64,000 nt of DNA, taken from Nitratidesulfovibrio sp. SRB-5 (GTDB taxonomy: Bacteria > Desulfobacterota > Desulfovibrionia > Desulfovibrionales > Desulfovibrionaceae). The stretch spans positions 248,001 to 312,000 of the forward strand of contig NZ_JAIOTY010000002.1 of NCBI RefSeq assembly GCF_019931275.1, written 5' to 3'. Below the pieces are notes generated by a model that saw only the letters and a list, made by a program, of their open reading frames with translations, searched no databases and was not told where the DNA came from. Made by a program: the position numbers and the translations under genes. Below are positions 1 to 64,000 of the stretch, one piece after another (positions within the stretch are counted from its first letter, which is position 1; every line of letters starts with the position of its first letter).

Positions 1-689
1 TGGGACTGTGCCTGTTCGAGGCCGAAGCCTGCCTTGCCTACACCGACGCCGACCTGCCCCCGGCGCTGGCCGCGCTGCCCCTGACCTGGCACGCCCACCT
101 GCCGGTGGATCTGGACTGGGGGGCCGGGCCGCACGGTGCGCCCGGCGCGGGCGCGGCGCGGGTGTGCGGGCTGCTGCTGGACCGGGTGGCTTTTCTGGGC
201 GCGCACCGCGCGGTGCTGCACCCGCCCACGCCGCAGCAGGCCGAGGCTGCGGGTTTTTCCGGTGCGGACGGCCCGGCCCGGCTGCTGGCGGCCTTTCTGC
301 GCGAATGGACCCGCCACGGTCGCGACCCGGCCTGCCTGCTGCTGGAAAACATCGCCGGGCAGGACCTGACGGACCTGCTGCCGGTCATCGGCGACGGAAA
401 CTGCAAGGTGTGTCTGGACATGGGCCATGTCCTGACCTACGGTCAGCATAGGTTGCCCGCATCCGCAGCACTGCTGGAGCGGGTGGGCATGGTGCACGTG
501 CATGCCCCCGGCGGCATGGACCGCCACCGCGCCCTCACCGAACTGACGGCGGAAGAAGCCGCCTGGGCCGCGAGGGTGTTGCCCGCCCTGCCGCCGGACG
601 CGGTGCTGATGGTGGAGGTGTTCGCCTGGGACGGGGTGCTGGCCTCGCTGCCGGTGCTGGAACGCCTGCTGGACGGGGAGCCAGCCTGA
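1..689 (+). CDS. CbiR-like TIM-barrel phosphodiesterase/isomerase family protein (5' end outside window)
   Basis: The reading frame is open from the left edge (codons begin at base 3) and stops with TGA at 687-689, so only the C-terminal ~228 residues are present. The fold signature is that of the xylose isomerase/AP endonuclease 2 family: an ENI strand end (LLLENIAG), the metal-site CLDMGH, an HVHAP motif, and a late VEVF glutamate. In relatives of this organism the best-fitting named member is CbiR, which removes the nucleotide loop of cobamides for remodelling; that assignment is from family knowledge and not proved by any residue here. A generic sugar phosphate isomerase/epimerase is the alternative. 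A DHH phosphoesterase gene follows 156 bases downstream on the same strand. Confidence 0.6.
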   Translation, partial: GLCLFEAEACLAYTDADLPPALAALPLTWHAHLPVDLDWGAGPHGAPGAGAARVCGLLLDRVAFLGAHRAVLHPPTPQQAEAAGFSGADGPARLLAAFLREWTRHGRDPACLLLENIAGQDLTDLLPVIGDGNCKVCLDMGHVLTYGQHRLPASAALLERVGMVHVHAPGGMDRHRALTELTAEEAAWAARVLPALPPDAVLMVEVFAWDGVLASLPVLERLLDGEPA

Positions 690-721
690 AACTGTCAGGC
701 GGGCATTGCCGGACGTCCCAT

Positions 722-757
722 ACATGCCGGGCATGCCAGACATGCCGGGCATGACGG
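722..757. repeat. Two 18-bp direct repeats
   Basis: Two adjacent 18-bp copies, beginning ACATGCCGGGCATG and differing at the last few bases, lie between the CbiR-like gene and the DHH gene. Each unit contains CATGCC-type short palindromes. No function is evident. Confidence 0.6.
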
Positions 758-845
758 GCAGTACGGGTTCGCGAACACCACAACATCACGGACATCACGA
801 GAGACGCGCATCGGGCATCACGCGATTCGGGGCCGAGAGGAGATC

Positions 846-2108
846 ATGAGTTACTTCCGGAAGCTGGAGACCAGGCTCACCCACCTGCAAGAGCTGTTCG
901 ACCGCGCCGAGCGCTGGCTCATCGTGATCAACGCCGATCCCGACGCCATGGCTTCCGCCCTGGCGCTGAAGCGCATCATGATCCATCGCGTGGACGATGT
1001 GGCCATCGCCCGCGTCAACGAGATCACCCGGCCCGACAACCTGGCCATGGCGCGCTACCTGCGCATTCCCATGGTCAAGCTTACCCCCACGCTGGCCGCC
1101 CAGTTCGACCGCTTTGCGGTGGTGGATTCGCAGCCCCACCACCATCCGGCGTTCAAGGACCTGTCCTTCTCGCTGGTCATCGATCACCACCCGCTGGTGG
1201 AAGATCATCCGGTGGTGGCCGACTTCAAGGAAATCCGCAACGAGTACGGCGCCACCTCCACCATCATGACCGAGTACCTGTACAATCTCGGCATCCGGCC
1301 CGGAAAGCTGCTGGCCACGGCGTTGCAGTTCGGCATCAAGACCGACACCGCCAGCTTCGAGCGCGCCTTCCACGACGTGGACATGCGCGCCTACCGCTAC
1401 CTGACCAAGTTCGCGGACCACGCCCTGCTTTCGCGCATCGTGCGCAGCGAATTCCGGCTGCACTGGCTGGACTACTTTTCGCGCGCGTTCATCAGCATGC
1501 ACAAGCTGGGCACCGGCCAGTACGTGTACGTGGGCGAGGTGGAAAACCCGGACATTCTGGTGGTCATCGCCGACTTCTTCATGCGGGTGCACGAAATCCG
1601 CTGGGCGGCGGTGTGCGGGGTGTACCACGACACCATCGTGGTCATCCTGCGCGGCGACGGCATGGGGCGCGACCTTGGCCGTTACGCCAGCCTGCAATTC
1701 GGCGACGTGGGTTCCGCCGGGGGGCACCGGGCCATGGCCCGCGCAGAGATTCCCCTGACCGCCGCCGATGGCCGCAACGTGGAGTTCTTCATCTACAAGC
1801 GGCTGCTGGCCCCCCGCAAGAAAATGCGGGCCAAGGTGGAGCCGAAGCCCGACCAGAAGCCCGACGCCAAGCCCGGTGGCGGGGCGGAATCCGCGCCCGG
1901 ACAGAAAACCGCCCAGAAGGCGGTGCCGCCGGGCGAGCGCAAGCCCGAGCAAAAGCCCCCTGCCGCGCTGCCTGCGGGCACGTCCGTCGCGCTGCCTGCG
2001 GGAACGTTCGGCGCGACGTCCGTTGCGCCCACTGGCGGAACGTCTGCCGCCTCGACCGGGGCGTCCGCTGCCGCCGCCGTCCCCCCGGTTCCCCCGGACG
2101 GCAAGTAG
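846..2108 (+). CDS. DHH-family phosphoesterase
   Basis: 420 residues; ATG at 846 follows GAGAGGAGATC, a good ribosome binding site. The N-terminal DHH domain shows the metal motifs NADPDAMAS (residues ~30-38), VVDSQPHHH and VIDHHPLVEDHP (the DHH signature). The DHHA1-like part ends in GSAGGHRAMARAEIP, the usual GGH substrate-binding motif. Such enzymes hydrolyse small phosphodiesters or nano-RNAs; the exact substrate cannot be told from sequence. From about residue 325 the protein becomes a low-complexity tail, first Lys/Pro/Glu-rich and then Ala/Ser/Gly/Pro-rich, about 95 residues long and unlike the rest in composition. The gene ends inside an 18-bp tandem repeat that repeats its own stop codon. 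It belongs to the same strand group as the CbiR-like gene. Confidence 0.85.
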   Translation: MSYFRKLETRLTHLQELFDRAERWLIVINADPDAMASALALKRIMIHRVDDVAIARVNEITRPDNLAMARYLRIPMVKLTPTLAAQFDRFAVVDSQPHHHPAFKDLSFSLVIDHHPLVEDHPVVADFKEIRNEYGATSTIMTEYLYNLGIRPGKLLATALQFGIKTDTASFERAFHDVDMRAYRYLTKFADHALLSRIVRSEFRLHWLDYFSRAFISMHKLGTGQYVYVGEVENPDILVVIADFFMRVHEIRWAAVCGVYHDTIVVILRGDGMGRDLGRYASLQFGDVGSAGGHRAMARAEIPLTAADGRNVEFFIYKRLLAPRKKMRAKVEPKPDQKPDAKPGGGAESAPGQKTAQKAVPPGERKPEQKPPAALPAGTSVALPAGTFGATSVAPTGGTSAASTGASAAAAVPPVPPDGK

Positions 2109-2162
2109 CCCCCGGACGGCAAGTAGCCCCCAGACGGCAAGTAGCCCCCAGACGGCAAGTAG
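2091..2162 (+). repeat. Four 18-bp tandem repeats carrying in-frame TAG stops
   Basis: Four back-to-back 18-bp units (2091-2108, 2109-2126, 2127-2144, 2145-2162) with core CGGACGGCAAGTAG or CAGACGGCAAGTAG. The unit length is a multiple of three, so the gene's TAG stop recurs in the same frame at 2106, 2124, 2142 and 2160. The repeat is therefore a reiterated 3' terminus (Pro-Pro-Asp-Gly-Lys-stop) of the DHH gene. Confidence 0.9.
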
Positions 2163-2367
2163 CACCCAGGCGGCAGGTTGCGCTGCCGCGCGCTTCCCTC
2201 CTCGCCGACAGCTTTCCTTCACAGGTATGTCGTTTTCGCACGCGGCGCGTGCTGTTTGCGGCGTGCGTACGTGCGTGTGCCGGCGGTGGCGAGCAGCCCC
2301 TTGCCCCGAGGGGCTCGGGGCGCCGGTGCGCATCTCCGCGTTGTCCGTGGCCGGATACGGAAATATG

Positions 2368-2405
2368 GCAAGGCCGCCCTCCGGGATTCCGGGGGGCGGC
2401 CTTGC
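2368..2405. terminator. GC-rich hairpin, possible bidirectional terminator
   Basis: A 12-bp perfect stem (2368-2379 with 2394-2405) encloses a 14-base loop that can pair further. It has no T-tract, so it is a weak intrinsic terminator candidate. It lies in the ~500-base gene-free stretch between the convergent DHH gene (+) and EAL gene (-). That stretch otherwise holds only the 18-bp and 9-bp tandem repeats. Confidence 0.45.
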
Positions 2406-2486
2406 GCGTGGAGGGAAGGGAAAGGAACCATGGCCGGGCGCAGGGGCGGTGGTGCTGCTGCCCGGCGCTGTGGCCGATCCGACTTT

Positions 2487-2522
2487 CAGTCAGGGCAGTC
2501 AGGGCAGTCAGGGCAGTCAGGT
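2487..2522. repeat. 9-bp tandem repeat, four copies
   Basis: CAGTCAGGG is repeated three times exactly and a fourth time as CAGTCAGGT. It lies just beyond the 3' end of the EAL gene. No function is apparent. Confidence 0.8.
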
Positions 2523-2607
2523 CAGCCGGGGCAGCACGGGCCACTCGTGTCAGTACGGGGCAGGGCGACCAGTACGGGCAGGGCCGGAGCGGGGTCCGGC
2601 GGGCACG

Positions 2608-3903
2608 CTACGCGCCGCGCCGCCTGCGGTCGGGGCGGCCCGCGTCGGCACACAGCACGTGGGGCGCGCCCGTGGCATCGGTGAAGCGCGCCGCCAGGGT
2701 CACGCACAGGTTGCCCGAGGCCCGCGAAATGTACGGGGCGGTCAGGCATTCCTCTATGCCGCTGCGCATGGGCAGGAAATATTCCTTCAGCGAATGGTCG
2801 GTGCCGCGCCGCGCGGGCTGGTAGATGAACCGCCTGCTGGCCGAGAGCCGGTAGGGGTTGCATACGGTGTCCGACACCTGGCGACCCGCGCCGTCCAGCA
2901 CGTACAGGCACTCCAGTGCCGACTCCGCGTTCAGGTAGCGGGCCAGCAGCTTGTCGAACTCGCCGGGGCAGGCATGGTGCAGGTCTTCGCGCAGGCGGTG
3001 CACGGCGCTGCGCAGGGTGGCCACGCGGCGTTCCTCTTCCTCCACCTGGGCCAGGGTGAGCGCCGCATAGGCGCGGGCCACGTTGTGCATGGCCGTGCCG
3101 CCTTCGGCCACGGCCCCTTCCGGCGAGGGCAGCGCGAACAGGAAACCCTGCATCACGTCGGCCCCCAGGTCCATCAGCAGGGCCGCCTCGCGCTCGTGTT
3201 CGACTCCCTCGGCCACGGTCATGGCCCCGATGCGCCGGGCCAGACCCACCAGCGCCCGCACCACCTCCTGGCGGTGGAACGAATCGGGCAGCCCGGATAC
3301 CAGCGAACGGTCCAGCTTGAGCACGTCGGGCTTCAGCGCGGCGATGCGCTCCAGGTTGGAATGCCCGGCGCCCACGTCGTCCAGGGCCACCAGAAAGCCC
3401 AGCTTGCGGTGGCGCGCGGCGAACTCCATCAGCGCATCGGTGTCGTCCACCTGCGATTCCACGATTTCCAGCACCACGTTGTTGGGGTTTACCCCGCTGG
3501 CTTCGGCCAGCCGCTGGATGTGCCCGGACCCCACCACGCCGCGCCGCAAGACGGCGGTGTCGATGTTCACGAACAGCAGCAGTTCCGGCCTGCGGCGCAC
3601 CATGGGGGCAAAGGCGGCAAAGGCCCGCTCGCGGCACAGGCGGTCCAGTTCCAGCGCGTTGCCGCTGGCGGCGGCGGTGGAAAACATGATGTCGGGCGGC
3701 ATCACCGCGCCGCCGGGCACGCGGCCCCGGCTCAGGGCTTCCATGCCCACCACGGCGTGGCGGCGCACGGAAACCAGCGGCTGGAACAGGGTGAACACGT
3801 CGGCAATGGCCACCCCCGGCACGGGGGGCGGGGTGGCGTGGGCGTGGACATGTGGTCTGGCGGGCGTGGGGGAACCTGCGCGCGCCGGGTTCGTGGCGAT
3901 CAT
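2608..3903 (-). CDS. EAL-domain protein with C-terminal YkuI/PDC-like sensor region
   Basis: 431 residues. After a ~35-residue variable N-terminus, an EAL domain (cyclic di-GMP phosphodiesterase family) spans roughly residues 38-265. Visible motifs are GMEALSRG, NIDTAVL, VLEIVES, VALDDVGAG, DVLKLDRS and AEGVEHE, with QGFLF near the end. The EAL glutamate, the DD pair and the KxD lysine are kept, so activity is plausible although DDFGTG has become DDVGAG. The C-terminal ~165 residues (SDTVCNPYR, TAPYISRASGNLCVTLAARF) resemble the PAS/PDC-like sensor at the end of YkuI-type proteins. No membrane segment is seen, so it is probably cytoplasmic. A small putative membrane protein lies directly upstream on the same strand. 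The ribosome binding site is weak. Confidence 0.8.
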   Translation of the reverse strand: MIATNPARAGSPTPARPHVHAHATPPPVPGVAIADVFTLFQPLVSVRRHAVVGMEALSRGRVPGGAVMPPDIMFSTAAASGNALELDRLCRERAFAAFAPMVRRRPELLLFVNIDTAVLRRGVVGSGHIQRLAEASGVNPNNVVLEIVESQVDDTDALMEFAARHRKLGFLVALDDVGAGHSNLERIAALKPDVLKLDRSLVSGLPDSFHRQEVVRALVGLARRIGAMTVAEGVEHEREAALLMDLGADVMQGFLFALPSPEGAVAEGGTAMHNVARAYAALTLAQVEEEERRVATLRSAVHRLREDLHHACPGEFDKLLARYLNAESALECLYVLDGAGRQVSDTVCNPYRLSASRRFIYQPARRGTDHSLKEYFLPMRSGIEECLTAPYISRASGNLCVTLAARFTDATGAPHVLCADAGRPDRRRRGA

Positions 3904-4043
3904 GCGGTCGTCTCGTTGGCGCGGCGGCGCGCGGGCAGAAATAGGGCCGGACCGGGGCGGCGGGCGGGGGAAGGGTGCCCCGGTCCGGCGGAGGGTGCGG
4001 GCGGCGGGGGTTGCTGGGGTGTCGCCGCCCGTTCACGCCGTGG

Positions 4044-4601
4044 TCAGTTCCTTCGCCAAGGCGAGGAACCGTGCGTGATTCCGTCGGGTTGCAGGTGGAG
4101 CGGCAGGGTGCTCCCCCCGGCGGAACAGTGCACGGAAGGAACCGCGAAGCCGGGCGCAGTGCCTGCGCCGGGTGCTTCCGGCGGAAAGCCACCGCCCGTT
4201 GCGTCTGCGTGTCCCCCATGGCGGGAGGCGGCGTGCGCACGGGCAAACAGTGACGCATCGTCATCGAAAGGGGTGTCGCCGGTGTTCGCGCCAACCTCCG
4301 TGGGCAGGCGCAGCAGGCTGCGCAACGAAGTGGCGGCCACATGCATGGTGAACACCAGCCACGCGCAGACCAGGGCCGCGCAGGCGATGCGGGCCGGGTC
4401 GCCGGGCAGGGCGGCGGCAATCACGCCCAGCCCGGCCGCCAGAAGGCACGAGAGCCCCGGCGCAAGGCCGCGCGAGGTGTGGCCGGGCGTGTCGCAGGCA
4501 CGTCCGGCGCCCGCGGGCGGCGCTGGAATGGTGGAGCCAGTGGACGCACCGGGGCAGGCAAAGGGCAGCACGTCCGCATGGGCCTGCGCAGCCATGGCCA
4601 T
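4044..4601 (-). CDS. Putative small membrane protein, function unknown
   Basis: 185 residues if it starts at the ATG at 4601, which is preceded by GGAGCGGGAC; the open frame continues upstream but the composition there looks non-coding. The middle holds two hydrophobic segments separated by a short turn (LSCLLAAGLGVIAAAL and IACAALVCAWLVFTM), followed by a short charged loop and a low-complexity C-terminal tail. It is not recognised. It lies 140 bases upstream of the EAL gene on the same strand and could be co-transcribed. The evidence is the hydrophobic pattern plus a plausible start only; it may be spurious. Confidence 0.45.
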   Translation of the reverse strand: MAMAAQAHADVLPFACPGASTGSTIPAPPAGAGRACDTPGHTSRGLAPGLSCLLAAGLGVIAAALPGDPARIACAALVCAWLVFTMHVAATSLRSLLRLPTEVGANTGDTPFDDDASLFARAHAASRHGGHADATGGGFPPEAPGAGTAPGFAVPSVHCSAGGSTLPLHLQPDGITHGSSPWRRN

Positions 4602-4980
4602 GTCGCGTCCCGCTCCGTGGCGGCGGGTTGCGTGGCGGGCTGTGGTATGGCGTGGCGCGGCGTGCATGACGTTGTCCGTACCCGGGCGGCAAGGGCCCGC
4701 ATGATTCTGTTGCTGGTTGTGCCCGTTCCGGCGGCAACCGGTGCGGGGCGGCACGGGCGGCACCACGCCGTCCGTGCCCGAATGATAGCAAAACGGGGGC
4801 CAATGGCGGCAACCCACCGGATTTCAAGGTTTGGACCGGTGCGGGGCAGGTTAGTGAGAGCGGACCGAGATGTATATAATGACAAAATTGAACACAGCAT
4901 GAGTGTTTAGTGAGACAAAAACGTAAATAACAAGCTGGCCTCCGGGGCGAGCAAAGATGGAGTTCTGCCGAATATTCCGC
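4602..4980. other. Gene-free, locally AT-rich stretch
   Basis: Between the small membrane protein (-) and the aromatic leader (+). Bases ~4860-4980 are clearly lower in GC than the surrounding sequence, as expected for a divergent promoter region. No convincing gene, repeat or hairpin was seen. Confidence 0.5.
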
Positions 4981-5010
4981 TTGACAGCCTTTGCGAGGCG
5001 GGCGTAGGTA
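4981..5010 (+). promoter_or_regulatory. Candidate sigma-70 promoter of the aromatic operon
   Basis: A perfect -35 hexamer TTGACA (4981-4986) is followed after 18 bases by TAGGTA(T) (5005-5010) as a poor -10. Transcription would begin near 5017, about 37 bases before the aromatic-rich leader ORF, as expected for an attenuator. The -35 is strong; the -10 is weak, so the exact start is uncertain. Confidence 0.45.
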
Positions 5011-5053
5011 TCCAGAAACACCTGAAAACGGATAACGTCAGGACACCACGACA

Positions 5054-5158
5054 ATGCTTTCCACCTCCGCCACCTTCACCACTGCCTATCGTACCAACTA
5101 TTACTTTTGGTACTTTTTTAGCTATGGAGAAGCCCGTGGCCGCATGGAGCGTGCGTAA
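5054..5158 (+). CDS. Aromatic-amino-acid leader peptide (attenuation sensor)
   Basis: A 34-codon ORF with ATG at 5054 and TAA at 5156-5158, too short for usual gene calling. AGGA lies about ten bases upstream. In the middle are the codons Tyr-Tyr-Phe-Trp-Tyr-Phe-Phe-Ser-Tyr (5099-5125): eight of nine consecutive codons are aromatic and all three aromatic amino acids are used. The ORF precedes a strong hairpin with a T-tract, then the first gene of aromatic biosynthesis. This is the classic layout of a ribosome-mediated attenuator, with stalling at uncharged Tyr/Phe/Trp tRNA as the signal. The peptide itself need have no other function. The aromatic run and position are direct observations; the role is inference. 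Confidence 0.8.
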   Translation: MLSTSATFTTAYRTNYYFWYFFSYGEARGRMERA

Positions 5159-5235
5159 GCATCTGACGAAGGTGTAAACACACGAAGACTCAAGGGGCCG
5201 CGGGCGAAAAGCCGGCGGCCCCTTTTCTGTTTTTC
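5132..5235 (+). terminator. Attenuator: antiterminator and terminator stems of the aromatic operon
   Basis: The terminator hairpin is at 5194-5222 (8 bp, a G-G mismatch, then 3 bp, loop GAAAA), followed by the T-rich tract 5223-5235. Its 5' arm contains GGCCGCGGGC (5196-5205), which can instead pair with GCCCGTGGCC (5132-5141) inside the leader ORF just after the aromatic codons: ten pairs with one G-U. Ribosome stalling on the Tyr/Phe/Trp run would leave 5132-5141 free to form this antiterminator. A ribosome reaching the stop codon would cover it and allow termination. No convincing 1:2 pausing hairpin was found by eye. Confidence 0.75.
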
Positions 5236-5462
5236 CGGCGGTGCGTTACGCGCGGCGCGCCCCGGAAGCGTGTGACCCGAAGGACCGGGCAGGCCGCAAG
5301 GCCACCCCGGGTCCGACGCCTGACGCTGCCGCATCAGCAGTACCCGGTACGCGGGGGGATTGCCCCCCGGCGCCCGCGACCCGAAGGTCCGGGCGCAAGG
5401 CAAGGAAACACGATCACGGCCAGTTGCGCCGCAACCTTTCCGAAAGAACAGGGGAACATACG

Positions 5463-6260
5463 ATGCAAATCGGCAAAAGAATCAGGATGGAGCGCATTTT
5501 CAACCGAAAAACCGGGCGTGCCGTCATCGTGCCGCTGGATCACGGCGTGAGCGTGGGACCCATCTACGGCCTTGTGGACATGCGCGAAACCGTGAACCAG
5601 GTGGCCGAAGGCGGGGCGGACGCGGTGCTCATGCACAAGGGCCTGGTGCGCTGCGGCCACCGCGAGGGCGGCCGTGACGTGGGCCTGATCGTACACCTTT
5701 CCGCATCCACTTCCCTTTCCCCCCGGCCCAACGCCAAGACCCTGGTCGCCACCGTCGAAGACGCCCTGAAGCACGGTGCCGATGGCGTATCCGTGCACGT
5801 GAACCTTGGCGACGAGACCGAACGCGACATGCTGGCCGACCTGGGCCGCATGGCCACCGTGGCCAACGACTGGGGCATGCCGCTTCTGGCCATGATGTAC
5901 GCCCGTGGCCCCCGCATCAAGAACGAGTTCGACCCCGAAGTGGTGGCGCACGCCGCCCGCGTGGGCGTGGAACTGGGCGCCGACGTGGTCAAGGTGGCCT
6001 ACACCGGCGACATGGACAGCTTCGCCCACGTGGTTGCCTCCTGTTGCGTGCCCGTGGTCATCGCGGGCGGCCCCAAGCTGGATTCCACCCGGTCGTTCCT
6101 GCAAATGGTTCACGACGCGGTGCGCGCCGGCGCTGCCGGTCTTTCCGTGGGCCGCAACATCTTTCAGCACGAACGCACTCCCGCCCTCGTCAAGGCCCTG
6201 CGCGGCCTGGTGCACGAGGATTGGGATGTGGAGCAGGCCATGGCCCTCGTCGGCGAGTGA
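5463..6260 (+). CDS. 2-amino-3,7-dideoxy-D-threo-hept-6-ulosonate (ADH) synthase / class I aldolase of the archaeal-type shikimate entry
   Basis: 265 residues from ATG 5463, chosen because AGGGGAAC lies just upstream; the frame stays open further upstream but without a start context. It is a class I (Schiff-base) aldolase TIM barrel of the FBA/ADH-synthase family: [12 protein letters not shown] near the N-terminus, [23 protein letters not shown] carrying the probable Schiff-base lysine, VVIAGGPK, and a C-terminal [10 protein letters not shown] phosphate-binding loop. ADH synthase condenses a 6-deoxy-5-ketofructose phosphate donor with aspartate semialdehyde, replacing DAHP synthase. The next gene is DHQ synthase II, its obligate partner, which makes the pathway assignment firm. 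It is the first gene behind the aromatic attenuator. Confidence 0.88.
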
Positions 6261-6407
6261 GGAGTGCCGGGATTCAGGGCACTTTCGCCCTCTGGCTGCG
6301 TCAGGCCGCGCCTTTTACTCCGGTCACGTACGAGAAGAGTACGCTCCCTTCGTAAAATGCTTGCCTTCCTTGCCAGAGAACGAAATTGCCCTGAATCCCG
6401 ACACTCC
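6261..6407 (+). repeat. Stop-codon-associated hairpin element, copy 1
   Basis: The element begins on the base after the ADH synthase stop codon. Its outermost arms (6261-6281 and 6387-6407) pair over 21 positions with one mismatch. Inside lie a second stem CTCTGGC/GCCAGAG (6290-6296 with 6372-6378), the conserved TGCGTCAGGCCGCGC, an apical stem TTTTAC/GTAAAA around the conserved TACGAGAAGAGTACGCTCC, and CTTGCCTTCCTT. It shares this plan with five other copies in the window. It lies within the aromatic operon, between ADH synthase and DHQ synthase II. Confidence 0.85.
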
Positions 6408-6530
6408 TGAAGGCATGTGAAGTGATGCGCCGCGAAAGACAATAACATGCAGACTTATTTGCATTTTCTTCCGGTGCGACACGGCGGGGTAAAGAGCGGT
6501 TCGCCGCCATGACAAAAATGTGAGGGGCCG

Positions 6531-7502
6531 ATGCGGACCATTCTTTTCAAGAGCGTGCCTTTCGACAAGGGCCTGGTGACCCTGGCGCTGGAATCGGGCG
6601 TGGACGGCATCATCGTGCCGCGCGCGCAGGTGGATTCGGTGGCGACGCTGGCCCGGTGCCGGGTGCTGGCAGACGAGGACGTGGCGACCATCGCGCTGTC
6701 GGCCAAGGCCGACGAAGAGGACGCCGCCGCGCGTCTGGCGCGGGGCGAAACCGTGGTGCTGGCGCGCGGGTGGGAGATCATTCCGGTGGAAAATCTGTTG
6801 GCGCAGTCCGACGACGTGGCCGTGGAAGTGGCCGATCTTTCCGAGGCGCGCCTTGCGGCGGGCATTCTGGAGCGGGGCGTGGCCACCGTGGTGGTGCTGC
6901 CCGAAGGCGCAGGCGAGCTGAAGTCCATCGTGGCCGACCTCAAGCTGTCGCAGGGCTGCATGGACCTGGCCCCCGCCGTGGTCACGGCGGTGGAGAACGT
7001 GGGCCTTGGCCACCGGGTGTGCGTGGATACCATGTCCATGCTGCGCCGGGGGCAGGGCATGCTGGTGGGCAATTCCAGCGCGTTCACCTTTCTGGTGCAT
7101 GCCGAGACCGAGCACAACGAATACGTGGCCGCGCGCCCGTTCCGGATCAATGCCGGGGCCGTGCATGCCTACGCCCAGATGCCCGGTGACAGGACCACCT
7201 ATCTTGAGGAACTGCGCGCGGGCGACGAGGTGCTCATCGTCAGCGCCGACGGTTCCACCACAGTGGCCACCGTGGGCAGGCTGAAGGTGGAGGCGCGGCC
7301 CATGCTGCTGGTGCGCGCGAAAGTGGGCGACGTGGAGGGCGCGGTGTTCCTGCAGAATGCGGAAACCATCCGCCTGACCCGCCCGGACGGAAGCCCCGTG
7401 AGCGTGGTGAGCCTGAAGGAAGGCGACCAGATCCTGTGCCGCACCGATTGCGCGGGCCGCCACTTCGGCATGCGCATCAAGGAGGACATCAAGGAATGCT
7501 GA
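6531..7502 (+). CDS. 3-dehydroquinate synthase II (archaeal type)
   Basis: 323 residues; ATG at 6531 follows GAGGGGCCG. It matches the MJ1249-type DHQ synthase family over its full usual length: SGVDGIIV near the start, ADEEDAAA, the central GHRVCVDTMSMLRRGQGMLVGNSS, and the C-terminal VGRLKVEARPMLLVRA and GDQILCRTDCAGRHFGM. It oxidatively deaminates and cyclises the ADH synthase product to 3-dehydroquinate, so no classical aroB is needed. It follows ADH synthase with hairpin element copy 1 in the gap; pheA begins 34 bases later. Confidence 0.92.
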   Translation: MRTILFKSVPFDKGLVTLALESGVDGIIVPRAQVDSVATLARCRVLADEDVATIALSAKADEEDAAARLARGETVVLARGWEIIPVENLLAQSDDVAVEVADLSEARLAAGILERGVATVVVLPEGAGELKSIVADLKLSQGCMDLAPAVVTAVENVGLGHRVCVDTMSMLRRGQGMLVGNSSAFTFLVHAETEHNEYVAARPFRINAGAVHAYAQMPGDRTTYLEELRAGDEVLIVSADGSTTVATVGRLKVEARPMLLVRAKVGDVEGAVFLQNAETIRLTRPDGSPVSVVSLKEGDQILCRTDCAGRHFGMRIKEDIKEC

Positions 7503-7536
7503 TGCGCACCACGCTGCAACGCCGGAGGACGCGGCC

Positions 7537-8802
7537 ATGAGCCTCACCGACGACAAGGAATCCCACTGGCGGGGGGATCACGTTGCCGCCAGCGCCGCCA
7601 AGGTTCCCCAGGTCACGGACGACGGCGCGCCCCAGCCTGCGCAGCCCGCAGTCGCATCCGCAGTCACGTCCGCAGTCACATCCGGGGGCGCAGCCGACCC
7701 GGAAGCGGCCCTGGCCGGGCGGCTTGGCCAGATCCGCCACGAGATCGACGGGCTGGATTCCGACCTGCTGAACCTGCTGAACCGCCGCGCCTCGCTGAGT
7801 CTGGAGGTGGGGCGCATCAAGGCCGACGACGCGGGCATCGTGTTCAAGCCCTTTCGCGAGCGCGAGGTGCTGGAAAATCTCATGGCCGCCAACGGCGGGC
7901 CACTGCCCAACGAGCACCTGCGTTCCATCTGGCGCGAGATTCTTTCGTCCTCGCGCAGCCTGCAACGGCCCCAGAAGGTGGCCTACCTTGGGCCGGAGGG
8001 CACCTTTTCGTACTTCGCGGGCGTGGAATTTCTCGGCAAGGCCGTGGAATACATGCCGCACAAGGATCTGGACGGGGTGTTCCGCGCTGTGCACGACAGG
8101 CAGTGCGAGCTTGGCGTGGTGCCGCTGGAAAATTCGCTGCACGGCACCGTGGGCCAGAGCCTGGACCTGTTCCTGTCGCACGAGGTATTCATCCAGTCCG
8201 AGCTGTTCTGCCGCATCAGCCATTGCCTGCTGACCACGGAAACCAGCCTGGCCGACGTGACCACGGTGTACTCGCACCCGCAGCCGCTGGCCCAGTGCGG
8301 CGGCTGGCTGCGTCAGGCCCTGCCCGGGGCGCGGATCATCCCGGCGGATTCCACCGCCTCCGCCGCGCGCCGCGTGGTGGGCGAAAAGGGCGCGGCGGCC
8401 ATCGGGCACCGCAGTCTGGCCGCGCTGCTGGGGCTGAACATCCTTGCGCGCGGCATAGAGGACCAGCCGGACAACTGGACGCGCTTCGTGGTCATCGGCC
8501 CCGCCCCGGCGGGCCAGCCCGGCACGGACAAGACCTCCATGCTGTTCTCCGTGCCGGACAGGCCCGGCGCGCTGGCAGAGGTGCTGAACCTGCTGGCCCG
8601 CGAAGGCATCAACATGAAGAAGCTGGAGTCGCGGCCCCTGCGCGGCGAAAAGTGGAAATACGTGTTCTTCGTGGACGTGGAATGCGACCTTGGCAACGAG
8701 GACTATGGCCGGGTGGTGCATGAACTGCGCAGGCTGTGTCATACGTTGCGCATCCTCGGGAGCTACCCCGCCGGGCCGCAGCTGGACATGAGTCGAGATT
8801 GA
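7537..8802 (+). CDS. pheA: Bifunctional chorismate mutase/prephenate dehydratase (P-protein)
   Basis: 421 residues; ATG at 7537 after CGGAGGACGCGGCC. A ~60-residue Ala/Val/Ser-rich N-terminal extension precedes an AroQ-type chorismate mutase (about residues 62-145, with RLGQIRHEIDGLDSDLLNLLNRRA). Then comes the prephenate dehydratase domain (GPEGTFSY, VPLENSLHGTVG, NWTRFVVIG) and a C-terminal ACT domain (about 335-415) with LESRPLRGEKWKYVFFVD, the conserved ESRP phenylalanine-binding motif. The enzyme converts chorismate to phenylpyruvate and should be feedback-inhibited by Phe through the ACT domain. It is third in the aromatic operon; hairpin element copy 2 starts right after its stop. Confidence 0.95.
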   Translation: MSLTDDKESHWRGDHVAASAAKVPQVTDDGAPQPAQPAVASAVTSAVTSGGAADPEAALAGRLGQIRHEIDGLDSDLLNLLNRRASLSLEVGRIKADDAGIVFKPFREREVLENLMAANGGPLPNEHLRSIWREILSSSRSLQRPQKVAYLGPEGTFSYFAGVEFLGKAVEYMPHKDLDGVFRAVHDRQCELGVVPLENSLHGTVGQSLDLFLSHEVFIQSELFCRISHCLLTTETSLADVTTVYSHPQPLAQCGGWLRQALPGARIIPADSTASAARRVVGEKGAAAIGHRSLAALLGLNILARGIEDQPDNWTRFVVIGPAPAGQPGTDKTSMLFSVPDRPGALAEVLNLLAREGINMKKLESRPLRGEKWKYVFFVDVECDLGNEDYGRVVHELRRLCHTLRILGSYPAGPQLDMSRD

Positions 8803-8998
8803 CGCGGCGCGGCCTTTTGCCCTCTGGCAGACCGACCCAAAGGGCGCGAAGCGTGGCCGTTAGACGAGCTTGCGAGTCTTACGGCCATCGAGAGCAGAGC
8901 GTCAGGCGTCGCCTTTCCTTCGGGTCACGTACCGAAGAGTACGCTCCCCTCTTGAAAGGCTCGCCTTTCTTGCCAGAGAACAAAAAAACGCACCGCGC
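8803..8998 (+). repeat. Stop-codon-associated hairpin element, copy 2 (long variant)
   Basis: Starts immediately after the pheA stop codon. The basal stem is CTCTGGC/GCCAGAG, flanked by the usual CTTTTGCC and AACAAAA. The 3' half holds the conserved GCGTCAGGCGTCGC, an apical stem CTTTCC/GAAAGG, GTCACGTACCGAAGAGTACGC and CTCGCCTTTCTT. An extra ~60 bases beginning ACCGACCCAAAGGGCGCG is inserted, as in copy 4. The rest of the 432-base gap before aroA holds palindrome family B. Confidence 0.75.
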
Positions 8999-9173
8999 GT
9001 GCCCCGGCGGCGCTGGCAGGCGCTCTCCGGGTAAATGAGTTCGAGCCGGATCATCTGACAGGGTGCATCCGGGTTGCGTCTCCTGCCCCCAAATAAAAAG
9101 TTTAGGGGGAGCGGCAGCCGTCAGGCGGGCGCGCAGCGCGAGCCTTACGGATGGCGACAGCAAAGCTGGGGGG

Positions 9174-9215
9174 CCGGGGGAAGGAGACCCTTTCCCCAAG
9201 GGGCCCTTCCCCCGG
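9174..9215. repeat. GC-rich palindrome family B, copy 1
   Basis: Imperfect inverted repeat with arms like CCGGGGGAAGGAGACCC and GGGCCCTTCCCCCGG. About 75 bases upstream (9087-9111) lies the family's companion box, CCCCCAAAT...AAAAGTTTAGGGGGA. The same box-plus-palindrome arrangement is seen near 13735-13806 and 51313-51512. It ends 20 bases before the aroA start. Confidence 0.75.
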
Positions 9216-9234
9216 TACCTGCAAAGGAACTTTC

Positions 9235-10587
9235 ATGGAAACCAAGCGTGAAACCGTGACCGTGGCGGCCCCGCCGTCCAAGTCGGTGTCGCACCGCATG
9301 CTGATAGGGGCGGCGCTGGCCGCGGGTGATTCGGTGGTGGAACACGTGCTGGAAAGCCGCGACATCGAGCGCACGGCGGACATCTTGCGGGCGGCGGGCG
9401 CGCGCATTGAGCGCCAGGGCGACGGCAGGTTCGCGGTGTCGGGCGTGGCGGGCACGCCTGCGGGCGGGTTCGACGCGCCGGTATCGTGCGACGTGCACGA
9501 ATCGGGCACCACGTGCCGCCTGCTGACGGCGGTGCTGGCGGCGGGCAAGGGCCAGTTCCGCATCCACGGCGCGCCGCGGATGCACGAACGGCCCATCGGC
9601 GAACTGGTGGACGTGCTGCGCGGGCGCGGGGTGCGCGTTACCTATGAAGGCCGCGAAGGCTGCCCGCCCCTGCTCATCGATTCCGACGGCATGTCCGGCG
9701 GGTCGACGGCCATCGGCCTTGGCGAATCCAGCCAGTACCTGTCGGGCCTGCTGCTGGCCGCGCCGCTTACCAGCGGGCTGACCATCGAGGTTTCCGGCGA
9801 CAAGGTGGTCTCGTGGCCCTACGTGGCCCTGACCCTGCAGGCGCTGGAGGACTTCGGCATCGGCTTTCGCGTGGAAACGCGCGAGACCCCGCGCGGCAAG
9901 TGGCAGGCCGACGAATGGCGCACCCTGCGCGAAGTCCGTCCCGGCCTGGTGCGCTTCGTGGTGTCGCCGGGGGTGTACCGCGCGGGCAACTACCGGGTGG
10001 AGGGCGACTGGTCCAACGCCTCGTACTTTCTGGCTGCGGGGGCCGTGGGCCCGCGCCCGGTGCGCGTGGCGGGCTTGCGGGTGGATTCGTTGCAGGGCGA
10101 CCGGGCCATGCTGGACATCCTGGGCCGCATGGGCGCGCGCTTCGAGCGGGCCGACAACGGCGTGGTGGTGGCACCCTCCAGCCTGACCGGGGTGGAAGTG
10201 GACATGGGCCACTGCCCGGACCTGGTGCCCACGGTGGCGGCCACGGCGGCCTTTGCCCAGGGCGTGACCACCATCCGCAACGTGGCGCACCTGCGCATCA
10301 AGGAATGCGACCGGCTGTCCGCCCCGGCGGCGGAACTGCGCAAGGCCGGTGTGCGGGTGGAGGAACTGGACGACGGCCTCATCGTGCACGGTTCGCTGCG
10401 CAGCGGCGGCCCGGCCCCGGTTATTGACGAAAAAGTGATGCCATTTTTGTCATACGGAGACCATCGCATGGCCATGAGCCTTGCGCTTCTGGGCTTTGCC
10501 GGGGTACATGTGGTTCTGGACGACCCGGCCTGCGTGGCCAAGTCGTTCCCGCATTTCTGGAACGAGTGGGAAAAGGTGCGCGCATGA
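9235..10587 (+). CDS. aroA: 3-phosphoshikimate 1-carboxyvinyltransferase (EPSP synthase)
   Basis: 450 residues. The ATG at 9235 is preferred over an in-frame ATG at 9151 because it has a GCAAAGGAAC ribosome binding site and because the upstream codons fall inside palindrome family B. Conserved motifs: APPSKSVSHRM (residues ~11-21, PEP/S3P site), SGTTCRLL, GESSQYLSGLLLAAPL, and near the end HLRIKECDRL and YGDHRMAMSLALLGF. It transfers enolpyruvate from PEP to shikimate-3-phosphate. The stop overlaps the tyrA start (ATGA), so the two are translationally coupled. Confidence 0.96.
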   Translation: METKRETVTVAAPPSKSVSHRMLIGAALAAGDSVVEHVLESRDIERTADILRAAGARIERQGDGRFAVSGVAGTPAGGFDAPVSCDVHESGTTCRLLTAVLAAGKGQFRIHGAPRMHERPIGELVDVLRGRGVRVTYEGREGCPPLLIDSDGMSGGSTAIGLGESSQYLSGLLLAAPLTSGLTIEVSGDKVVSWPYVALTLQALEDFGIGFRVETRETPRGKWQADEWRTLREVRPGLVRFVVSPGVYRAGNYRVEGDWSNASYFLAAGAVGPRPVRVAGLRVDSLQGDRAMLDILGRMGARFERADNGVVVAPSSLTGVEVDMGHCPDLVPTVAATAAFAQGVTTIRNVAHLRIKECDRLSAPAAELRKAGVRVEELDDGLIVHGSLRSGGPAPVIDEKVMPFLSYGDHRMAMSLALLGFAGVHVVLDDPACVAKSFPHFWNEWEKVRA

Positions 10588-11375
10588 ACGCAGTGAAAAT
10601 CGCGCTGGTCGGCGCGGGGGGCCGCATGGGCCGCCTGTTCGCCGACAGGCTCTCCGCCGCGGGATACGCGGTGGGGGGCGTGGACCGTCCGCTGACGCAG
10701 GATGCCTTGCGTCATGCCGTGGACGGGGCCGCCGCCGTGCTGTTGTGCGTGCCCGTGGAAGTCATGGACGAGGTGCTGCGCCAGGTTGCCCCGCTGCTGA
10801 ACGGCATGCAGGTGCTGGCGGACATCACCTCCGTCAAGGTGCGCCCCATGCAGGTCATGGAGCGCCACTACGCGGGCCCCGTGGTGGGCACCCATCCGCT
10901 GTTCGGCCCGGTGCCGCCTGCGGGTGATCCTGCGGAGAACCTGCGCGTGGCCGTGACCCCCGGCGATGCGGCCCACGAAACGGACGTGGCGCTCATCGAG
11001 CGCGTGTTCGCCGACATGGGCTGCGTGCCCTTCCGCACCACGGCGGACGAGCATGACGAGGCCGCCGCCTGCATCCAGGGCCTCAACTTCATCACCAGCG
11101 TTGCCTACCTTGCCACGCTGGCCCACCGCGACGAGCTTACCCCCTTCATCACCCCCTCGTTCCGCCGCCGCCTCGACGCGGCGCGCAAGATGCTGACCGA
11201 GGACGCATCCCTCTTCGAAGGCATGTTCGAAGCCAATCCCCACAGCCAGACCGCTGTCCGCAGCTACCTGTCGTTCCTCAACTTCGCCGCCGCCGGCGAT
11301 GTGGACGTGCTGGTAGATCGCGCCCAGTGGTGGTGGCGTTCGCACACCGAAAGGGGAGGAGTGCGTCCGTCATAG
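10584..11375 (+). CDS. tyrA: Prephenate dehydrogenase, whose 3' end carries the trp attenuator's Trp codons
   Basis: 263 residues; ATG at 10584 overlaps the aroA TGA (ATGA). The N-terminal Rossmann motif is KIALVGAGGRMGRLF, followed by DITSVK, GTHPLFGP and a helical C-terminal dimerisation domain, as in TyrA dehydrogenases without a mutase domain. It makes 4-hydroxyphenylpyruvate for Tyr synthesis. The C-terminus is RAQWWWRSHTERGGVRPS: three consecutive TGG codons at 11328-11336 followed by 12 codons and a stop at 11373-11375. These Trp codons sit at the position of a trp leader peptide relative to the downstream terminator and trpE, so the end of the tyrA reading frame probably doubles as the sensor. 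Confidence 0.93.
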   Translation: MNAVKIALVGAGGRMGRLFADRLSAAGYAVGGVDRPLTQDALRHAVDGAAAVLLCVPVEVMDEVLRQVAPLLNGMQVLADITSVKVRPMQVMERHYAGPVVGTHPLFGPVPPAGDPAENLRVAVTPGDAAHETDVALIERVFADMGCVPFRTTADEHDEAAACIQGLNFITSVAYLATLAHRDELTPFITPSFRRRLDAARKMLTEDASLFEGMFEANPHSQTAVRSYLSFLNFAAAGDVDVLVDRAQWWWRSHTERGGVRPS

Positions 11376-11447
11376 CTGCACGCGAGTAGTAGAGTAACGG
11401 ACAAGGCAATAGTAGGCCGCGCTCCCGCCCCGGGAGCGCGGCTTTTT
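11328..11447 (+). promoter_or_regulatory. Tryptophan attenuator embedded in the tyrA 3' end
   Basis: The elements occur in the classical order. Trp codons TGG-TGG-TGG at 11328-11336. Segment 1 CGCAC (11341-11345) can pair with segment 2 GTGCG (11361-11365). Segment 2, GGAGTGCG (11358-11365) plus GGGG (11353-11356), can instead pair with segment 3, CGCGCTCC (11418-11425) plus CCCC (11428-11431), forming an antiterminator with one G-U pair. Segment 3 is the 5' arm of the terminator. A ribosome stalled on the Trp codons would mask segment 1 and favour 2:3; one finishing tyrA would cover segment 2 and favour termination. trpE starts at 11496. Confidence 0.75.
11416..11447 (+). terminator. Intrinsic terminator between tyrA and trpE
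   Basis: A perfect 12-bp stem (11416-11427 with 11431-11442), loop CCC, then TTTTT (11443-11447). It is the 3:4 hairpin of the proposed trp attenuator. Confidence 0.9.
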
Positions 11448-11495
11448 GTTTTCGATGCACCACTCACGGCACGCCGAACTTGAAGGAGAACCCAG

Positions 11496-13058
11496 ATGGA
11501 AATGCCCGAAATGCCCGCACAGGCCGAAGCCCCCGAAACGGCGAAGGCTCCCCAGGCTCCGGAAACCGCGCAAGCCCCGGCCAACGGCAACGGCTGCCCT
11601 TGCGCCACCACCGGTTCCGGGGACGATATCCCCGCGCTGCCCGAAGGCGGCGAGATCGTGCTGCGCCAGACGGGCCGCTGGCTGGAGGCCGACGTGGACA
11701 CCCCCATCAGCGTGTTCCTCGGCATGGTGGGGTCCGGGCAGGGCATCCTGCTGGAAAGCGCAGAGGTGGATGGCCGCTGGGGCCGGTACAGCGTCATCGC
11801 CTTCAACTTCCTGCTGCGTCTTGGCTGCCGCGACGGCAAGCTGGAAGTGGCCGTGCGCGACCCGCGCCTTGCCCCGCTGCGCAGGTTCGACGGCATGGGC
11901 TTCATTGAGGGCACCCGCGCGGTGATGCGCGCCCTGCGCATCGAGCCGGACGCGGCCTTTGCCGACCAGCCCCCCATCACCCGCGCCCTGTACGGCTACT
12001 TCGGCTACGGCGTGTCCGGGCTGTTCGAGCCCAAGCTGGCCAAGGTGCTGCCGACCTCGTCGGCGGAGGCCTGCCTGGCCCTGCCCGGCACCGTGGTGCT
12101 GTTCGACCACCTGTACAACCGGTTGTGCCAGCTTTCGCTCACCGACCTGCCCGGAGCCAGGGTGGACCGCAGCCAGGTGGACCGCACGCCGGAGCCGCCG
12201 GAAGTGGGCCCCGTGGTCAACGTGCCGGAACAGGCCGTGTACACCCGCGCCGTGGCCCGGGTGAAGGACATGATCCGTCAGGGCGAGGCCATCCAGGTGG
12301 TGCTGTCCACCCGCTTCCAGGCCTCGTTCAGCGGCGACCCGTTCACCCTGTACCGCCGCCTGCGCCGCATCAACCCATCGCCGTACATGTTCTTCATGCG
12401 GCTGCCCGGCGTCTCGCTGCTGGGGTCTTCGCCGGAAGTCATGGTGCGCTGCCGGGCCGACAAACTGCAGGTCAGCCCCATTGCGGGCACCCGCCCGCGC
12501 GGCACGGACGACGCCCACGACGCCGCACTGGCGCAGGAACTGCTGGAAGACCCCAAGGAACGCGCCGAGCACGTCATGCTGGTGGACCTTGGCCGCAACG
12601 ACCTTGGCCGCATCGCCGCGCCGGGCACTGTGCAGGTGGAACGGTTCATGGACGTGGAAAAGTTCTCGCACGTCATGCACCTGACCTCGCGCGTCACTGC
12701 CCAGATCGAGCCGGGCCGCGACGCGCTGGACGTGCTGGCCGCCACCTTCCCGGCGGGCACCGTCAGCGGCGCGCCCAAGGTGCGGGCCATGGAGATCATC
12801 TCCGAGGCGGAAGGCCTTGCGCGCGGCCCCTACGCCGGGGCCATCGGCTGGCTGGGGCTGGACCGGGGCAGCGTGAACCTGGACACGGGCATCACCATCC
12901 GCTCCCTGTGGGTGCGCGACGGGCAGGTGCACTGGCAGGCCGGCGCGGGCATCGTGTTCGATTCCGTGCCCGAGATGGAATGGAAGGAATGCAACAACAA
13001 GGCCGCCGTCATCCGCGCCGCAGTCACCGGAGGGGAATATGTTCCTGTTAATCGATAA
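11496..13058 (+). CDS. trpE: Anthranilate synthase component I
   Basis: 520 residues; ATG at 11496 after GAAGGAGAACCCAG. A ~50-residue Pro/Ala-rich extension precedes the usual domain. The Trp feedback-inhibition motif LLES is present (GILLESAEVDGRW, residues ~83-95). The chorismate-binding domain has AIQVVLSTRF, SPEVMVR, PIAGTRPRG, DLGRNDLGR, SGAPKVRAMEII and AGAIGWLGL. With TrpG it converts chorismate and glutamine to anthranilate. It overlaps trpG by 20 bases, and the trpG ribosome binding site GGAGGGG lies inside its 3' end. It is the first gene behind the Trp attenuator. Confidence 0.96.
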   Translation: MEMPEMPAQAEAPETAKAPQAPETAQAPANGNGCPCATTGSGDDIPALPEGGEIVLRQTGRWLEADVDTPISVFLGMVGSGQGILLESAEVDGRWGRYSVIAFNFLLRLGCRDGKLEVAVRDPRLAPLRRFDGMGFIEGTRAVMRALRIEPDAAFADQPPITRALYGYFGYGVSGLFEPKLAKVLPTSSAEACLALPGTVVLFDHLYNRLCQLSLTDLPGARVDRSQVDRTPEPPEVGPVVNVPEQAVYTRAVARVKDMIRQGEAIQVVLSTRFQASFSGDPFTLYRRLRRINPSPYMFFMRLPGVSLLGSSPEVMVRCRADKLQVSPIAGTRPRGTDDAHDAALAQELLEDPKERAEHVMLVDLGRNDLGRIAAPGTVQVERFMDVEKFSHVMHLTSRVTAQIEPGRDALDVLAATFPAGTVSGAPKVRAMEIISEAEGLARGPYAGAIGWLGLDRGSVNLDTGITIRSLWVRDGQVHWQAGAGIVFDSVPEMEWKECNNKAAVIRAAVTGGEYVPVNR

Positions 13059-13617
13059 CTACGACTCGTTCACCTTCAATCTGGTGCAGGCGTTCTACGG
13101 CCTCGGGCTGCATCCGGTGGTGGTCCGCAACGACGACCCCGCCGTGCCCGCCATGGCCGAAGACCCGGCGCTGGAAATGGTGTGCATCTCGCCTGGCCCC
13201 AGCCACCCCCGCAACGCGGGATTCTGCCTCGATTTCCTGTCGCGCCTGCCGCACCGCGTGCCCGTGCTGGGCGTGTGCCTGGGCCATCAGGTGCTGGGCC
13301 TGTTCGCCGGGGCCACCGTGGATGTGGGCCCGCGCATCATGCACGGCAAGACCTCGGACATCACCCACGACGGGCAGGGCCTGTTCCACGGCGTGCCCAG
13401 CCCCATGCAGGTGGGCCGCTACCACTCGCTCATCGTGCACGCCGAGGAACGCCCCGACCTGCTGGCCGTAACCGCCCGCGCCCCCGAAGGCGAGGTGATG
13501 GCCCTGCGCTACACCGACCGCCCGTGGGTGGGCGTGCAGTTTCACCCCGAATCCGTGCTGACCCCCGACGGCGTGCGCATGCTCGCCAACTTTCCCGCCC
13601 AGGTGGCGGGGAAGTAA
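13039..13617 (+). CDS. trpG: Anthranilate synthase component II (glutamine amidotransferase)
   Basis: 192 residues, the normal length for an unfused TrpG. Class I amidotransferase motifs: LLIDNYDSFTFNL at the start, SPGPSHP, the nucleophile loop VLGVCLGHQ (Cys ~76), and the His/Glu dyad in VGVQFHPESVLTP. It supplies ammonia to TrpE. The start is inside trpE (20-base overlap), implying coupled translation. A 215-base gap with a composite repeat separates it from trpD. Confidence 0.96.
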   Translation: MFLLIDNYDSFTFNLVQAFYGLGLHPVVVRNDDPAVPAMAEDPALEMVCISPGPSHPRNAGFCLDFLSRLPHRVPVLGVCLGHQVLGLFAGATVDVGPRIMHGKTSDITHDGQGLFHGVPSPMQVGRYHSLIVHAEERPDLLAVTARAPEGEVMALRYTDRPWVGVQFHPESVLTPDGVRMLANFPAQVAGK

Positions 13618-13618
13618 A

Positions 13619-13806
13619 AGCGGGGCTCCGCCCCGCGCCCCGCAAGGGGGCGGTGGCCCCCTTGACCCCTTGTGCGGGACCGGTTCGCACTACGTGCGAT
13701 CCGGTCCCGGCAGCAACCGCAACGGGCAACCAACCCCCAATCGAAAAGTTTGGGGGGATGGGGGTTCGGGGGAAGGGGACCCTTTCCAAAGGGTCCCTTC
13801 CCCCGG
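13619..13806. repeat. Composite intergenic repeat with three hairpins (includes palindrome family B copy 2)
   Basis: Three consecutive structures fill the trpG-trpD gap. The first is a GCGGGG/CCCCGC hairpin at ~13620-13637. The second (13676-13708) has 15-base arms GGGACCGG(T)TCGCAC and GTGCGA(T)CCGGTCCC around TAC. The third is the family B palindrome 13767-13806, with CGGGGGAAGGGGACCC arms. The family's companion box CCCCCAATCGAAAAGTTTGG lies before it. No T-tract follows any of them, so read-through into trpD is expected. Confidence 0.8.
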
Positions 13807-13832
13807 TGGCTCCCAGATTAAGGAGACAGCAA

Positions 13833-14849
13833 ATGCAGACCGCAACGTCTACCATACTGGAAACACTGGCCACGGGCATGGACCTTGCGCCGGAGCTGGC
13901 CGAGGCCGGGTTCTCGCGCCTGATGGACGGCGAGATGACCTGCGCGCAGGCGGGGTCGTTCCTGATGGGCCTGCGCATGAAGGGCGAGACCCCGCAGGAG
14001 CTCACCGAGGCGGTGCGCGCCGCGCTGGCCCGCGCCGTGCGGGTGACCGGCATTGACGGCCCCACCATCGACATCGTGGGCACCGGCGGTGATGGCCGCT
14101 CGTCGTTCAACTGCTCCACGGCCACGGCGCTGACCTTGGCGGGCATGGGCCACCGGGTGGTCAAGCACGGCAACCGCGCGGTGTCGTCCTCGTGCGGGGC
14201 GGCGGACGCGGTGGAGGGCCTGGGCCTGCCGCTGGAACTGGACCCGGAGGACGTGCGCGCGCTGGTGGCGCAGCGCAACTTCGCCTTCCTGTTCGCGCCG
14301 CGCTTTCACCCGGCGTTCCGCAACGTCATGCCCATCCGGCGCGAACTGGGCGTGCGCACCCTGTTCAACCTGCTGGGGCCGCTGCTCAACCCGGCCCGGC
14401 CCAGCCACATGCTGCTGGGCGTGGCCCGCGCCGAACTGCTGCCCCTGATGGCCCGCACCCTGCTGCTGACCGGCGTGCGCCGGGCGGCGGTGGTGCATGG
14501 CGCGGGCGGCTACGACGAACTGACACCCATGGGCCCCGCGCACATCATGCTGCTGGAGGGCGACGGCCAAGGCCACGGCACGCTGACGGAAATCAGCGTG
14601 GACCCGGCGGACTACGGCATCGCGCCCTGCACCCCGGAAGAACTGGCCGTGCCCGACCGCGACACCGCCGTGCGGGTGCTGCGCGAACTGCTGTCCGGCG
14701 GCGGCCCCGCCCCCATGCGCGACATGCTGGTGCTGAACGTGGGCATGGCCCTGCACCTGCTGGAGCCGGGGCTGGCCCTGCCCGACGCCATGGCCGCCGC
14801 GCGGCTGGCCCTTGCCGCCGGGGCAGGGGGGAAGGTGCTGCATGCTTGA
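13833..14849 (+). CDS. trpD: Anthranilate phosphoribosyltransferase
   Basis: 338 residues; ATG at 13833 after AAGGAGACAGCAA. PRPP and anthranilate motifs are intact: DIVGTGGDGRSSFNCSTATAL (PRPP loop, residues ~79-99), VVKHGNRAVSSSCGAADAVEGLG, FHPAFRNVMPIRRELGVRTLFN and LLGPLLNP. It joins anthranilate to PRPP. Its last bases overlap the trpC start by 8 bases. Confidence 0.96.
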   Translation: MQTATSTILETLATGMDLAPELAEAGFSRLMDGEMTCAQAGSFLMGLRMKGETPQELTEAVRAALARAVRVTGIDGPTIDIVGTGGDGRSSFNCSTATALTLAGMGHRVVKHGNRAVSSSCGAADAVEGLGLPLELDPEDVRALVAQRNFAFLFAPRFHPAFRNVMPIRRELGVRTLFNLLGPLLNPARPSHMLLGVARAELLPLMARTLLLTGVRRAAVVHGAGGYDELTPMGPAHIMLLEGDGQGHGTLTEISVDPADYGIAPCTPEELAVPDRDTAVRVLRELLSGGGPAPMRDMLVLNVGMALHLLEPGLALPDAMAAARLALAAGAGGKVLHA

Positions 14850-15807
14850 TCGTTTCCGCATCGCCAAGCAGCCGGAACTGGAACGGCTGCGCAAGCTGGC
14901 CGAGGCGGGCGGGATGCCCGCGCCGCTGGCGTCCGGGACAGGTGGCGGCACACCGCGCCCCGACTTCCTGCGGGCGCTGCGGGACCGCACCGGCTACCCC
15001 GATGCGCCGGTGGCGGTCATCGCGGAGTACAAGCGCGCCTCGCCCTCGCGCGGGGTCATCGAGACGGGCGTCTCGCCCGAGGATGCGGCCACGGCCTACG
15101 CGTCCGCCGGGGCCACGGCCATCTCGGTGCTGACCGAGGAGCAGTACTTCGGCGGCGACCTGGCCTATCTGGGGCGCATGGCCGGGGTGAATCCTGATGT
15201 TCCCCTGTTGCGCAAGGACTTCATCATGGACCCGTTGCAGGTGGCGGCCACGGCGGTCACCCCGGCGGCGGCGCTGCTGCTGATCGTGCGGCTGACGCCC
15301 GATGCGCGCACCCTGCGCGACCTGCGCGAGCAGGCCGAAACGCACGGCATGCACGCCGTGGTGGAGATCTTCGACGAGGCGGATCTGGCGCTGGCGCGCG
15401 AATCCGGCGCACGGATCATTCAGGTGAACAACCGCGATCTGGAAACCCTTGCCGTGGACCGCACCGCCTGTCTGCGACTGGGGCCGTTGCGCGCCCCCGG
15501 CGAGGTGTGGATTGCGGCCAGCGGCATCAGCGAGAACCGCCATCTGGCGGAAGCCGCCGCTGCCGGGTATGACGCGGCATTGGTGGGCACTGCGCTGATG
15601 GACGGCGGCGACCTCAAAGGCTCACTGATGCGGCTTCTGGGCCGCGAGGGCACTCCGTCCTTTCGTCCTCCGGCTGCGTCAGGCTGCGCCGCCTGCTCCG
15701 GTCACGTACGGTCGGAGTACGCTCCCTGCGCGTCGGGCTCGCCTTCCTTGCCGGAGAACGAAAATCCTGTCGTGCCAGATTGCAGCGAAACCGAAGGTGC
15801 GCAATGA
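14842..15807 (+). CDS. trpC: Indole-3-glycerol phosphate synthase with a repeat-derived C-terminal tail
   Basis: 321 residues from ATG 14842, which overlaps the trpD stop by 8 bases. The catalytic barrel covers residues ~1-268: VAVIAEYKRASPSRG, SVLTEEQYFGG, PLLRKDFIMDPLQV, VVEIFDEADL, IQVNNRDLETL, AASGIS and ALVGTALMDGGD. Normal enzymes end soon after this point. Here ~53 extra residues follow (from GTPSFRPPAASGCAA to the end), encoded by hairpin element copy 3 read in frame. The tail is Pro/Ser/Cys-rich and probably disordered; the catalytic core looks intact. The stop overlaps the trpF start (ATGA). Confidence 0.94.
   Translation: MLDRFRIAKQPELERLRKLAEAGGMPAPLASGTGGGTPRPDFLRALRDRTGYPDAPVAVIAEYKRASPSRGVIETGVSPEDAATAYASAGATAISVLTEEQYFGGDLAYLGRMAGVNPDVPLLRKDFIMDPLQVAATAVTPAAALLLIVRLTPDARTLRDLREQAETHGMHAVVEIFDEADLALARESGARIIQVNNRDLETLAVDRTACLRLGPLRAPGEVWIAASGISENRHLAEAAAAGYDAALVGTALMDGGDLKGSLMRLLGREGTPSFRPPAASGCAACSGHVRSEYAPCASGSPSLPENENPVVPDCSETEGAQ
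15649..15776 (+). repeat. Stop-codon-associated hairpin element, copy 3, inside the trpC reading frame
   Basis: Outer pairs GGCAC/GTGCC (15649-15653 with 15772-15776) and basal stem CTCCGGC/GCCGGAG (15668-15674 with 15750-15756) enclose TGCGTCAGGCTGCGC, GTCACGTACGGTCGGAGTACGCTCC and CTCGCCTTCCTT. Compared with copy 1 the basal stem has changed on both sides (T to C on one, A to G on the other), keeping the pair. Unlike the other copies it is not preceded by a stop codon: it extends trpC. Confidence 0.85.
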
Positions 15808-16481
15808 GCTCGTCAAAACCGGCCACCCTGTTCGACGCCCCCTCCCGCCTGCTGGTGAAGGTCTGCGGCCTGACCCGGCAGCAGGATGCGGACGCCTGCG
15901 CGGAGGCCGGGGTGGACCTGTGCGGGTTCATCTTCCATCCGGCCAGCCCGCGTGCGGTAACGCCCGCAGTGGCCGCCGGGCTGCACAGCCACGGCTTGGC
16001 GCGGGTGGGGGTGTTCGTGAAGCAGTCCGCCGACGAGGTGCTGGCCATCATGGACGCGACCCGGCTGGACTTTGCCCAGTTGCACGGCGGGCAGGATGCC
16101 GCCTTCTGCGACCGGGTGGGGCCGGAACGGGTCATCCGCGCGGCGTGGCCGCAACGCCATGCGGACCGCAGCGCGCTGCAAGCCGAACTGGCCGGGCTTG
16201 CCCCGCATGTGCACTGCTTTCTGCTGGATGCGGGCACCAGCGGCGGCGGTCACGGGGCCACCATGGATTGGTCCGCGCTGCGCGGGCTGGCCCCCGGCGC
16301 GCCGTGGCTGCTGGCGGGCGGGCTGACCCCGGACAACGTGGCTGGCGCCGTTGCCGCCTGTGGCGGCCATGACCCCGGCGCGCTGATCGGCGTTGATCTC
16401 AATTCGGGGGTGGAAAGCGCCCCCGGCCAGAAGGATGCAACCCGCGTGGCCGCCGCCCTTGCGGCGCTGCGCGCGGCATAG
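15804..16481 (+). CDS. trpF: Phosphoribosylanthranilate isomerase
   Basis: 225 residues with the ATG at 15804, chosen for the ATGA overlap with trpC and an AAGG just upstream; an in-frame ATG at 15780 is less likely because it lies by the repeat. Motifs: LVKVCGLTRQQDADAC (catalytic Cys), GFIFHPASPRAV, VGVFVKQ, DFAQLHGGQD, LLDAGTSGGGHGATMDW and LAGGLTPDNV. It performs the Amadori rearrangement between TrpD and TrpC steps. Confidence 0.95.
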   Translation: MSSSKPATLFDAPSRLLVKVCGLTRQQDADACAEAGVDLCGFIFHPASPRAVTPAVAAGLHSHGLARVGVFVKQSADEVLAIMDATRLDFAQLHGGQDAAFCDRVGPERVIRAAWPQRHADRSALQAELAGLAPHVHCFLLDAGTSGGGHGATMDWSALRGLAPGAPWLLAGGLTPDNVAGAVAACGGHDPGALIGVDLNSGVESAPGQKDATRVAAALAALRAA

Positions 16482-16520
16482 TCGATACCAACTGGCGCCC
16501 CGGCGCCAAAGGATACCACC

Positions 16521-17705
16521 ATGAAAAAAGGCTATTTCGGCGAGTTCGGCGGGCAGTTCGTGCCCGAGCTGCTCATGCCGCCGCTGCGGGAACTGGAAGC
16601 CGCCATGCGCGACATCCTGCCTTCGGACACGTTCCGGGCGGAACTGGACGACCTGCTGCGCAACTTCGCGGGGCGCGAAACCCCGCTCACGGCCTGCCCC
16701 ACGCTGTCGGCGGAACTGGGCGTGCACCTGTGGCTGAAGCGCGAAGACCTGCTGCACACCGGCGCGCACAAGGTCAACAACACCCTTGGGCAGGCCCTGC
16801 TGGCCAAGTACATGGGCAAGACCGCGCTGGTGGCGGAAACGGGGGCGGGCCAGCACGGCGTTGCCACGGCGGCTGCCGCCGCGCGCCTGGGCATGGAGTG
16901 CGTGATCTACATGGGAGCCACGGACGTGGTGCGCCAGGCCCCCAACGTCATGCGCATGAAGCTGCTGGGGGCCAAGGTGGTGCCCGTGCAGAGCGGCACC
17001 AAGACCCTGAAGGACGCCATCAACGAGGCCCTGCGCTACTGGATTGCCCAGCAGGATTCCACGCACTACTGCTTCGGCACGGCGGCGGGGCCGCACCCCT
17101 TCCCCACGCTGGTGCGCGACCTGCAATGCGTCATCGGGCGCGAAACCCGCGCCCAGATGCTGGAGCGCGTGGGCCGGCTGCCCGACATGGTGGTGGCTTG
17201 CGTGGGCGGCGGCTCCAACGCCATCGGCATGTTCCACCCGTTCATTGATGATGCCTCGGTGCGCATCGTGGGGGTGGAGGCGGCAGGCACCGGCGAGCCG
17301 GGCTGCTACAACTCCGCGCCCATCAACCTGGGCCGCCCCGGCGTGCTGCACGGCCAGATGACCATGCTGCTGCAGGACGCGGACGGCCAGATCGAGCCGT
17401 CGCACTCCGTGTCCGCCGGGCTGGACTACCCCGGCGTGGGGCCGGAGCACGCGCATCTGGGGGCCATTGGCCGTGCGGTGTACGGCATGGCCACCGACAG
17501 TCAGGCGCTGGAGGCCTTCCAGGCCCTGACCCGGCGCGAGGGCATCATCCCCGCGCTGGAATCGTCGCACGCGCTGGCGTGGGTGCTGTGCAACAGGCAA
17601 AAGCTACCTGCGGACGGACATGTGGTGGTCAACCTTTCGGGCCGGGGCGACAAGGACATGGAAATCGTGCGGGAAGTGCTGTTCCGCGAAGGAGAGCTGG
17701 CATGA
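16521..17705 (+). CDS. trpB: Tryptophan synthase beta chain
   Basis: 394 residues, standard length. ATG at 16521 after AAAGGATACCACC. PLP lysine motif: [16 protein letters not shown] (Lys ~87). Also [18 protein letters not shown] (phosphate loop) and [13 protein letters not shown]. It condenses indole with serine. The stop overlaps the trpA start (ATGA), consistent with a coupled alpha2beta2 complex. Confidence 0.97.
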
Positions 17706-18514
17706 GCGCGGCCATTCATACCGACATGAACGACATGCTGCCCGAGGCCCCGGTGTCGCGGCTGGAAGCCCGCGTGGCCGCCGCCAACGCGGCGGGGCGG
17801 CCCGCGCTGGTGCCCTTTCTGACGGCGGGTTTTCCCACGCTGGACCGCTTCTGGGAGGAAATGGACGGCCTTGATCGCGGCGGCGCGGACGTCATCGAAA
17901 TCGGCGTGCCCTTCTCCGACCCGGTGGCCGACGGCCCGGTGGTAGAGGCGGCATCGCTGCGGGCGCTGGAAAACGGCGTGACCCTGCGCTGGATACTGGA
18001 CGGCCTGAAGGCCCGCGCGGGCCGCTACGACGCCGAACTGGTGCTGATGGGCTACTACAACCCGTTCCTGCAATACGGGCTGGAAAATCTGGCGGCGGAC
18101 GCGGCGGCGGCGGGGGTGGCGGGCTTCATCGTGCCCGACCTGCCGCTGGAGGAAGACGCCGAGATGCGCGCGCTGCTGGCCGCGCGGGGCATCGACCTCA
18201 TCGCCCTAGTCGGCCCCAACACCAGCGAGGAACGCATGGCCGAATACGCCGCCGTGGCCTCCGGCTACGTGTACGTGGTGTCGGTGCTGGGCATCACCGG
18301 CGTGCGCGAGGGCCTGCCGCCGGAGGTGCCGCAGACGCTGGCCCGCGCCCGCAAGGCCTTCCGCCTGCCGCTGGCGCTGGGCTTCGGCATCAAGGAGCCG
18401 AAGCAGCTGGAAGGCTTCCCCGATTGGCCCGACGCCGTGGTGTTCGGCTCCGCGCTGTTGCGCCACATCGATGCGGGCAACAGCGCGGAATCGTTCCTGG
18501 CCGCGTGGAAGTAA
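17702..18514 (+). CDS. trpA: Tryptophan synthase alpha chain
   Basis: 270 residues; ATG at 17702 overlaps the trpB stop. Motifs: [13 protein letters not shown] (catalytic Glu region), [20 protein letters not shown] with the catalytic Asp, [20 protein letters not shown], and [15 protein letters not shown]. It cleaves indole-3-glycerol phosphate to indole. It is the last gene of the aro-trp cluster; a terminator follows about 110 bases on. Confidence 0.96.
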
Positions 18515-18621
18515 CGGGGCAGGACAGACGAGCGGGGCCGGGCCGGGTAGAGTAGGAGAGGATTGGACAGGATTGGGCCTTGCCCGCCGCGCCGCTGCGG
18601 CGCAACAGTATTCGCAATCAT

Positions 18622-18659
18622 CGGGACCGTCCTGCCCTGCGCGGGGGCGGTCCCGTTTT
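18622..18659 (+). terminator. Terminator of the trp operon
   Basis: Hairpin with arms CGGGACCG and CGGTCCCG (18622-18629 with 18648-18655) and a GC-rich pairable interior, followed by TTTT (18656-18659). The remainder of the 317-base gap between trpA and icd contains only a TTGACA at 18658-18663 that could be an icd -35, with a poor TACCGG 17 bases on. Confidence 0.8.
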
Positions 18660-18831
18660 GACAAAATCCGCCAAACCGGCTACCGGAACTGACCCCCAAG
18701 GGTACCCGGATCCCACCGGAAGCACGTGATACAAGGCCGGGCGGCGTGCCGTCCGGCCGCTTTTCGGCAGCACGACATCAGCACGACAGTATGGCCCCGC
18801 CCCGGCGGGGCCTGCGCAAAGGAGCGCCTCC

Positions 18832-19980
18832 ATGCGGAAGACGGTCTACTGGATTGAAGGCGACGGCATCGGCCCCGACGTATGGAAAGCCGCCCGTCCC
18901 GTCATCGATGCGGCGGTGGCGAAAACCTACGGCGACGCGCGCTCCATCGAATGGAAGGAACTGCTGGCCGGTGAAAAGGCCTACGCCGCCACCGGCGAAT
19001 ACCTGCCCGAGGCCACCATGCAGGCCCTGCGCGGCGCGGAACTGGCCATCAAGGGCCCCCTTGGCACCCCGGTGGGCAAGGGCTTCCGCAGCCTCAACGT
19101 CACCCTGCGCCAGACGCTGGACCTGTACGCCTGCATCCGGCCCATCCGCTACTTCGAGGGCATCATGTCGCCCGTGAAAAGGCCGGACCTGGTGGACATG
19201 GTGGTGTTTCGCGAAAACACCGAAGACGTGTACGCGGGCATCGAATACAAGGCGGGCACGCCGGAAGCCAAGCGGCTCATCGACTTTCTGCGCAACGAAC
19301 TGGGCGCCAACGTGGACCCGGAAAGCGCCGTGGGCATCAAGCCCATGACCGCGCGCGGCTCCAAGCGGCTGGTGCGCCGCGCCATGGACTTTGCCGTGGC
19401 CCAGAAGCGGTCCAGCCTCACGCTGGTGCACAAGGGCAACATCATGAAGTTCACGGAAGGCGGCTTCCGCGAATGGGGCTATGAGGTGGTGCGCGACGAA
19501 TTCGCCGACGCCGCCGTGCTGGAAGCCGACGCCGGGGGCGCAGCAGGCAAGGTGGTGGTGAAGGACCGCATTGCCGACGCCATGTTCCAGGAAGTGCTGA
19601 TCCGCCCCGACCAGTACAGCGTCATCGCCACTTCCAACCTGAACGGCGACTACCTGTCCGACGCGCTGGCCGCGCAGGTGGGCGGGCTTGGCCTTGCGCC
19701 GGGCGTGAACATGTCCGACTCGCTGGCCTTCTTCGAAGCCACCCACGGCACCGCGCCCACCATTGCCGGGCAGGACAAGGCCAACCCCGGCAGCCTCATC
19801 CTGTGCGGCGCGCTGATGCTGGAACACATGGGCTGGAACGATGCGGCCACCCGCATCTACAACGCCATCAACACCACCATCGGCAAACGCACCGTCACCG
19901 TGGACTTGGCCTCGCAAATGGCCGGAGCCACCACCGTGGGCACCGTGGCCTTTGGCGAGATGGTGGCCAAGGCGCTGTAG
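18832..19980 (+). CDS. icd: Isocitrate dehydrogenase
   Basis: 382 residues; ATG at 18832 after AAAGGAGCGCCTCC. Isocitrate/isopropylmalate dehydrogenase family: YWIEGDGIGPDVW, the substrate loop FRSLNVTLRQTLDLYACIRP, VVFRENTEDVYAGIEY, LVHKGNIMKFTEG, NLNGDYLSD and FEATHGTAPTIAGQDKANPG. It oxidatively decarboxylates isocitrate to 2-oxoglutarate, in these organisms mainly for biosynthesis. In the cofactor loop, the Lys-Tyr pair that E. coli uses to bind the NADP phosphate (APKYAG) is Thr-Ile here (APTIAG), so cofactor preference should not be assumed. The gene stands alone between two terminators. Confidence 0.93.
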   Translation: MRKTVYWIEGDGIGPDVWKAARPVIDAAVAKTYGDARSIEWKELLAGEKAYAATGEYLPEATMQALRGAELAIKGPLGTPVGKGFRSLNVTLRQTLDLYACIRPIRYFEGIMSPVKRPDLVDMVVFRENTEDVYAGIEYKAGTPEAKRLIDFLRNELGANVDPESAVGIKPMTARGSKRLVRRAMDFAVAQKRSSLTLVHKGNIMKFTEGGFREWGYEVVRDEFADAAVLEADAGGAAGKVVVKDRIADAMFQEVLIRPDQYSVIATSNLNGDYLSDALAAQVGGLGLAPGVNMSDSLAFFEATHGTAPTIAGQDKANPGSLILCGALMLEHMGWNDAATRIYNAINTTIGKRTVTVDLASQMAGATTVGTVAFGEMVAKAL

Positions 19981-20025
19981 AGAACGAGAAGAATTGGGTA
20001 GATACGACAGATTGGCGAATGATGA

Positions 20026-20060
20026 CGCCCCCGGAAGCTGTGAGCTTTCGGGGGCGTTTT
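20026..20060 (+). terminator. Terminator of icd
   Basis: Arms CGCCCCCG and CGGGGGCG with a further AAGCT/AGCTT pairing inside, then TTTT (20057-20060). Confidence 0.9.
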
Positions 20061-20188
20061 ATTGCCTGCCGAGCCCTGTCCGTGCGTTGGGGCTGGGCGC
20101 ACGGAAAAGGGCAGGATGACCGAGAGGAACGGCTAAGACTGGGACGGCACGGCTGCCCGATCTACTGCCCTGCCTCCTCTTGCACACA

Positions 20189-20204
20189 TGGCATACCCAA
20201 TGCA
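20189..20204 (+). promoter_or_regulatory. Candidate sigma-54 promoter before the lipoprotein gene
   Basis: TGGCATACCCAATGCA has the invariant GG and GC of a -24/-12 promoter with the required 10-base spacing, and the flanking T and A fit the consensus. It lies 119 bases before the lipoprotein start. Only one base of the -12 box deviates (ATGC for TTGC). No enhancer site was identified. Confidence 0.4.
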
Positions 20205-20322
20205 AACATTTGTGATAATGGCGGGATAGAGTGCATACACACCTTGCGTGCCGCCGGGCCGTGCTTATGATTGTGCTGCCCGCTCCGAGGCCGTCATGCA
20301 CCCCGGCAGGCAGGAGAACACC

Positions 20323-20922
20323 ATGAACACTCATCTTCGCACGCTTACCCTCGCCGCCGTGCTGGCGGCGTTTGCCGTTACGGGGTGCGCCACCACCAGC
20401 ATGCGCGCCTCGGCGCAGATGGAAGACGGGCAGTTCCGGCAGGCGGCGGAAACCTACGCCGCCGCCCAGCGCGAAAACCCGGACGACTGGCAGGCTGGCG
20501 TGCGGCGTGGCTATGCGCTGTACCGCGCCGGAGACTACCAGGCCGCGCAGGACGTCCTGAAGCCCCTGTGGACCAACCGTCGCGCCGCCGAATACGCCCG
20601 GTTCTGGGCGGGCATCGCCGCCATCGCCGCCCGTGATGAAGCCGCCGCCCGCACCGCGTGGTCGGAATGGACCGCCAGCCGCTTCGAGATCGTGCGGGCC
20701 ATCCGGCCCCGCGTAGAACAGCTGATGTCCGGTGAACTGGCCCTCGGCCCGCAGGCCGCCAGCGGCTATGTTGCCGAGGCCGCCACGGCCAACGGGCGCG
20801 AGGCCCGCGCCGATGCCCGCTACGGCTGGCGTCCCCTGTCGCCGGGCTATTCGCCGTCCTACGAGCGCGACGCCTTTTCCGACACCATGCTGCCGGTGAC
20901 GCCCAAGCCGTATCTGCCGTAG
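20323..20922 (+). CDS. Putative lipoprotein, TPR-like
   Basis: 199 residues from ATG 20323 (CAGGAGAACACC just upstream). The N-terminus is a lipoprotein signal peptide: charged MNTHLR, a hydrophobic Leu/Ala core, and the lipobox VTGC with the acceptor Cys near residue 22. The mature part has a repeat-like helical pattern (MEDGQFRQAAETYAAAQREN, then YRAGDYQAAQDVLKPLW) resembling tetratricopeptide repeats. The C-terminal tail is Tyr/Pro-rich. Function is unknown; by family it would be an envelope-anchored scaffold. Confidence 0.8.
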   Translation: MNTHLRTLTLAAVLAAFAVTGCATTSMRASAQMEDGQFRQAAETYAAAQRENPDDWQAGVRRGYALYRAGDYQAAQDVLKPLWTNRRAAEYARFWAGIAAIAARDEAAARTAWSEWTASRFEIVRAIRPRVEQLMSGELALGPQAASGYVAEAATANGREARADARYGWRPLSPGYSPSYERDAFSDTMLPVTPKPYLP

Positions 20923-20936
20923 AAAAAGCCACTCCG

Positions 20937-20971
20937 AAGCCCCGGCGCGTGAAACATCCACCGGGGCTTTT
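20937..20971 (+). terminator. Terminator of the lipoprotein gene
   Basis: Arms AAGCCCCGG (20937-20945) and CCGGGGCTT (20961-20969) with TT following. Confidence 0.85.
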
Positions 20972-21038
20972 GCGTTCACCGGCAACGCCTCCTCACCCCG
21001 CCCTTCCCAACCAACCCCGCGCCTGCTATCCGTAAGCC

Positions 21039-21767
21039 ATGAAGCTGGCGGTCATTTCCGACATTCACGGCAACCTCGGCGCGTTTAAGGCGGTGCTGGC
21101 AGACATGGACGCGCAGGGGGCCACCTGCGCCGTGTCGCTGGGCGACAACGTGGGCTACGGGCCGGACCCCGGCCCGGTGCTGCGCCTTGTGGCCAGTAGG
21201 CACATCCCTTCGGTGGCGGGCAACCACGAGATGGCCGTGGCCGACGCCCGCTGGCTGCGCGAGTTCAACAGCCAGTCGCGCGATGCCGCGCGCATGACCA
21301 TGGACTGGCTGGACGACGACGAGGTGGAACTGGCCCGCGCCATGCCCCGCGTGCTGGTGCGCGATGGCTGCCGCTTCGTGCACGGCATGCCGCCCGATTC
21401 GCCCTTCACCTACCTGTACGAATTTCACGGCAAGCGGCTGGCCTCGGTATTCGACCGGTTTCCGGAGCCCATCTGCTTCGTGGGGCACACCCACGACCTT
21501 GAGCTGGTCCGGCGCGATGCCGACGGCGTGGTGGCCCGCGAGCCGCTGACAGAGGGTGCGCGCGTGTTGCCCGCCGGTGGGCGCTATCTGGTCAACGCGG
21601 GCAGCGTGGGCCAGCCGCGCGACGGCGACAACCGCGCCAAGTACCTGTTGTGGGAACCCGCCCCGCGCCGCCTGACGGTGCGCTTCGTCCCCTACGACGT
21701 GCAGGACGCCGCCCGGCGCTTCCGCGAGGCGGGGGTGAATGAGCGGTATGTGCTTCGCCTGCTGTAG
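21039..21767 (+). CDS. Metallophosphoesterase (YfcE/MJ0936-like)
   Basis: 242 residues. The calcineurin-like dimetal motifs are complete: SDIHGN (residues ~7-12), SLGDNVGYGP, AGNHEMAV, RFVHGMPPD and CFVGHTHDL. The length fits the small YfcE-type phosphodiesterases. The substrate cannot be predicted. The gene is followed by its own terminator, so it is probably monocistronic. No ribosome binding site stands out; the ATG is the first in the frame and begins the canonical first strand (KLAVISDIHG). Confidence 0.88.
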   Translation: MKLAVISDIHGNLGAFKAVLADMDAQGATCAVSLGDNVGYGPDPGPVLRLVASRHIPSVAGNHEMAVADARWLREFNSQSRDAARMTMDWLDDDEVELARAMPRVLVRDGCRFVHGMPPDSPFTYLYEFHGKRLASVFDRFPEPICFVGHTHDLELVRRDADGVVAREPLTEGARVLPAGGRYLVNAGSVGQPRDGDNRAKYLLWEPAPRRLTVRFVPYDVQDAARRFREAGVNERYVLRLL

Positions 21768-21932
21768 GATGCAGCCAACGCCATGTTGAAGGAAACTTCA
21801 CCCCGCCAGGTGGGCCGCGCCAACTTGAGCCGACCCAGCATGGGCCGCCCCGCCACGATGCGTCCGACCATGCCCTGCAACGTCCTGTCCCGCTCCCTGC
21901 CTCAGGGGCGCAGCCACTCCGGGGCCACTCCT

Positions 21933-21952
21933 GCGGGCGCGCCCGCTTTTTT
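21933..21952 (+). terminator. Intrinsic terminator
   Basis: Compact hairpin GCGGG-CGCG-CCCGC followed by TTTTTT (21947-21952), between the metallophosphoesterase and the kinase gene. The ~165 bases before it show nothing else. Confidence 0.85.
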
Positions 21953-22003
21953 GCCAATTCTCCCCCCGCGCGCCGCGCGCATTCCGTCCCAAGGATTTTC
22001 CCC

Positions 22004-23878
22004 ATGCGCATAGGTCGTTACACGGTGTGCGGGCTGCTGGGCCGGGGCGGCATGGGTGCGGTGTACAAGGTGCGCCAGCCGGTCACGGGGCGCATCGCCG
22101 CGCTGAAGCTGCTGCGCCCCGCCGACACGCTGGCCGACCTGTCCGATATGGACGACCTGCGCCGCCGCTTCCTGCACGAGGCGCAGGTGATGGCCGCGCT
22201 GGACCACCCCCACGTGGCGGCGGTGTGGGATGTGGACGTGGCCCCGGCGGGCACGTTGCGCCTGCCCTCCGGCGACGACTTCTGCCCGCCGCCCGATGCA
22301 TGGGACGGGGGAGAGGGGAACCCGCTCGTGGGGGCAGCGGGGGATGCGCGGGACGCGGACACCGCCGCCCCGGAGGACTGCGACCCGGAGCGTGACCGCG
22401 CCGCCCGCGTGGCCCGCTTCGGCGATCTGCCGTTCTTCGTCATGGAATACTACTGCCTGAACCTGGGGCTGCTGATCGGCGAAAGCTACCGGGTAGAGGC
22501 CCCCACCCGCCGCCTGCCGCTGCCGCGCGCCTGCCGCTACGCTGCGCAGACGCTGGACGCGCTGGCTCGCATGCATCACGCCGGGGTGATCCACCGCGAC
22601 GTGAAGCCCTTCAACATCATGGTCACCGCCGAAGACGACGTGAAGCTCATTGACTTCGGCCTCTCGCGCTTGCGCGGCGAAGTGCAGCGCCTGCCGCGCG
22701 GGGTAAAGGTGGGTTCGCCGTACTACGCCGCGCCGGAGCAGGAACGCGACCCGGACGGGGTGGATGGCCGGGCCGACCTGTTTGCCGTGGGGGTGATGCT
22801 GTTCCGCATGCTGACCGGCGTGCTGCCCACGGACGAGGCCTTTGGCGGGCGCATCCCCCGCATCAGCAAACGCCACGCGGAACTGGACGCGGCGTGGGAC
22901 GACTTTTTCGCGCGGGCCATGGCCCGCGACCCGGCGCAGCGCTTTGCGGACGCCCGGACCATGGCGGCGGAACTGGATGCGCTGGTGGCCGCGTGGCGTC
23001 AGCGGGTGGACGCGGTGTGCCTGCTGCCGGAAGGAGACGGCGCGCCGGGTGATGCTGGCGTGGCGGGCGATGCGGACAACGGGAATGATGCCACGCCCGA
23101 TGGTGTGCGGGGCGCTGCGCATGGCAGCCTTTCGGATACGGCTGGCCGCGCGGCGGCGAACGTCATTGTGTCCGGACAGGCTCGCTCCACTCCGGTGAAA
23201 GTCATGCCCCGCCATGCCCGCGCCCTGTTCGGGCTGGACGAATTGTGGCGGCCCGCCGGGGTGTTCGCGGCGTCATCTCTTGCATCGGGTGCGGGCCGCA
23301 ACGGCGGCCCGGAGTGCGGGCTGCTGCCGGGGCTTCCCGTGCCGAATCTGCCCGCCCCGGGCGCATCCTCCACTGGTTCCCGCAGGCCCGATGCCGCCAC
23401 CTCCGGCGCATTCGCCGTGCGCGGCGGGACTGGCCCTGTTGCCTCTGACGCTTCCGGTTCCCCCGAACCCGCCGCCCCTGCCGATCTCCCCGCCAGCCCG
23501 ATTGATCTTGCCGCGCTGGTGGCGTACCAACCGGCCACGGGGTTGCTGTGGCAGCGCGGCGGCAGCGAATGGGGCCTGAACCTGACCGAGGCCCGCGCCC
23601 ACGTGGCCGAGCTGAACGCGGGGCGCTTCGCCGGGTTCGACGACTGGCGGCTGCCCACCGTGGACGAGGTGTGCACCTTGCTGGCCCCGCCGCCGGAAGG
23701 GGGCGGCCACTGCGTGCCCCCCGTGCTGGACCCGGTCCCCGACCCGCTGTGGACGGCGGACCGCAAGTCGTTCACGGCGGGGTGGTTCGTCAGCGCGTCC
23801 ATGGGCTTTGTGGGCTGGCAGGACGACACCTGCCGGTTCCATGTCCGCGTGGTTCGCACGGTCCGGGATATCCGGTAG
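22004..23878 (+). CDS. Hanks-type Ser/Thr protein kinase with C-terminal DUF1566 (Lcl-like) domain
   Basis: 624 residues. The kinase domain (about 1-330) has a glycine loop GLLGRGGMGAVYK, the ATP lysine in AALKLLRP, the catalytic loop HRDVKPFNIM, the DFG in LIDFGLS, and an APE-like YYAAPEQE. A ~50-residue acidic, Gly/Ala-rich insertion (residues ~85-130) sits between the early strands. Residues ~335-505 are a low-complexity linker. The last ~120 residues form a DUF1566 domain (ATGLLWQRGG, ARAHVAELNAGRFAGFDDWRLPTVDE, WFVSASMGFVGWQDD). There is no transmembrane segment, so it appears cytoplasmic and unlike the membrane PASTA kinases. The fused DUF1566 domain probably binds a ligand or partner. 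Confidence 0.85.
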   Translation: MRIGRYTVCGLLGRGGMGAVYKVRQPVTGRIAALKLLRPADTLADLSDMDDLRRRFLHEAQVMAALDHPHVAAVWDVDVAPAGTLRLPSGDDFCPPPDAWDGGEGNPLVGAAGDARDADTAAPEDCDPERDRAARVARFGDLPFFVMEYYCLNLGLLIGESYRVEAPTRRLPLPRACRYAAQTLDALARMHHAGVIHRDVKPFNIMVTAEDDVKLIDFGLSRLRGEVQRLPRGVKVGSPYYAAPEQERDPDGVDGRADLFAVGVMLFRMLTGVLPTDEAFGGRIPRISKRHAELDAAWDDFFARAMARDPAQRFADARTMAAELDALVAAWRQRVDAVCLLPEGDGAPGDAGVAGDADNGNDATPDGVRGAAHGSLSDTAGRAAANVIVSGQARSTPVKVMPRHARALFGLDELWRPAGVFAASSLASGAGRNGGPECGLLPGLPVPNLPAPGASSTGSRRPDAATSGAFAVRGGTGPVASDASGSPEPAAPADLPASPIDLAALVAYQPATGLLWQRGGSEWGLNLTEARAHVAELNAGRFAGFDDWRLPTVDEVCTLLAPPPEGGGHCVPPVLDPVPDPLWTADRKSFTAGWFVSASMGFVGWQDDTCRFHVRVVRTVRDIR

Positions 23879-24130
23879 ATTCGGTAGATTCGGGCGGTCC
23901 GGAGCGTGCGCGGCGACGTTTCGGGCTAGGTTCGGGCACGGGTCGCACCGGGGCACGGCCTCGGTGGCGCACGCCGGGCGTAGCGCGGACGTCTCCACCC
24001 AGCCCGTTCCCGGCCTTCATTCCGCCGCCCGACCTCAGCGTCCCGAACGCTGCGCTCGACTTCCCGCGCGCAATTGGCTCGCGCACAACCGGCCTGCGCA
24101 CAACGCTTTTTCGTCCCTTACGGAATCCGG

Positions 24131-25132
24131 ATGCACAACGAACACGACATGCCCGCCCTGGCGCCACAGAGCGATGCGACCGATATCGATTGTCGAGGCT
24201 GCGGCACCTGCTGCCGCAAGGGCGGGCCAGCCCTGCACGCGGAAGACCTTGCCCTGTTCCGTGCCGGGCATCTGGCGCCGGAGCATTGCCTGACCCTGCG
24301 CGCGGGCGAACTGGCCCGCGATCTGGACGGGCAACTGCGCCCGCTGGAGCGGGAACTGGTGAAGCTGCGCCCGCGCATGGCCGCTGGCAACGGCGACTGG
24401 ACCTGCCTGTTCCTGAACCAGTCCGACAACCGGTGTGGCGTTTACGCCCATCGCCCCGCCGAATGCCGCGCGCTGCTGTGCCGCGATACCTGGGCCATCA
24501 AGACCCTGCATGCCGTGGACCGGGTGACCCGGCTGGACGTGCTGGCGGCATGGGCGGAAGGTGCGGCGGAACGCGCGGGAGCCGGTGCCAGCCGGGCCGA
24601 TGTCGAACAGTCCGGTCCCGCCGATTCCGCCTGTCCGCCTGATTCCGCCGGTTTCCCCGATTCGGCAGTCCCTGCCGATCAGGCGGCTTCCGGCGGCTGC
24701 GCCGTCCCCGGCGTGCCGTGGGCCGACATTCTGGCCGCGCACGAGGAACGTTGTGGCTACGCGGTGCTGGCCGCCACGGGCGCGGCCCTGCAACGCGCGG
24801 CGGACAAGCTGCGCGCCCGCAACCCCGGCATGGCGCACCCGATGCCGCTTTCGGAAGACCCGGATGGACCGGACAGCCCGTCCCGTCTGACGAGCATGGC
24901 GGGCATGGCGGACATGGCCGAAGCAGCCCCTGCCGTCGCCACGTTCCTTGAAGCCGTGCGCTTCGACTTCGCCTTCCGGTCCATCGTGCGCGAACGCGCC
25001 GGAGTGGCCATGGAAGAACTGGACTTTCTGCTGGGGCGCACCCTTGCGGCCACGGCGGCCATGTACGGCGTGGCCGTGCGCATGACCGCGAATGGCCCGG
25101 AACTGGTGGTACTACCCGCCTCCGGCAACTAG
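24131..25132 (+). CDS. YkgJ-family cysteine-cluster protein
   Basis: 333 residues with the ATG at 24131; an in-frame ATG at 24074 would add 19 residues. The YkgJ signature is present: CRGCGTCCRKGGPAL, then CLFLNQSDNRCGVYAHRPAECRALLCRD, a CxxCxxCC...C...C...C set thought to bind zinc or an iron-sulfur cluster. A ~60-residue Pro/Ala/Ser-rich insertion (about 170-220) breaks the conserved part. The C-terminal ~130 residues are helical, without known motifs. Molecular function of the family is unsettled. The gene lies between the kinase and hldD; the 252 bases upstream hold only a short TTCGGTAGA repeat. Confidence 0.78.
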   Translation: MHNEHDMPALAPQSDATDIDCRGCGTCCRKGGPALHAEDLALFRAGHLAPEHCLTLRAGELARDLDGQLRPLERELVKLRPRMAAGNGDWTCLFLNQSDNRCGVYAHRPAECRALLCRDTWAIKTLHAVDRVTRLDVLAAWAEGAAERAGAGASRADVEQSGPADSACPPDSAGFPDSAVPADQAASGGCAVPGVPWADILAAHEERCGYAVLAATGAALQRAADKLRARNPGMAHPMPLSEDPDGPDSPSRLTSMAGMADMAEAAPAVATFLEAVRFDFAFRSIVRERAGVAMEELDFLLGRTLAATAAMYGVAVRMTANGPELVVLPASGN

Positions 25133-25256
25133 GGCATTTTCCCTGCACGGGCACGGCGGCCATGCACCCGCCGCCCCCTTGCCCTGCGGCCCGCATCGCG
25201 GCATCATGCCGCACGCCCGGCGCGCCTGCCGGGCAGCCTTCGCAAAGGAGCCTGAA

Positions 25257-26240
25257 ATGTACATCGTCACCGGCGGCGCGGGGTTCATCGGCAGCGCCAT
25301 GGTCTGGAAGCTGAACCGCATGGGCATCGACGACATCATCGTCGTGGACAACCTGGCCACCACGGAAAAGTGGAAGAACCTCGTCAACCTGCGCTACGCG
25401 GACTACATCCACCGCGACGGGTTCATGGACATGGTCCTGCACGGCGACCTGCCGTGGGAAGTGGACGCCATCGTGCACATGGGAGCGTGCTCGTCCACCA
25501 CCGAGCGCGACGCCGACTTCCTGATGGAAAACAACTTCCGCTACAGCCGCATGCTGTGCACGCTGGCCATGCAGACCGGCGCGCGCTTCGTCAACGCCAG
25601 CAGCGCCGCCACCTACGGCGACGGCACGCTGGGCTTTTCCGACGACGACGAACTGATGCCCCGCCTGAAGCCCCTGAACATGTACGGCTATTCCAAGCAG
25701 CTGTTCGACCTGTGGGCGCGGCGCGAAGGCGTGCTGGATTCCATCGCCAGCCTGAAGTTCTTCAACGTTTACGGGCCCAACGAATACCACAAGGACGACA
25801 TGCGCAGCGTCATCTGCAAGTCGTTCCACAACGTGAACAACGCGGGCCGCATCACCCTGTTCCGCTCCAACCACCCGGACTACGCCGATGGCGGCCAGAT
25901 GCGCGACTTCGTGTACGTGAAGGACTGCGTGGAGGTGATGTGGTGGCTGTTGCAGCACCCCGAGGTGGGCGGCGTGTTCAACGTGGGCACCGGCACCTCG
26001 CGCACCTGGAACGACCTGGCCCGCGCCGTGTTCGCGTCCATGGACCGCCAGCCGGTCATCGAATACATGGACATGCCCGCGCACCTTGCGGGCAAGTACC
26101 AGAACTACACCCAGGCCAGCATGGACAAGCTGCGCCGGGCCGGGTGCGACGTGCCGTTCCGGTCGCTGGAAGAGGGCGTGGACGACTACGTGCGCGGCTA
26201 CCTGGCCACCGATGATCCGTACCTGAGCCCGGAAGCGTAG
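25257..26240 (+). CDS. hldD: ADP-L-glycero-D-manno-heptose-6-epimerase
   Basis: 327 residues; ATG at 25257 after GCAAAGGAGCCTGAA. Short-chain extended epimerase: NADP-binding GGAGFIGSAMV, VVDNLATTEKW, HMGACSSTTERDADFL (typical of HldD rather than GalE), SSAATYGDG, the catalytic YGYSK, FFNVYGPNEYHK and GGQMRDFVYVKD. It inverts C6 of ADP-heptose for the lipopolysaccharide inner core, indicating a Gram-negative outer membrane. It is convergent with hynA; a hairpin separates them. Confidence 0.93.
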   Translation: MYIVTGGAGFIGSAMVWKLNRMGIDDIIVVDNLATTEKWKNLVNLRYADYIHRDGFMDMVLHGDLPWEVDAIVHMGACSSTTERDADFLMENNFRYSRMLCTLAMQTGARFVNASSAATYGDGTLGFSDDDELMPRLKPLNMYGYSKQLFDLWARREGVLDSIASLKFFNVYGPNEYHKDDMRSVICKSFHNVNNAGRITLFRSNHPDYADGGQMRDFVYVKDCVEVMWWLLQHPEVGGVFNVGTGTSRTWNDLARAVFASMDRQPVIEYMDMPAHLAGKYQNYTQASMDKLRRAGCDVPFRSLEEGVDDYVRGYLATDDPYLSPEA

Positions 26241-26283
26241 GGCGGATAGTCCCCACCCCCCCCAAAAAAAAGAAGACAGCGAA

Positions 26284-26320
26284 ACGGGGCGGTCCGCGTG
26301 ATGTGCGCGGTCCGCCCCGT
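26284..26320. terminator. Hairpin between convergent hldD and hynA
   Basis: Arms ACGGGGCGG (26284-26292) and CCGCCCCGT (26312-26320) with further internal pairing. There is only a short T-run on either strand, so it is probably a weak bidirectional terminator. Confidence 0.6.
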
Positions 26321-26393
26321 TATACATGTGTCGTGTCTCGTTGGGGCGCGGGTTTCGTCTGCTCGCACTCCCAATCGCCCATCGTCCCTATCG

Positions 26394-28043
26394 CTACAGG
26401 ATGCGGAACGACCGCTTGCCCCCCGCGTGCAGCACATGCACGGAACAGGCAATGCACGGGTCGAACGAATGCACTGTGCGCAGCAGTTCCACCGGGCGGT
26501 CGGGGTCCAGCACCGGGTTGCCCATCAGCGATTGCTCCACTGCGGACGGCTTGCCCTTGTCGCAGCGCGGGCCAAGGTTCCACGTGCTGGGCACCACCAT
26601 CTGGTAGTTGGCGGTCTTGCCCTTTTCTATGCGTATCCAGTGCGAAAGCCCCCCGCGCGTCACCGCGCAGAAGCCCACGCCCTTGGCCTCGTCGGGCATG
26701 GTCCATTCCCTGTAGATTTCCACGGGACCGGCCTTGGCGCGGTCTTCAAGGTCGTTCAGCCAGCCCTGCACGCGGTTCATCAGGATGACGCTTTCCACCA
26801 TGCGCGCCGCCGTGCGGCCCATGGTGGAGAACAGGTTCTCCTGCTTCAGCTTGCAGGCGGCAAGCCAGGCGTCCATGCGGGTGACGGTTTCCTGCTCGCC
26901 GCGTGAATAGGCGATCAGGCGGCGGGCCAGCGCCCCGGTTTCCACGGCCTCGCCCTTGTAGCGGGGGGCCTTGGACCACGAGTAGTGGCCGTTGGGGTCG
27001 TAGCCGGTGTAGTCCGGGTCGGTCACGCCGTCATAGGGGTGGGCGGGCGGACCCGGCTTGTACCAACCGCGCGACAGGTGTTCCTGGATCTGTGCGGGGT
27101 CCAGTTCCTCGGTCTTGCCGATGGCGTGGCCCCACAGCACCCCGCCCCGGAAGAACGGGTCCTTGCCGGTTTCCGGGTCGTGGAAGTCGGAGAAGTCCAT
27201 GTAGTTGGTGGTGCGCCCGTACGCGGCCACCTCGGGGTAGCGGCGGCCCAGAATGGTCAGGTCGCCCAGGTAGTTGTGGTTGATGAAGGTGCGGCACTCC
27301 TCGTACAGGGCGCGGAATTCCGCCAGCCGTTCGGGGCGCAGGGCCTCGTAGCAGGTCACCCCGCCCACGCGCATGGTCTGCGAATGGGGGTTCTTGCCCG
27401 CAAAGATGGCCATGGCCCTGGCGATCTTCATCTGCACGCGCAAGGCTTCGATGTAGTTGGCGGCCACCACCAGGTTTTCTTCCGGCGACAGGCGGTAGGC
27501 CGGGTGCCCGCCCAGGAAGTAGGCGTTGTCCAGCCAGCCCAGTTGCCCGGCATCCACGAATTTCTTCAGCCTGCCGTGCACCACGAACAGGTCGCCGGGG
27601 GGGACGTCGCGACCGGAAACCTCTGACGCCAGCTTGGCCGCGGCCACCGGGTCGGCCTTCAGGGCGTTGGCCACGTCGCAGAAGTCCAGCGAATGCAGGT
27701 GGTAGAAGTGCACCAGATGGTCGTGCACGATGAGCGTGGCCAGAATCAGGTGGCGCACCAGTTCCGCCGCCGGGGGGGCCTTGAAGCCCATGGCGTTTTC
27801 CACGGCGCGAATGCTGGTGAGCGAGTGGGTGGTGGTGCACACGCCGCAGGCGCGCTGCACGTAGTTGTGCACGTCTTCCGGCGGGCGGCCCTTGACGATG
27901 ATCTCCAGCCCCCGGAACAACTGGGTGCTGGACCACGCGTTGTCCACCACCCCGTTCCTGACCGAGACGTCGATCTTCAGGTGTCCCTCGATGCGGGTGA
28001 CCGGGTCCACCACGATGCGGCCGGTATAGGCTTTGTCAGCCAT
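26394..28043 (-). CDS. hynA: Periplasmic [NiFe] hydrogenase large subunit
   Basis: 549 residues; the stop is followed by the convergent terminator. Group 1 NiFe large subunit: N-terminal RIVVDPVTRIEGHLKIDV, the L1-type motif RACGVCTTTHSLTS with two nickel cysteines, and the C-terminal DPCIACSVH with the other two. The residues after that His (VLHAGGKRSFRIL) are the extension removed by a maturation protease. The first Cys of DPC is TGC, so this is not a selenocysteine [NiFeSe] enzyme. It has no signal peptide and should be co-exported with HynB by the Tat system. It lies 11 bases after hynB. No maturation protease gene is nearby. Confidence 0.96.
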   Translation of the reverse strand: MADKAYTGRIVVDPVTRIEGHLKIDVSVRNGVVDNAWSSTQLFRGLEIIVKGRPPEDVHNYVQRACGVCTTTHSLTSIRAVENAMGFKAPPAAELVRHLILATLIVHDHLVHFYHLHSLDFCDVANALKADPVAAAKLASEVSGRDVPPGDLFVVHGRLKKFVDAGQLGWLDNAYFLGGHPAYRLSPEENLVVAANYIEALRVQMKIARAMAIFAGKNPHSQTMRVGGVTCYEALRPERLAEFRALYEECRTFINHNYLGDLTILGRRYPEVAAYGRTTNYMDFSDFHDPETGKDPFFRGGVLWGHAIGKTEELDPAQIQEHLSRGWYKPGPPAHPYDGVTDPDYTGYDPNGHYSWSKAPRYKGEAVETGALARRLIAYSRGEQETVTRMDAWLAACKLKQENLFSTMGRTAARMVESVILMNRVQGWLNDLEDRAKAGPVEIYREWTMPDEAKGVGFCAVTRGGLSHWIRIEKGKTANYQMVVPSTWNLGPRCDKGKPSAVEQSLMGNPVLDPDRPVELLRTVHSFDPCIACSVHVLHAGGKRSFRIL

Positions 28044-28054
28044 GAAATGCCTCC

Positions 28055-29023
28055 TCAGGCGTCATCGCCCTTTTCGCGCACGTCGCGGTTGAAGGGGGCA
28101 AGCTGGTCCCAGAATCCGGGTTCGCTGCATCCGATGCAGGGCGCGCCCGAGCGCACCGGCCAGGTGGTCTGGTTGAACAGCGCGGTGGGACAGTTGTTGT
28201 AGGTCCACGGGCCACGGCACCCCAGCTTGTGCAGGCACCAGCCGTCGCGTGCCTGCTGCGACGAGAACGTGGGGGCGAATTCGCCCTTGTCGAAGTGGGG
28301 CCGCCGTTCGCACATGTCGTGCACGGTCTTGCCGTAGAACAGCCTGGGGCGGCCCGAGGTGTCGAGGTCGGGCAGGCCCTTGGTCAGCAGGTGCACCACC
28401 GTGCCCACGAAGTTCACGGGGTTGGGCGGGCAGCCGGGCAGGTTGATGGGCGCGATGCCCAGCGGTTTCAGCGCTGCGCCTACCCCGATGGCCCTGGACG
28501 GGTTGGGTGCCGCCGCCTGGATGCCCCCGTAGCTGGCGCAACTGCCCATGGCGATGACGCCCTTGGCCTTGCCCGCCACCTCGGTGAACAGTGACAACAT
28601 GGTCTGCCCGCCCACCTGGCCGTACACCCCGCCGTCGCGGGTGGGGATGGCCCCTTCGATGACGCAGAAATAGCCGTCCGGGTTCCTGATGGCCTTTTGC
28701 AGCGCCGCGTGGGCGGCGTGCCCGGCGGCGGCCATGACCGTCTCGCAGTAGTCCAGCGAGACAACCTCCATGATCAGCACGTCGAAGTACGGGTCCACCA
28801 GACGCAGCAGCGCCTCGGTGCAGCCGGTGCATTCCGCGCCGTGCAGGTACACGACCGACGGTTTTTTCTTTCCTTCCAGCGCGCGGGCGATCTGCGCGCC
28901 CATGGAGGCCTCCAGCCCCATGGCCACGGCCACCATGCCGCAGAATTTCAGAAAGTCGCGCCGCGAGACGCCGCGTTCCTCGGCCTCTGCACGGCGCGCC
29001 ACGAATTGGGCGAGAGCGTTCAT
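28055..29023 (-). CDS. hynB: Periplasmic [NiFe] hydrogenase small subunit
   Basis: 322 residues from the ATG at 29023, which overlaps the cytochrome stop (ATGA). The Tat signal peptide has [10 protein letters not shown] followed by a hydrophobic stretch. Cluster ligands: [13 protein letters not shown] and GSCASYGG and GCPPNP (proximal 4Fe-4S); [25 protein letters not shown] and NNCP, then [14 protein letters not shown] (medial and distal clusters). It passes electrons from the NiFe site to a periplasmic acceptor, here most likely the cytochrome encoded just upstream. Confidence 0.96.
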
Positions 29024-29424
29024 TGGGCCTCCGTCTTCTTGTGGCAGCCACGGGTGCACGAGAGGGGGGGCATCTTTCCGGCCTCGCGCATCTTGCGGTG
29101 GCAGCCCAGGCAACTGTGGGTGCTGTCGTTGTGCCAGGCCATGTAGAACGACGAGGTTTCCGTGACCGTGGGCTTGTTGTGGCACTGGGTGCAGGGCAGG
29201 AACTGGCCGAGTGTCCTGTCCGACTCTTCGTGGTGGCACGAATCGCAGGAATTCAGCACGGCGTGCTTGCCGTGGGGAAAGGTGACCGCCTTTACCCATG
29301 CGGCCATGGGCTGGTTCTTTTCCGGCCGCTTGATGATGATCTCCTTGGGCACCTCGTACGCCAGCAGCGCCGTGGGCAGCAGGAGCAGGAGGAAAGCCGC
29401 CGCAAGACATCGGATACGGTGCAT
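29020..29424 (-). CDS. Periplasmic cytochrome c3-like multiheme protein linked to the hydrogenase
   Basis: 134 residues with a signal peptide ([24 protein letters not shown]). Heme-binding motifs are CDSCHH, CTQCHN, CLGCHR and a fourth, CTRGCH, with three instead of two residues between the cysteines. Additional His residues ([14 protein letters not shown]) can serve as distal ligands, giving a tetraheme class III pattern. It should accept electrons from HynB in the periplasm. It is first in a three-gene operon with hynB and hynA and overlaps hynB by four bases. Confidence 0.88.
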
Positions 29425-29484
29425 CGGGTTCGCCTCCCTGATGGGGGTTGTGGATGCTTGAACGTATTAACGAAGGCTATGGCG

Positions 29485-29503
29485 GCGAATGATAATCATG
29501 ATG
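29485..29503 (-). promoter_or_regulatory. Fur-like box upstream of the cytochrome-hynBA operon
   Basis: The 19 bases around the palindromic core ATGATAATCAT (29489-29499) match 14 of 19 positions of the classical E. coli Fur box. The site lies 65 bases upstream of the cytochrome start codon. The same 11-base core occurs upstream of the chemoreceptor gene (46955-46965). Fur motifs in Desulfovibrio may differ from E. coli, so the regulator is uncertain. Confidence 0.45.
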
Positions 29504-29634
29504 GGATACGAAATGGGAAAGCGTGCCACCGGGCGAGGCGGTGGAAGGTGCGGCTGAAGGGCCCGGTGCGACGGGCAGGGAGGTGGCCTGACGGGGTATG
29601 CGTGCGGCGGCCTTGGACGGGGGCGGAAACGCCG

Positions 29635-29704
29635 GACACTTCGGGCCGGACACTTCGGGCCGGACGCTTCGCGCCAGACATGTCGCGCCAGACATGTCGC
29701 GTCC
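29635..29704. repeat. 14-bp tandem repeat, five copies
   Basis: Five adjacent 14-base units: two of GACACTTCGGGCCG, then GACGCTTCGCGCCA, GACATGTCGCGCCA and GACATGTCGCGTCC. They drift gradually, as expected for slippage followed by mutation. They lie in the 387-base gap between the hydrogenase operon and the sensor kinase gene. Confidence 0.85.
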
Positions 29705-29726
29705 GGCAAGTGTGTGGACGAAAGGA

Positions 29727-29756
29727 AAGGCCCGGCACCTTGACGGGTCGGGCCTT
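29727..29756 (-). terminator. Possible terminator of the sensor kinase gene
   Basis: Arms AAGGCCCG (29727-29734) and CGGGCCTT (29749-29756); read on the - strand the hairpin is followed by TTTCCTTT. It lies 55 bases after the kinase stop. Confidence 0.6.
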
Positions 29757-29811
29757 GGGGAGCGGAATGCGGGGAAAGGGCGCGGGGCAATAGGCGAGGG
29801 ACGTTGCCGTG

Positions 29812-31344
29812 CTACTCCTCGGCCAGCAGGTCGGCCACGTCGTCGGGGTTTACGGGCACGGCCAGCATCAGCAGCAGGCCGTCCGGTTCTCGCCGGACGT
29901 GCAGCAGACAGCTCAGGTCGCGGGCCAGCTTGTAGCTGACGGCCAGCGGCTGCGGTCCCTGCTGGTCGCCGAAGGGCATCAGCGAAAGTTCCGCGTCGTG
30001 GGCCAGGGGCGATTCGGTGCGCAACAGCACCTCCACCAGCTGGCCACGGCCCGCGTCCCGGCAGCGCAGCACGGCTTCGCTGCCGGGCACGCCGTGTTCC
30101 ACGGCCAGCCCCGCCATGCCCACCACGATCTGGGCCAGCAGGTCCGGGTCGGACTGCACGGGCGGCAGGCTGGCGGCGGCCTCCACCCGCAGTTCCACCC
30201 CCTTGCGCTGCAAGGGGGCGTGCAGCAGGTCCGCCGCAAAGTCCAGCACGGCGGCAAGGCTGCACGGGCGGGGCACGATGTCCACGGGGGCCAGGTACTG
30301 CTGCACCCGGTTGATCAGGGCTTCCAGGCGGGTGGCTTCTTCCAGCACCACTTCCGCCTCGTGGGCGTCCGGAAACTTGCGGTGCAGGGTGCGGGCAAAG
30401 CCAGCCAGCGCGAAGACCGGGTTGCGGAATTCGTGGGCTATCTCGTCCACCAGCGCGCCCAGGGTGTTCAGCTTTTCGCGCTGCACCAGCAGCCGTTCCA
30501 GAAACACCCGGCGCGAAAGGTCGATAAGCACCCCTTCGATGCGGCCCGGCATGCCGCGCGAAAGGTCGGGCGAGGCCACGGCGGTGGAGCGGGCCTGCAC
30601 GAACAGGGGTATCCCGCGCGGGTTGATCATGCGGAATTCCAGCGAAAACGGGGTGCTGGCGGAAAACGCGCCGGAAAATGCACCGCGCACGCGCTCGCGG
30701 TCTTCGGGGAATACGTTGTCCATGAACCAGCCGGGTTCCAGCAGGGCCTGTTCCGGCGTCCAGCCCAGCACCGTGCGGCAGGCCTCGTTGATGAAGGTGA
30801 GCTCCAGCGTGTCGTCCAGGCTGAAGACCACCACCGGCAACCCCTGCACCAGTCCGGAATAGCGCGATTCCATGGCCGACAGCCGCTCGCGCAGGCGGCG
30901 GCGCTCCAGGCAGTTGCGCACCGTGAGCGCCAGCATGTTCATGTTCAGGATGGGCTTGGTGATGTAGTCCCATGCGCCCAGCTTGAAGGCGTTGATGGCA
31001 TCGCCGATCTCGGCCCGGCCCGAAACCACCACCACCGGCACCTCGGGCGATTCCTGGGCCATGCGCTCCAGCACGGCATCGCCGGAAATGCCGGGAATGC
31101 CCAGGTCCAGCAGCACCACGTCGGGGCGTTGTTCACGCACGGCCCGCAGCGCCGAGATGCCGTCCTCGGCCTCCAGGACCAGGTAGCCTTCATCGGAAAG
31201 CCATCCGGCGATGGACTGGCGGATGACCGGATCGTCCTCCACCGACAGCACGCAGGCGGGGCGGCCATGCGGGTGGGCGGCGCCGGGCGGGGGAAATGAC
31301 GGCGATCGGGGCGGCTGGGGCGGCTGCGAGGGAGGTGGACACAT
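29812..31344 (-). CDS. Response regulator-PAS-histidine kinase hybrid
   Basis: 510 residues from the ATG at 31344 (AAGGAG upstream). A Pro-rich ~28-residue start leads to a receiver domain (ACVLSVEDDPVIRQ, phospho-acceptor DVVLLDLGIPG, VVVSGRA, YITKPI). A PAS domain follows (GLPVVVFSLDDTLELTFINEA...GWTPEQ), then a HisKA helix with the phospho-His in DEIAHEFRNPVFALAGF. The last ~180 residues are in the HATPase position, but the N, G1 and G2 boxes are not recognisable (SDPDLLAQIVVGMAGLAVEHG is the nearest). It has no transmembrane segments. The degenerate ATP-binding part means kinase activity should be tested. Confidence 0.82.
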   Translation of the reverse strand: MCPPPSQPPQPPRSPSFPPPGAAHPHGRPACVLSVEDDPVIRQSIAGWLSDEGYLVLEAEDGISALRAVREQRPDVVLLDLGIPGISGDAVLERMAQESPEVPVVVVSGRAEIGDAINAFKLGAWDYITKPILNMNMLALTVRNCLERRRLRERLSAMESRYSGLVQGLPVVVFSLDDTLELTFINEACRTVLGWTPEQALLEPGWFMDNVFPEDRERVRGAFSGAFSASTPFSLEFRMINPRGIPLFVQARSTAVASPDLSRGMPGRIEGVLIDLSRRVFLERLLVQREKLNTLGALVDEIAHEFRNPVFALAGFARTLHRKFPDAHEAEVVLEEATRLEALINRVQQYLAPVDIVPRPCSLAAVLDFAADLLHAPLQRKGVELRVEAAASLPPVQSDPDLLAQIVVGMAGLAVEHGVPGSEAVLRCRDAGRGQLVEVLLRTESPLAHDAELSLMPFGDQQGPQPLAVSYKLARDLSCLLHVRREPDGLLLMLAVPVNPDDVADLLAEE

Positions 31345-31457
31345 GGGGTCGGGCTCCTTGCGGCCGCGCGGCGCGGGGCGCGCGGGCAGGCGTTGCGGAC
31401 ACGGGTGGTGCCCGGCGGCACAGGGCTCGGGCATGGGCAGGGCCGAAACGCCGAGGC

Positions 31458-31511
31458 CCCGGTGCCTGCGCGGGGGTATTCCGCACAGAGTACCCCCGCG
31501 CAGGCACCGGG
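31458..31511. repeat. Perfect 21-bp inverted repeat
   Basis: Bases 31458-31478 pair perfectly with 31491-31511 around a 12-base loop (arm includes GGTGCCTGCGCGGGGGTA). Neither strand has a T-tract after it. It lies in the 242-base gap between mutL and the sensor kinase gene, both on the - strand. Confidence 0.9.
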
Positions 31512-31586
31512 TAAAGGGGCTGAGCGGAATTGGCGGAAAGGACGGAAAGGCGGAAAGGGGCAAAAAGGCAAGCCGGGAACAGTCGC

Positions 31587-33866
<2,280 letters not shown>

Positions 33867-33935
33867 TCATCTGTAGCCACTCGGGCGGGCAAGGTAAAGC
33901 GGCGGCGGGGACGCCTGCGCGGGAGGGGCTTTGGA

Positions 33936-33980
33936 GGGCCGGGCGGGGCCGGGCGGGGCCGGGTGGGGCCGGGCGGGCAG
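33936..33980. repeat. 10-bp GC-rich tandem repeat
   Basis: About four copies of GGGCCGGGCG (one variant GGGCCGGGTG). It lies in the 335-base gap between the divergent mutL and ABC transporter genes; nothing else stands out there. Confidence 0.75.
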
Positions 33981-34198
33981 GTGGGGGCGGGGCGCGAATG
34001 ACCCCGCATTGCGGGCGTTGGCTCCCGCGTCCGCACTGGCCGCATTCACCCTTGCGCTGTTCATCCTGTCTATGCCCGCCCGACCCGTGTTCGCCTTTGC
34101 CCGTGTCGGCATTGGTGGCCACCTGCGTGACGCCACGCCTGCATTTGCCCGGATGATAGTTGGTGACACCCCCGCGTGCCCGGCGGTAGATTGGTGCC

Positions 34199-35032
34199 AT
34201 GCAGCCACTTCTTCAGTTCGACGACATGTCGTTCGCGTATGCGTCCGGCACGACAGGGGATGGTGCGGCCAAGCCGGGCGCGGGAAACGCTGATCCGTCG
34301 GCTCGGCCCGCCGGGGCATCGGTCCGGCCATCCACCGTCGCGCCTGCCGGTTCCGGCGTGCCCGCGCACCCCGGCCTTGCCCACGTGAACCTTGGGGTGC
34401 ACCCCGGCGATTTCGTCATGCTCACCGGGCCGTCGGGCGCGGGCAAATCCACCCTGCTGCGGCTTGCCGTGCGGCTGGAAGAGGCCGACGCCGGGGTGGT
34501 CCGATGTGGTGGCCGACCGGTGGCGGACATTCCACCGGCGGAGTTGCGCCGCACCCTGGGCTTCGTGCAGCAGACCCCCACGGTGGGCGAGGGCACGGTG
34601 CGCGACAACCTGCTGCTGCCGTTCACCTTTGCGGCCAACAAGGGGCTGACCCCGCCCGACGATGCGGAACTGGCCGGGTGGCTGACCCGCTTTCGGATGG
34701 CCGGGGTGGGGCTGGACGCCACGGCGGCGGCGTTGAGCGTGGGCCAGCGCCAGCGGGTGTGCATCATTCGTACGATGCTGCTGCGGCCCGCCGCCCTGCT
34801 GATGGACGAACCCACCAGCGCGCTGGACCCGGAAAGCAGCGCGGTGGTGGAAGCCCTGACCGAGGAACTGAACGAGGACGGGGTGACCGTGCTCATGGTC
34901 ACCCACGGGGCCTACCGCCCGGCGCGCCGCCCCTGGCGCGACGTGCGCGTGCAGGATGGCGGGGTGCGCGAAGTGGCGGTGGGCCATCCCGCTAACGCCG
35001 CCGCAGGCATGGTGGCCGGGGGTGCCGCATGA
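34199..35032 (+). CDS. ABC transporter ATP-binding protein (FetA/YbbL-like)
   Basis: 277 residues. ABC motifs: Walker A GPSGAGKSTLL, Q-loop FVQQTP, signature LSVGQRQRVCIIR, Walker B AALLMDEPTSALD and the H-loop VTHG. A ~45-residue Gly/Ala/Pro-rich insertion (residues ~17-62) lies between the first and second strands, where homologues have a few residues. The partner permease starts four bases before its stop (ATGA). By analogy with FetAB it would drive metal (iron) export, but the substrate is not shown by sequence. Confidence 0.88.
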   Translation: MQPLLQFDDMSFAYASGTTGDGAAKPGAGNADPSARPAGASVRPSTVAPAGSGVPAHPGLAHVNLGVHPGDFVMLTGPSGAGKSTLLRLAVRLEEADAGVVRCGGRPVADIPPAELRRTLGFVQQTPTVGEGTVRDNLLLPFTFAANKGLTPPDDAELAGWLTRFRMAGVGLDATAAALSVGQRQRVCIIRTMLLRPAALLMDEPTSALDPESSAVVEALTEELNEDGVTVLMVTHGAYRPARRPWRDVRVQDGGVREVAVGHPANAAAGMVAGGAA

Positions 35033-35826
35033 ACGATCCGCTGGGCATGGCCTACATCCAGATCGGCCCGGGGCAACTGGCCGTGGCCGTGGTGTTCGTG
35101 CTGCTGGCGGGCGCGCTGTCGCTGGTGCACCACCTGAAGCTGGAACGCGACCTGGCCATCGGCACGCTGCGCACCTTTGCCCAGTTGTTCGCCATGGGCT
35201 ACCTGCTGCGCATCCTGTTCGGCCTGCAATCGGCGCTGCTGGTGGTGGGCATGTACATGGCCATGACCTGGTTCGCGGCGCGCATCGTCAAGGGGCGGGT
35301 GCGCGAGAAGAGCGTGGACTACTTCATGCCCACCCTGCTGGCGGTGCAGGTGACCTTCTTTCTGGTCACCTTCGTGGTCACGGGGCTGATCATCGGGGCC
35401 AGGCCGTGGTGGGAGCCGCAGTACTTCATCCCCATCGGGGGCATGGTGGCGGGCAATTCCATGAACGCGCTGGCCGTGGCGCTGGACCGGCTGTTCTCCG
35501 ACCTGCGCGCCCACCGGGCAGAGGTGGAAATGCGCCTGTGCCTTGGCGCGGACCGGGACGAGGCCAGCGCCGACATCTTTCGCGGGGCGCTGCGCGCGGG
35601 CATGATTCCGTCCGTCAATTCCATGATGGGCGTGGGGCTGGTGTCCATACCCGGCATGATGACCGGCCAGATCATGGCCGGGGCGGATCCGGCGGACGCC
35701 GTGCGCTACCAGATAGTGGTCATGCTGATGATCGTGGCCTCCACGGCGCTGGCCACTTTTATCGTGTTGCACCTTGTCCGAAAGCGTTGCTTCGGGCGCG
35801 CGCATAACTTACTGTTGAAGGCATAG
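35029..35826 (+). CDS. fetB: ABC transporter permease (FetB/YbbM, UPF0014 family)
   Basis: 265 residues with about seven hydrophobic segments. Family motifs: LKLERDLAIGTLRTFAQLFAMGYLL, the conserved PIGGMVAGNSMNA, LCLGADRDEA, and MIPSVNSMMGVGLVSIPGMMTGQIMAGADP. It overlaps the ATPase gene by four bases. Members export iron and protect against peroxide stress in E. coli; the role here is inferred. Confidence 0.9.
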   Translation: MNDPLGMAYIQIGPGQLAVAVVFVLLAGALSLVHHLKLERDLAIGTLRTFAQLFAMGYLLRILFGLQSALLVVGMYMAMTWFAARIVKGRVREKSVDYFMPTLLAVQVTFFLVTFVVTGLIIGARPWWEPQYFIPIGGMVAGNSMNALAVALDRLFSDLRAHRAEVEMRLCLGADRDEASADIFRGALRAGMIPSVNSMMGVGLVSIPGMMTGQIMAGADPADAVRYQIVVMLMIVASTALATFIVLHLVRKRCFGRAHNLLLKA

Positions 35827-36008
35827 CCCATGGAACAGACGGACGGCCCGTCAGGTGACGGTGCGGTGACGGTTACGGCCAGTCATTCGCAGTGCCGAAC
35901 GCCCGCCATGGATCGCTGCACGGGAACAATCGGGAGGATGAACGACCAACGATTCCGCGACCATCAAAAGGTTCGGCACGAGCCGGGCACAAGCCAGGGA
36001 GGAACGCC

Positions 36009-36332
36009 ATGCGCCAGATTGACCGCATTGATCGCGTTGTTGAGCGGCAGCCCCACGTGCCATCGCAGCCGAAAGGCTATGACCCTGAATTGATGTTTGT
36101 GGAATGCGCCCGTTGCGGCAGGCCGGTAATGTGGGAGCATGGCCGCGCAACCGTTGTACTGCATGGCGTGGGCGTCAACGCCGCCGACATTGACGAGCAC
36201 TGCATGATCGTCACCGACGGCTGCGCGCACTGCCACCCGGAAGAAGACGAGTATCGCCTGAAGGTCATTCGCCTTAGTGAGATCGTGTACCGCGACCTGC
36301 TGCGTGACGGGGAGCCCATGGGCAACGCCTGA
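36009..36332 (+). CDS. Small conserved-looking protein with two CxxC pairs (zinc-ribbon-like)
   Basis: 107 residues from the ATG at 36009, chosen for the AGGGAGGAACGCC ribosome binding site; upstream in-frame codons look non-coding. Two cysteine pairs, CARCGRP (residues ~37-43) and CAHCHP (~76-81), could coordinate one zinc. The C-terminus is charged (RLKVIRLSEIVYRDLLRDGEP). The family is not recognised. It stands alone after fetB. Confidence 0.7.
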   Translation: MRQIDRIDRVVERQPHVPSQPKGYDPELMFVECARCGRPVMWEHGRATVVLHGVGVNAADIDEHCMIVTDGCAHCHPEEDEYRLKVIRLSEIVYRDLLRDGEPMGNA

Positions 36333-36528
36333 CGGGCGAGCCAGGGCGCGCACGGCAGGCACGAATACCCGCCCGCGCAATGACCGGACACGAGAGCGCC
36401 GGATTCGAGCAGGCCGGACACCGGAGTGTCGGCCACCAGAGGTTTTGACGGGTTCGCAACCCCTCCCGGTTGCCCCACGGCAAGGGACGATTCCTTTCCG
36501 AACTTTTCCGAAACGGACCAAACGCATG

Positions 36529-36557
36529 ACGGCCGCGTCCCGATGGGGCGCGGCCGT
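36529..36557. terminator. Hairpin between the zinc-ribbon gene and hicB
   Basis: Nine-bp arms ACGGCCGCG and CGCGGCCGT (36529-36537 with 36549-36557). The following TCGTTGTG is only modestly T-rich. It lies between convergent genes. Confidence 0.6.
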
Positions 36558-36580
36558 CGTTGTGTCGGGGGGTATGCGGG

Positions 36581-36988
36581 CTACGCGCCTGCGGCCTTGC
36601 CCGGCCCGGCGGCGCGCAGGGCGCTTTCCACCATGAACGCCGAGCGGCTCATGCCGCGCGCCTTGGCCGCGCGGTCGATGGTGTTGCGGATGTGCACGGG
36701 CATGGTGATGTTTACGGGAACCGACGTCGTATCCAGGAAGGACAGGTCGATATTCACCAGCAGCACGGCACCGTCGCGGGCATCCTCACTGCCGAGCACC
36801 GCATCGATCGGGGAGGGGGCAGGGGCCACGGCGTCGCGCTCCCCTTCGAAATGCAGTTCCACGGCCTCCTGCGCGTTGGTCAGGGCTTCTTCCAGAGTAT
36901 CTCCCGCCGTGAAGCAGCCGGGAAAGTCGGGCAGGATCACGCCGTAGGCGCTGTCCGCATCCTTGTGGACGATGACCGGATAGAGCAC
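36581..36988 (-). CDS. hicB: HicB-type antitoxin
   Basis: 135 residues from the GTG at 36988, with AGAGGTGA five bases upstream; a GTG at 36997 would overlap the hicA stop as GTGA but has no spacing for a ribosome binding site. The N-terminal HicB domain is typical: MLYPVIVHKDADSAYGVILP, DFPGCFTAGDTLEEALTNAQ. The C-terminus is a ribbon-helix-helix DNA-binding segment (VPVNITMPVHIRNTIDRAAK, GMSRSAFMVESAL). It neutralises HicA and should repress its own operon through the two operators upstream of hicA. Confidence 0.9.
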   Translation of the reverse strand: MLYPVIVHKDADSAYGVILPDFPGCFTAGDTLEEALTNAQEAVELHFEGERDAVAPAPSPIDAVLGSEDARDGAVLLVNIDLSFLDTTSVPVNITMPVHIRNTIDRAAKARGMSRSAFMVESALRAAGPGKAAGA

Positions 36989-36993
36989 GGTAC

Positions 36994-37200
36994 TCACCTC
37001 TTGTTGTCCGTTGCGGCACGCAGCGGTACGCCGGACTGTCGTTCGATGCTGCACAGGGTGCCCAGGGGCAGATCCTTCTTGGGGTCGGGGACGATGGCCA
37101 TACGCCCGTCGGGATGGCGCAACTTGAGGTGGCTGCCCCGCTTTCCCACTTCTTCGAACCCGGCGGCGCGAAGGCACCTGATGACGTCCCTGCTGTGCAT
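36994..37200 (-). CDS. hicA: HicA-type mRNA interferase toxin
   Basis: 68 residues: [34 protein letters not shown], with the catalytic His in GSH, then [13 protein letters not shown]. This is the compact dsRBD-like fold of HicA toxins, which cleave mRNA. The start at 37200 agrees with family N-termini. No ribosome binding site precedes it, and a candidate -10 box ends only six bases before the ATG, so the transcript may be leaderless. hicB follows at once on the same strand. Confidence 0.9.
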
Positions 37201-37206
37201 GTACTC

Positions 37207-37261
37207 ATAATGCGCATGGTACGCATCAGGGTCAAGAAAAAAGGATGCGCATGGTACGCAT
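37207..37261 (-). promoter_or_regulatory. hicAB promoter with two operator palindromes
   Basis: The 17-base imperfect palindrome ATGCGCATGGTACGCAT occurs twice (37210-37226 and 37245-37261), 35 bases apart. On the - strand a -35 TTGACC (37230-37235) and -10 CATTAT (37207-37212) are separated by exactly 17 bases, and the first palindrome fills that spacer. The upstream copy extends to GGATGCG...CGCATCC. This is the expected binding arrangement for a ribbon-helix-helix repressor such as HicB. Confidence 0.75.
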
Positions 37262-37309
37262 CCTTTCAGGTGCAAGGTTGGTGATTCGCTCGGGGATGAT
37301 GGAAACAGG

Positions 37310-37810
37310 CTACTTCCGGTACCGGGCTTCCAGTTCTTCCCCGGCCCTTTCGGCGTCGGCCTTCATCTTGGCGCGGGCGGCGGCAAGGCGCTGCGACAGG
37401 GCCGGATCGGCCAGGGCCAGGATTTGCGCGGCCAGCCAGGCGGCGTTGCGCGCGCCTGCCTTGTCCAGCGCCACCGTGGCCACCGGAAAGCCGGGGGGCA
37501 TCTGCACCGTGGCCAGCAGGGCGTCCATGCCGCCAAGGGCCGACGCCGCCACGGGAATGCCGATGACCGGCTTCTGGGTGCGCGCGGCCACGGCCCCGGC
37601 CAGGTGGGCGGCCATGCCCGCCGCGCAGATGAACACCTGGCAGCCTTCGGCTTCCAGCTTGGTCACCAGGTTTTCCGTACGTTCCGGGGTGCGGTGGGCG
37701 GAGCTGACGGTGAACAGGTAGGAAATGCCCAGGCTGTCGAGCACTTCGGTGCACGGGCGTACGGTGTCCTCGTCCGAGGCAGAGCCCATGAAAACGGCAA
37801 CCTTGGTCAT
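37310..37810 (-). CDS. purE: N5-carboxyaminoimidazole ribonucleotide mutase
   Basis: 166 residues from the ATG at 37810. PurE class I signatures: [49 protein letters not shown] and [35 protein letters not shown]. It interconverts N5-CAIR and CAIR in purine synthesis. purD lies upstream on the same strand, 316 bases away. Confidence 0.95.
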
Positions 37811-38126
37811 GCTGATCTCCTGTTGTCGATAAGGGTTCGGTAACCGGGCGTTGCGTGCCGCCGTGAACCGGTTCAATCCGGACTGGTATCTGCTGGACGG
37901 CGTGGCGGAACGCGCGGGCAGTGCCGAAAACGTCGTGCGTGGCCCATGCCGCTCCGTGCCAATCCATGCCGACCCGTTCAGGTTCGGTCGGGTTCGGTCA
38001 TGCCCGGCTGGCCCGGCTGCTTCGGTCGAAGCCATCAGGACCGTTCGGGACTGGGTTCGATCAATCGTGGCCGGGAACGGCAAGCCGCCACCCGGCCCTT
38101 TCTTGCAGATGTATCCGCGCGCGGGG
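37811..38126. other. Gene-free spacer between purD and purE
   Basis: Contains a short GTTCGGTCGG-type direct repeat (about 37980-38000). No terminator, gene or clear promoter was seen. Confidence 0.5.
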
Positions 38127-39404
38127 CTACGCCCCGCGCTTCAGGCCCTTGGCACCGATGTCGCTGCGGTAGTGGGCGTTGTCCATGCGCACCCGGGAGA
38201 CGGCCTTGTACGCCAGCGCCTGTGCGTCGGCCAGGGTGTCACCCAGGGCGGTGACGCACAGCACGCGCCCGCCGCGCGACACGGAAGCGCCGTCGCGCTG
38301 CTCGGTGCCCGCCTGGAACACCTTCACCGGGCCCAGCGCCTCGGCATCCTCGATGCCGGAAATGGTCATGCCCTTGACATAGCTGCCGGGGTAGCCCTTG
38401 GCCGCCATGACCACGCCCAAGGCGGTTTCGCGCTTCAGGGGCAGGGTGGTTTCATGCAGGCGGCCCTGCGCGCCCGCCACCATGATGGCGGCAAGGTCGC
38501 CGTCAAGGCGCATCAGCAGCGGCTGGCATTCCGGGTCGCCGAAGCGGGTGTTGAATTCCAGCACCATGGGGCCTTCGGCGGTCATCATCAGGCCCGCGTA
38601 CAGCACCCCGGTGAAGGGATGGCCGCGCTTGATCAGTTCGCGCAGCACGGGGCGGATCACGAGGTCGATCATTTCCTCGTAGCGCGTTTCGGGCAGCACC
38701 GGGGCGGGGCTGTATGCGCCCATGCCGCCGGTGTTGGGGCCTTCGTCGTTGTCGAACACGGCCTTGTGGTCCTGCGCGGAGGGCAGCGGAAGAACCGTTT
38801 CACCGTCGCACAGGCACAGGAAGGAGGCTTCCTCGCCCGCCAGCGCGCTTTCCACCACCACACGGGCGCCCGCGTCGCCAAAGGCGCGCCTGACCATCAT
38901 GTCGTCCACGGCTTCCAGCGCCTCGTCCACGGTGCGGGCCACAACCACGCCCTTGCCGGCGGCAAGGCCGTCGGCCTTGACCACCACGGGCGCGCCGTTT
39001 TGGCGGATGTACGCGCGGGCCGCATCGGCAGTGTCGAACACGCCGAAGGCGGCGGTGGGCACGCCCGCCGCGCGCATCACTTCCTTGGCGAAGGCCTTGC
39101 TGCCTTCCAGTTGCGCGCCGTAGGCGTCGGGGCCGAAGCAGGGCACGCCCGCAGCGACCATGGCGTCCTTGATGCCCAGCACCAGCGGCAGTTCCGGACC
39201 GGGCACCACGAGGTCGATCTTTTCGTCCAGCGCAAAGCGCACCAGCGCGGGCAGGTCGCCGTCGGAAATGGACACGTTGGTGCCTTCAAGGGCGGTGCCG
39301 CCGTTGCCGGGCGCGATGAAGATGTCCTTGACGAGGGGGCTCTGGCGCAGCTTCCAGGCCAGGGCGTGTTCACGCCCGCCGGATCCGACGATGAGTATCC
39401 GCAC
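38127..39404 (-). CDS. purD: Phosphoribosylamine-glycine ligase
   Basis: 425 residues from a GTG at 39404, with AGGAGG about nine bases upstream; the first residues [15 protein letters not shown] are the canonical PurD N-terminus. ATP-grasp motifs: [51 protein letters not shown] and [11 protein letters not shown]. It makes glycinamide ribonucleotide. Confidence 0.96.
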
Positions 39405-39975
39405 TGTGGGCCTCCTGATGCGGCAAGGGGTGATGATGCGGGGGCCGCACGGCGGCTGGCCGGGGTTTTCCCCCGCGAGGATTCGTGGTAGCTCTCTGGT
39501 GCGCCCCGGATTGTATACAATATGCGGGCGCCGCGCGATGCCGTGTTCCGAGGTCATGGTGACCGGCTGTGACCGGCTGTGACAGGCGGTTGCGGTGCCG
39601 GTGCGCACAGGCCACCGCGCCGCGCCTCGCCGCGCCTCGTCGTGTCTCGCCGGGGCGCAGCCTGCGGCAAATCACCGGCGGCTTTCCGGTGGGTTGTCGA
39701 TGTCCCCCCGCAAGGAGGACTGGCCGGTGCGTTGCGTGGGCCTCAGATACAGGCTTTTGCGCCGCCGCACAAGCCGCGCGCCCGCCGTCAGCACGCTCCG
39801 GGGCCCATCCAGAACATGTCCGGCGTCTGTTGAGAGCAGGTCCGTCGCATGCCCGGAACACGGCCCCATGCCCGACCGGTTTGCTGTCTGGCGCAATGCG
39901 CTGTCTGGCCCGATTCGACCGGGTCCCGTTTTCGTGTCGCGTCCATTATTCCGCCGTCCCCAGGAGTCCGCTTCC
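39405..39975. other. 571-base divergent intergenic region
   Basis: Between purD (-) and the CoA-ligase-like gene (+). Apart from the ATTGTATACAAT palindrome at 39510-39521 and the ligase ribosome binding site (CCAGGAGTCCGCTTCC), nothing clear was found. The open frames through it look like GC-driven artefacts. Confidence 0.5.
39510..39521. promoter_or_regulatory. Perfect palindrome ATTGTATACAAT, possible GntR-type operator
   Basis: A 12-base perfect palindrome in an otherwise GC-rich divergent region, 106 bases upstream of purD. The GT-N2-AC core resembles operators of the GntR/FadR family. No regulator gene is adjacent. Confidence 0.4.
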
Positions 39976-41271
39976 ATGTCGCAGTATCGCTTCTTGCCCC
40001 ATCTCGACCCCGAAACCCTGCACCGCGTGCAGACCGAGGGCCTGCGCTGGACCGTGCGCCACGCCTACGCCAACAGCCCGGCCTACAAGGCCAAGTTCGA
40101 CGCGGCGGGCGTGCACCCCGACGACATCCGCACCCTCGACGACATCGTGCGCCTGCCCACCGCCAGCGTGGAAGACTTGCGCGAGGGCTACCCCCTGCCG
40201 CTGCTGTCCGTGCCGGAAAGCGACGTGGTGCGCATCCACGCCTCGTCGGGCACCACGGGCAAGCGCAAGATCCTGGCCTATACCCAGAACGACGTGGACA
40301 CCTTTGCGCTGCAAATGGCCCGTTGCTATGAACTGGCGGGCCTTACCCGCGAAGACCGCGTGCAGATCGCCGTGGGGTACGGCCTGTGGACGGCGGGGGC
40401 CGGGTTCCAGCTGGGGTCCGAGAAGTTCGGCGCGCTCACCGTGCCGGTGGGGCCGGGCAACCTGGAAATGCAGTTGCAGCTGCTGGTGGACATGGGCGTG
40501 ACCTGCCTGGGGTCCACGGCCTCCATGGCCCTGCTGATGGCCGAGGAAGTGGAACGCAACGGCCTGCTGGACAAGGTGAAGCTGCGCAAGGTGATATTCG
40601 GCGCAGAAACGCACAGCCCGCGCATGCGCGCCACCTTCGAGCAGAAGCTGGGCCTGACGGGCAGCTACGACATCGCGGGCATGACCGAAATGTACGGCCC
40701 CGGCACCGGGCTGGAATGCGACGCCCGAGAGGGCCTGCACTACTGGGCCGACCTGTTCATCATCGAAATCCTGGACCCGGCCACCCTGCAACCGGTGGCC
40801 CCCGGCGAGGTGGGCGAGATGGTGGTCACCTCGCTGCGCAAGGAAGCATCCCCGCTGGTGCGCTACCGCACCCGCGACCTGACGCGCATGCTGCCCGGCC
40901 AGTGTTCGTGCGGACGGTGCATCCCCCGGCACGACCACATCCTGGGCCGCTCGGACGACATGATCATCTTCCGGGGTGTGAACATCTACCCCGGCCAGAT
41001 AGCGGACGTGCTGCACGAATTTCCGGCGCTGGGGTCCGAGTACCACATCCAGCTCACCCGCACCGATGGCCGCGACGCCATGCTGTTGCAGGTGGAACGG
41101 CAGGAAGGCACCACGGCGGACGCCGACGCGGGTCTGGCGCGCGAGGTGGGCGACCGCCTGCACAGGAAGCTGATGGCCCGCGTGGCCGTGCAGATGGTGG
41201 ACCCCGGCGTGCTGCCGCGTTCGTTCGGCAAGTCCAAGCGGGTGACCGATCTGCGCATGGCTGACGGGTAG
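39976..41271 (+). CDS. Phenylacetate-CoA ligase-like adenylate-forming enzyme
   Basis: 431 residues; ATG at 39976 after CCAGGAGTCCGCTTCC. PaaK/AMP-binding family: the P-loop HASSGTTGKRKILAYT (residues ~90-105), GLWTAGAGFQLGSEKFGA, GAETHSPRMR, YDIAGMTEMYGPG, LVRYRTRDLTRMLPGQCSCGR, and the C-terminal AMP-ligase lobe GRSDDMIIFRGVNIYPGQI. It activates an aromatic or aryl-acetic acid to a CoA thioester; the true substrate is unknown, and sulfate reducers carry several paralogues, often for indoleacetate or phenylacetate. It is monocistronic: element copy 4 and a terminator follow. Confidence 0.88.
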   Translation: MSQYRFLPHLDPETLHRVQTEGLRWTVRHAYANSPAYKAKFDAAGVHPDDIRTLDDIVRLPTASVEDLREGYPLPLLSVPESDVVRIHASSGTTGKRKILAYTQNDVDTFALQMARCYELAGLTREDRVQIAVGYGLWTAGAGFQLGSEKFGALTVPVGPGNLEMQLQLLVDMGVTCLGSTASMALLMAEEVERNGLLDKVKLRKVIFGAETHSPRMRATFEQKLGLTGSYDIAGMTEMYGPGTGLECDAREGLHYWADLFIIEILDPATLQPVAPGEVGEMVVTSLRKEASPLVRYRTRDLTRMLPGQCSCGRCIPRHDHILGRSDDMIIFRGVNIYPGQIADVLHEFPALGSEYHIQLTRTDGRDAMLLQVERQEGTTADADAGLAREVGDRLHRKLMARVAVQMVDPGVLPRSFGKSKRVTDLRMADG

Positions 41272-41440
41272 GGCTTGTTACGCTGTGGTCCTTTTGTCCT
41301 CTGCCTGACCGACCCGAAGGGCGCGCTGCGGTCGCCATCCGTAATGCTCACAAGTTCGCATGACGGTTGCCGCATCCTCCCGTCATAAAAATCATTCTTC
41401 CTTGGCAGAGGGCAAAAACCCTCTCAGCGTGAACAGGCCC
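41271..41440 (+). repeat. Stop-codon-associated hairpin element, copy 4
   Basis: The outer arm begins on the last base of the ligase stop codon: GGGCTTGTTACGCTG (41271-41285) pairs with CAGCGTGAACAGGCCC (41425-41440) with small bulges. Within lies the basal stem CCTCTGCC/GGCAGAGG, which differs from the other copies on both strands. The interior begins TGACCGACCCGAAGGGCGCG, shared with the insertion of copy 2, and ends ATTCTTCCTT. The TACGA...GAGTA core of the other copies is missing or unrecognisable. Confidence 0.7.
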
Positions 41441-41491
41441 TTTTGGAGTGGCCGACACTAACACACCGTCTTGCAAAGGCATTGAATGCAC

Positions 41492-41519
41492 AAGGGCACA
41501 CCGATGGTGTGCCCTTTTT
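41492..41519 (+). terminator. Terminator of the ligase gene
   Basis: Perfect 11-bp stem AAGGGCACACC/GGTGTGCCCTT (41492-41502 with 41506-41516), loop GAT, T-tract to 41519. Confidence 0.92.
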
Positions 41520-41581
41520 GCTTTTCCTGCGTTCCAGCACGCGCTCACGGGCCTGTGGTCCGGGCCGCCTGCCGGTACCCG

Positions 41582-42820
41582 CTAGCTCAACATCCGGCTG
41601 GCCCACACCTGGGCGTCGATGCTGCTGCGGGCCACGTCCATGGGAGAAAAGCCCAGCTTCGCCATCAGCGGCAGGGCCTCGTCCCAGGCGCCGCGTTCCA
41701 GCAGCACGGCCAGGTGCAGTTCGTCGTGCATGGGCGAAGGCTCGCCGGAAAGGGCGGCCCGGAAGTCCGCGTCCAGCGGCAGGTGGGCCAGCAGCACGGG
41801 CATGGGAATGCCCAGCAGCGCGTCCAGTTGCGACAGCAGCCCCAGCAGGAACATGGATTCCGGCGCATGGGTGCAGGTGCGCACAAGGCCGCACAACAGT
41901 TCCAGAAAGCGCGCGCGGGTCACGGCCAGTCGCATGACTTCGGGCGGGGCGGCGCTGCCCGCCGTGTCGGCCAGGGTGATCACCAGCAGCCACTTGCGCA
42001 GCGTCTCGAAGCCCAGCAGCGATGCCGCGTGCTGGACCGAGGTTACTTCCTTCAGCAGGGCGAACCACGCCGAATTGATGTACCGCAGCAGGCGGTAGGT
42101 CAGGCCGGGGTCCACGGTCACGGCGCGCACCAGCTTGTGCGGGTCGGCTTCACCGGTCAGCGACTGCATCAGGTGCAGGCGCGAGGTCTGGGCCGACGAC
42201 AGGGTGCGCCCCGGCACGATGACCGGCCTGGCGAAGTGGTAACCTTGGAACAGGGTGTACCCCAGCATGCGGCACTGGCCGAACATGGTCGCGGTTTCCA
42301 CCTTTTCCGCCAGCAGCACGGCGTGGTGGCGTTTGCGCAGGCTGGCCGTGAGCGCGGGCAGTTCCGCCGGGGGCACGCCCAGCACGTCCACCTTGATGAT
42401 GTCCGCCAGCCCCAGCAGCGGCAGGGCCTGGTCCTGTCCCACGAAGTCGTCCACGGCCAGCCGGTAGCCCGCCCGTTTCAGGGTGTGCAGCGCATCCACA
42501 AGTTCCGGCGTGGGGTGCACCGTTTCGAGGATTTCGGGGATGCACCGGTCCGGCGGCAGCACTTCCGCCGCGCCGGACAGCAGCAACCCTTCGGGAAAGT
42601 TGATCAGGAAGGGGGTAGTGCCAGGTATGGTCTCGCTGGCGATGGCGTAGCCGTCGGCGATGACCGAGGCGGTGGCCGCATCCGGGTCGTCGATGCGCGC
42701 GGGCCCGCTGGGGCTGTTGCGGAACAGCAGTTCGTGCCCCCACAGCGTTCCCGTTGCATCGAAGATGGGCTGCCGGGCGATGAAGATGGTGGGCTGCTGT
42801 GCGGAATTCTGGGGCTGCAT
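41582..42820 (-). CDS. EAL-HDOD signalling protein (YuxH/CdgJ type)
   Basis: 412 residues with the ATG at 42820; an upstream TTG start lies at the edge of the minisatellite and is less likely. N-terminal EAL-like domain (about 8-210): FIARQPIFDATGTLWGHELLFR, EILETVHP, RLAVDDFVGQ, ADIIKVDV, LLAEKVET and FQGYHFARP. EAL is changed to ELL, usual in this class, which mostly lacks phosphodiesterase activity. The C-terminal HDOD domain (about 210-400) has LHLMQSLTG, VTVDPGLTYRLLRYINSAWF and ASLLGFETLRKWLLVITLAD. Such proteins act in cyclic di-GMP and motility signalling without a classical output domain. It is divergent from an HD-GYP phosphodiesterase gene. Confidence 0.88.
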   Translation of the reverse strand: MQPQNSAQQPTIFIARQPIFDATGTLWGHELLFRNSPSGPARIDDPDAATASVIADGYAIASETIPGTTPFLINFPEGLLLSGAAEVLPPDRCIPEILETVHPTPELVDALHTLKRAGYRLAVDDFVGQDQALPLLGLADIIKVDVLGVPPAELPALTASLRKRHHAVLLAEKVETATMFGQCRMLGYTLFQGYHFARPVIVPGRTLSSAQTSRLHLMQSLTGEADPHKLVRAVTVDPGLTYRLLRYINSAWFALLKEVTSVQHAASLLGFETLRKWLLVITLADTAGSAAPPEVMRLAVTRARFLELLCGLVRTCTHAPESMFLLGLLSQLDALLGIPMPVLLAHLPLDADFRAALSGEPSPMHDELHLAVLLERGAWDEALPLMAKLGFSPMDVARSSIDAQVWASRMLS

Positions 42821-42860
42821 GGGGTGCGGGCTCCGCCCCGCGTGCGCGTTGAGCAAGGAC

Positions 42861-43272
42861 GGTGGCGCACCTGCGGCCCGTCCCGTGTGGTCCAGAGACG
42901 GTGGCGCACCTGCGGCCCGTCCCGTGTGGTCCAGAGACGGTGGCGCACCTGCGGCCCGTCCCGTGTGGTCCAGAGACGGTGGCGCACCTGCGGCCCGTCC
43001 CGTGTGGTCCAGAGACGGTGGCGCACCTGCGGCCCGTCCCGTGTGGTCCAGAGACGGTGGCGCACCTGCGGCCCGTCCCGTGTGGTCCAGAGACGGCGAC
43101 GCACCTGCGGCCCGTCCCGTGTGGTCCAGAGACGGCGACGCATTCGCGGACCGTCCGGTGTGGTCCAGGGACGGTGGCGCACCTGTGGCCCGTCCCGTGG
43201 GCTATGGACGGCGACGCATCTGCGGCCCGTCCCGTGGTCAATGGACAGTGGCGCACCTGCCGGTCCGTCCGG
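42861..43272. repeat. 39-bp minisatellite, about ten units
   Basis: Unit beginning GGTGGCGCACCTGCGGCCCG and ending GTGGTCCAGAGAC. Six units (42861-43094) are identical; then come a variant with GGCGACGCAC (43095-43133), a more diverged 39-mer (43134-43172), two 37-base units (43173-43246) and a partial one. Because 39 is a multiple of three, all six frames stay open across it, which creates artefactual long ORFs. It fills most of the ~700-base gap between the divergent EAL-HDOD and HD-GYP genes. No spacer sequences are present, so it is not a CRISPR array. The ~250 bases after it show only the HD-GYP ribosome binding site. Confidence 0.95.
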
Positions 43273-43526
43273 TGGTCTGGTGCGAGCACTTCAGTATGGC
43301 AGGCGCGGCGGTCCCGGGCAAGGTGGTGATACCCCCAGAGCCGGAGGATGGGAGTATCGGCACATGGGGGTGAGCCAGCATTGCGCCGAAGGGGGGGCGG
43401 TGGCACTGCATCCGTACGCCCTTCCGATACCGCAAAGTCGTGCGAATGGTTGTTTTTTGCAGCGAATATACGTAGATGCAAAGGGTCGCCGTACCGGCGG
43501 CAGCAAGGGAAAGCGAGGAGGGACCG

Positions 43527-44735
43527 GTGCTCAAGAAGATCTCCACGCGGGATCTCAGACCCGGCATGTACGTGGTGGACATGGGCCTTTCGTGGCTCGA
43601 AAACCCGTACCTGTACAGCCAGGTTGGGGTCGTCGGCTCCGAGGGCGACGTGCTGCGCATCCAGCGCGAGGGCTTCATGGAAGTCTTCGTGGATACGCGC
43701 CGTTCGCTGGGGGGCGACGGCACCGACGGCCTGAGCGATGAAGAGGCCATTTCCGCCGAACTGGCCCGCGACCTGGGCGACGAAGACCCGCTGGCGCCCA
43801 CCGTGTCCCTGACGGAAGAAATGCCCCAGGCCCGCGCCCTGTACGACGATTCCGTGGGCTTCGCGCGCAAGGCCATGGACATCATGCGCAAGGACGGCTT
43901 CGTGGACGTGCAGGCCGCCCAGCCCATGGTCGAGGGCATCCTTACCAGCGTCACCCGCAATGCCAATGCGCTGCTGGGCCTTTCCAAGCTGCGCTCGGTG
44001 GACGAATACACCTACACCCACTGCATCAACGTGGCCGTGCTGGCCGTGGTTTTCGGGCGGCATCTGGGCTTTGGCGACATCACCCTGAGCCGGGTGGGCC
44101 TGGCCGGGCTGTTCCATGACCTTGGCAAGGCCCGCGTGCCCGATATCATTCTGAACAGCCCGCGCCGTCTCACGCCCGCCGAGTTCGGCGTCATGAAGCG
44201 CCACCCCGAACTGGGGTGGGAACAGGTGCGCGACAATCCCATGATCTACGACGAGGTGCTGGCGGGCATGCTGGAGCACCACGAGAAGTACAACGGCCTC
44301 GGCTACCCGCGCGGCCTCAAGGGCGAGGAAATCAGCATCATCGCCCGCATCCTGGCCGTGGTGGACGTGTACGACGCCCTTACCAGCCGCCGTGTGTACA
44401 AGGCCGCCATGCTGCCCCACAAGGCGCTGGGCCTGATGTACGGCATGCGCGGGCAGGATTTTCATCCCGGCTTCGTGGAGCGGTTCATCCGGTGCCTCGG
44501 GATATACCCCGTGGGCAGCGTGGTGGAACTGAACACCGGCCAGCGCGGCGTGGTCAGCCAGGCCAACGCCCGCGAACCGCTGCTGCCGGAAGTGATCGTG
44601 GTGCGCGACCCCAAGGGCCGCCCGGCCCAGCATCGCAGGCTGGACCTTTCCGGCCAGACCGCCGTGAAGGTGGTGGCCTGTCTGGACCCGCGCGACTCGG
44701 GCATAGACCCCGGCCAGGTGCTGGGCACCTCCTGA
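43527..44735 (+). CDS. HD-GYP domain cyclic di-GMP phosphodiesterase
   Basis: 402 residues from a GTG at 43527 with GAGGAGG six bases upstream; the start MLKKISTRDLRPGMYVVDMG is the typical DUF3391 N-terminus. The HD-GYP domain occupies ~145-330: RSVDEYTYTHCINVAVLAV, LAGLFHDLGKARVPD (the HD), HPELGWEQV, LEHHEKYNGLGYPRGL (HHE and GYP), and ILAVVDVYDALTSRRVYK. All metal ligands and the GYP signature are present, so it is expected to hydrolyse cyclic di-GMP. The C-terminal ~70 residues form a small beta-rich domain. It is divergent from the EAL-HDOD gene across the minisatellite. Confidence 0.93.
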   Translation: MLKKISTRDLRPGMYVVDMGLSWLENPYLYSQVGVVGSEGDVLRIQREGFMEVFVDTRRSLGGDGTDGLSDEEAISAELARDLGDEDPLAPTVSLTEEMPQARALYDDSVGFARKAMDIMRKDGFVDVQAAQPMVEGILTSVTRNANALLGLSKLRSVDEYTYTHCINVAVLAVVFGRHLGFGDITLSRVGLAGLFHDLGKARVPDIILNSPRRLTPAEFGVMKRHPELGWEQVRDNPMIYDEVLAGMLEHHEKYNGLGYPRGLKGEEISIIARILAVVDVYDALTSRRVYKAAMLPHKALGLMYGMRGQDFHPGFVERFIRCLGIYPVGSVVELNTGQRGVVSQANAREPLLPEVIVVRDPKGRPAQHRRLDLSGQTAVKVVACLDPRDSGIDPGQVLGTS

Positions 44736-44825
44736 CCTGCGGGCCGCTGACGTGGCAGCGCCAGAGCCTGCCCGCCACCGTCCCGTGCATTCCGCTTTTC
44801 GTTACCGACGCCATGCCGTGAACAA

Positions 44826-44856
44826 CGCCGGGGCACTCCGTTGGGGTGCCCCGGCT
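44826..44856. terminator. Bidirectional terminator between HD-GYP and chemoreceptor genes
   Basis: Arms CCGGGGCAC (44828-44836) and GTGCCCCGG (44846-44854) with extra GC pairs outside, then CTCCGTTTGTT. It lies between convergent genes. Confidence 0.7.
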
Positions 44857-44911
44857 CCGTTTGTTGCAAGGCCCGTTTGTTGCGGGGTCCGGGTGCCGCA
44901 AGGGGCGGGGG

Positions 44912-46903
44912 TCAGGCGGTTATCTGCACGATGAGCGCCTGCAACCGGTCGGCCTGCTGCCGCAGCCCGTCCACGGCGCTGGCCGCCTCGTGCATGCCAT
45001 CGGCCATGGCCTCTGCCACCTCGCGGATGACGTCGATGGCCATGGCCGCCCGCGCCGCCTGGTCGGCCTGCAGGCCCGCCCGGTCGGCAATGGAGCCCAC
45101 CTCGTCGGTGGTGGCCCCCACCAGATGCACGATGCGCTCCAGCGCCTCGCTGGATTCACCGGCCAGTTGCGCGGTCTCGTCGATGGCCCCGCCCGAGGCG
45201 TCCACCCGGTTCATGCTGTCGCGCACCCCGTGCTGGATGGCGGTGATGGCCGTGTGCACCTCGCTGGTGGCCTGCATGGTCTTTTCGGCCAGCTTGCGCA
45301 CCTCGTCGGCCACCACGGCGAATCCCCGCCCGGCATCACCGGCGCGCGCCGCCTCGATGGCCGCGTTCAGGGCCAGCAGGTTGGTCTGGTCGGCAATGTC
45401 GGCGATGACGGCCATCACCCGTCCGATGGACTCCGCCTGTCCACCCAGTTCGCGCATGCCGCCGCGCAGTTCCTCCGACCGCTCCACCACGCCGCGCATG
45501 GCCTCGCGCATGCGGCGCACCTTGTCGGAACCTGCCCGCGCCTCGTCCACGGCGCGTTCCGCCGCATCCGCTGCGCGCCCGGCAAGGCGGGTGGCGTCCA
45601 CGGCGGCGGCGTTGACGTCCTGCATGACCGAAACGGTCTCGTCCACCCGGTCGCGCTGGGTTTGAGCGCCCATGGCCGCATCGCGCACCCGTTCGGCCAG
45701 CGATTCGGAACCGTCCACCACCTGGCGCGAGATGCCGTCGGCCTCGCGGGCGGCCTGGGCCAGCCGTTCGGTGCGGGCCTCGGCGTCGGCCTCTGCCTGG
45801 CGCAATTCGGTAAGGTCGGTGTACAGGCAGATGCCGCCCACCAGCGAATCGTCCATGGCATTGCGCATTTGCGCGGCGGCAATGTTCACCCGCCGCACCC
45901 CGCCGCGCCGCCCGGTCATTTCCACCTCGCGCACCACCGGCACGCCTTCGCGCATCACCTTGCCCACCACGGTCTGGCGGCCCGGGTCGCCGTAGAAGAA
46001 TTCCGAGGCGCCCATGCCGTGGTACTGTTCCGGCGTTCCCTCGCGTTCGATGAGCGTCAGCAGGGCAGCGTTGCAGCGCAGCACTTTTTCCTGGGTGTCC
46101 ACCACGAGGTAGGGCGTCTCTATGCTGCGCAGGATGCCCTCGGAGAAGCCCAGCGCGCCGGTGAGGTTGCCGGTCATGGCGCACAGTGCGTCGGCCACCT
46201 CGCGCAGTTCGCGGTGGAAGTTGCCCGCAAGGTCCATGCACCGGGGGCTTTGGGCCTGATCCCGCGCGAAGTCGCGGATGGCGTACAACGGTTTGATGAC
46301 CTGGCGGTGCAGCACCAGCACCGCCACCGCGCCAAGGGCAAGGGCCAGGCACAACCCGATGATCTGGCTGACCAGCAGCGCGGAGACCCGGCTCTCCGAT
46401 TCGCCCTGCATCAGGGTGACGGCCTTGTTCATGGCGTCCAGCACCCCGTCGCTGGCGTCCAGCAGGGCGGGGGCGGTGTCTGGCGCGGCCACGGCCCCTT
46501 CGGGCAGGGCGGCCTCCACCAGGCCGCGCAGGCGCAGCCATTCGCCGCGCACGGTCAGCAACTGGCCGCGCACGGCGGGGCTGGGCGTGGGCAACCGGCC
46601 CGTGGGGCCGTCGGCCTTCAGGGAGAGCGGGGCCTGCCCGCCGTCGATGAAGGCCGCCAGCGTTACGTCGAACACGCGGATCTGGTTGGCGATGGACTGG
46701 CGCAGTGCGGCCGGGCCGCCGTGCAGCAGGGCCAGCGCCTCCTTGGTCATCTTCTGGCTGAGCATGCGTTGCCGCCCGGCCAGGTTGACCGCCATGCCAT
46801 CGGTGGTCTGGCGATTGGAAATGACGATGACCGCCATGCAGAGAGCGACGGCCAACAGGGCCTGCCCGAGAACCGCGAGAAGGATGCGCAGCCGGATGCT
46901 CAT
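44912..46903 (-). CDS. Methyl-accepting chemotaxis protein with PilJ-type sensor and PAS domain
   Basis: 663 residues. TM1 is at ~7-30 ([21 protein letters not shown]), then a periplasmic helical sensor with the PilJ/NarX-type motif [22 protein letters not shown]2 at ~175-195 ([18 protein letters not shown]), a HAMP-like segment, a PAS domain (~255-375; [21 protein letters not shown]), and an MCP signalling domain whose tip is [40 protein letters not shown]. The PilJ-type sensor suggests a small ligand such as nitrate or nitrite, or a pilus signal; this is inference. A Fur-like palindrome lies 52 bases upstream. Confidence 0.92.
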
Positions 46904-46954
46904 GCGGAGTACCCCCTATGGGCCCGTGTATGGCAGGGCGGGGGATGCTGGCCC

Positions 46955-46965
46955 ATGATTATCAT
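46955..46965 (-). promoter_or_regulatory. ATGATTATCAT palindrome upstream of the chemoreceptor gene
   Basis: On the - strand this reads ATGATAATCAT, identical to the core of the site upstream of the cytochrome-hynBA operon. It lies 52 bases before the start codon. It resembles the core of a Fur box. Confidence 0.4.
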
Positions 46966-47034
46966 GCGCGCGGGTTGCGGGCTGCGCGAGAAGGCGCGCC
47001 GGGGGCAATGGGGCATGGGGCGGCATGGGGCGGC

Positions 47035-47044
47035 GGGGGGGGGG
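47035..47044. repeat. G10 homopolymer
   Basis: A run of ten G in the 280-base gap between the chemoreceptor (upstream side) and the argC terminator. Such runs slip easily, but this one is not in a gene or obvious promoter. Confidence 0.8.
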
Positions 47045-47122
47045 CGGCAGTGGCGCAGCCCGGCAGGCGGCGCGACGGGCTGGTTGCCGGGTGTTCACGC
47101 GCGCGCTGTGCCAGCGCCCACG

Positions 47123-47156
47123 AAAAAAGGGGACGCCCCTTGCGGAGCGTCCCCTT
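47123..47156 (-). terminator. Terminator of argC
   Basis: On the - strand, arms AAGGGGACGC and GCGTCCCCTT (47147-47156 with 47127-47136) followed by a T6 tract (A6 at 47123-47128). Confidence 0.93.
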
Positions 47157-47183
47157 GCATCAACGATGGGTGCCGCGCGAGCG

Positions 47184-48236
47184 CTACGGCATCAGCGGGG
47201 CCAGCATCAGCCCGGTTTCCACGGGCAGGCCGAACATCAGGTTGGCGTTGGCCACGGCCTGACCGGAAGCGCCCCGGCACAGGTTGTCGATGGCCGAAAG
47301 AATGACAAGGCGGTTCGTGCGCTGGTCCGTCACCACGCCCACGTCGCAGAACATGGTGCCGCGCACGTGGCGGGTTTCCGGCAGCTGCCCGGCGGGCAGC
47401 ACGCGCACCCAGCGCGACCCCTGCCAGGTCTGCTCGAAGGCCGCCTGCACGTCCTGCGGGCTGACGGGCTTTGCCAGCTTTGCATAGATGGTGGCCAGGA
47501 TGCCCCGGTTGATGGGCAACAGGTGCGGGTTGAACGACACCACCATGGACGTGCCCGCGATGGCCGACAGCTCCTGCTCGATTTCCGGGGTGTGGCGATG
47601 CTTGCCGATGTTGTACGCCCGGAAGGTGTCGGACACCTCGCAGAACAGCGTGCCCACGGCGGCCTTGCGCCCCGCGCCGGTGGCGCCGGATTTGGCGTCC
47701 ACCACGATGCCGTCGGTTTCCACCAGCCCGTGCTTCAGCGCAGCGTACAGGCCGAGGATGGTGGCCGTGGGGTAGCAGCCGGGGTTGGCCACCAGGCCTG
47801 CCTTCTTCACCGCATCGCCGTACAGTTCCGGCAGGCCGTACACCGCCTGGGGCAGTTCGGCCCGGCGGGTGTGGGGCACCTTGTACCAGGCCTCGTACAC
47901 GTCGGGGTCGCGCAGGCGGAAGTCCGCCGAAAGGTCCACCACGCGCAGGCCGCGCTGGCGCAGGGTGGCCCCCATTTCCATGGCGGCCCCGTGGGGCACG
48001 GCCAGGAAGGCCACGTCGCAGTTGTCGGCCAGGTCGTCCGGGTCGGGCGCGGTCATGACCACGTCGCCGCCGGGCAGCCCGCGCAAGAAGGGATAGATGT
48101 CGGAAAGGGGGCGGCCCGCCTCTGTGCGCGAGGTGGCGCGCACAAGGCGCATGTTCGGGTGGCCCGCCAGCAGGCGGGTAAGTTCCATGCCCGTGTAGCC
48201 GGTAACGCCCACGAGCCCGGCGCGGATGATGGTCAT
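47184..48236 (-). CDS. argC: N-acetyl-gamma-glutamyl-phosphate reductase
   Basis: 350 residues. NADP-binding GLVGVTGYTGMELTRLL at the start, FLAVPHGAA, DLSADFRLRD, the catalytic NPGCYPTATILGL (Cys ~150), SGATGAGR, HRHTPEIEQEL and HLLPINRGILATIY. It performs the third step of arginine biosynthesis. The DUF1844 gene lies 76 bases upstream on the same strand and may be co-transcribed. A strong terminator follows. Confidence 0.95.
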   Translation of the reverse strand: MTIIRAGLVGVTGYTGMELTRLLAGHPNMRLVRATSRTEAGRPLSDIYPFLRGLPGGDVVMTAPDPDDLADNCDVAFLAVPHGAAMEMGATLRQRGLRVVDLSADFRLRDPDVYEAWYKVPHTRRAELPQAVYGLPELYGDAVKKAGLVANPGCYPTATILGLYAALKHGLVETDGIVVDAKSGATGAGRKAAVGTLFCEVSDTFRAYNIGKHRHTPEIEQELSAIAGTSMVVSFNPHLLPINRGILATIYAKLAKPVSPQDVQAAFEQTWQGSRWVRVLPAGQLPETRHVRGTMFCDVGVVTDQRTNRLVILSAIDNLCRGASGQAVANANLMFGLPVETGLMLAPLMP

Positions 48237-48312
48237 GCCGTGGTCCTTGCGCTGTTTGATCTGTTAGGTCCGTGTGGTCCGTGTGATTTGGGGAGTCGTC
48301 GGGATCCGGCGG

Positions 48313-48660
48313 TTACTTCCTGTGCACCACGTACTTCATGCGCAGTTCGTACAGCACGCCCTCCAGCAGGCGCGCCTCGTCCGCGTCGGCGCAGCCGCGC
48401 GTCTTCTCTTGCAGCATGGTCAGCACGTCGATGGTGTGCTTGGCCATCAGCAGGTTCTCGCTGGTGCGCCCGGTGTCCGGGTCGGGCACTTCGCCCAGTT
48501 GCACCAGCGCCGACGAGGCCAGCGACAGGATGAAGGTGGAAAAGGTCACCTGCGGCATCTGTGCCGCACCATGGGGCGCGCCATCCTGCGCGCCGCCCTT
48601 GCCGCCGTCCTTGGCCCCGCCAGCCGCGCAGCCGCAGCCGGTACGTTCGTTGTCGGTCAT
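48313..48660 (-). CDS. DUF1844 protein
   Basis: 115 residues from the ATG at 48660 (GAGGATGTG upstream). The N-terminal third is Gly/Cys-rich and variable (GCGCAAGGAKDGGKGG). The rest is a clear DUF1844 domain: FSTFILSLASSALVQLGEVP, DPDTGRTSENLLMAKHTIDV, LTMLQEKTRGCADADEARLL, LYELRMKYV. The function of the domain is unknown. It sits upstream of argC. Confidence 0.85.
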   Translation of the reverse strand: MTDNERTGCGCAAGGAKDGGKGGAQDGAPHGAAQMPQVTFSTFILSLASSALVQLGEVPDPDTGRTSENLLMAKHTIDVLTMLQEKTRGCADADEARLLEGVLYELRMKYVVHRK

Positions 48661-48732
48661 GGTCACATCCTCGCGTTTGGGGCCGGGCAGGCGTTCTATT
48701 GCTCCGGCGCTCCTCGGACCCTCGTACCACCG

Positions 48733-48879
48733 AGGGGCTGTTGCAAAATTAGGGTTTTCGTCCGTTGGCAAGGAAAACGAGCCTGCCATGAGGGAGTATA
48801 CTCTTATCGTATTCGACCGACATGGCAGGCGAAGTTTGACGCAGCCAACGGGCGAAGGGACAATTTTGCAGCAGCCCCT
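48733..48879 (-). repeat. Stop-codon-associated hairpin element, copy 5 (reverse orientation)
   Basis: Oriented with the aminotransferase gene on the - strand, and its first base falls within that gene's stop codon. The outer arms (48733-48750 and 48862-48879) pair over 18 positions with one G-U. Read on the - strand, the basal stem GTTGGC/GCCAAC encloses TGCGTCAAACTTCGC, an apical stem CTGCCATG/CATGGCAG around GAATACGATAAGAGTATACT, and CTCGTTTTCCTT. Both stems differ from the other copies yet pair perfectly. Confidence 0.88.
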
Positions 48880-50047
48880 AAATCTCTGTTCCCGGCGTTA
48901 CCGCCAGCCCGGCCTGGTACGCTGCCAGGGCCTGCTCCAGCACGTCGCGCGTGCCGATGTACCCGCCGCAGGCCCGGAAGCCTTCGGCCAGGGCGTGCAG
49001 CCCGGCGGCCAGGTCGGCCCAGTCCAGCCAGCCCATGTGGCCGATGCGGATGATGCGTTCCTTCATGTGGTCCTGCCCGGCGGCCATGATGACGCCAAAG
49101 CGCTCTGCGGCCACGCGCAGCACGCCGGTGGCGGGCACGCCTTCGGGCAGCAGCACGCTGGTCAGGCCCCATGTGTAGCCTTCCTTCACCAGCGGCTCAA
49201 GGCCCATGGCCGTCACCCCGCGCCGGGCCATCTGCGTCAGCGCCCACTGCTTGCGGTACACGGTTTCCAGCCCCACCTCGCGGAACATGTCCAGGCTTTC
49301 GTTAAGCCCTATGATAAGGCTGACCGGCGTGGTGAACAGGGTCTGCTGCTTTTCAAGGTTGGCCAGTTCGCCCCGGAAGTTGAAATAGAAGCACGAGGGC
49401 GGCACGGTGTCCGCCTTGCGCCAGGCCCGCTCGGACAGCGCGATGAGGCCGAGGCCCGGCGGCAGCATCAGCCCCTTCTGCGAACCGGTGAGCAGGCAGT
49501 CGATGCCCCATTCGTCCATGGGGCAGGGCGAGATGCTCACGGCGGAGATGCCGTCCACCACCAGCAGGGTGTCGCGTCCGGCGGTGAGCCTGGCGATCTC
49601 GCGCACCGGGTGCAGGGTGCCGGTGGACGTTTCCGACAGCTGCACCAGCACGCCTGCGGCGTCGGGGTGTTCGTTGAGGGCGGCTTCCACTTCCGCCGGG
49701 GTGACCGGGCGGCCCCAGTCCACCACCACGGAGACCACGTTCAGGCCGCGCACGGCGGCGATTTCGCGCCAGCGCTGGCCGAACTTGCCGCCTTCGACCA
49801 CGATGACCTTCTCGCCCGGCCTGAACAGGCCGTGCACGGCGGCGGTCATGACGCCCGAGCCGGAACAGGCCATGGGCAGCACCGGCTGGGCCGTGCCGAA
49901 CAGTTCACGCAGCTTGGGCTGCACCGCCGCCATGATGGCCTTGAAGGCGGGCTTGCGGTGGTGGATCATGTCATGGGCCATGGCCAGCCGCACCCGTTCG
50001 GGCGTGGGCGTGGGGCCGGGGGTGAGCAGGCGGGGCTTGTCGAGCAT
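48878..50047 (-). CDS. Class V aminotransferase (serine-pyruvate/alanine-glyoxylate type)
   Basis: 389 residues. PLP fold type I, class V: LLTPGPTPTPERV, IHHRKPAFKAI, SGSGVMTAAV, QLSETSTGTLHPV, LLVVDGISAV, and the PLP lysine in LTGSQKGLMLPPGL (Lys ~194). The family moves amino groups between alanine or serine and glyoxylate or hydroxypyruvate. In sulfate reducers it may act in alanine or serine metabolism; substrates are not determined. The rRNA methyltransferase gene is 17 bases upstream on the same strand. Confidence 0.9.
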   Translation of the reverse strand: MLDKPRLLTPGPTPTPERVRLAMAHDMIHHRKPAFKAIMAAVQPKLRELFGTAQPVLPMACSGSGVMTAAVHGLFRPGEKVIVVEGGKFGQRWREIAAVRGLNVVSVVVDWGRPVTPAEVEAALNEHPDAAGVLVQLSETSTGTLHPVREIARLTAGRDTLLVVDGISAVSISPCPMDEWGIDCLLTGSQKGLMLPPGLGLIALSERAWRKADTVPPSCFYFNFRGELANLEKQQTLFTTPVSLIIGLNESLDMFREVGLETVYRKQWALTQMARRGVTAMGLEPLVKEGYTWGLTSVLLPEGVPATGVLRVAAERFGVIMAAGQDHMKERIIRIGHMGWLDWADLAAGLHALAEGFRACGGYIGTRDVLEQALAAYQAGLAVTPGTEI

Positions 50048-50064
50048 GCCGCAATGTCTCCGGT

Positions 50065-51279
50065 TCAGGCGCGGAATATCCGCGCGGTGAAGGATTTCAG
50101 GTAGTCGGTCTCGGCCATGGCCGGGTGTACCGGATGGTCCGCGCCCTGATGCCCCTGTGCGATGATCTGGGCCTGCATCTTTCGTTTCGCCGCGGCATGG
50201 GTGAGCACGCGGCGCAGTTCTTCCCTGTCGAGGTGCTGCGAGCAGGAACAGGTGACGAATACACCCCCATCGGCCACCAGGTCGAGTGCCAGTTCGTTGG
50301 CCCGCTGGTAGGCCGTCAGGCCCTGCTTGGCGTCCTTCCTGCGCTTGATGAACGCGGGCGGGTCCAGGCAGACCAGGCCGAACCTGCGGCCCTCGCGCCG
50401 CAGTTCCGTCATGGCCTCGAAGGCGTCGCCTTCTATGCCGTCGGCGTCGTCCACACCGCCCACGCCGTTAATCCCGTACGCGCGGCCATTGGCCTTGACG
50501 TTTTCCACCGCCAGCTCGACGGCAGGCAGGGACGCATCCACCAGCGTTACCGAGGCCGCGCCCGCGCGCGCCGCCGTGGCGCCAAAGCTGCCCACGTAGC
50601 AGAACACGTCCAGCACGTCCTGCCCCTTGGCAAAGCGGGCGGCAAAGGCGCGGTTGTCGCGCTGGTCGTAGAACCACCCGGTCTTCTGCCCGGCGGTGAG
50701 CGGCACGGTGAAGGTGCAGCCGTTCTCGGAAATCTCCGTCGTCTCGGGCACGGAGCCGTAGGCCACGCGCACTTCGCGGGTCAGCCCTTCCAACTCGCGC
50801 GAGGCCGTGTCGTTGCGCAGCAGCACCCCGGTGGCCCCGGTGGCCTCCACCAGCGCGGCCACCGCCGCGTCGGTCTGCGCGTCCATGCCCGCCGTGGTGA
50901 TCTGGGCCACCAGCGTGTCGCCGTAACGGTCCACCACAAGGCCGGGCAGCATGTCGCCCTCGCCGAAGCACAGCCGATAGTGCGGCGTGTCGAACAGCGC
51001 CTGCCGCAAGGCCAGCGCGCGTTCCACCCGCTTTTTGAGCAGGTCCGCATTCAGCGGGTCGTTCTCGCGGCGGCTCACCATGCGGGCGCAGATCAGCGAG
51101 GCCGGGTTCACGTAGGCCGTGCCCAGGCAGCGGCCCCCGTCGTCCATGACCATGGCGGCCTCGCCCGGCGCAAAGTCCTTGAGCGGCGTGCGCTGCACGT
51201 CCACTTCGTTGCTGAACACCCACAGGTGCCCCACGCGCAGTCGGCGCTCTTCTCCGCGTTTCAGGATCAGTGTCTTCAT
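50065..51279 (-). CDS. RlmI-like class I SAM-dependent 23S rRNA methyltransferase
   Basis: 404 residues. N-terminal PUA domain (MKTLILKRGEERRLRVGHLWVFSNEV), then an EEHEE linker and a Rossmann methyltransferase: FYDQRDNRAFAARFAKGQDVLDVFCYVGSFG, SVTLVDASLPAVELA, LVCLDPPAFIKRRKD and a TCSCSQHLDREEL motif with the catalytic Cys. RlmI makes 5-methylcytosine in 23S rRNA. A short acidic insertion (GINGVGGVDDADGIEGD) lies before motif IV. Family B palindromes lie upstream. Confidence 0.88.
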   Translation of the reverse strand: MKTLILKRGEERRLRVGHLWVFSNEVDVQRTPLKDFAPGEAAMVMDDGGRCLGTAYVNPASLICARMVSRRENDPLNADLLKKRVERALALRQALFDTPHYRLCFGEGDMLPGLVVDRYGDTLVAQITTAGMDAQTDAAVAALVEATGATGVLLRNDTASRELEGLTREVRVAYGSVPETTEISENGCTFTVPLTAGQKTGWFYDQRDNRAFAARFAKGQDVLDVFCYVGSFGATAARAGAASVTLVDASLPAVELAVENVKANGRAYGINGVGGVDDADGIEGDAFEAMTELRREGRRFGLVCLDPPAFIKRRKDAKQGLTAYQRANELALDLVADGGVFVTCSCSQHLDREELRRVLTHAAAKRKMQAQIIAQGHQGADHPVHPAMAETDYLKSFTARIFRA

Positions 51280-51312
51280 GCGGTCCTTGTATGGCTATTA
51301 TGGCGGAACGAG

Positions 51313-51512
51313 CCGGGGGAAGGGGAAAACCCCCTTTTCCAAAAGGGGGTTTTCCCCTTCCCCCGGACCCCCATCCCTTTTCCCCCAAAACGTTTTAATT
51401 GGGTTTGCACAGCCTACTGTGCCAGCCCCAAAATGAAAAGTTTTGAAGGATAGGGAGGGGGTGCGGGGGAGGGAAAGGAAACTTTTTCAAAAGTTTCCTT
51501 TCCCTCCCCCGC
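51313..51512. repeat. Palindrome family B, two facing copies
   Basis: Copy 3 (51313-51366) has perfect 26-bp arms around a 2-base loop, with CCGGGGGAAGGGGAAAACCC in the arm. Copy 4 (51463-51512) has perfect 24-bp arms (GCGGGGGAGGGAAAGGAAAC) around TC. Between them are two companion boxes in opposite orientation: TTTTCCCCCAAAACGTTTTA and CCCCAAAATGAAAAGTTTTG. The pair lies between the rRNA methyltransferase start and the polA stop. Copy 4 ends ten bases after polA and may terminate it, although no T-tract follows. Confidence 0.92.
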
Positions 51513-51522
51513 GTGAATTTAC

Positions 51523-54141
51523 TCAGTGAGCCAAGCCCCAGTTCTCCCCTTGCCCCCAATCGACGGCAAGGGGGACGTCGAGGGTGACGCCGCCGGGTCG
51601 CACGCCGGACATGAGCGCGGCCAGGCGCTCGCCGGCGGCGGGGGCGTTGTCGGCGGGCACTTCCAGCAGCAGTTCGTCGTGCACTTGCAGGATGAGCCGG
51701 GCGTTCAGGGCGCGCAGTTCCGGGTCGGCGTGGGCGGCCAGCATGGCCAGCTTGATGATGTCGGCGGCGCTGCCCTGGATCAGGGTGTTGATGGCCTGGC
51801 GGCGGGCCTGCGACTTCAGCTGGGTGTTTTCGGAATGGATTTCCGGCAGCAGGCGGCGGCGGCCCGCCATGGTGGTCACGTAGCCCAGTTCGCGGGCGGT
51901 GGTTTCCGCCTCGTCGTAGAATTCGCGCAGCTTTTGCAGCTTGCTGAAGTACCGTTCGATGAACGCCTTGGCCTCGGTGAGCGGGATGCGCAGTTCCTGC
52001 GCCAGCTTCTGCGGCCCCATGCCGTAGATGAGCCCGAAGTTGATGGTCTTGGCGTTGCGGCGCTGGTCGGTGGAAACCTGATCCTGCGCCACGTCGTACA
52101 ACAGGCTGGCGGTACGGCTGTGGATGTCCGCCCCCTCGCGGAAGGCGGCCAGCAGCGTGGGGTCTTGCGACATGTGGGCCAGCACGCGCAGTTCCACCTG
52201 CGAATAGTCGGCGGACACCAGACGCAGGCCCGGCGCGGCGGTGAAGCAGGTGCGCATGCGGCGGCCAAGGTCGCCCCGCACGGGAATGTTCTGCAGGTTG
52301 GGGTTGCTGGACGACAGGCGTCCGGTGGCCGTGGCCAGTTGGTTGAAGGTGGTGTGGATGCGCCCGGCGCCGTCCACCAGGCGGGGCAGCGGTTCCAGAT
52401 ACGTGGAACGCAGCTTCTCCAGCTTGCGGAATTCCAGGATGGCGTCCACCACCGGGTGGCGACCGGACAGCTTTTCCAGCACGTCCTGCGCGGTGGAGGT
52501 CTGGCCGCCCTTGGTCTTGCCGCCCGTGGGCAGGCCCAGCGTGCCGAACAGCAATTCGGCCAGTTGCTGCGAGGAGCGGATGTTGAATTCGCCCCCGGCG
52601 GCCTTGTAGACGTCGCGCGTCAGGCGGTCCAGTTCGTCTTGCACCTCGCGCAGGAAGGCGGCAAAGGCGTTCAGGTCCACGGCGATGCCCGCCGCCTCCA
52701 TGTCGGCCAGCACGGGGATCAGCGGCATTTCCAGCGTGCGCATCAGGCGCGACAGTTGCGCCCCGGCCAGACGGCCCGACAGCGCGCCCGCCATTTCCAG
52801 CGCCAGCAGGCCGGGGTTGCCGGACGAGCGCTCCAGTTCGTCGCCCCAGCGGGCGGCCAGACGCGGCCAGCCGTAGTCGCGCTCTTCCGGGTTCAGCAGG
52901 TAGGCGGCAAGGCCCAGGTCGAACCAGCGGGCCGGGTCGATGCCGCCCCAGGCCGGGTCGGTGCGCAAGAGATGCTTCACGTCGGGCGCGGCCACCTGCG
53001 CGGCCTTGGAAAGGTGGCGGGCCAGCGCGTCCACCGGGCCGGAGTAGCGGCTTTCGCAATCCCCGGCGGCCACGGCGTAGGCAGTGATGGCGCCGTTGTC
53101 GAACACGGGCACCACGGCGGCGGCCACGCCTTCGCAGTCGGGCAGCTTGCCGGGGTCGGCGCAGGTGTTCACCGGGTCGGCCCGGCGGCCCTCGTCGCCG
53201 AACAGGCTGGCCTGCACCTGACCGCTGGAGCGCGGGGCAGAGGTGACGCTGCCGTTCTCGATCATGCCGGAGAGTTCGCGGGTAAGCTGACGCAATTCGA
53301 ATTCGCGCAGCATGGCACCGGCCTCCGCCGGGTCCAGCGGGCGCACGGCCAGGTCGGGCAGGGTCACTTCCGGGCAGGCGTCGGTGGTCAGGGTGGTCAG
53401 CTGGCGGTACAGGAACATGGTTTCAAGGTGTGGCTCGAACTTGGCGCGCAGCTTTTCGGGCAGTTCGCCCACGCGGTCGCGGATTTCTTCCAGCGAGCCG
53501 AAGTCCTTGAATATCTTTTCCGCCGTCTTGGGGCCAACGCCGGGGATGCCGGGAATGTTGTCCGACGAATCGCCGATGACCGCCTGAAAGTCGGGCCAGC
53601 GGGCGGGCGCAAGGCCCGTTTCCGCCGTGAAGTCAGCCAGCGTGACCAGCTTTTCTTCCTTGGCAGCCGGGTCCCACAGCACCACGTTGTCGTGCAGGCA
53701 CTGTTTCAGGTCCTTGTCCGTGCCCACGATGACCACGGGGCGCTCGGCGCGGTGGCGCGCCGCCAGCGAGGCGATGCAGTCGTCGGCCTCGCACCCGTCG
53801 GACACGACCAGCGGGAGGCCGAGCGCCCTTACCATGCGCTTGATGGGGTCCAGCTGTTGCACCAGCGGTTCCGGCGTGACCGCGCGCTGCATCTTGTACG
53901 GCGGGAACAGCTCGTGCCGGAAGGTCGGTCCCTTGCCGTCCAGCACGAAGCAGAAATTGGTGGGGCGCTCCTCGCGCAGAAGGCGCAGCAGGATGCGGGT
54001 GACGATGAACAGCGCGTTGGTGGGAAATCCGTCCGAACGCTGCATGCTCTGGTAGGCGTAGAAGCCCCGGAAGATGAAGGCCGAGCCGTCCATGAGCCAC
54101 AAAGGCTCGCCGCGAAGGCCGAGGCGTTGGGTGAGCGACAT
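51523..54141 (-). CDS. polA: DNA polymerase I with degenerate proofreading domain
   Basis: 872 residues from the ATG at 54141 (MSLTQRLGLRGEPLWLMDGS). The 5'-3' exonuclease domain (~1-290) has GTDKDLKQ, AVIGDSSDNIPGIPGVGPKTA and its Asp clusters. The middle domain (~330-490) should hold the 3'-5' exonuclease, but the motif I acidic pair (DxE) is missing (VAAAVVPVFDNG instead), and only the LAAYLLNPEERDYGWPRLAARW segment is recognisable. The polymerase domain is complete: TATGRLSSSNPNLQNIP, DYSQVELRVLAHMSQDP (A), RRNAKTINFGLIYGMG (B) and LQVHDELLLEV (C). It serves repair and Okazaki fragment processing. Confidence 0.95.
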   Translation of the reverse strand: MSLTQRLGLRGEPLWLMDGSAFIFRGFYAYQSMQRSDGFPTNALFIVTRILLRLLREERPTNFCFVLDGKGPTFRHELFPPYKMQRAVTPEPLVQQLDPIKRMVRALGLPLVVSDGCEADDCIASLAARHRAERPVVIVGTDKDLKQCLHDNVVLWDPAAKEEKLVTLADFTAETGLAPARWPDFQAVIGDSSDNIPGIPGVGPKTAEKIFKDFGSLEEIRDRVGELPEKLRAKFEPHLETMFLYRQLTTLTTDACPEVTLPDLAVRPLDPAEAGAMLREFELRQLTRELSGMIENGSVTSAPRSSGQVQASLFGDEGRRADPVNTCADPGKLPDCEGVAAAVVPVFDNGAITAYAVAAGDCESRYSGPVDALARHLSKAAQVAAPDVKHLLRTDPAWGGIDPARWFDLGLAAYLLNPEERDYGWPRLAARWGDELERSSGNPGLLALEMAGALSGRLAGAQLSRLMRTLEMPLIPVLADMEAAGIAVDLNAFAAFLREVQDELDRLTRDVYKAAGGEFNIRSSQQLAELLFGTLGLPTGGKTKGGQTSTAQDVLEKLSGRHPVVDAILEFRKLEKLRSTYLEPLPRLVDGAGRIHTTFNQLATATGRLSSSNPNLQNIPVRGDLGRRMRTCFTAAPGLRLVSADYSQVELRVLAHMSQDPTLLAAFREGADIHSRTASLLYDVAQDQVSTDQRRNAKTINFGLIYGMGPQKLAQELRIPLTEAKAFIERYFSKLQKLREFYDEAETTARELGYVTTMAGRRRLLPEIHSENTQLKSQARRQAINTLIQGSAADIIKLAMLAAHADPELRALNARLILQVHDELLLEVPADNAPAAGERLAALMSGVRPGGVTLDVPLAVDWGQGENWGLAH

Positions 54142-54505
54142 GCTGGTTCCGGTTGGCGGTTTGGATGTGAGGGGATGGCGCGGGCCCCGTGCGAAGCGGG
54201 CGCGACCAGACGTGACCGGGCGCAACAGGGAGCAACGGGTGCGCCGGATGTGACGGGCACGCCGGACACGCCGGGGCTGCGCGGGAATGCGCAGCGGCTG
54301 CGCGCCCTGGCCGGGCCGCCTGCGCAAAGGGTATACGTCACGCCGCGCCCGAAGCAAAGCCGTTCGCACGGGCCCGGGCCGGTACGGACAGGTACGGGCT
54401 GGACCAGACTGGCCGGACTGGCGGGGCTGGCCGGAACAGGATGACGGAATCAGGCCGCCGGGCCGCGTGCCCGCCCGCATGCGGGAAGGAGGGCGGGGGC
54501 CCCCG
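54142..54505. other. Gene-free spacer upstream of polA
   Basis: GC-rich, with short imperfect repeats (GACCGGGCG, CACGCCGG types). No convincing gene, promoter or terminator was seen; the frame open upstream of polA lacks a ribosome binding site. Confidence 0.45.
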
Positions 54506-54763
54506 TCACAGCGGCTTCACCCGCTCCCGCACATCCTTGCGCCAGCGGTTCAGCGGACGGCAGCAGCCCTGCCCCACCTGCAACACGGCGGCAACCTGGG
54601 CGTCGGACATGACCAGACGGCAGCGGTAGCGCGCCCCGTCCCAGAACAGGCCGGGGCAGCGGCGGTGGTAGCCGTAGGCCTCGCGGCCCGGCGGGCATTG
54701 GGCCTTGGCGCAGCAGAAGCCGCAGCCCACGCAGTCGCGTTGCAGAAACAGCAGGGCGAACAC
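54506..54763 (-). CDS. Small cysteine-rich protein (YkgJ-like cluster)
   Basis: 85 residues from a GTG at 54763, chosen because GGAGG lies seven bases upstream; a longer frame exists but its extra residues look non-coding. The cysteine pattern is CVGCGFCCAKAQCPPG, then HRRCPGLFWDGARYRC and GQGCCRPLNRWR. This resembles the metal-binding core of YkgJ-type proteins without their other regions. It is the second such protein in the window. Function is unknown. It lies upstream of polA on the same strand, 364 bases away. Confidence 0.75.
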   Translation of the reverse strand: MFALLFLQRDCVGCGFCCAKAQCPPGREAYGYHRRCPGLFWDGARYRCRLVMSDAQVAAVLQVGQGCCRPLNRWRKDVRERVKPL

Positions 54764-55191
54764 GGCGCATCCTCCTTCCCCGTGTGGCGCCGCATGTCCG
54801 TGGCGTGTGCCCGGTCTGATCCGTACGTGTGTCCCCATGCGCGGGGGGCGGGCGGCAGGGGCGGGGATGCTTCACCCATACCCCGGCACGCGCGGGTTGT
54901 CAGCAGGCGGGGCGGAATGCGTGTGGTCCGCTCCGTTTTTTTCTTGTCGGTTCGTAACATGCTGTAAGCGCACGGTTTCATTTCTCATGCCTCCCGCCAT
55001 TCCGCCTTTTTTCACCCCCGTTTCGTCACGTTTCCTCCGTTTATCGTCCCCGCGATAGAACCCGCTGCCCCCTTCGCGCTACTCCCGTGGCTCACGATGC
55101 ACGCCCCGCGCCCGGCTGTCCGGTTCCGGATGCCCCGGCGAGGCGGGCACACTCACCACCACAATCACTTCAACCAGCAAGGGAGGCGGGA
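54764..55191. other. 428-base divergent gene-free region
   Basis: Separates the Cys-rich small protein (-) from the TauE/SafE gene (+). It is somewhat less GC-rich at 54925-55060 (runs such as GTTTTTTTCTTG), where promoters for both genes would be expected. No specific site could be assigned. Confidence 0.45.
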
Positions 55192-56256
55192 ATGGCGGAT
55201 ACGAACAAGACGGGCGCAGCGGCGGGCGCGGCCCCGGCAAACGGAGCGGCGGACGCCGACGTGACATGCTCCCCGTTCCTCACGGGCATCCGGGCGGTGC
55301 TGGGCGAACGCACCCCCGGCAACATGGCCCTGTGGGCGCTGACCGCCGTGCTGCTGCTGGCGCTGGTCAAGGAATCGGTTGCGCCCTCGTGGACCGTGGC
55401 CTGGAGCCACCCCAACTGGGGCACCGTCAACGTGGTGCCGGTGCTGGGCATCGGCGTGGGCATGGTGGCCGGGTTCCTGGGCGGCATGGTGGGGGCGTTC
55501 ATCAGCCTGTTCTCCGTGCCCCTGTACACCCTGTGGCTGGGCCTGCCGGTCAAGGTGGCCCTGGGCACCAACAGCCTTGCCTCCGCCGTCATCGGCCTGA
55601 TGGCGGCCATGGTGCACCTGTCCAAGAAGACTCCCAACATGAAGATCGCCTTCCCCATGATGGCCACCGGCTTTCTGGGCGCTGGCGCTGGCGCGTACCT
55701 TTCGCTGGGCATGACCCCGGAACAGCTGAAGATGTACTTCTCCGTGCTGGTGTTCGGCGCGGCGTTCTGGATGCTGTGGCGCGGCATTCGCCCCGCCCCG
55801 GCCAAGAGCGGCGGCTTCGTGGCCACCGAAAGGCAGGGCCTGCTGTACGCGGGTGGTGAATGGGGCGGCGTGCCCTACCGCACCAACATCCTGTACCCGG
55901 CCTTCGGCAACTTCTTCATCGCCGTGCTGACCGGCATCATCGGCGTGGGCGGCGGTTTCCTGTTCACCCCCATGCTGCACGCGGCCTTCGGCCTGCCCAT
56001 GATGGTGGCCGTGGGCACCGGCAACTTCGTCAAGGTGGCCAACATCGGCTCGCAGTTCATCGTGCGCGGCGTGGCCGACACCGTCATCTACCAGCTGGCC
56101 GTGTTCGCCATGCTGGGCGGCTACTGCGGGGCCAACTTCGGGCGGCGTCTGGGCTGCGTGGTGGATACCCGCTACCTGCGCCTGCTGTTCGGCATCCTGC
56201 TGATCTTCGTGGGGTTGCAGTACATGGGGATCAAGCTGGGACTCGGCAGCGCCTAG
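55192..56256 (+). CDS. TauE/SafE-family sulfite/organosulfonate exporter
   Basis: 354 residues; ATG at 55192 after AGGGAGGCGGGA. About eight to nine transmembrane helices in two homologous halves, each with the family's glycine-rich signature: GIGVGMVAGFLGGMVGAFIS (first half) and LTGIIGVGGGFLFTPMLHAA (second half). Also VALGTNSLASAVIG and VAVGTGNFVKVANIGSQF. The N-terminal ~45 residues are soluble and Ala-rich. It is expected to export sulfite, sulfonates or related anions across the inner membrane. The AprA-like gene follows after element copy 6, suggesting a shared sulfur role. Confidence 0.9.
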   Translation: MADTNKTGAAAGAAPANGAADADVTCSPFLTGIRAVLGERTPGNMALWALTAVLLLALVKESVAPSWTVAWSHPNWGTVNVVPVLGIGVGMVAGFLGGMVGAFISLFSVPLYTLWLGLPVKVALGTNSLASAVIGLMAAMVHLSKKTPNMKIAFPMMATGFLGAGAGAYLSLGMTPEQLKMYFSVLVFGAAFWMLWRGIRPAPAKSGGFVATERQGLLYAGGEWGGVPYRTNILYPAFGNFFIAVLTGIIGVGGGFLFTPMLHAAFGLPMMVAVGTGNFVKVANIGSQFIVRGVADTVIYQLAVFAMLGGYCGANFGRRLGCVVDTRYLRLLFGILLIFVGLQYMGIKLGLGSA

Positions 56257-56386
56257 GCTGCGGCTTGGTCTTTTGCGCGCTGACTGCGTCGAACTTCGTC
56301 CGGCATGTCGTCGAATACGAGAAGAGTATACTCCTCCCTGCCGGACTCGTTCTCCTTGTCAGCGCACAAAATCCCTGCGCCGCAGC
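56257..56386 (+). repeat. Stop-codon-associated hairpin element, copy 6
   Basis: Begins on the base after the TauE/SafE stop codon. Outer pairs are GCTGCGGC/GCCGCAGC (56257-56264 with 56379-56386). The basal stem GCGCTGAC/GTCAGCGC encloses TGCGTCGAACTTCG, an apical stem TCCGGCA/TGCCGGA around GAATACGAGAAGAGTATACT, and CTCGTTCTCCTT. The internal sequence is closest to copy 5, while all stems differ. The following ~185 bases up to the AprA-like gene show only its ribosome binding site (GGGAGAAACGAC). Confidence 0.88.
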
Positions 56387-56572
56387 AATGCAGCAGGCAG
56401 TCTCAGGAATGCTTATGCGCCCTGCGTCGCGAAAAGATAGCCCGAATCAGGGCAGAGAAGATTCATGAGCCCCTGTGCTGCAAGCCTTGGGCCACGTGAA
56501 CGACAGAAAGAATGATGCGGTGGCCCCTGCGGCGCATCCGTAACGTATCCAATCAACGTCGGGAGAAACGAC

Positions 56573-58357
56573 ATGGCGAACAGAAAGGCCAGCAGGGCCG
56601 TGGACATCGCGCCGCGCAGCCTTGCGGAGGTGCGCACGGAAACGGTGGAGTGCGACCTGTTGATCATCGGCGGCGGCAACGCCGGGTGTTTCGTGGCCAC
56701 CGAGGCCAGGCGGCTTGATCCGTCGCTGCGCGTGGTGATCATGGAAAAGGCCGAGATCATGCGTTCCGGCGCGTGTTCGGCGGGCATGGACGCCCTGAAC
56801 ACCTACATTCCCGAAGGCAAGACCCCCGAGGATCTGGTGCGCTGGAGCCGCGCCCAGGTGGGCGGCGGCCCCCTGCGCGAGGACCTGGCCCTGAGCAATG
56901 CCGAGGAACTCAACGAGGCCATCGACGACCTGGAGCGCTGGGGCCTGCCCATCCTGCGCGACGAAAACGGCAAGATCCGCTATCGCGGCAAGTGGGACAT
57001 TTCCATCCACGGTGAACAGCTGAAGCCCATCATGGCCGAAAAGGCCATCGAGGCCGGGGCCGAGGTGTACAACCGCGTGGTGGGCACCGGCCTGCTCATG
57101 GACGATGGCCGCTGCGTGGGGGCCACGGGCCTTGGCGTGCGTGACGGTGCGTTCTACGTGTTCCGCGCCAAATCCGTGGTGGTTTCCACCGGCGGCGCGG
57201 GCACCCTGTACAAGTCGTACACCGCCGACTCCACCGACAGCGGCGCGCAGATCTGGATGTGCCCCTACTGCGTGGGGTCCGGCTACGCCATGGGCTTCCG
57301 CCAGGGCGCGGAGCTGTCGTCGCTGGAGCAGCGCTGGGTGGCCACCCGCACCAAGGACTTCTGCGGCCCCGTGGACACCATCTCGGTGGGCTACAAGGCC
57401 CCCATCATCAACTGCAAGGACGAGCGGGTCATGAGCCGCTACGCCCACCTCGGCGGCGACGCGGCCCCGCGCTTCATCCGGGCCAACGCCCCCATGGAGG
57501 AATGGCTGGCCGGGCGCGGCCCCTGCTACTGCGACACCCGCAACATGGCCCCCGAACTGGTGCAGGCCATGATGACCGACTACCTCAACGAGCGTCCGTC
57601 GTTCGTGCTGTTCCTGGCCAGCCGCGGGCAGGACGTGACCAAGGAGGCCATCGAGATCTACGGGTCCGACCCGTACATCATGGGCGGCCACACCATGGGC
57701 GGCTTCTGGGTGGACATGCAGCGCATGACCACCGTGCCCGGCCTGTTCGCGGCGGGCGAGACGGCGGGCGGCAACCCCAACAAGTTCGTGGGCGGCTGCG
57801 CGGCGGAAGGCAAGCTGGCCGCGCGCGGCGCCATTGCCTACATGGCGGCGGGCCTTGAAACGCCCGACGAAGCCGCCGTCAGCGCGCAGGTGGAGTCGGA
57901 AAAGGGCCGCGTGTTCGCGCCGCTGCTGCGCGGCAAGGACTACGACGGCGTGACCCCCACAGAGATGAAGGAACGCCTCCAGCGCCTGATGGACGAGTAC
58001 GCGGGCGGCAGCTCGCAGTTCTACCGCACCAACGAGGAGCGTCTGGACTACGCCCTGCGCCACATCAAGATGCTGCAATCGCAGTTCGCCTACCTGAAGG
58101 CCGCCGACCTGCACGACCTGATGCAGGCCAACGAGACCATGGACCGCGTGGACGTGGCCGAGGCCGTGGTGCACCACCTTAAGGCCCGGCGCGAAACCCG
58201 CTGGGCCGGGTGGCAGACCCGCAGCGACTACCCCGGTCGTGACGACGCCAACTTCGACTGCTTCGTGGAAACCCGGCGCGACCCGGCCACCGGCGAGGTG
58301 ACCGCCTTCACCCGGCCCTACGAGCAGCTGGTCCCCGGCGACCGGTTCAAGGCTTAA
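56573..58357 (+). CDS. AprA-like flavoprotein (adenylylsulfate reductase alpha-subunit paralogue)
   Basis: 594 residues, shorter than the ~650-660 of dissimilatory AprA. FAD-binding Rossmann motif LLIIGGGNAGCFVATEARR (~30-48), then SGACSAGMDALNTYIPEGKT and PLREDLAL, ERWGLPILRDENGKIRYRGK, WDISIHGEQLKPIMAEKA, all matching AprA in order. The Arg of EQRWVATRTKDFCGPVD and the His of IMGGHTMGGFW align with the substrate-binding Arg and His of AprA. The C-terminal helical part is present (SSQFYRTNEERLDYALRHIK). The next gene is its iron-sulfur partner. It probably catalyses a two-electron reaction on APS, sulfite or a related compound; fumarate-reductase-like chemistry cannot be excluded. Confidence 0.85.
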   Translation: MANRKASRAVDIAPRSLAEVRTETVECDLLIIGGGNAGCFVATEARRLDPSLRVVIMEKAEIMRSGACSAGMDALNTYIPEGKTPEDLVRWSRAQVGGGPLREDLALSNAEELNEAIDDLERWGLPILRDENGKIRYRGKWDISIHGEQLKPIMAEKAIEAGAEVYNRVVGTGLLMDDGRCVGATGLGVRDGAFYVFRAKSVVVSTGGAGTLYKSYTADSTDSGAQIWMCPYCVGSGYAMGFRQGAELSSLEQRWVATRTKDFCGPVDTISVGYKAPIINCKDERVMSRYAHLGGDAAPRFIRANAPMEEWLAGRGPCYCDTRNMAPELVQAMMTDYLNERPSFVLFLASRGQDVTKEAIEIYGSDPYIMGGHTMGGFWVDMQRMTTVPGLFAAGETAGGNPNKFVGGCAAEGKLAARGAIAYMAAGLETPDEAAVSAQVESEKGRVFAPLLRGKDYDGVTPTEMKERLQRLMDEYAGGSSQFYRTNEERLDYALRHIKMLQSQFAYLKAADLHDLMQANETMDRVDVAEAVVHHLKARRETRWAGWQTRSDYPGRDDANFDCFVETRRDPATGEVTAFTRPYEQLVPGDRFKA

Positions 58358-58384
58358 CCGCATTTCATCCGGACGGAGGAACAC

Positions 58385-58741
58385 ATGCCGCCGAGAATAC
58401 TGACCGAAAAGTGCAACGGTTGCGAAGGGCTGCCCGAATCGCGCTGCGAAGAAGCCTGCCCCGGCAACCTGATGGTGGTGGACGCAGCCACGGGCAAGGC
58501 CCGTTGCCGCTGCACGCGCGACTGCTGGGACTGCATGTCCTGCACCAAGGCCTGTCCCCGCGCCGCCATAGAGACGCGCATCCCCTACCAGCTGGGGTAC
58601 CACAAGGCGTCCCTGCGGCCCATCATGGGCAAGGACCACATCACCTGGAAGTGCGTGGACATCCACGGCGTGGAAACCACCTACAAGTACCGCAACCGTC
58701 TGGCCGTGGACCCGGCCATCCGGACCGACAAGGACGCGTAA
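58385..58741 (+). CDS. AprB-like [4Fe-4S] ferredoxin subunit
   Basis: 118 residues; ATG at 58385 after GGAGGAACAC. Two cluster motifs: CNGCEGLPESRCEEACPGNL and DCWDCMSCTKACPRAAIE, with the long spacing in the first cluster and a W between clusters, as in AprB. The C-terminal tail (LRPIMGKDHITWKCVDIHG, ETTYKYRNRL) matches the AprB tail that wraps around AprA. It would pass electrons to or from the FAD of the neighbouring AprA-like protein. The order here is A then B, the reverse of usual aprBA. Confidence 0.88.
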   Translation: MPPRILTEKCNGCEGLPESRCEEACPGNLMVVDAATGKARCRCTRDCWDCMSCTKACPRAAIETRIPYQLGYHKASLRPIMGKDHITWKCVDIHGVETTYKYRNRLAVDPAIRTDKDA

Positions 58742-58846
58742 TCACACTCCGGGGGGGCGGGGCGGCACGGACATCCGGTGTCCGATACCGCCTTTGCCCC
58801 CTTGCAATATGCCGCAGGAGCACTACGCTCTCCGCCAGGGGGGCTC

Positions 58847-59536
58847 ATGGAACGCAACTGGCATCTCTGGACCGAGGATTTTTTCGCCGACCTGCCGGAC
58901 GAGCGGGCGGCGTTTCTGGCGTTGTCGCGCCGGAGGGAATTTTCGAAGAACGACATGGTGTTTTTCGAGGAGGACTCCGGCGATTCGTGCTTCTACGTGG
59001 AGCAGGGCATCGTGCGCATCTTCCGCATCGCGCCGTCGGGCAAGGAGCCCATCTTCTTTCTGCGCAGGCGGGGCGAGATGTTCGGGCTGGCAGAGGTGCT
59101 GGATTCGGTGCCGCGCAAGGCCAATGCACAGGCCCTGACCCCGTGCGTGCTGCGCGAGGCGGGGCGGGACGAGTTCGAGAAGTTCCTGTCCGACAACTTC
59201 GGCGCGGCGCGCAGGGTTATTGCCACGCTGGGGGGGCGGGTGCGCTACCTGGGCGAGCAGGTGGGCAACCTGATGACCTGCGACGTGGGCACCCGGCTGG
59301 CCAAGCTGCTGGTGTACATGGCCTACGAGGTGCTGGGCGACGAGGCGGCATGGCACGAGCCCGCCGTGATTCCCGTGCGCCTGACGCAGGAGCAGATGGC
59401 CGCCATGACCGGCTCGTGCCAGCAGACCGTCAGCGACTTTCTGCGCGAGATGCAGGACGAGGGGCTGGTGCGGGTGACCCGCCGCGAGGTGGTGGTGCTG
59501 CATCCGTTGCGCCTGCTGGAACGCGCGGAACTGTAG
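58847..59536 (+). CDS. Crp/Fnr-family transcriptional regulator
   Basis: 229 residues from the ATG at 58847 (AGGGGGG upstream); an earlier in-frame ATG at 58778 lacks a site. The cyclic-nucleotide-binding-like sensor domain (~15-130) has FSKNDMVFFEEDSGDSCFYV, EQGIVRIFRIAPSGKEPIFF and GEMFGLAEVL. The C-terminal winged helix (~150-225) has RLAKLLVYMAYEVLG and LTQEQMAAMTGSCQQTVSDFLREMQDEGLV. It lacks the N-terminal Cys cluster of Fnr. Adjacent and in the same direction, it probably regulates the TauE-AprAB-like genes. Confidence 0.9.
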   Translation: MERNWHLWTEDFFADLPDERAAFLALSRRREFSKNDMVFFEEDSGDSCFYVEQGIVRIFRIAPSGKEPIFFLRRRGEMFGLAEVLDSVPRKANAQALTPCVLREAGRDEFEKFLSDNFGAARRVIATLGGRVRYLGEQVGNLMTCDVGTRLAKLLVYMAYEVLGDEAAWHEPAVIPVRLTQEQMAAMTGSCQQTVSDFLREMQDEGLVRVTRREVVVLHPLRLLERAEL

Positions 59537-59597
59537 AGGGGCGGAACAGGGCGGCGGTGCTGTTGCTTCGGCGCGCACCGCGTGCTAGCACCGCGAC

Positions 59598-61121
59598 ATG
59601 AGTACTCCTGCCCGTTCCCCGCGCCGTAATGCCCGGCCCGTGCTGCGCCGTGCGGCCACGCGCCTTTCCCCGTCCTGCGGCGGCTGCCCCGGCGCTTCCG
59701 ATGCGCTGCGCGAGGCTGATGGCTCCGGCTCCCCCGTTCCCATCGACCCCTTTGCCCCATCGGCGTGCGCCGGGTGCCCTTCGGCCCGTGCCGAATCCGC
59801 GCATGACGCCCCCGCCGGGCAGCCGGGGGGGGCGGCCACTGCCGCATCTGCGGCGGCGGGCGTCCCGTCCGCAGTGCCCGGACCATCCGCCCCGTCCGCT
59901 CCATCCGCATCATCCGTACCATCGGTGCCCGGCCATGCCGCGCCCACGCGGGTCTGGCTGGCCCTGCTGGCCGTAGTGGCCGTGGGCATCGGCTGGCTGC
60001 TGGCCCGTCCGTTCATCCATACGCTGGCCGTGGCCATCGTGGTGGCCGCGCTGGCCGCGCCCCTGCAAGAACGCATCGCCCGCCGGGTGCGCCAGCCAGA
60101 CCTGGCCGCGGCGTCAACCATCCTCACCCTGCTGCTGGGCGTGGCCGCGCCACTGGCCGTGTTCGTGGCCGCGCTGATTCCCCAGGCCCGCGCGCTGGCC
60201 CGCGCGGCCATGGCCTTTTACGCCGCGTCGGGTAACGGCGGGTCTGACACCGCCGCCGGGGCCGCCGCAGGCGTAGCCACGGGCGCCGCGCCCGCAGCCG
60301 CCGTTGCTGCGGGTTCCCTGCCCGCGCCGGTGGAACTGGGCCTGGCCCGGCTGCACGAGCTTTCGGTGTGGGTCACCCGGACCCTGGCCGATTTCGGCAT
60401 CGACGCCCCGGACCTGGCCGACTTCGATCCGGCCAGCCTGCGCGGCACCCTGCTGGGCGCGGCCCGCCAGGCCGGAGAGACCGTGCTGCACGGCATTACC
60501 GCCGGGGTGGGCAATGCCGTGTACCTGTTCGGCCATTTTCTGCTGATGCTGTTCATCCTGTATTTTCTGCTGCGCGACGGACGGCAGATGATGGCCTTCG
60601 TCAAGCGCGTCTCGCCGCTGGCTCACGCGCAGGAGGACCGCCTGCTGACGGCCCTGCGCGGGGTGGCCCGCTCCGTGTTCATGGGCGGGGTGCTGGTGGC
60701 CGTGTTCCAGGGTGTCATCGGCGCGGTGGGCTTTGCCCTGGTGGGCCTGCCCGCGCTGTTCTGGGGCTTCGCCATGTCCTTCGCGGCCATGATTCCCGTG
60801 GTGGGCACCGCGCTGATCTGGGCCCCGGCCACGGCCTACCTGTACCTTTCGGGCGAGACGTGGCGGGCGGTGTTTCTGCTGGGGTGGTGCGCGGTGCTGG
60901 TCTCCAGTTCCGACGGCCTGCTGCGCGCGTGGTTCATGAAGGAAGGCGCGGGCATCCCCATGCTCTACCTGTTCCTGGCCATTCTGGGCGGGCTGAACAT
61001 GTTCGGCATTCTGGGGCTGCTGTACGGGCCGCTGCTGCTTACCTTCGCCATGGTGGCCCTGACCATGTACGCAGAGGTGGCGGCGGAAATAGCGCCCAAG
61101 GACGGCGGGCCGATCCGCTGA
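59598..61121 (+). CDS. AI-2E (PerM/YdiK) family transporter
   Basis: 507 residues. A ~110-residue low-complexity N-terminal extension (Arg/Ser/Ala/Pro) precedes a typical UPF0118/AI-2E permease: two helices at ~115-160 (VWLALLAVVAVGIGWLLA, LAVAIVVAALAAPL), a central soluble region, then FLLMLFILYFLLRDGRQM and a C-terminal block of helices with FGFAMSFAAMIPVVGTALIW and NMFGILGLLYGPLLLTF. The family includes exporters of AI-2 and Na+/H+ antiporters; substrate unknown. An alternative start near the first helix would remove the odd extension. Confidence 0.85.
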   Translation: MSTPARSPRRNARPVLRRAATRLSPSCGGCPGASDALREADGSGSPVPIDPFAPSACAGCPSARAESAHDAPAGQPGGAATAASAAAGVPSAVPGPSAPSAPSASSVPSVPGHAAPTRVWLALLAVVAVGIGWLLARPFIHTLAVAIVVAALAAPLQERIARRVRQPDLAAASTILTLLLGVAAPLAVFVAALIPQARALARAAMAFYAASGNGGSDTAAGAAAGVATGAAPAAAVAAGSLPAPVELGLARLHELSVWVTRTLADFGIDAPDLADFDPASLRGTLLGAARQAGETVLHGITAGVGNAVYLFGHFLLMLFILYFLLRDGRQMMAFVKRVSPLAHAQEDRLLTALRGVARSVFMGGVLVAVFQGVIGAVGFALVGLPALFWGFAMSFAAMIPVVGTALIWAPATAYLYLSGETWRAVFLLGWCAVLVSSSDGLLRAWFMKEGAGIPMLYLFLAILGGLNMFGILGLLYGPLLLTFAMVALTMYAEVAAEIAPKDGGPIR

Positions 61122-61154
61122 TGCGATCATGGCTTTCAGTCTCGTGAAATGACG

Positions 61155-61183
61155 AAAGGCCCCCGCCGCACGGGGGCCTTTTT
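61155..61183. terminator. Bidirectional terminator between the AI-2E gene and lrgB
   Basis: Arms AAAGGCCCCCG and CGGGGGCCTTT (61155-61165 with 61171-61181), loop CCGCA, followed by more T. Confidence 0.93.
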
Positions 61184-61250
61184 CGTTCGGGGGAAGACGA
61201 CGGGCGGGTGCACACCCATTGCTTCCCGAGCGGGGATGGCCCGCGAAAGA

Positions 61251-61958
61251 TCAGTGCAGCAGCAGGGCCAGCGCCGGGGCGGCCAGCACGTTGACCAGCC
61301 CGGCCAGAATCATCACCAGACTGGCGATTGCGCCTTCCTCCTCCCCAACCCTGCGGGCCTGCGCCACGCCCGCGCCGTGCGCGCCCATGCCCAGCAGCGC
61401 CCCGCGAGCAAGACTGGTGCGCAAGGGCAACCACGCCAGCAGCAATTGGCCCAGGGCCGCGCCGAATACTCCCGTAAGCACCACGAACACCGCCGTCAGG
61501 TCCGGCACGCCGCCAAGGCTTCCGGAAACGGTCATGGCGAAGGGCGTGCTGATGGAGCGCGGCAGCAGGCTTTGCCGCATGTCGCCCGAAACACCGAGCA
61601 GGGTGGCCAGCCCCCAGGCCGAAAGCATGGCCAGACTGCTGCCCGTGGCCACCCCGGCCAGCAGGACCGGCCAGTGGCGGCGGATCAGGGCACGTTGCTC
61701 GAAGATGGGCAGGGCGAAGGCCACGGTCACCGGACCCAGCATGACCATCAGCCAGTGGGTGCCCCGGATGTAGTCGCTGTAGCCGACGCGCAGGGCCAGG
61801 GCCAGGGCCAGCAGCAGCAATGGCGCCAGGCACAGTGGCGACGTCCACCAGCGGCCCATGCGGGCATGCACCCAGCGGGCCGCGAGGTACAGGACGATGG
61901 TGGACGCCGACCAGAACAGGCCGGAAAGCAGGGGCAGGGCGGCAGGGTAAAGGTTCAT
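61251..61958 (-). CDS. lrgB: LrgB-family membrane protein
   Basis: 235 residues from the ATG at 61958. Multi-pass membrane protein with the LrgB signature: LMVMLGPVTVAFALPIF, LLPRSISTPFAMTVSGSLGG, TAVFVVLTGVFGAALG and the GMGAHGAGVAQA motif near the C-terminus. With LrgA/CidA it controls murein hydrolase export or, more recently proposed, pyruvate/glycolate transport. It starts eight bases after the lrgA stop. Confidence 0.9.
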   Translation of the reverse strand: MNLYPAALPLLSGLFWSASTIVLYLAARWVHARMGRWWTSPLCLAPLLLLALALALRVGYSDYIRGTHWLMVMLGPVTVAFALPIFEQRALIRRHWPVLLAGVATGSSLAMLSAWGLATLLGVSGDMRQSLLPRSISTPFAMTVSGSLGGVPDLTAVFVVLTGVFGAALGQLLLAWLPLRTSLARGALLGMGAHGAGVAQARRVGEEEGAIASLVMILAGLVNVLAAPALALLLH

Positions 61959-61966
61959 GGCGTAGC

Positions 61967-62449
61967 TTACGAAGGATGACGGGGCGAACCGGACGGAGTC
62001 ATGCCGGCATGGCTGGGATCGGAATTGCCCGGGCCGGCAAGGGCGTGGGCGGGGCCACGGAAGTGCATCCGGCAGCAGACATCCACCACCAGCGCCGTGC
62101 CGCCCATGACCGTCAGCGTGCCCAGCAGCACCACGGCCAGCAGCTTCAGCCCCAGCAGGCTCAGGAATTCCCGGTGGTCCAGCACCGCCAGCACGGCGGG
62201 CACGAAGAACAGCAGCATTTCGGCCATCAGCCAGCGGGCGCCGCGTTGCAGGTCCACCGCATTCACCGTGCCCGTGGACAGCAGCAGCAACACCAGCAGC
62301 AGCCCCACCACCCCGCCAGGCACGGGCAGATGGGCGTATCTGGCCACGGCTTCGCCTGCCAGCCACAGGGCGGCGAGGAACAGGCTCTGGATCAGGCGGC
62401 TGCGGCGGGCGGCCAACCGCAGGGAAAGGGAAATCTTGCGAACGGACAT
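61967..62449 (-). CDS. lrgA: CidA/LrgA-family holin-like protein
   Basis: 160 residues with about four transmembrane helices: LIQSLFLAALWLAGEAVARY, LPVPGGVVGLLLVLLLLSTG (the conserved PVPGGVVGLLLL), WLMAEMLLFFVPAVLAVL and LLAVVLLGTLTVMGGTALVV. A ~30-residue polar C-terminal tail follows. It is first of the two-gene lrgAB operon and divergent from a LysR gene. Confidence 0.9.
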   Translation of the reverse strand: MSVRKISLSLRLAARRSRLIQSLFLAALWLAGEAVARYAHLPVPGGVVGLLLVLLLLSTGTVNAVDLQRGARWLMAEMLLFFVPAVLAVLDHREFLSLLGLKLLAVVLLGTLTVMGGTALVVDVCCRMHFRGPAHALAGPGNSDPSHAGMTPSGSPRHPS

Positions 62450-62534
62450 GTGATGCTCCTTGGCGCTGCTTGGCGTCGGTATCTACGTATGCCCGGCACA
62501 TCTGGTCGTAAAATGAATTGACAGCATGGAAGAT

Positions 62535-62549
62535 ATTCCTGTTAGGAAT
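62535..62549. promoter_or_regulatory. LysR-type palindrome ATTCCTGTTAGGAAT
   Basis: A 15-base dyad with T-N11-A form (TTCCTGTTAGGAA) in the divergent lrgA-lysR region, ending six bases before the LysR start codon. It is the only clear dyad there and the likely autoregulatory and lrgAB control site. Confidence 0.6.
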
Positions 62550-62554
62550 AGAAT

Positions 62555-63460
62555 ATGGAGTTCAGAACGTTGCAAGCTTTTGTGGAAGTGGTGCGCCACG
62601 GGGGATTTTCCGCCGCGGCAAAGGCGCTGTTCACCACCCAGTCCAACGTGAGCAAGGCCGTGCGCCAGTTGGAGAGCGAACTGGGCGTGGTGCTGCTGGA
62701 CCGCATGGGCAGCAGAAGCCAGCTTACGGATGCTGGCGAGGTGGTGTTTCGCCGGGCACGGGGCATCATGGCCGCCACGGAGGACATCCAGGGCGAACTG
62801 GACGACCTGCGGGGGCTGCGGCGCGGAACGTTGCGGCTGGGCGTGCCGCTGTTCGGCAGCCGCGTCCTGTTTGCGCCGGTGTTTGCGCTGTTCCGCACCC
62901 GCTACCCCGGCGTGGACGTGGGCATGGTGGAGGACGGCAGCAGGCGGTTGGGTGAATTGCTGCACGCGGGCGAGGTGGATCTTGCGGCGTCGCTGACGCC
63001 CATATCCGGGGAATTCGAGTGGCAGCACGTGCGCGCGGAGCCGCTGGTGGCACTGCTGCCGCCGGGGCATGCCCTGGCTGGCAAGCCCCGGCTGCGCCTG
63101 CGCGAGCTTGCGAACGAGCCGTTCATCCTGTTCGGCGAGGCGTTCCAACTGAACCAGATCATCCTCGATGGGTGCGAACGCAACGGTTTTCGCCCCAGGG
63201 TGGCGGCGCGCAGCGGCCAGATGGACTTCATCATCGGGCTGGTGGAAGCGGGGTTGGGGGTGGCGCTGCTGCCCCGGCTGATGGTGGCGGACCATACCAC
63301 CACGGCGGCGCGGGTGTTGCTGGATGAACCGGACATGTGGTGGCGCATGGCGCTCATCTGGCGACGCGGCGGTTACCTGTCGCATGCGGCGCGCGCCTGG
63401 CTGGACCTTGCGCGCGAAGTGCATGGCATCGTGCAGGATGCCCCGGCCAACAGCGGGTGA
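62555..63460 (+). CDS. LysR-family regulator of lrgAB (CidR-like)
   Basis: 301 residues. The winged HTH covers residues 1-60 (MEFRTLQAFVEVVRHGGFSA, KALFTTQSNVSKAVRQLESEL). The effector domain (~90-290) has GTLRLGVPLFGS, LAASLTPISGEFEW and SGQMDFIIGLVEAGLGVALLP. Divergent from lrgAB, the same arrangement as cidR-cidAB. It probably activates or represses those genes in response to a small metabolite, and itself through the overlapping dyad. Confidence 0.92.
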   Translation: MEFRTLQAFVEVVRHGGFSAAAKALFTTQSNVSKAVRQLESELGVVLLDRMGSRSQLTDAGEVVFRRARGIMAATEDIQGELDDLRGLRRGTLRLGVPLFGSRVLFAPVFALFRTRYPGVDVGMVEDGSRRLGELLHAGEVDLAASLTPISGEFEWQHVRAEPLVALLPPGHALAGKPRLRLRELANEPFILFGEAFQLNQIILDGCERNGFRPRVAARSGQMDFIIGLVEAGLGVALLPRLMVADHTTTAARVLLDEPDMWWRMALIWRRGGYLSHAARAWLDLAREVHGIVQDAPANSG

Positions 63461-63488
63461 GCGGATGGCGCGTGGCCGGAAACAATGC

Positions 63489-63518
63489 GTCCCCGCTCCA
63501 TGGACATGGAGCGGGGAC
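63489..63518. terminator. Hairpin between convergent LysR and glmS genes
   Basis: Perfect 13-bp stem GTCCCCGCTCCAT/ATGGAGCGGGGAC (63489-63501 with 63506-63518), loop GGAC, with GTGTTTTCG a few bases later on the + strand. Confidence 0.85.
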
Positions 63519-63547
63519 GGGGTGTTTTCGTGTGGCAGGGCGCGCGG

Positions 63548-64000
<453 letters not shown>

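Follow-up and report, generated by a model that had tools for sequence, protein, structure and literature searches.

The 3' end of tyrA as a probable ribosome-mediated attenuator of the downstream trp genes in Desulfovibrionia

In the window, the whole 64,000-nucleotide stretch of Nitratidesulfovibrio-like DNA analysed here, the prephenate dehydrogenase gene tyrA ends in a run of Trp codons and is followed by a terminator hairpin and by trpE. This raises the question of whether, in sulfate reducers of the Desulfovibrio group, the last codons of an enzyme gene double as the leader of a trp attenuator, as an earlier note made from the letters of the window had proposed.

Candidate attenuator parts at the end of tyrA

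The TyrA encoded in the window is 98–99% identical to those of the N. liaohensis and N. oxamicus loci. Its gene belongs to a single run on the plus strand, which continues past trpE with more trp genes (all gene names 3' of trpE are putative and come from a reading of the ORFs only):

5463..10587, plus strand: aro genes between the two leaders, that is, the upstream leader of the last section and the end of tyrA (ORFs; NCBIfam and Pfam profile matches)
5463–6260, plus strand: DeoC/LacD-family aldolase
6531–7502, plus strand: 3-dehydroquinate synthase II
7537–8802, plus strand: chorismate mutase-prephenate dehydratase
within 9151–10587, plus strand: aroA
10593..11375, plus strand: tyrA, prephenate dehydrogenase, full-length, the gene that would double as leader ORF (ORF; Pfam PDH_N above cut-off)
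11496..13058, plus strand: trpE, anthranilate synthase component I, first gene past the putative attenuator (ORF; Pfam Chorismate_bind and Anth_synt_I_N above cut-off)

tyrA also matched the NCBIfam prephenate dehydrogenase models, in every case below the cut-off, and has an alternative in-frame GTG start at 10566. For trpE, whose ATG (11496) is preceded by GGAG, the best NCBIfam model was trpE, with a score below the cut-off. The C-terminus of TyrA reads QWWWRSHTERGGVRPS, directly before the stop codon TAG at 11373–11375, and the following parts of a candidate attenuator were located at this end of the gene and in the spacer behind it:

11328–11336, plus strand: control codons TGG TGG TGG (Trp-Trp-Trp), TGGTGGTGG, in frame in tyrA, the first base 45 bases 5' of the stop codon
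11353–11365, plus strand: segment 2, GGGGAGGAGTGCG, 5' strand of the antiterminator, G-rich, inside tyrA as the codons for R-G-G-V-R
11365..11402, plus strand: local hairpin GTCCGT...ACGGAC spanning the stop codon (folds of the window)
11373..11375, plus strand: tyrA stop codon TAG, where a ribosome would cover segment 2 (assumed footprint)
11415..11431, plus strand: segment 3, comprising the terminator's 5' arm and loop, with which segment 2 would pair in the alternative fold (folds; swap test)
11431..11443, plus strand: segment 4, 3' arm of the terminator (scan and fold)
11443..11447, plus strand: T5 tract of the intrinsic terminator

The coordinates and letters that the earlier note gave for the WWW codons, the G-rich segment, the terminator with T5 and trpE were all confirmed. 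The perfect 12-bp 3:4 terminator that it described is GCCGCGCTCCCG-CCC-CGGGAGCGCGGC (11416–11442; 12 perfect pairs, 13 in the fold and 14 in the scan), followed by T5. The terminator stretch folded at –28.7 kcal/mol (z –4.93) and the stretch from segment 2 to segment 3 (11353–11432) at –37.5 kcal/mol (z –4.37), and in both cases none of 200 shuffles was as good. The longest helix run of segment 2 is 11358–11365; the hairpin 11365..11402 joins segments 2 and 3 in the fold and is not conserved in other genera. Sites resembling a terminator are no rarity in 4800–18800 (7 found, 8.2 expected from shuffles); the one between tyrA and trpE has 14 pairs and the other six at most 9. The scan matched a minus-strand 7-pair all-GC hairpin with a T run just past the second trp gene (13636–13620), which is within chance expectation.

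The TGG triple alone is no proof, because TGGTGGTGG is common as DNA in the window (13 matches, 1.25 expected). The pattern TGGTGGTGG-N10-22-GGGGAGGAG occurs once genome-wide, at the end of tyrA, and since it was derived from this very site, its uniqueness is no independent test. Compared with 100 letter shuffles of its own leader, the segment 2/3 duplex of the window gave p = 0.10; because this misses the 5% level, the case for the pairing rests on the relatives. In the fold of the whole leader the terminator state was more stable even with segment 2 free, and in a fold with segment 4 not yet transcribed the antiterminator formed, indicating that antitermination would have to be kinetic. An Rfam scan of 8500–14000 with E up to 1 returned five matches (four microRNA models and one plant-virus promoter hairpin), none at the gathering score, and neither a trp leader nor a T-box. 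TrpR (PF01371) was absent from the genome in a search whose control was positive in 2 of the 14 named genomes.

We infer ribosome stalling, termination or antitermination in the cell and the direction of the response as follows. With ample charged tRNA-Trp, the ribosome finishing TyrA would clear the three UGG codons, reach the stop and cover segment 2, so that segments 3 and 4 would pair, the terminator would form and RNA polymerase would halt before trpE. With charged tRNA-Trp scarce, the ribosome would wait on the UGG run with its leading edge just short of segment 2; the free segment 2 would pair with segment 3, no terminator would form, and the genes from trpE onward would be transcribed.

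Pairing and spacing in relatives of the window

The census comprised 262 tyrA loci of the class Desulfovibrionia among the matches listed, of which 209 were distinct after removal of those identical over 300 nt around the stop, and is a sample of the class. With tyrA called linked when a trpE match begins at most 1 kb behind it (a limit of our choice), 137 distinct loci were linked to trpE, 68 had no trpE behind tyrA, and 4 lay on contigs that end too early and were set to 'unknown' and counted in neither class. A terminator was found by script in 100 of the 137 linked loci, and consecutive TGG codons numbered three or four in 99 of these and two in one. The 37 linked loci without a scripted terminator divide into 23 with two TGG, 13 with three and one with none; in 14 of those 23 the trpE match starts 5–8 nt past the tyrA stop. 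The 68 unlinked loci have three consecutive TGG (55 loci), two (6), one (5) or none (2). None of them scored as a full attenuator, and 13 of the 100 linked terminator loci, the window's own included (p 0.10), missed the shuffle threshold of p ≤ 0.05. Among representatives, the G-rich motif was present at +9..+32 of the Trp run in 46 of 51 with a terminator, 5 of 20 linked without one and 6 of 42 unlinked; the tyrA stop fell at +6..+36 after the Trp run in 51 of 51, 13 of 20 and 31 of 42, respectively. These counts are left as printed with L295 scored as linked without a terminator, though its terminator, G-rich segment and trpE are visible. L091, scored as unlinked, overlaps trpE by eye, and in a few unlinked rows (L070, L079, L094) the tail is long or looks frameshifted.

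Some individual loci deserve mention in their own right. Four consecutive Trp codons end tyrA in some order-level relatives (L040, L042, L043, L045 and L130), and L043 has an extra TGG at the start of the G-rich segment. In L022, L106, L114, L124 and L129, the last three of which are Solidesulfovibrio, the Trp run has two residues (WW), a terminator is absent, and the trpE match begins 5 nt past the tyrA stop; these loci keep the synteny but not the attenuator. L062 lies on a contig labelled Oscillospiraceae (Bacillota), its tyrA groups among Desulfovibrio, and it is most likely a misbinned MAG contig.

For the swap test we took 51 linked representatives with a terminator, whose tyrA genes share less than 80% identity in their final 400 nt, and paired the leader segment of each either with its own terminator's 5' arm and loop or with those of the other 50. 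Three or more consecutive Trp codons were present in 50 of these 51 divergent loci with tyrA, terminator and trpE. The segment 2/segment 3 duplex had a mean of –23.8 kcal/mol for cognate and –17.8 kcal/mol for non-cognate pairs (n = 51). The cognate duplex beat at least 90% of the non-cognates in 36 of the 51 representatives and at least half of them in 50, and its shuffle p was ≤ 0.05 in 43. The helix core has 49 distinct sequences among the 51 loci, for example GGGGTGCGG with CCGCACCCC, GGGACGCGG with CCGCGTCCC, and GAGAAGTGC with GCACTTCTC. That segment 2 and the terminator arm vary in step between species is covariation read without an alignment, and it upholds the 2:3 antiterminator of the earlier note, which had named covariation as a check. 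Six unlinked representatives with some terminator, a set that included the miscalled L295, gave no cognate duplex better than 90% of foreign pairs and two better than 95% of shuffles.

The core starts at a median of 17 nt past the Trp run (IQR 15–19, range 11–30, sd 3.1; n = 51). Relative to the tyrA stop, which itself lies +6 to +36 past the Trp run, the core start is scattered (sd 8.5), so that in the 51 loci the core is inside the gene in 29, straddles the stop in 5 and lies beyond it in 17. The steady distance of the core from the Trp codons and its scattered distance from the stop therefore indicate that it is the RNA that is constrained, with the Trp codons as the reference point. Many TyrA tails contain Gly-Gly, which seems to be a side effect of GGNGGN being translated where it falls before the stop. 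With a ribosome footprint assumed from generally known sizes, its limits chosen by us, a ribosome with the last Trp codon in the A site leaves the core free in 50 of the 51 loci, and a ribosome at the stop covers it in all 51. The terminator starts at a median of 29 nt past the tyrA stop (range 5–50), and the nearest terminators fall short of the >20 bp noted for this spacing in amino-acid attenuators in an excerpt of PMC4824070.

The 1:2 pairing claimed by the earlier note exists in weak form in the window (11337–11413; z –1.68, 9 of 200 shuffles equally good) but is not conserved in the relatives. The logic of such a hairpin is that of textbook trp attenuation. In an earlier set of 49 linked representatives, drawn with a stricter terminator finder and used for the 1:2, spacer-hairpin and unlinked-pairing tests (in the last of which L295 stood among the unlinked), no conserved 1:2 hairpin was found (cognate –9.4, non-cognate –9.6, shuffled –9.8), only 4 of the 49 cognates beating 90% of the non-cognates. 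Nor was a conserved spacer hairpin found in these 49 between segment 2 and the terminator (mean z –0.24; z ≤ –2 in 2 of 49). The lack of a conserved 1:2 or pause hairpin counts against an attenuator: a ribosome ending a 260-codon gene must stay near the polymerase, and according to the excerpt of PMC1183508, hypersensitive attenuation strictly requires RNA polymerase and ribosome to be synchronised.

WWW in TyrA, relocated trpE and the rival readings

The earlier note had expected WWW only where trpE follows, and had taken its presence regardless of trpE as a refutation. For WWW alone this expectation failed: unlinked TyrA mostly keeps the three Trp codons (55 of 68), but seldom the G-rich segment (6 of 42 representatives). 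The triplet is present in TyrA even where the RNA parts are missing, perhaps also for the sake of the protein; either a protein role or slow decay may account for this. In an AlphaFold2 model of TyrA (mean pLDDT 91.6), WWW (W246–W248) lies within the last helix (237–252), and the tail encoded by segment 2 (residues 251–260) has a mean pLDDT of 57, that is, low confidence. If WWW mattered only to the protein, where it would sit at the end of the last helix, and the hairpin were nothing more than a terminator or polarity site separating the aro half from the trp half, both the retention of WWW in unlinked genes and its place in the model would be accounted for, and an independent-pairs tree test of the Trp run against the attenuator, not significant with 7 pairs (too few to reach significance, hence of little power), would agree. 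This reading accounts neither for segment 2, which co-varies with the terminator arm and keeps a steady distance from WWW whether it lies before or past the stop, nor for the standalone WW or WWW leaders before trpE elsewhere. In addition, WWW is absent from the last 60 residues in 25 of 25 TyrA of other classes of the phylum (L163–L187; the best 25 of 110 genomes with a match). We therefore hold a protein-only role to be improbable. Behind tyrA in these 25 outgroup loci no trpE was seen, only 19 nt being available there in L177.

A quick tree was built from 116 of the 209 rows, with a 74% identity cut and with short or anchorless rows dropped; L295 was set to terminator by hand in the tree test. 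This tree places 40 of the 45 unlinked rows together in a single clade (SH-aLRT 95), which forms an unresolved fork with two attenuator-rich groups, the root of the order being a trichotomy. Since the unlinked clade joins two attenuator-rich groups, loss or relocation is the simpler reading, and an embedded leader first with a standalone one later appears the more parsimonious order of events.

We sought trpE in 28 selected genomes that were unlinked, likely unlinked or of unread linkage. Fifteen belong to one genus (g42), whose first three members were unlinked; the rest were chosen on trpE unseen behind tyrA or linkage unread, and the selection also includes one more genome of that genus with a weak tyrA match. 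trpE was found in 24 and not in 4, and no tyrA was found near the 24 separate trpE loci (about 1.5 kb to the left and right, or as far as the contig reached). In 21 of the 24, trpE is preceded by a short leader ORF encoding WW or WWW and by a hairpin with a T run, examples of the leader being MNVFSNTISNSFKGWWWRIQLRGGDVRA and MTFSCSIASYCQNIWWWRIYDAGGGVLFV, each ending at a stop codon. Nineteen of these were called by script and two by eye (L189 and L194, which share one leader sequence and in which the region was cut at the trpE match in the script). The three remaining loci are L198, where no more than 184 nt of upstream sequence is available, L206, with a single Trp, and L203, in which no leader was found. 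In 21 distinct scripted leaders the pairing core starts a median of 16 nt past the Trp run (12–25), and 16 of the 21 reached p ≤ 0.05. Standalone leaders with similar spacing thus show independently that Trp codons at this distance are a trpE signal. In L209 (G037) and L211 (G024), two tandem Trp leader ORFs, each with its own hairpin and T run, lie before one trpE.

An attenuator could also couple the two halves without sensing Trp, gauging tyrA translation or general translation speed, with the Trp codons incidental; the E. coli rph–pyrE attenuator, tied to translation of a full upstream gene in the excerpt of PMC2784333, lends this some plausibility. Against it, the steady Trp-codon distance and the Trp-rich standalone leaders indicate tRNA-Trp, and we consider it less probable still than a protein-only role. 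A fixed end of the aro transcript at the terminator, with trpE served by a separate promoter in or past tyrA, is scarcely credible, even with several hundred bases between tyrA and trpE in some relatives: no sigma-70-like site was found near the junction (a scan of 4800–18800 gave one, at 14520, with 0.9 expected, which is weak evidence), and a conserved antiterminator would be useless.

The swap test, the Trp-codon spacing, the lack of full attenuators among the 68 unlinked loci and the standalone leaders bear out, at the level of sequence, the earlier proposal that the tyrA end is built as a trp attenuator leader. With its codons, segments, alternative pairings and spacing present, and absent or relocated where trpE lies elsewhere, the 3' end of tyrA very probably acts as a ribosome-mediated transcription attenuator for the downstream trp genes.

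Two candidate leaders in series and comparison with known systems

A second, classical-looking putative attenuator of the same supraoperon occupies 5054–5234 of the window:

5054..5158, plus strand: Phe/Tyr-rich leader peptide MLSTSATFTTAYRTNYYFWYFFSYGEARGRMERA, ending at a stop codon, ahead of the aro-trp supraoperon (ORF)
5194..5222, plus strand: GC-rich terminator hairpin of the upstream leader, then T-rich TTTTCTGTTTTT (folds)

An aromatic-rich leader ORF precedes the homologous first gene in 27 of 30 loci examined, 8 of them from the window's genus; more copies exist. These 30 are copies of the first gene whether or not it heads an aro-trp run, and the survey took the best ORF by script, with at least 5 aromatic residues in 10 and no shuffle control. 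In this arrangement Phe/Tyr would control aro-pheA-tyrA, the trp genes would respond to Trp as well, and the layout implies a putative mechanical link of Tyr-branch synthesis to expression of the trp operon. Whether the scheme holds order-wide is, in our estimate, an even question: two ribosome-sensing attenuators would lie in series on one transcript, the second sensed by the 3' end of tyrA without a leader peptide of its own, and once trpE had become separated from tyrA in the lineage of Desulfovibrio sensu stricto, the sensor would have been rebuilt as, or cut free into, a short trpL peptide, with WWW left in TyrA as a relic or a protein feature.

If the attenuator reading is correct, amino-acid attenuation can do without a leader peptide of its own, one housekeeping gene can serve at once as message for an enzyme and as sensor, and the sensing parts are set by distance from the codons, not from the stop. 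Both forms of one attenuator would then be seen in one system, along with the transition linking the tail of an enzyme to a leader peptide. Attenuator searches that take short ORFs as their starting point would miss such an arrangement. The order offers natural experiments in its embedded leaders, standalone leaders and losses, and in segment 2 inside or outside the gene, and poses the problem of what maintains coupling when the ribosome nears the end of a long gene and no conserved pause hairpin is there.

The aroA'-aroB'-pheA-aroF-tyrA-[trp] supraoperon of D. vulgaris has the same gene order as the window, in the excerpt of PMC1173090. Table 7 in that excerpt lists, from Merino's database, a putative attenuator at the front of the supraoperon; none is marked there in the tyrA–trp interval, and the excerpt does not describe tyrA as a leader. 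Our literature search found no report of a trp attenuator inside tyrA or with an enzyme gene as leader; subscription journals lie mostly outside its coverage, and an earlier mention is possible.

Like the trpL leader of E. coli trpEDCBA, the tyrA end has tandem Trp control codons, an antiterminator competing with a terminator, and ribosome position as the predicted switch (for the WW motif of trpL, see the excerpt of PMC7755916; for the I–IV scheme, that of PMC1183508). It differs from trpL in having no dedicated leader peptide, the leader ORF being the whole enzyme gene, in lacking a conserved I:II hairpin, and in its position between two halves of a supraoperon. No short dedicated leader peptide was found at tyrA–trpE, and standalone leaders occur only where trpE lies apart. 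The trp attenuators of Corynebacterium and Streptomyces resemble the tyrA end in their leaders with double or triple UGG, GC-rich terminator and poly-U, but have separate leader peptides, as described in the excerpt of PMC1262725.

The nearest architectural precedent is E. coli rph–pyrE. To our knowledge, it has no amino-acid control codons. As predicted for tyrA–trpE, termination before the next gene is linked there to translation of the last part of a complete upstream gene, and the distance from stop to attenuator matters (excerpt of PMC2784333); the signal, however, is the pyrimidine (UTP) supply, acting through transcription–translation coupling, whereas at tyrA–trpE the Trp codons lie at a steady distance and an antiterminator competes with the terminator. 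In Chlamydia trachomatis YtgCR, a Trp triplet within a full-size protein gene serves as Trp sensor, as tyrA would (excerpt of PMC7755916). There, stalling promotes termination inside the gene and acts in trans via a repressor, whereas at tyrA it would prevent termination in cis. By analogy, the tyrA attenuator would function like trpL, is arranged like rph–pyrE, and would share its in-protein WWW sensor with YtgCR.
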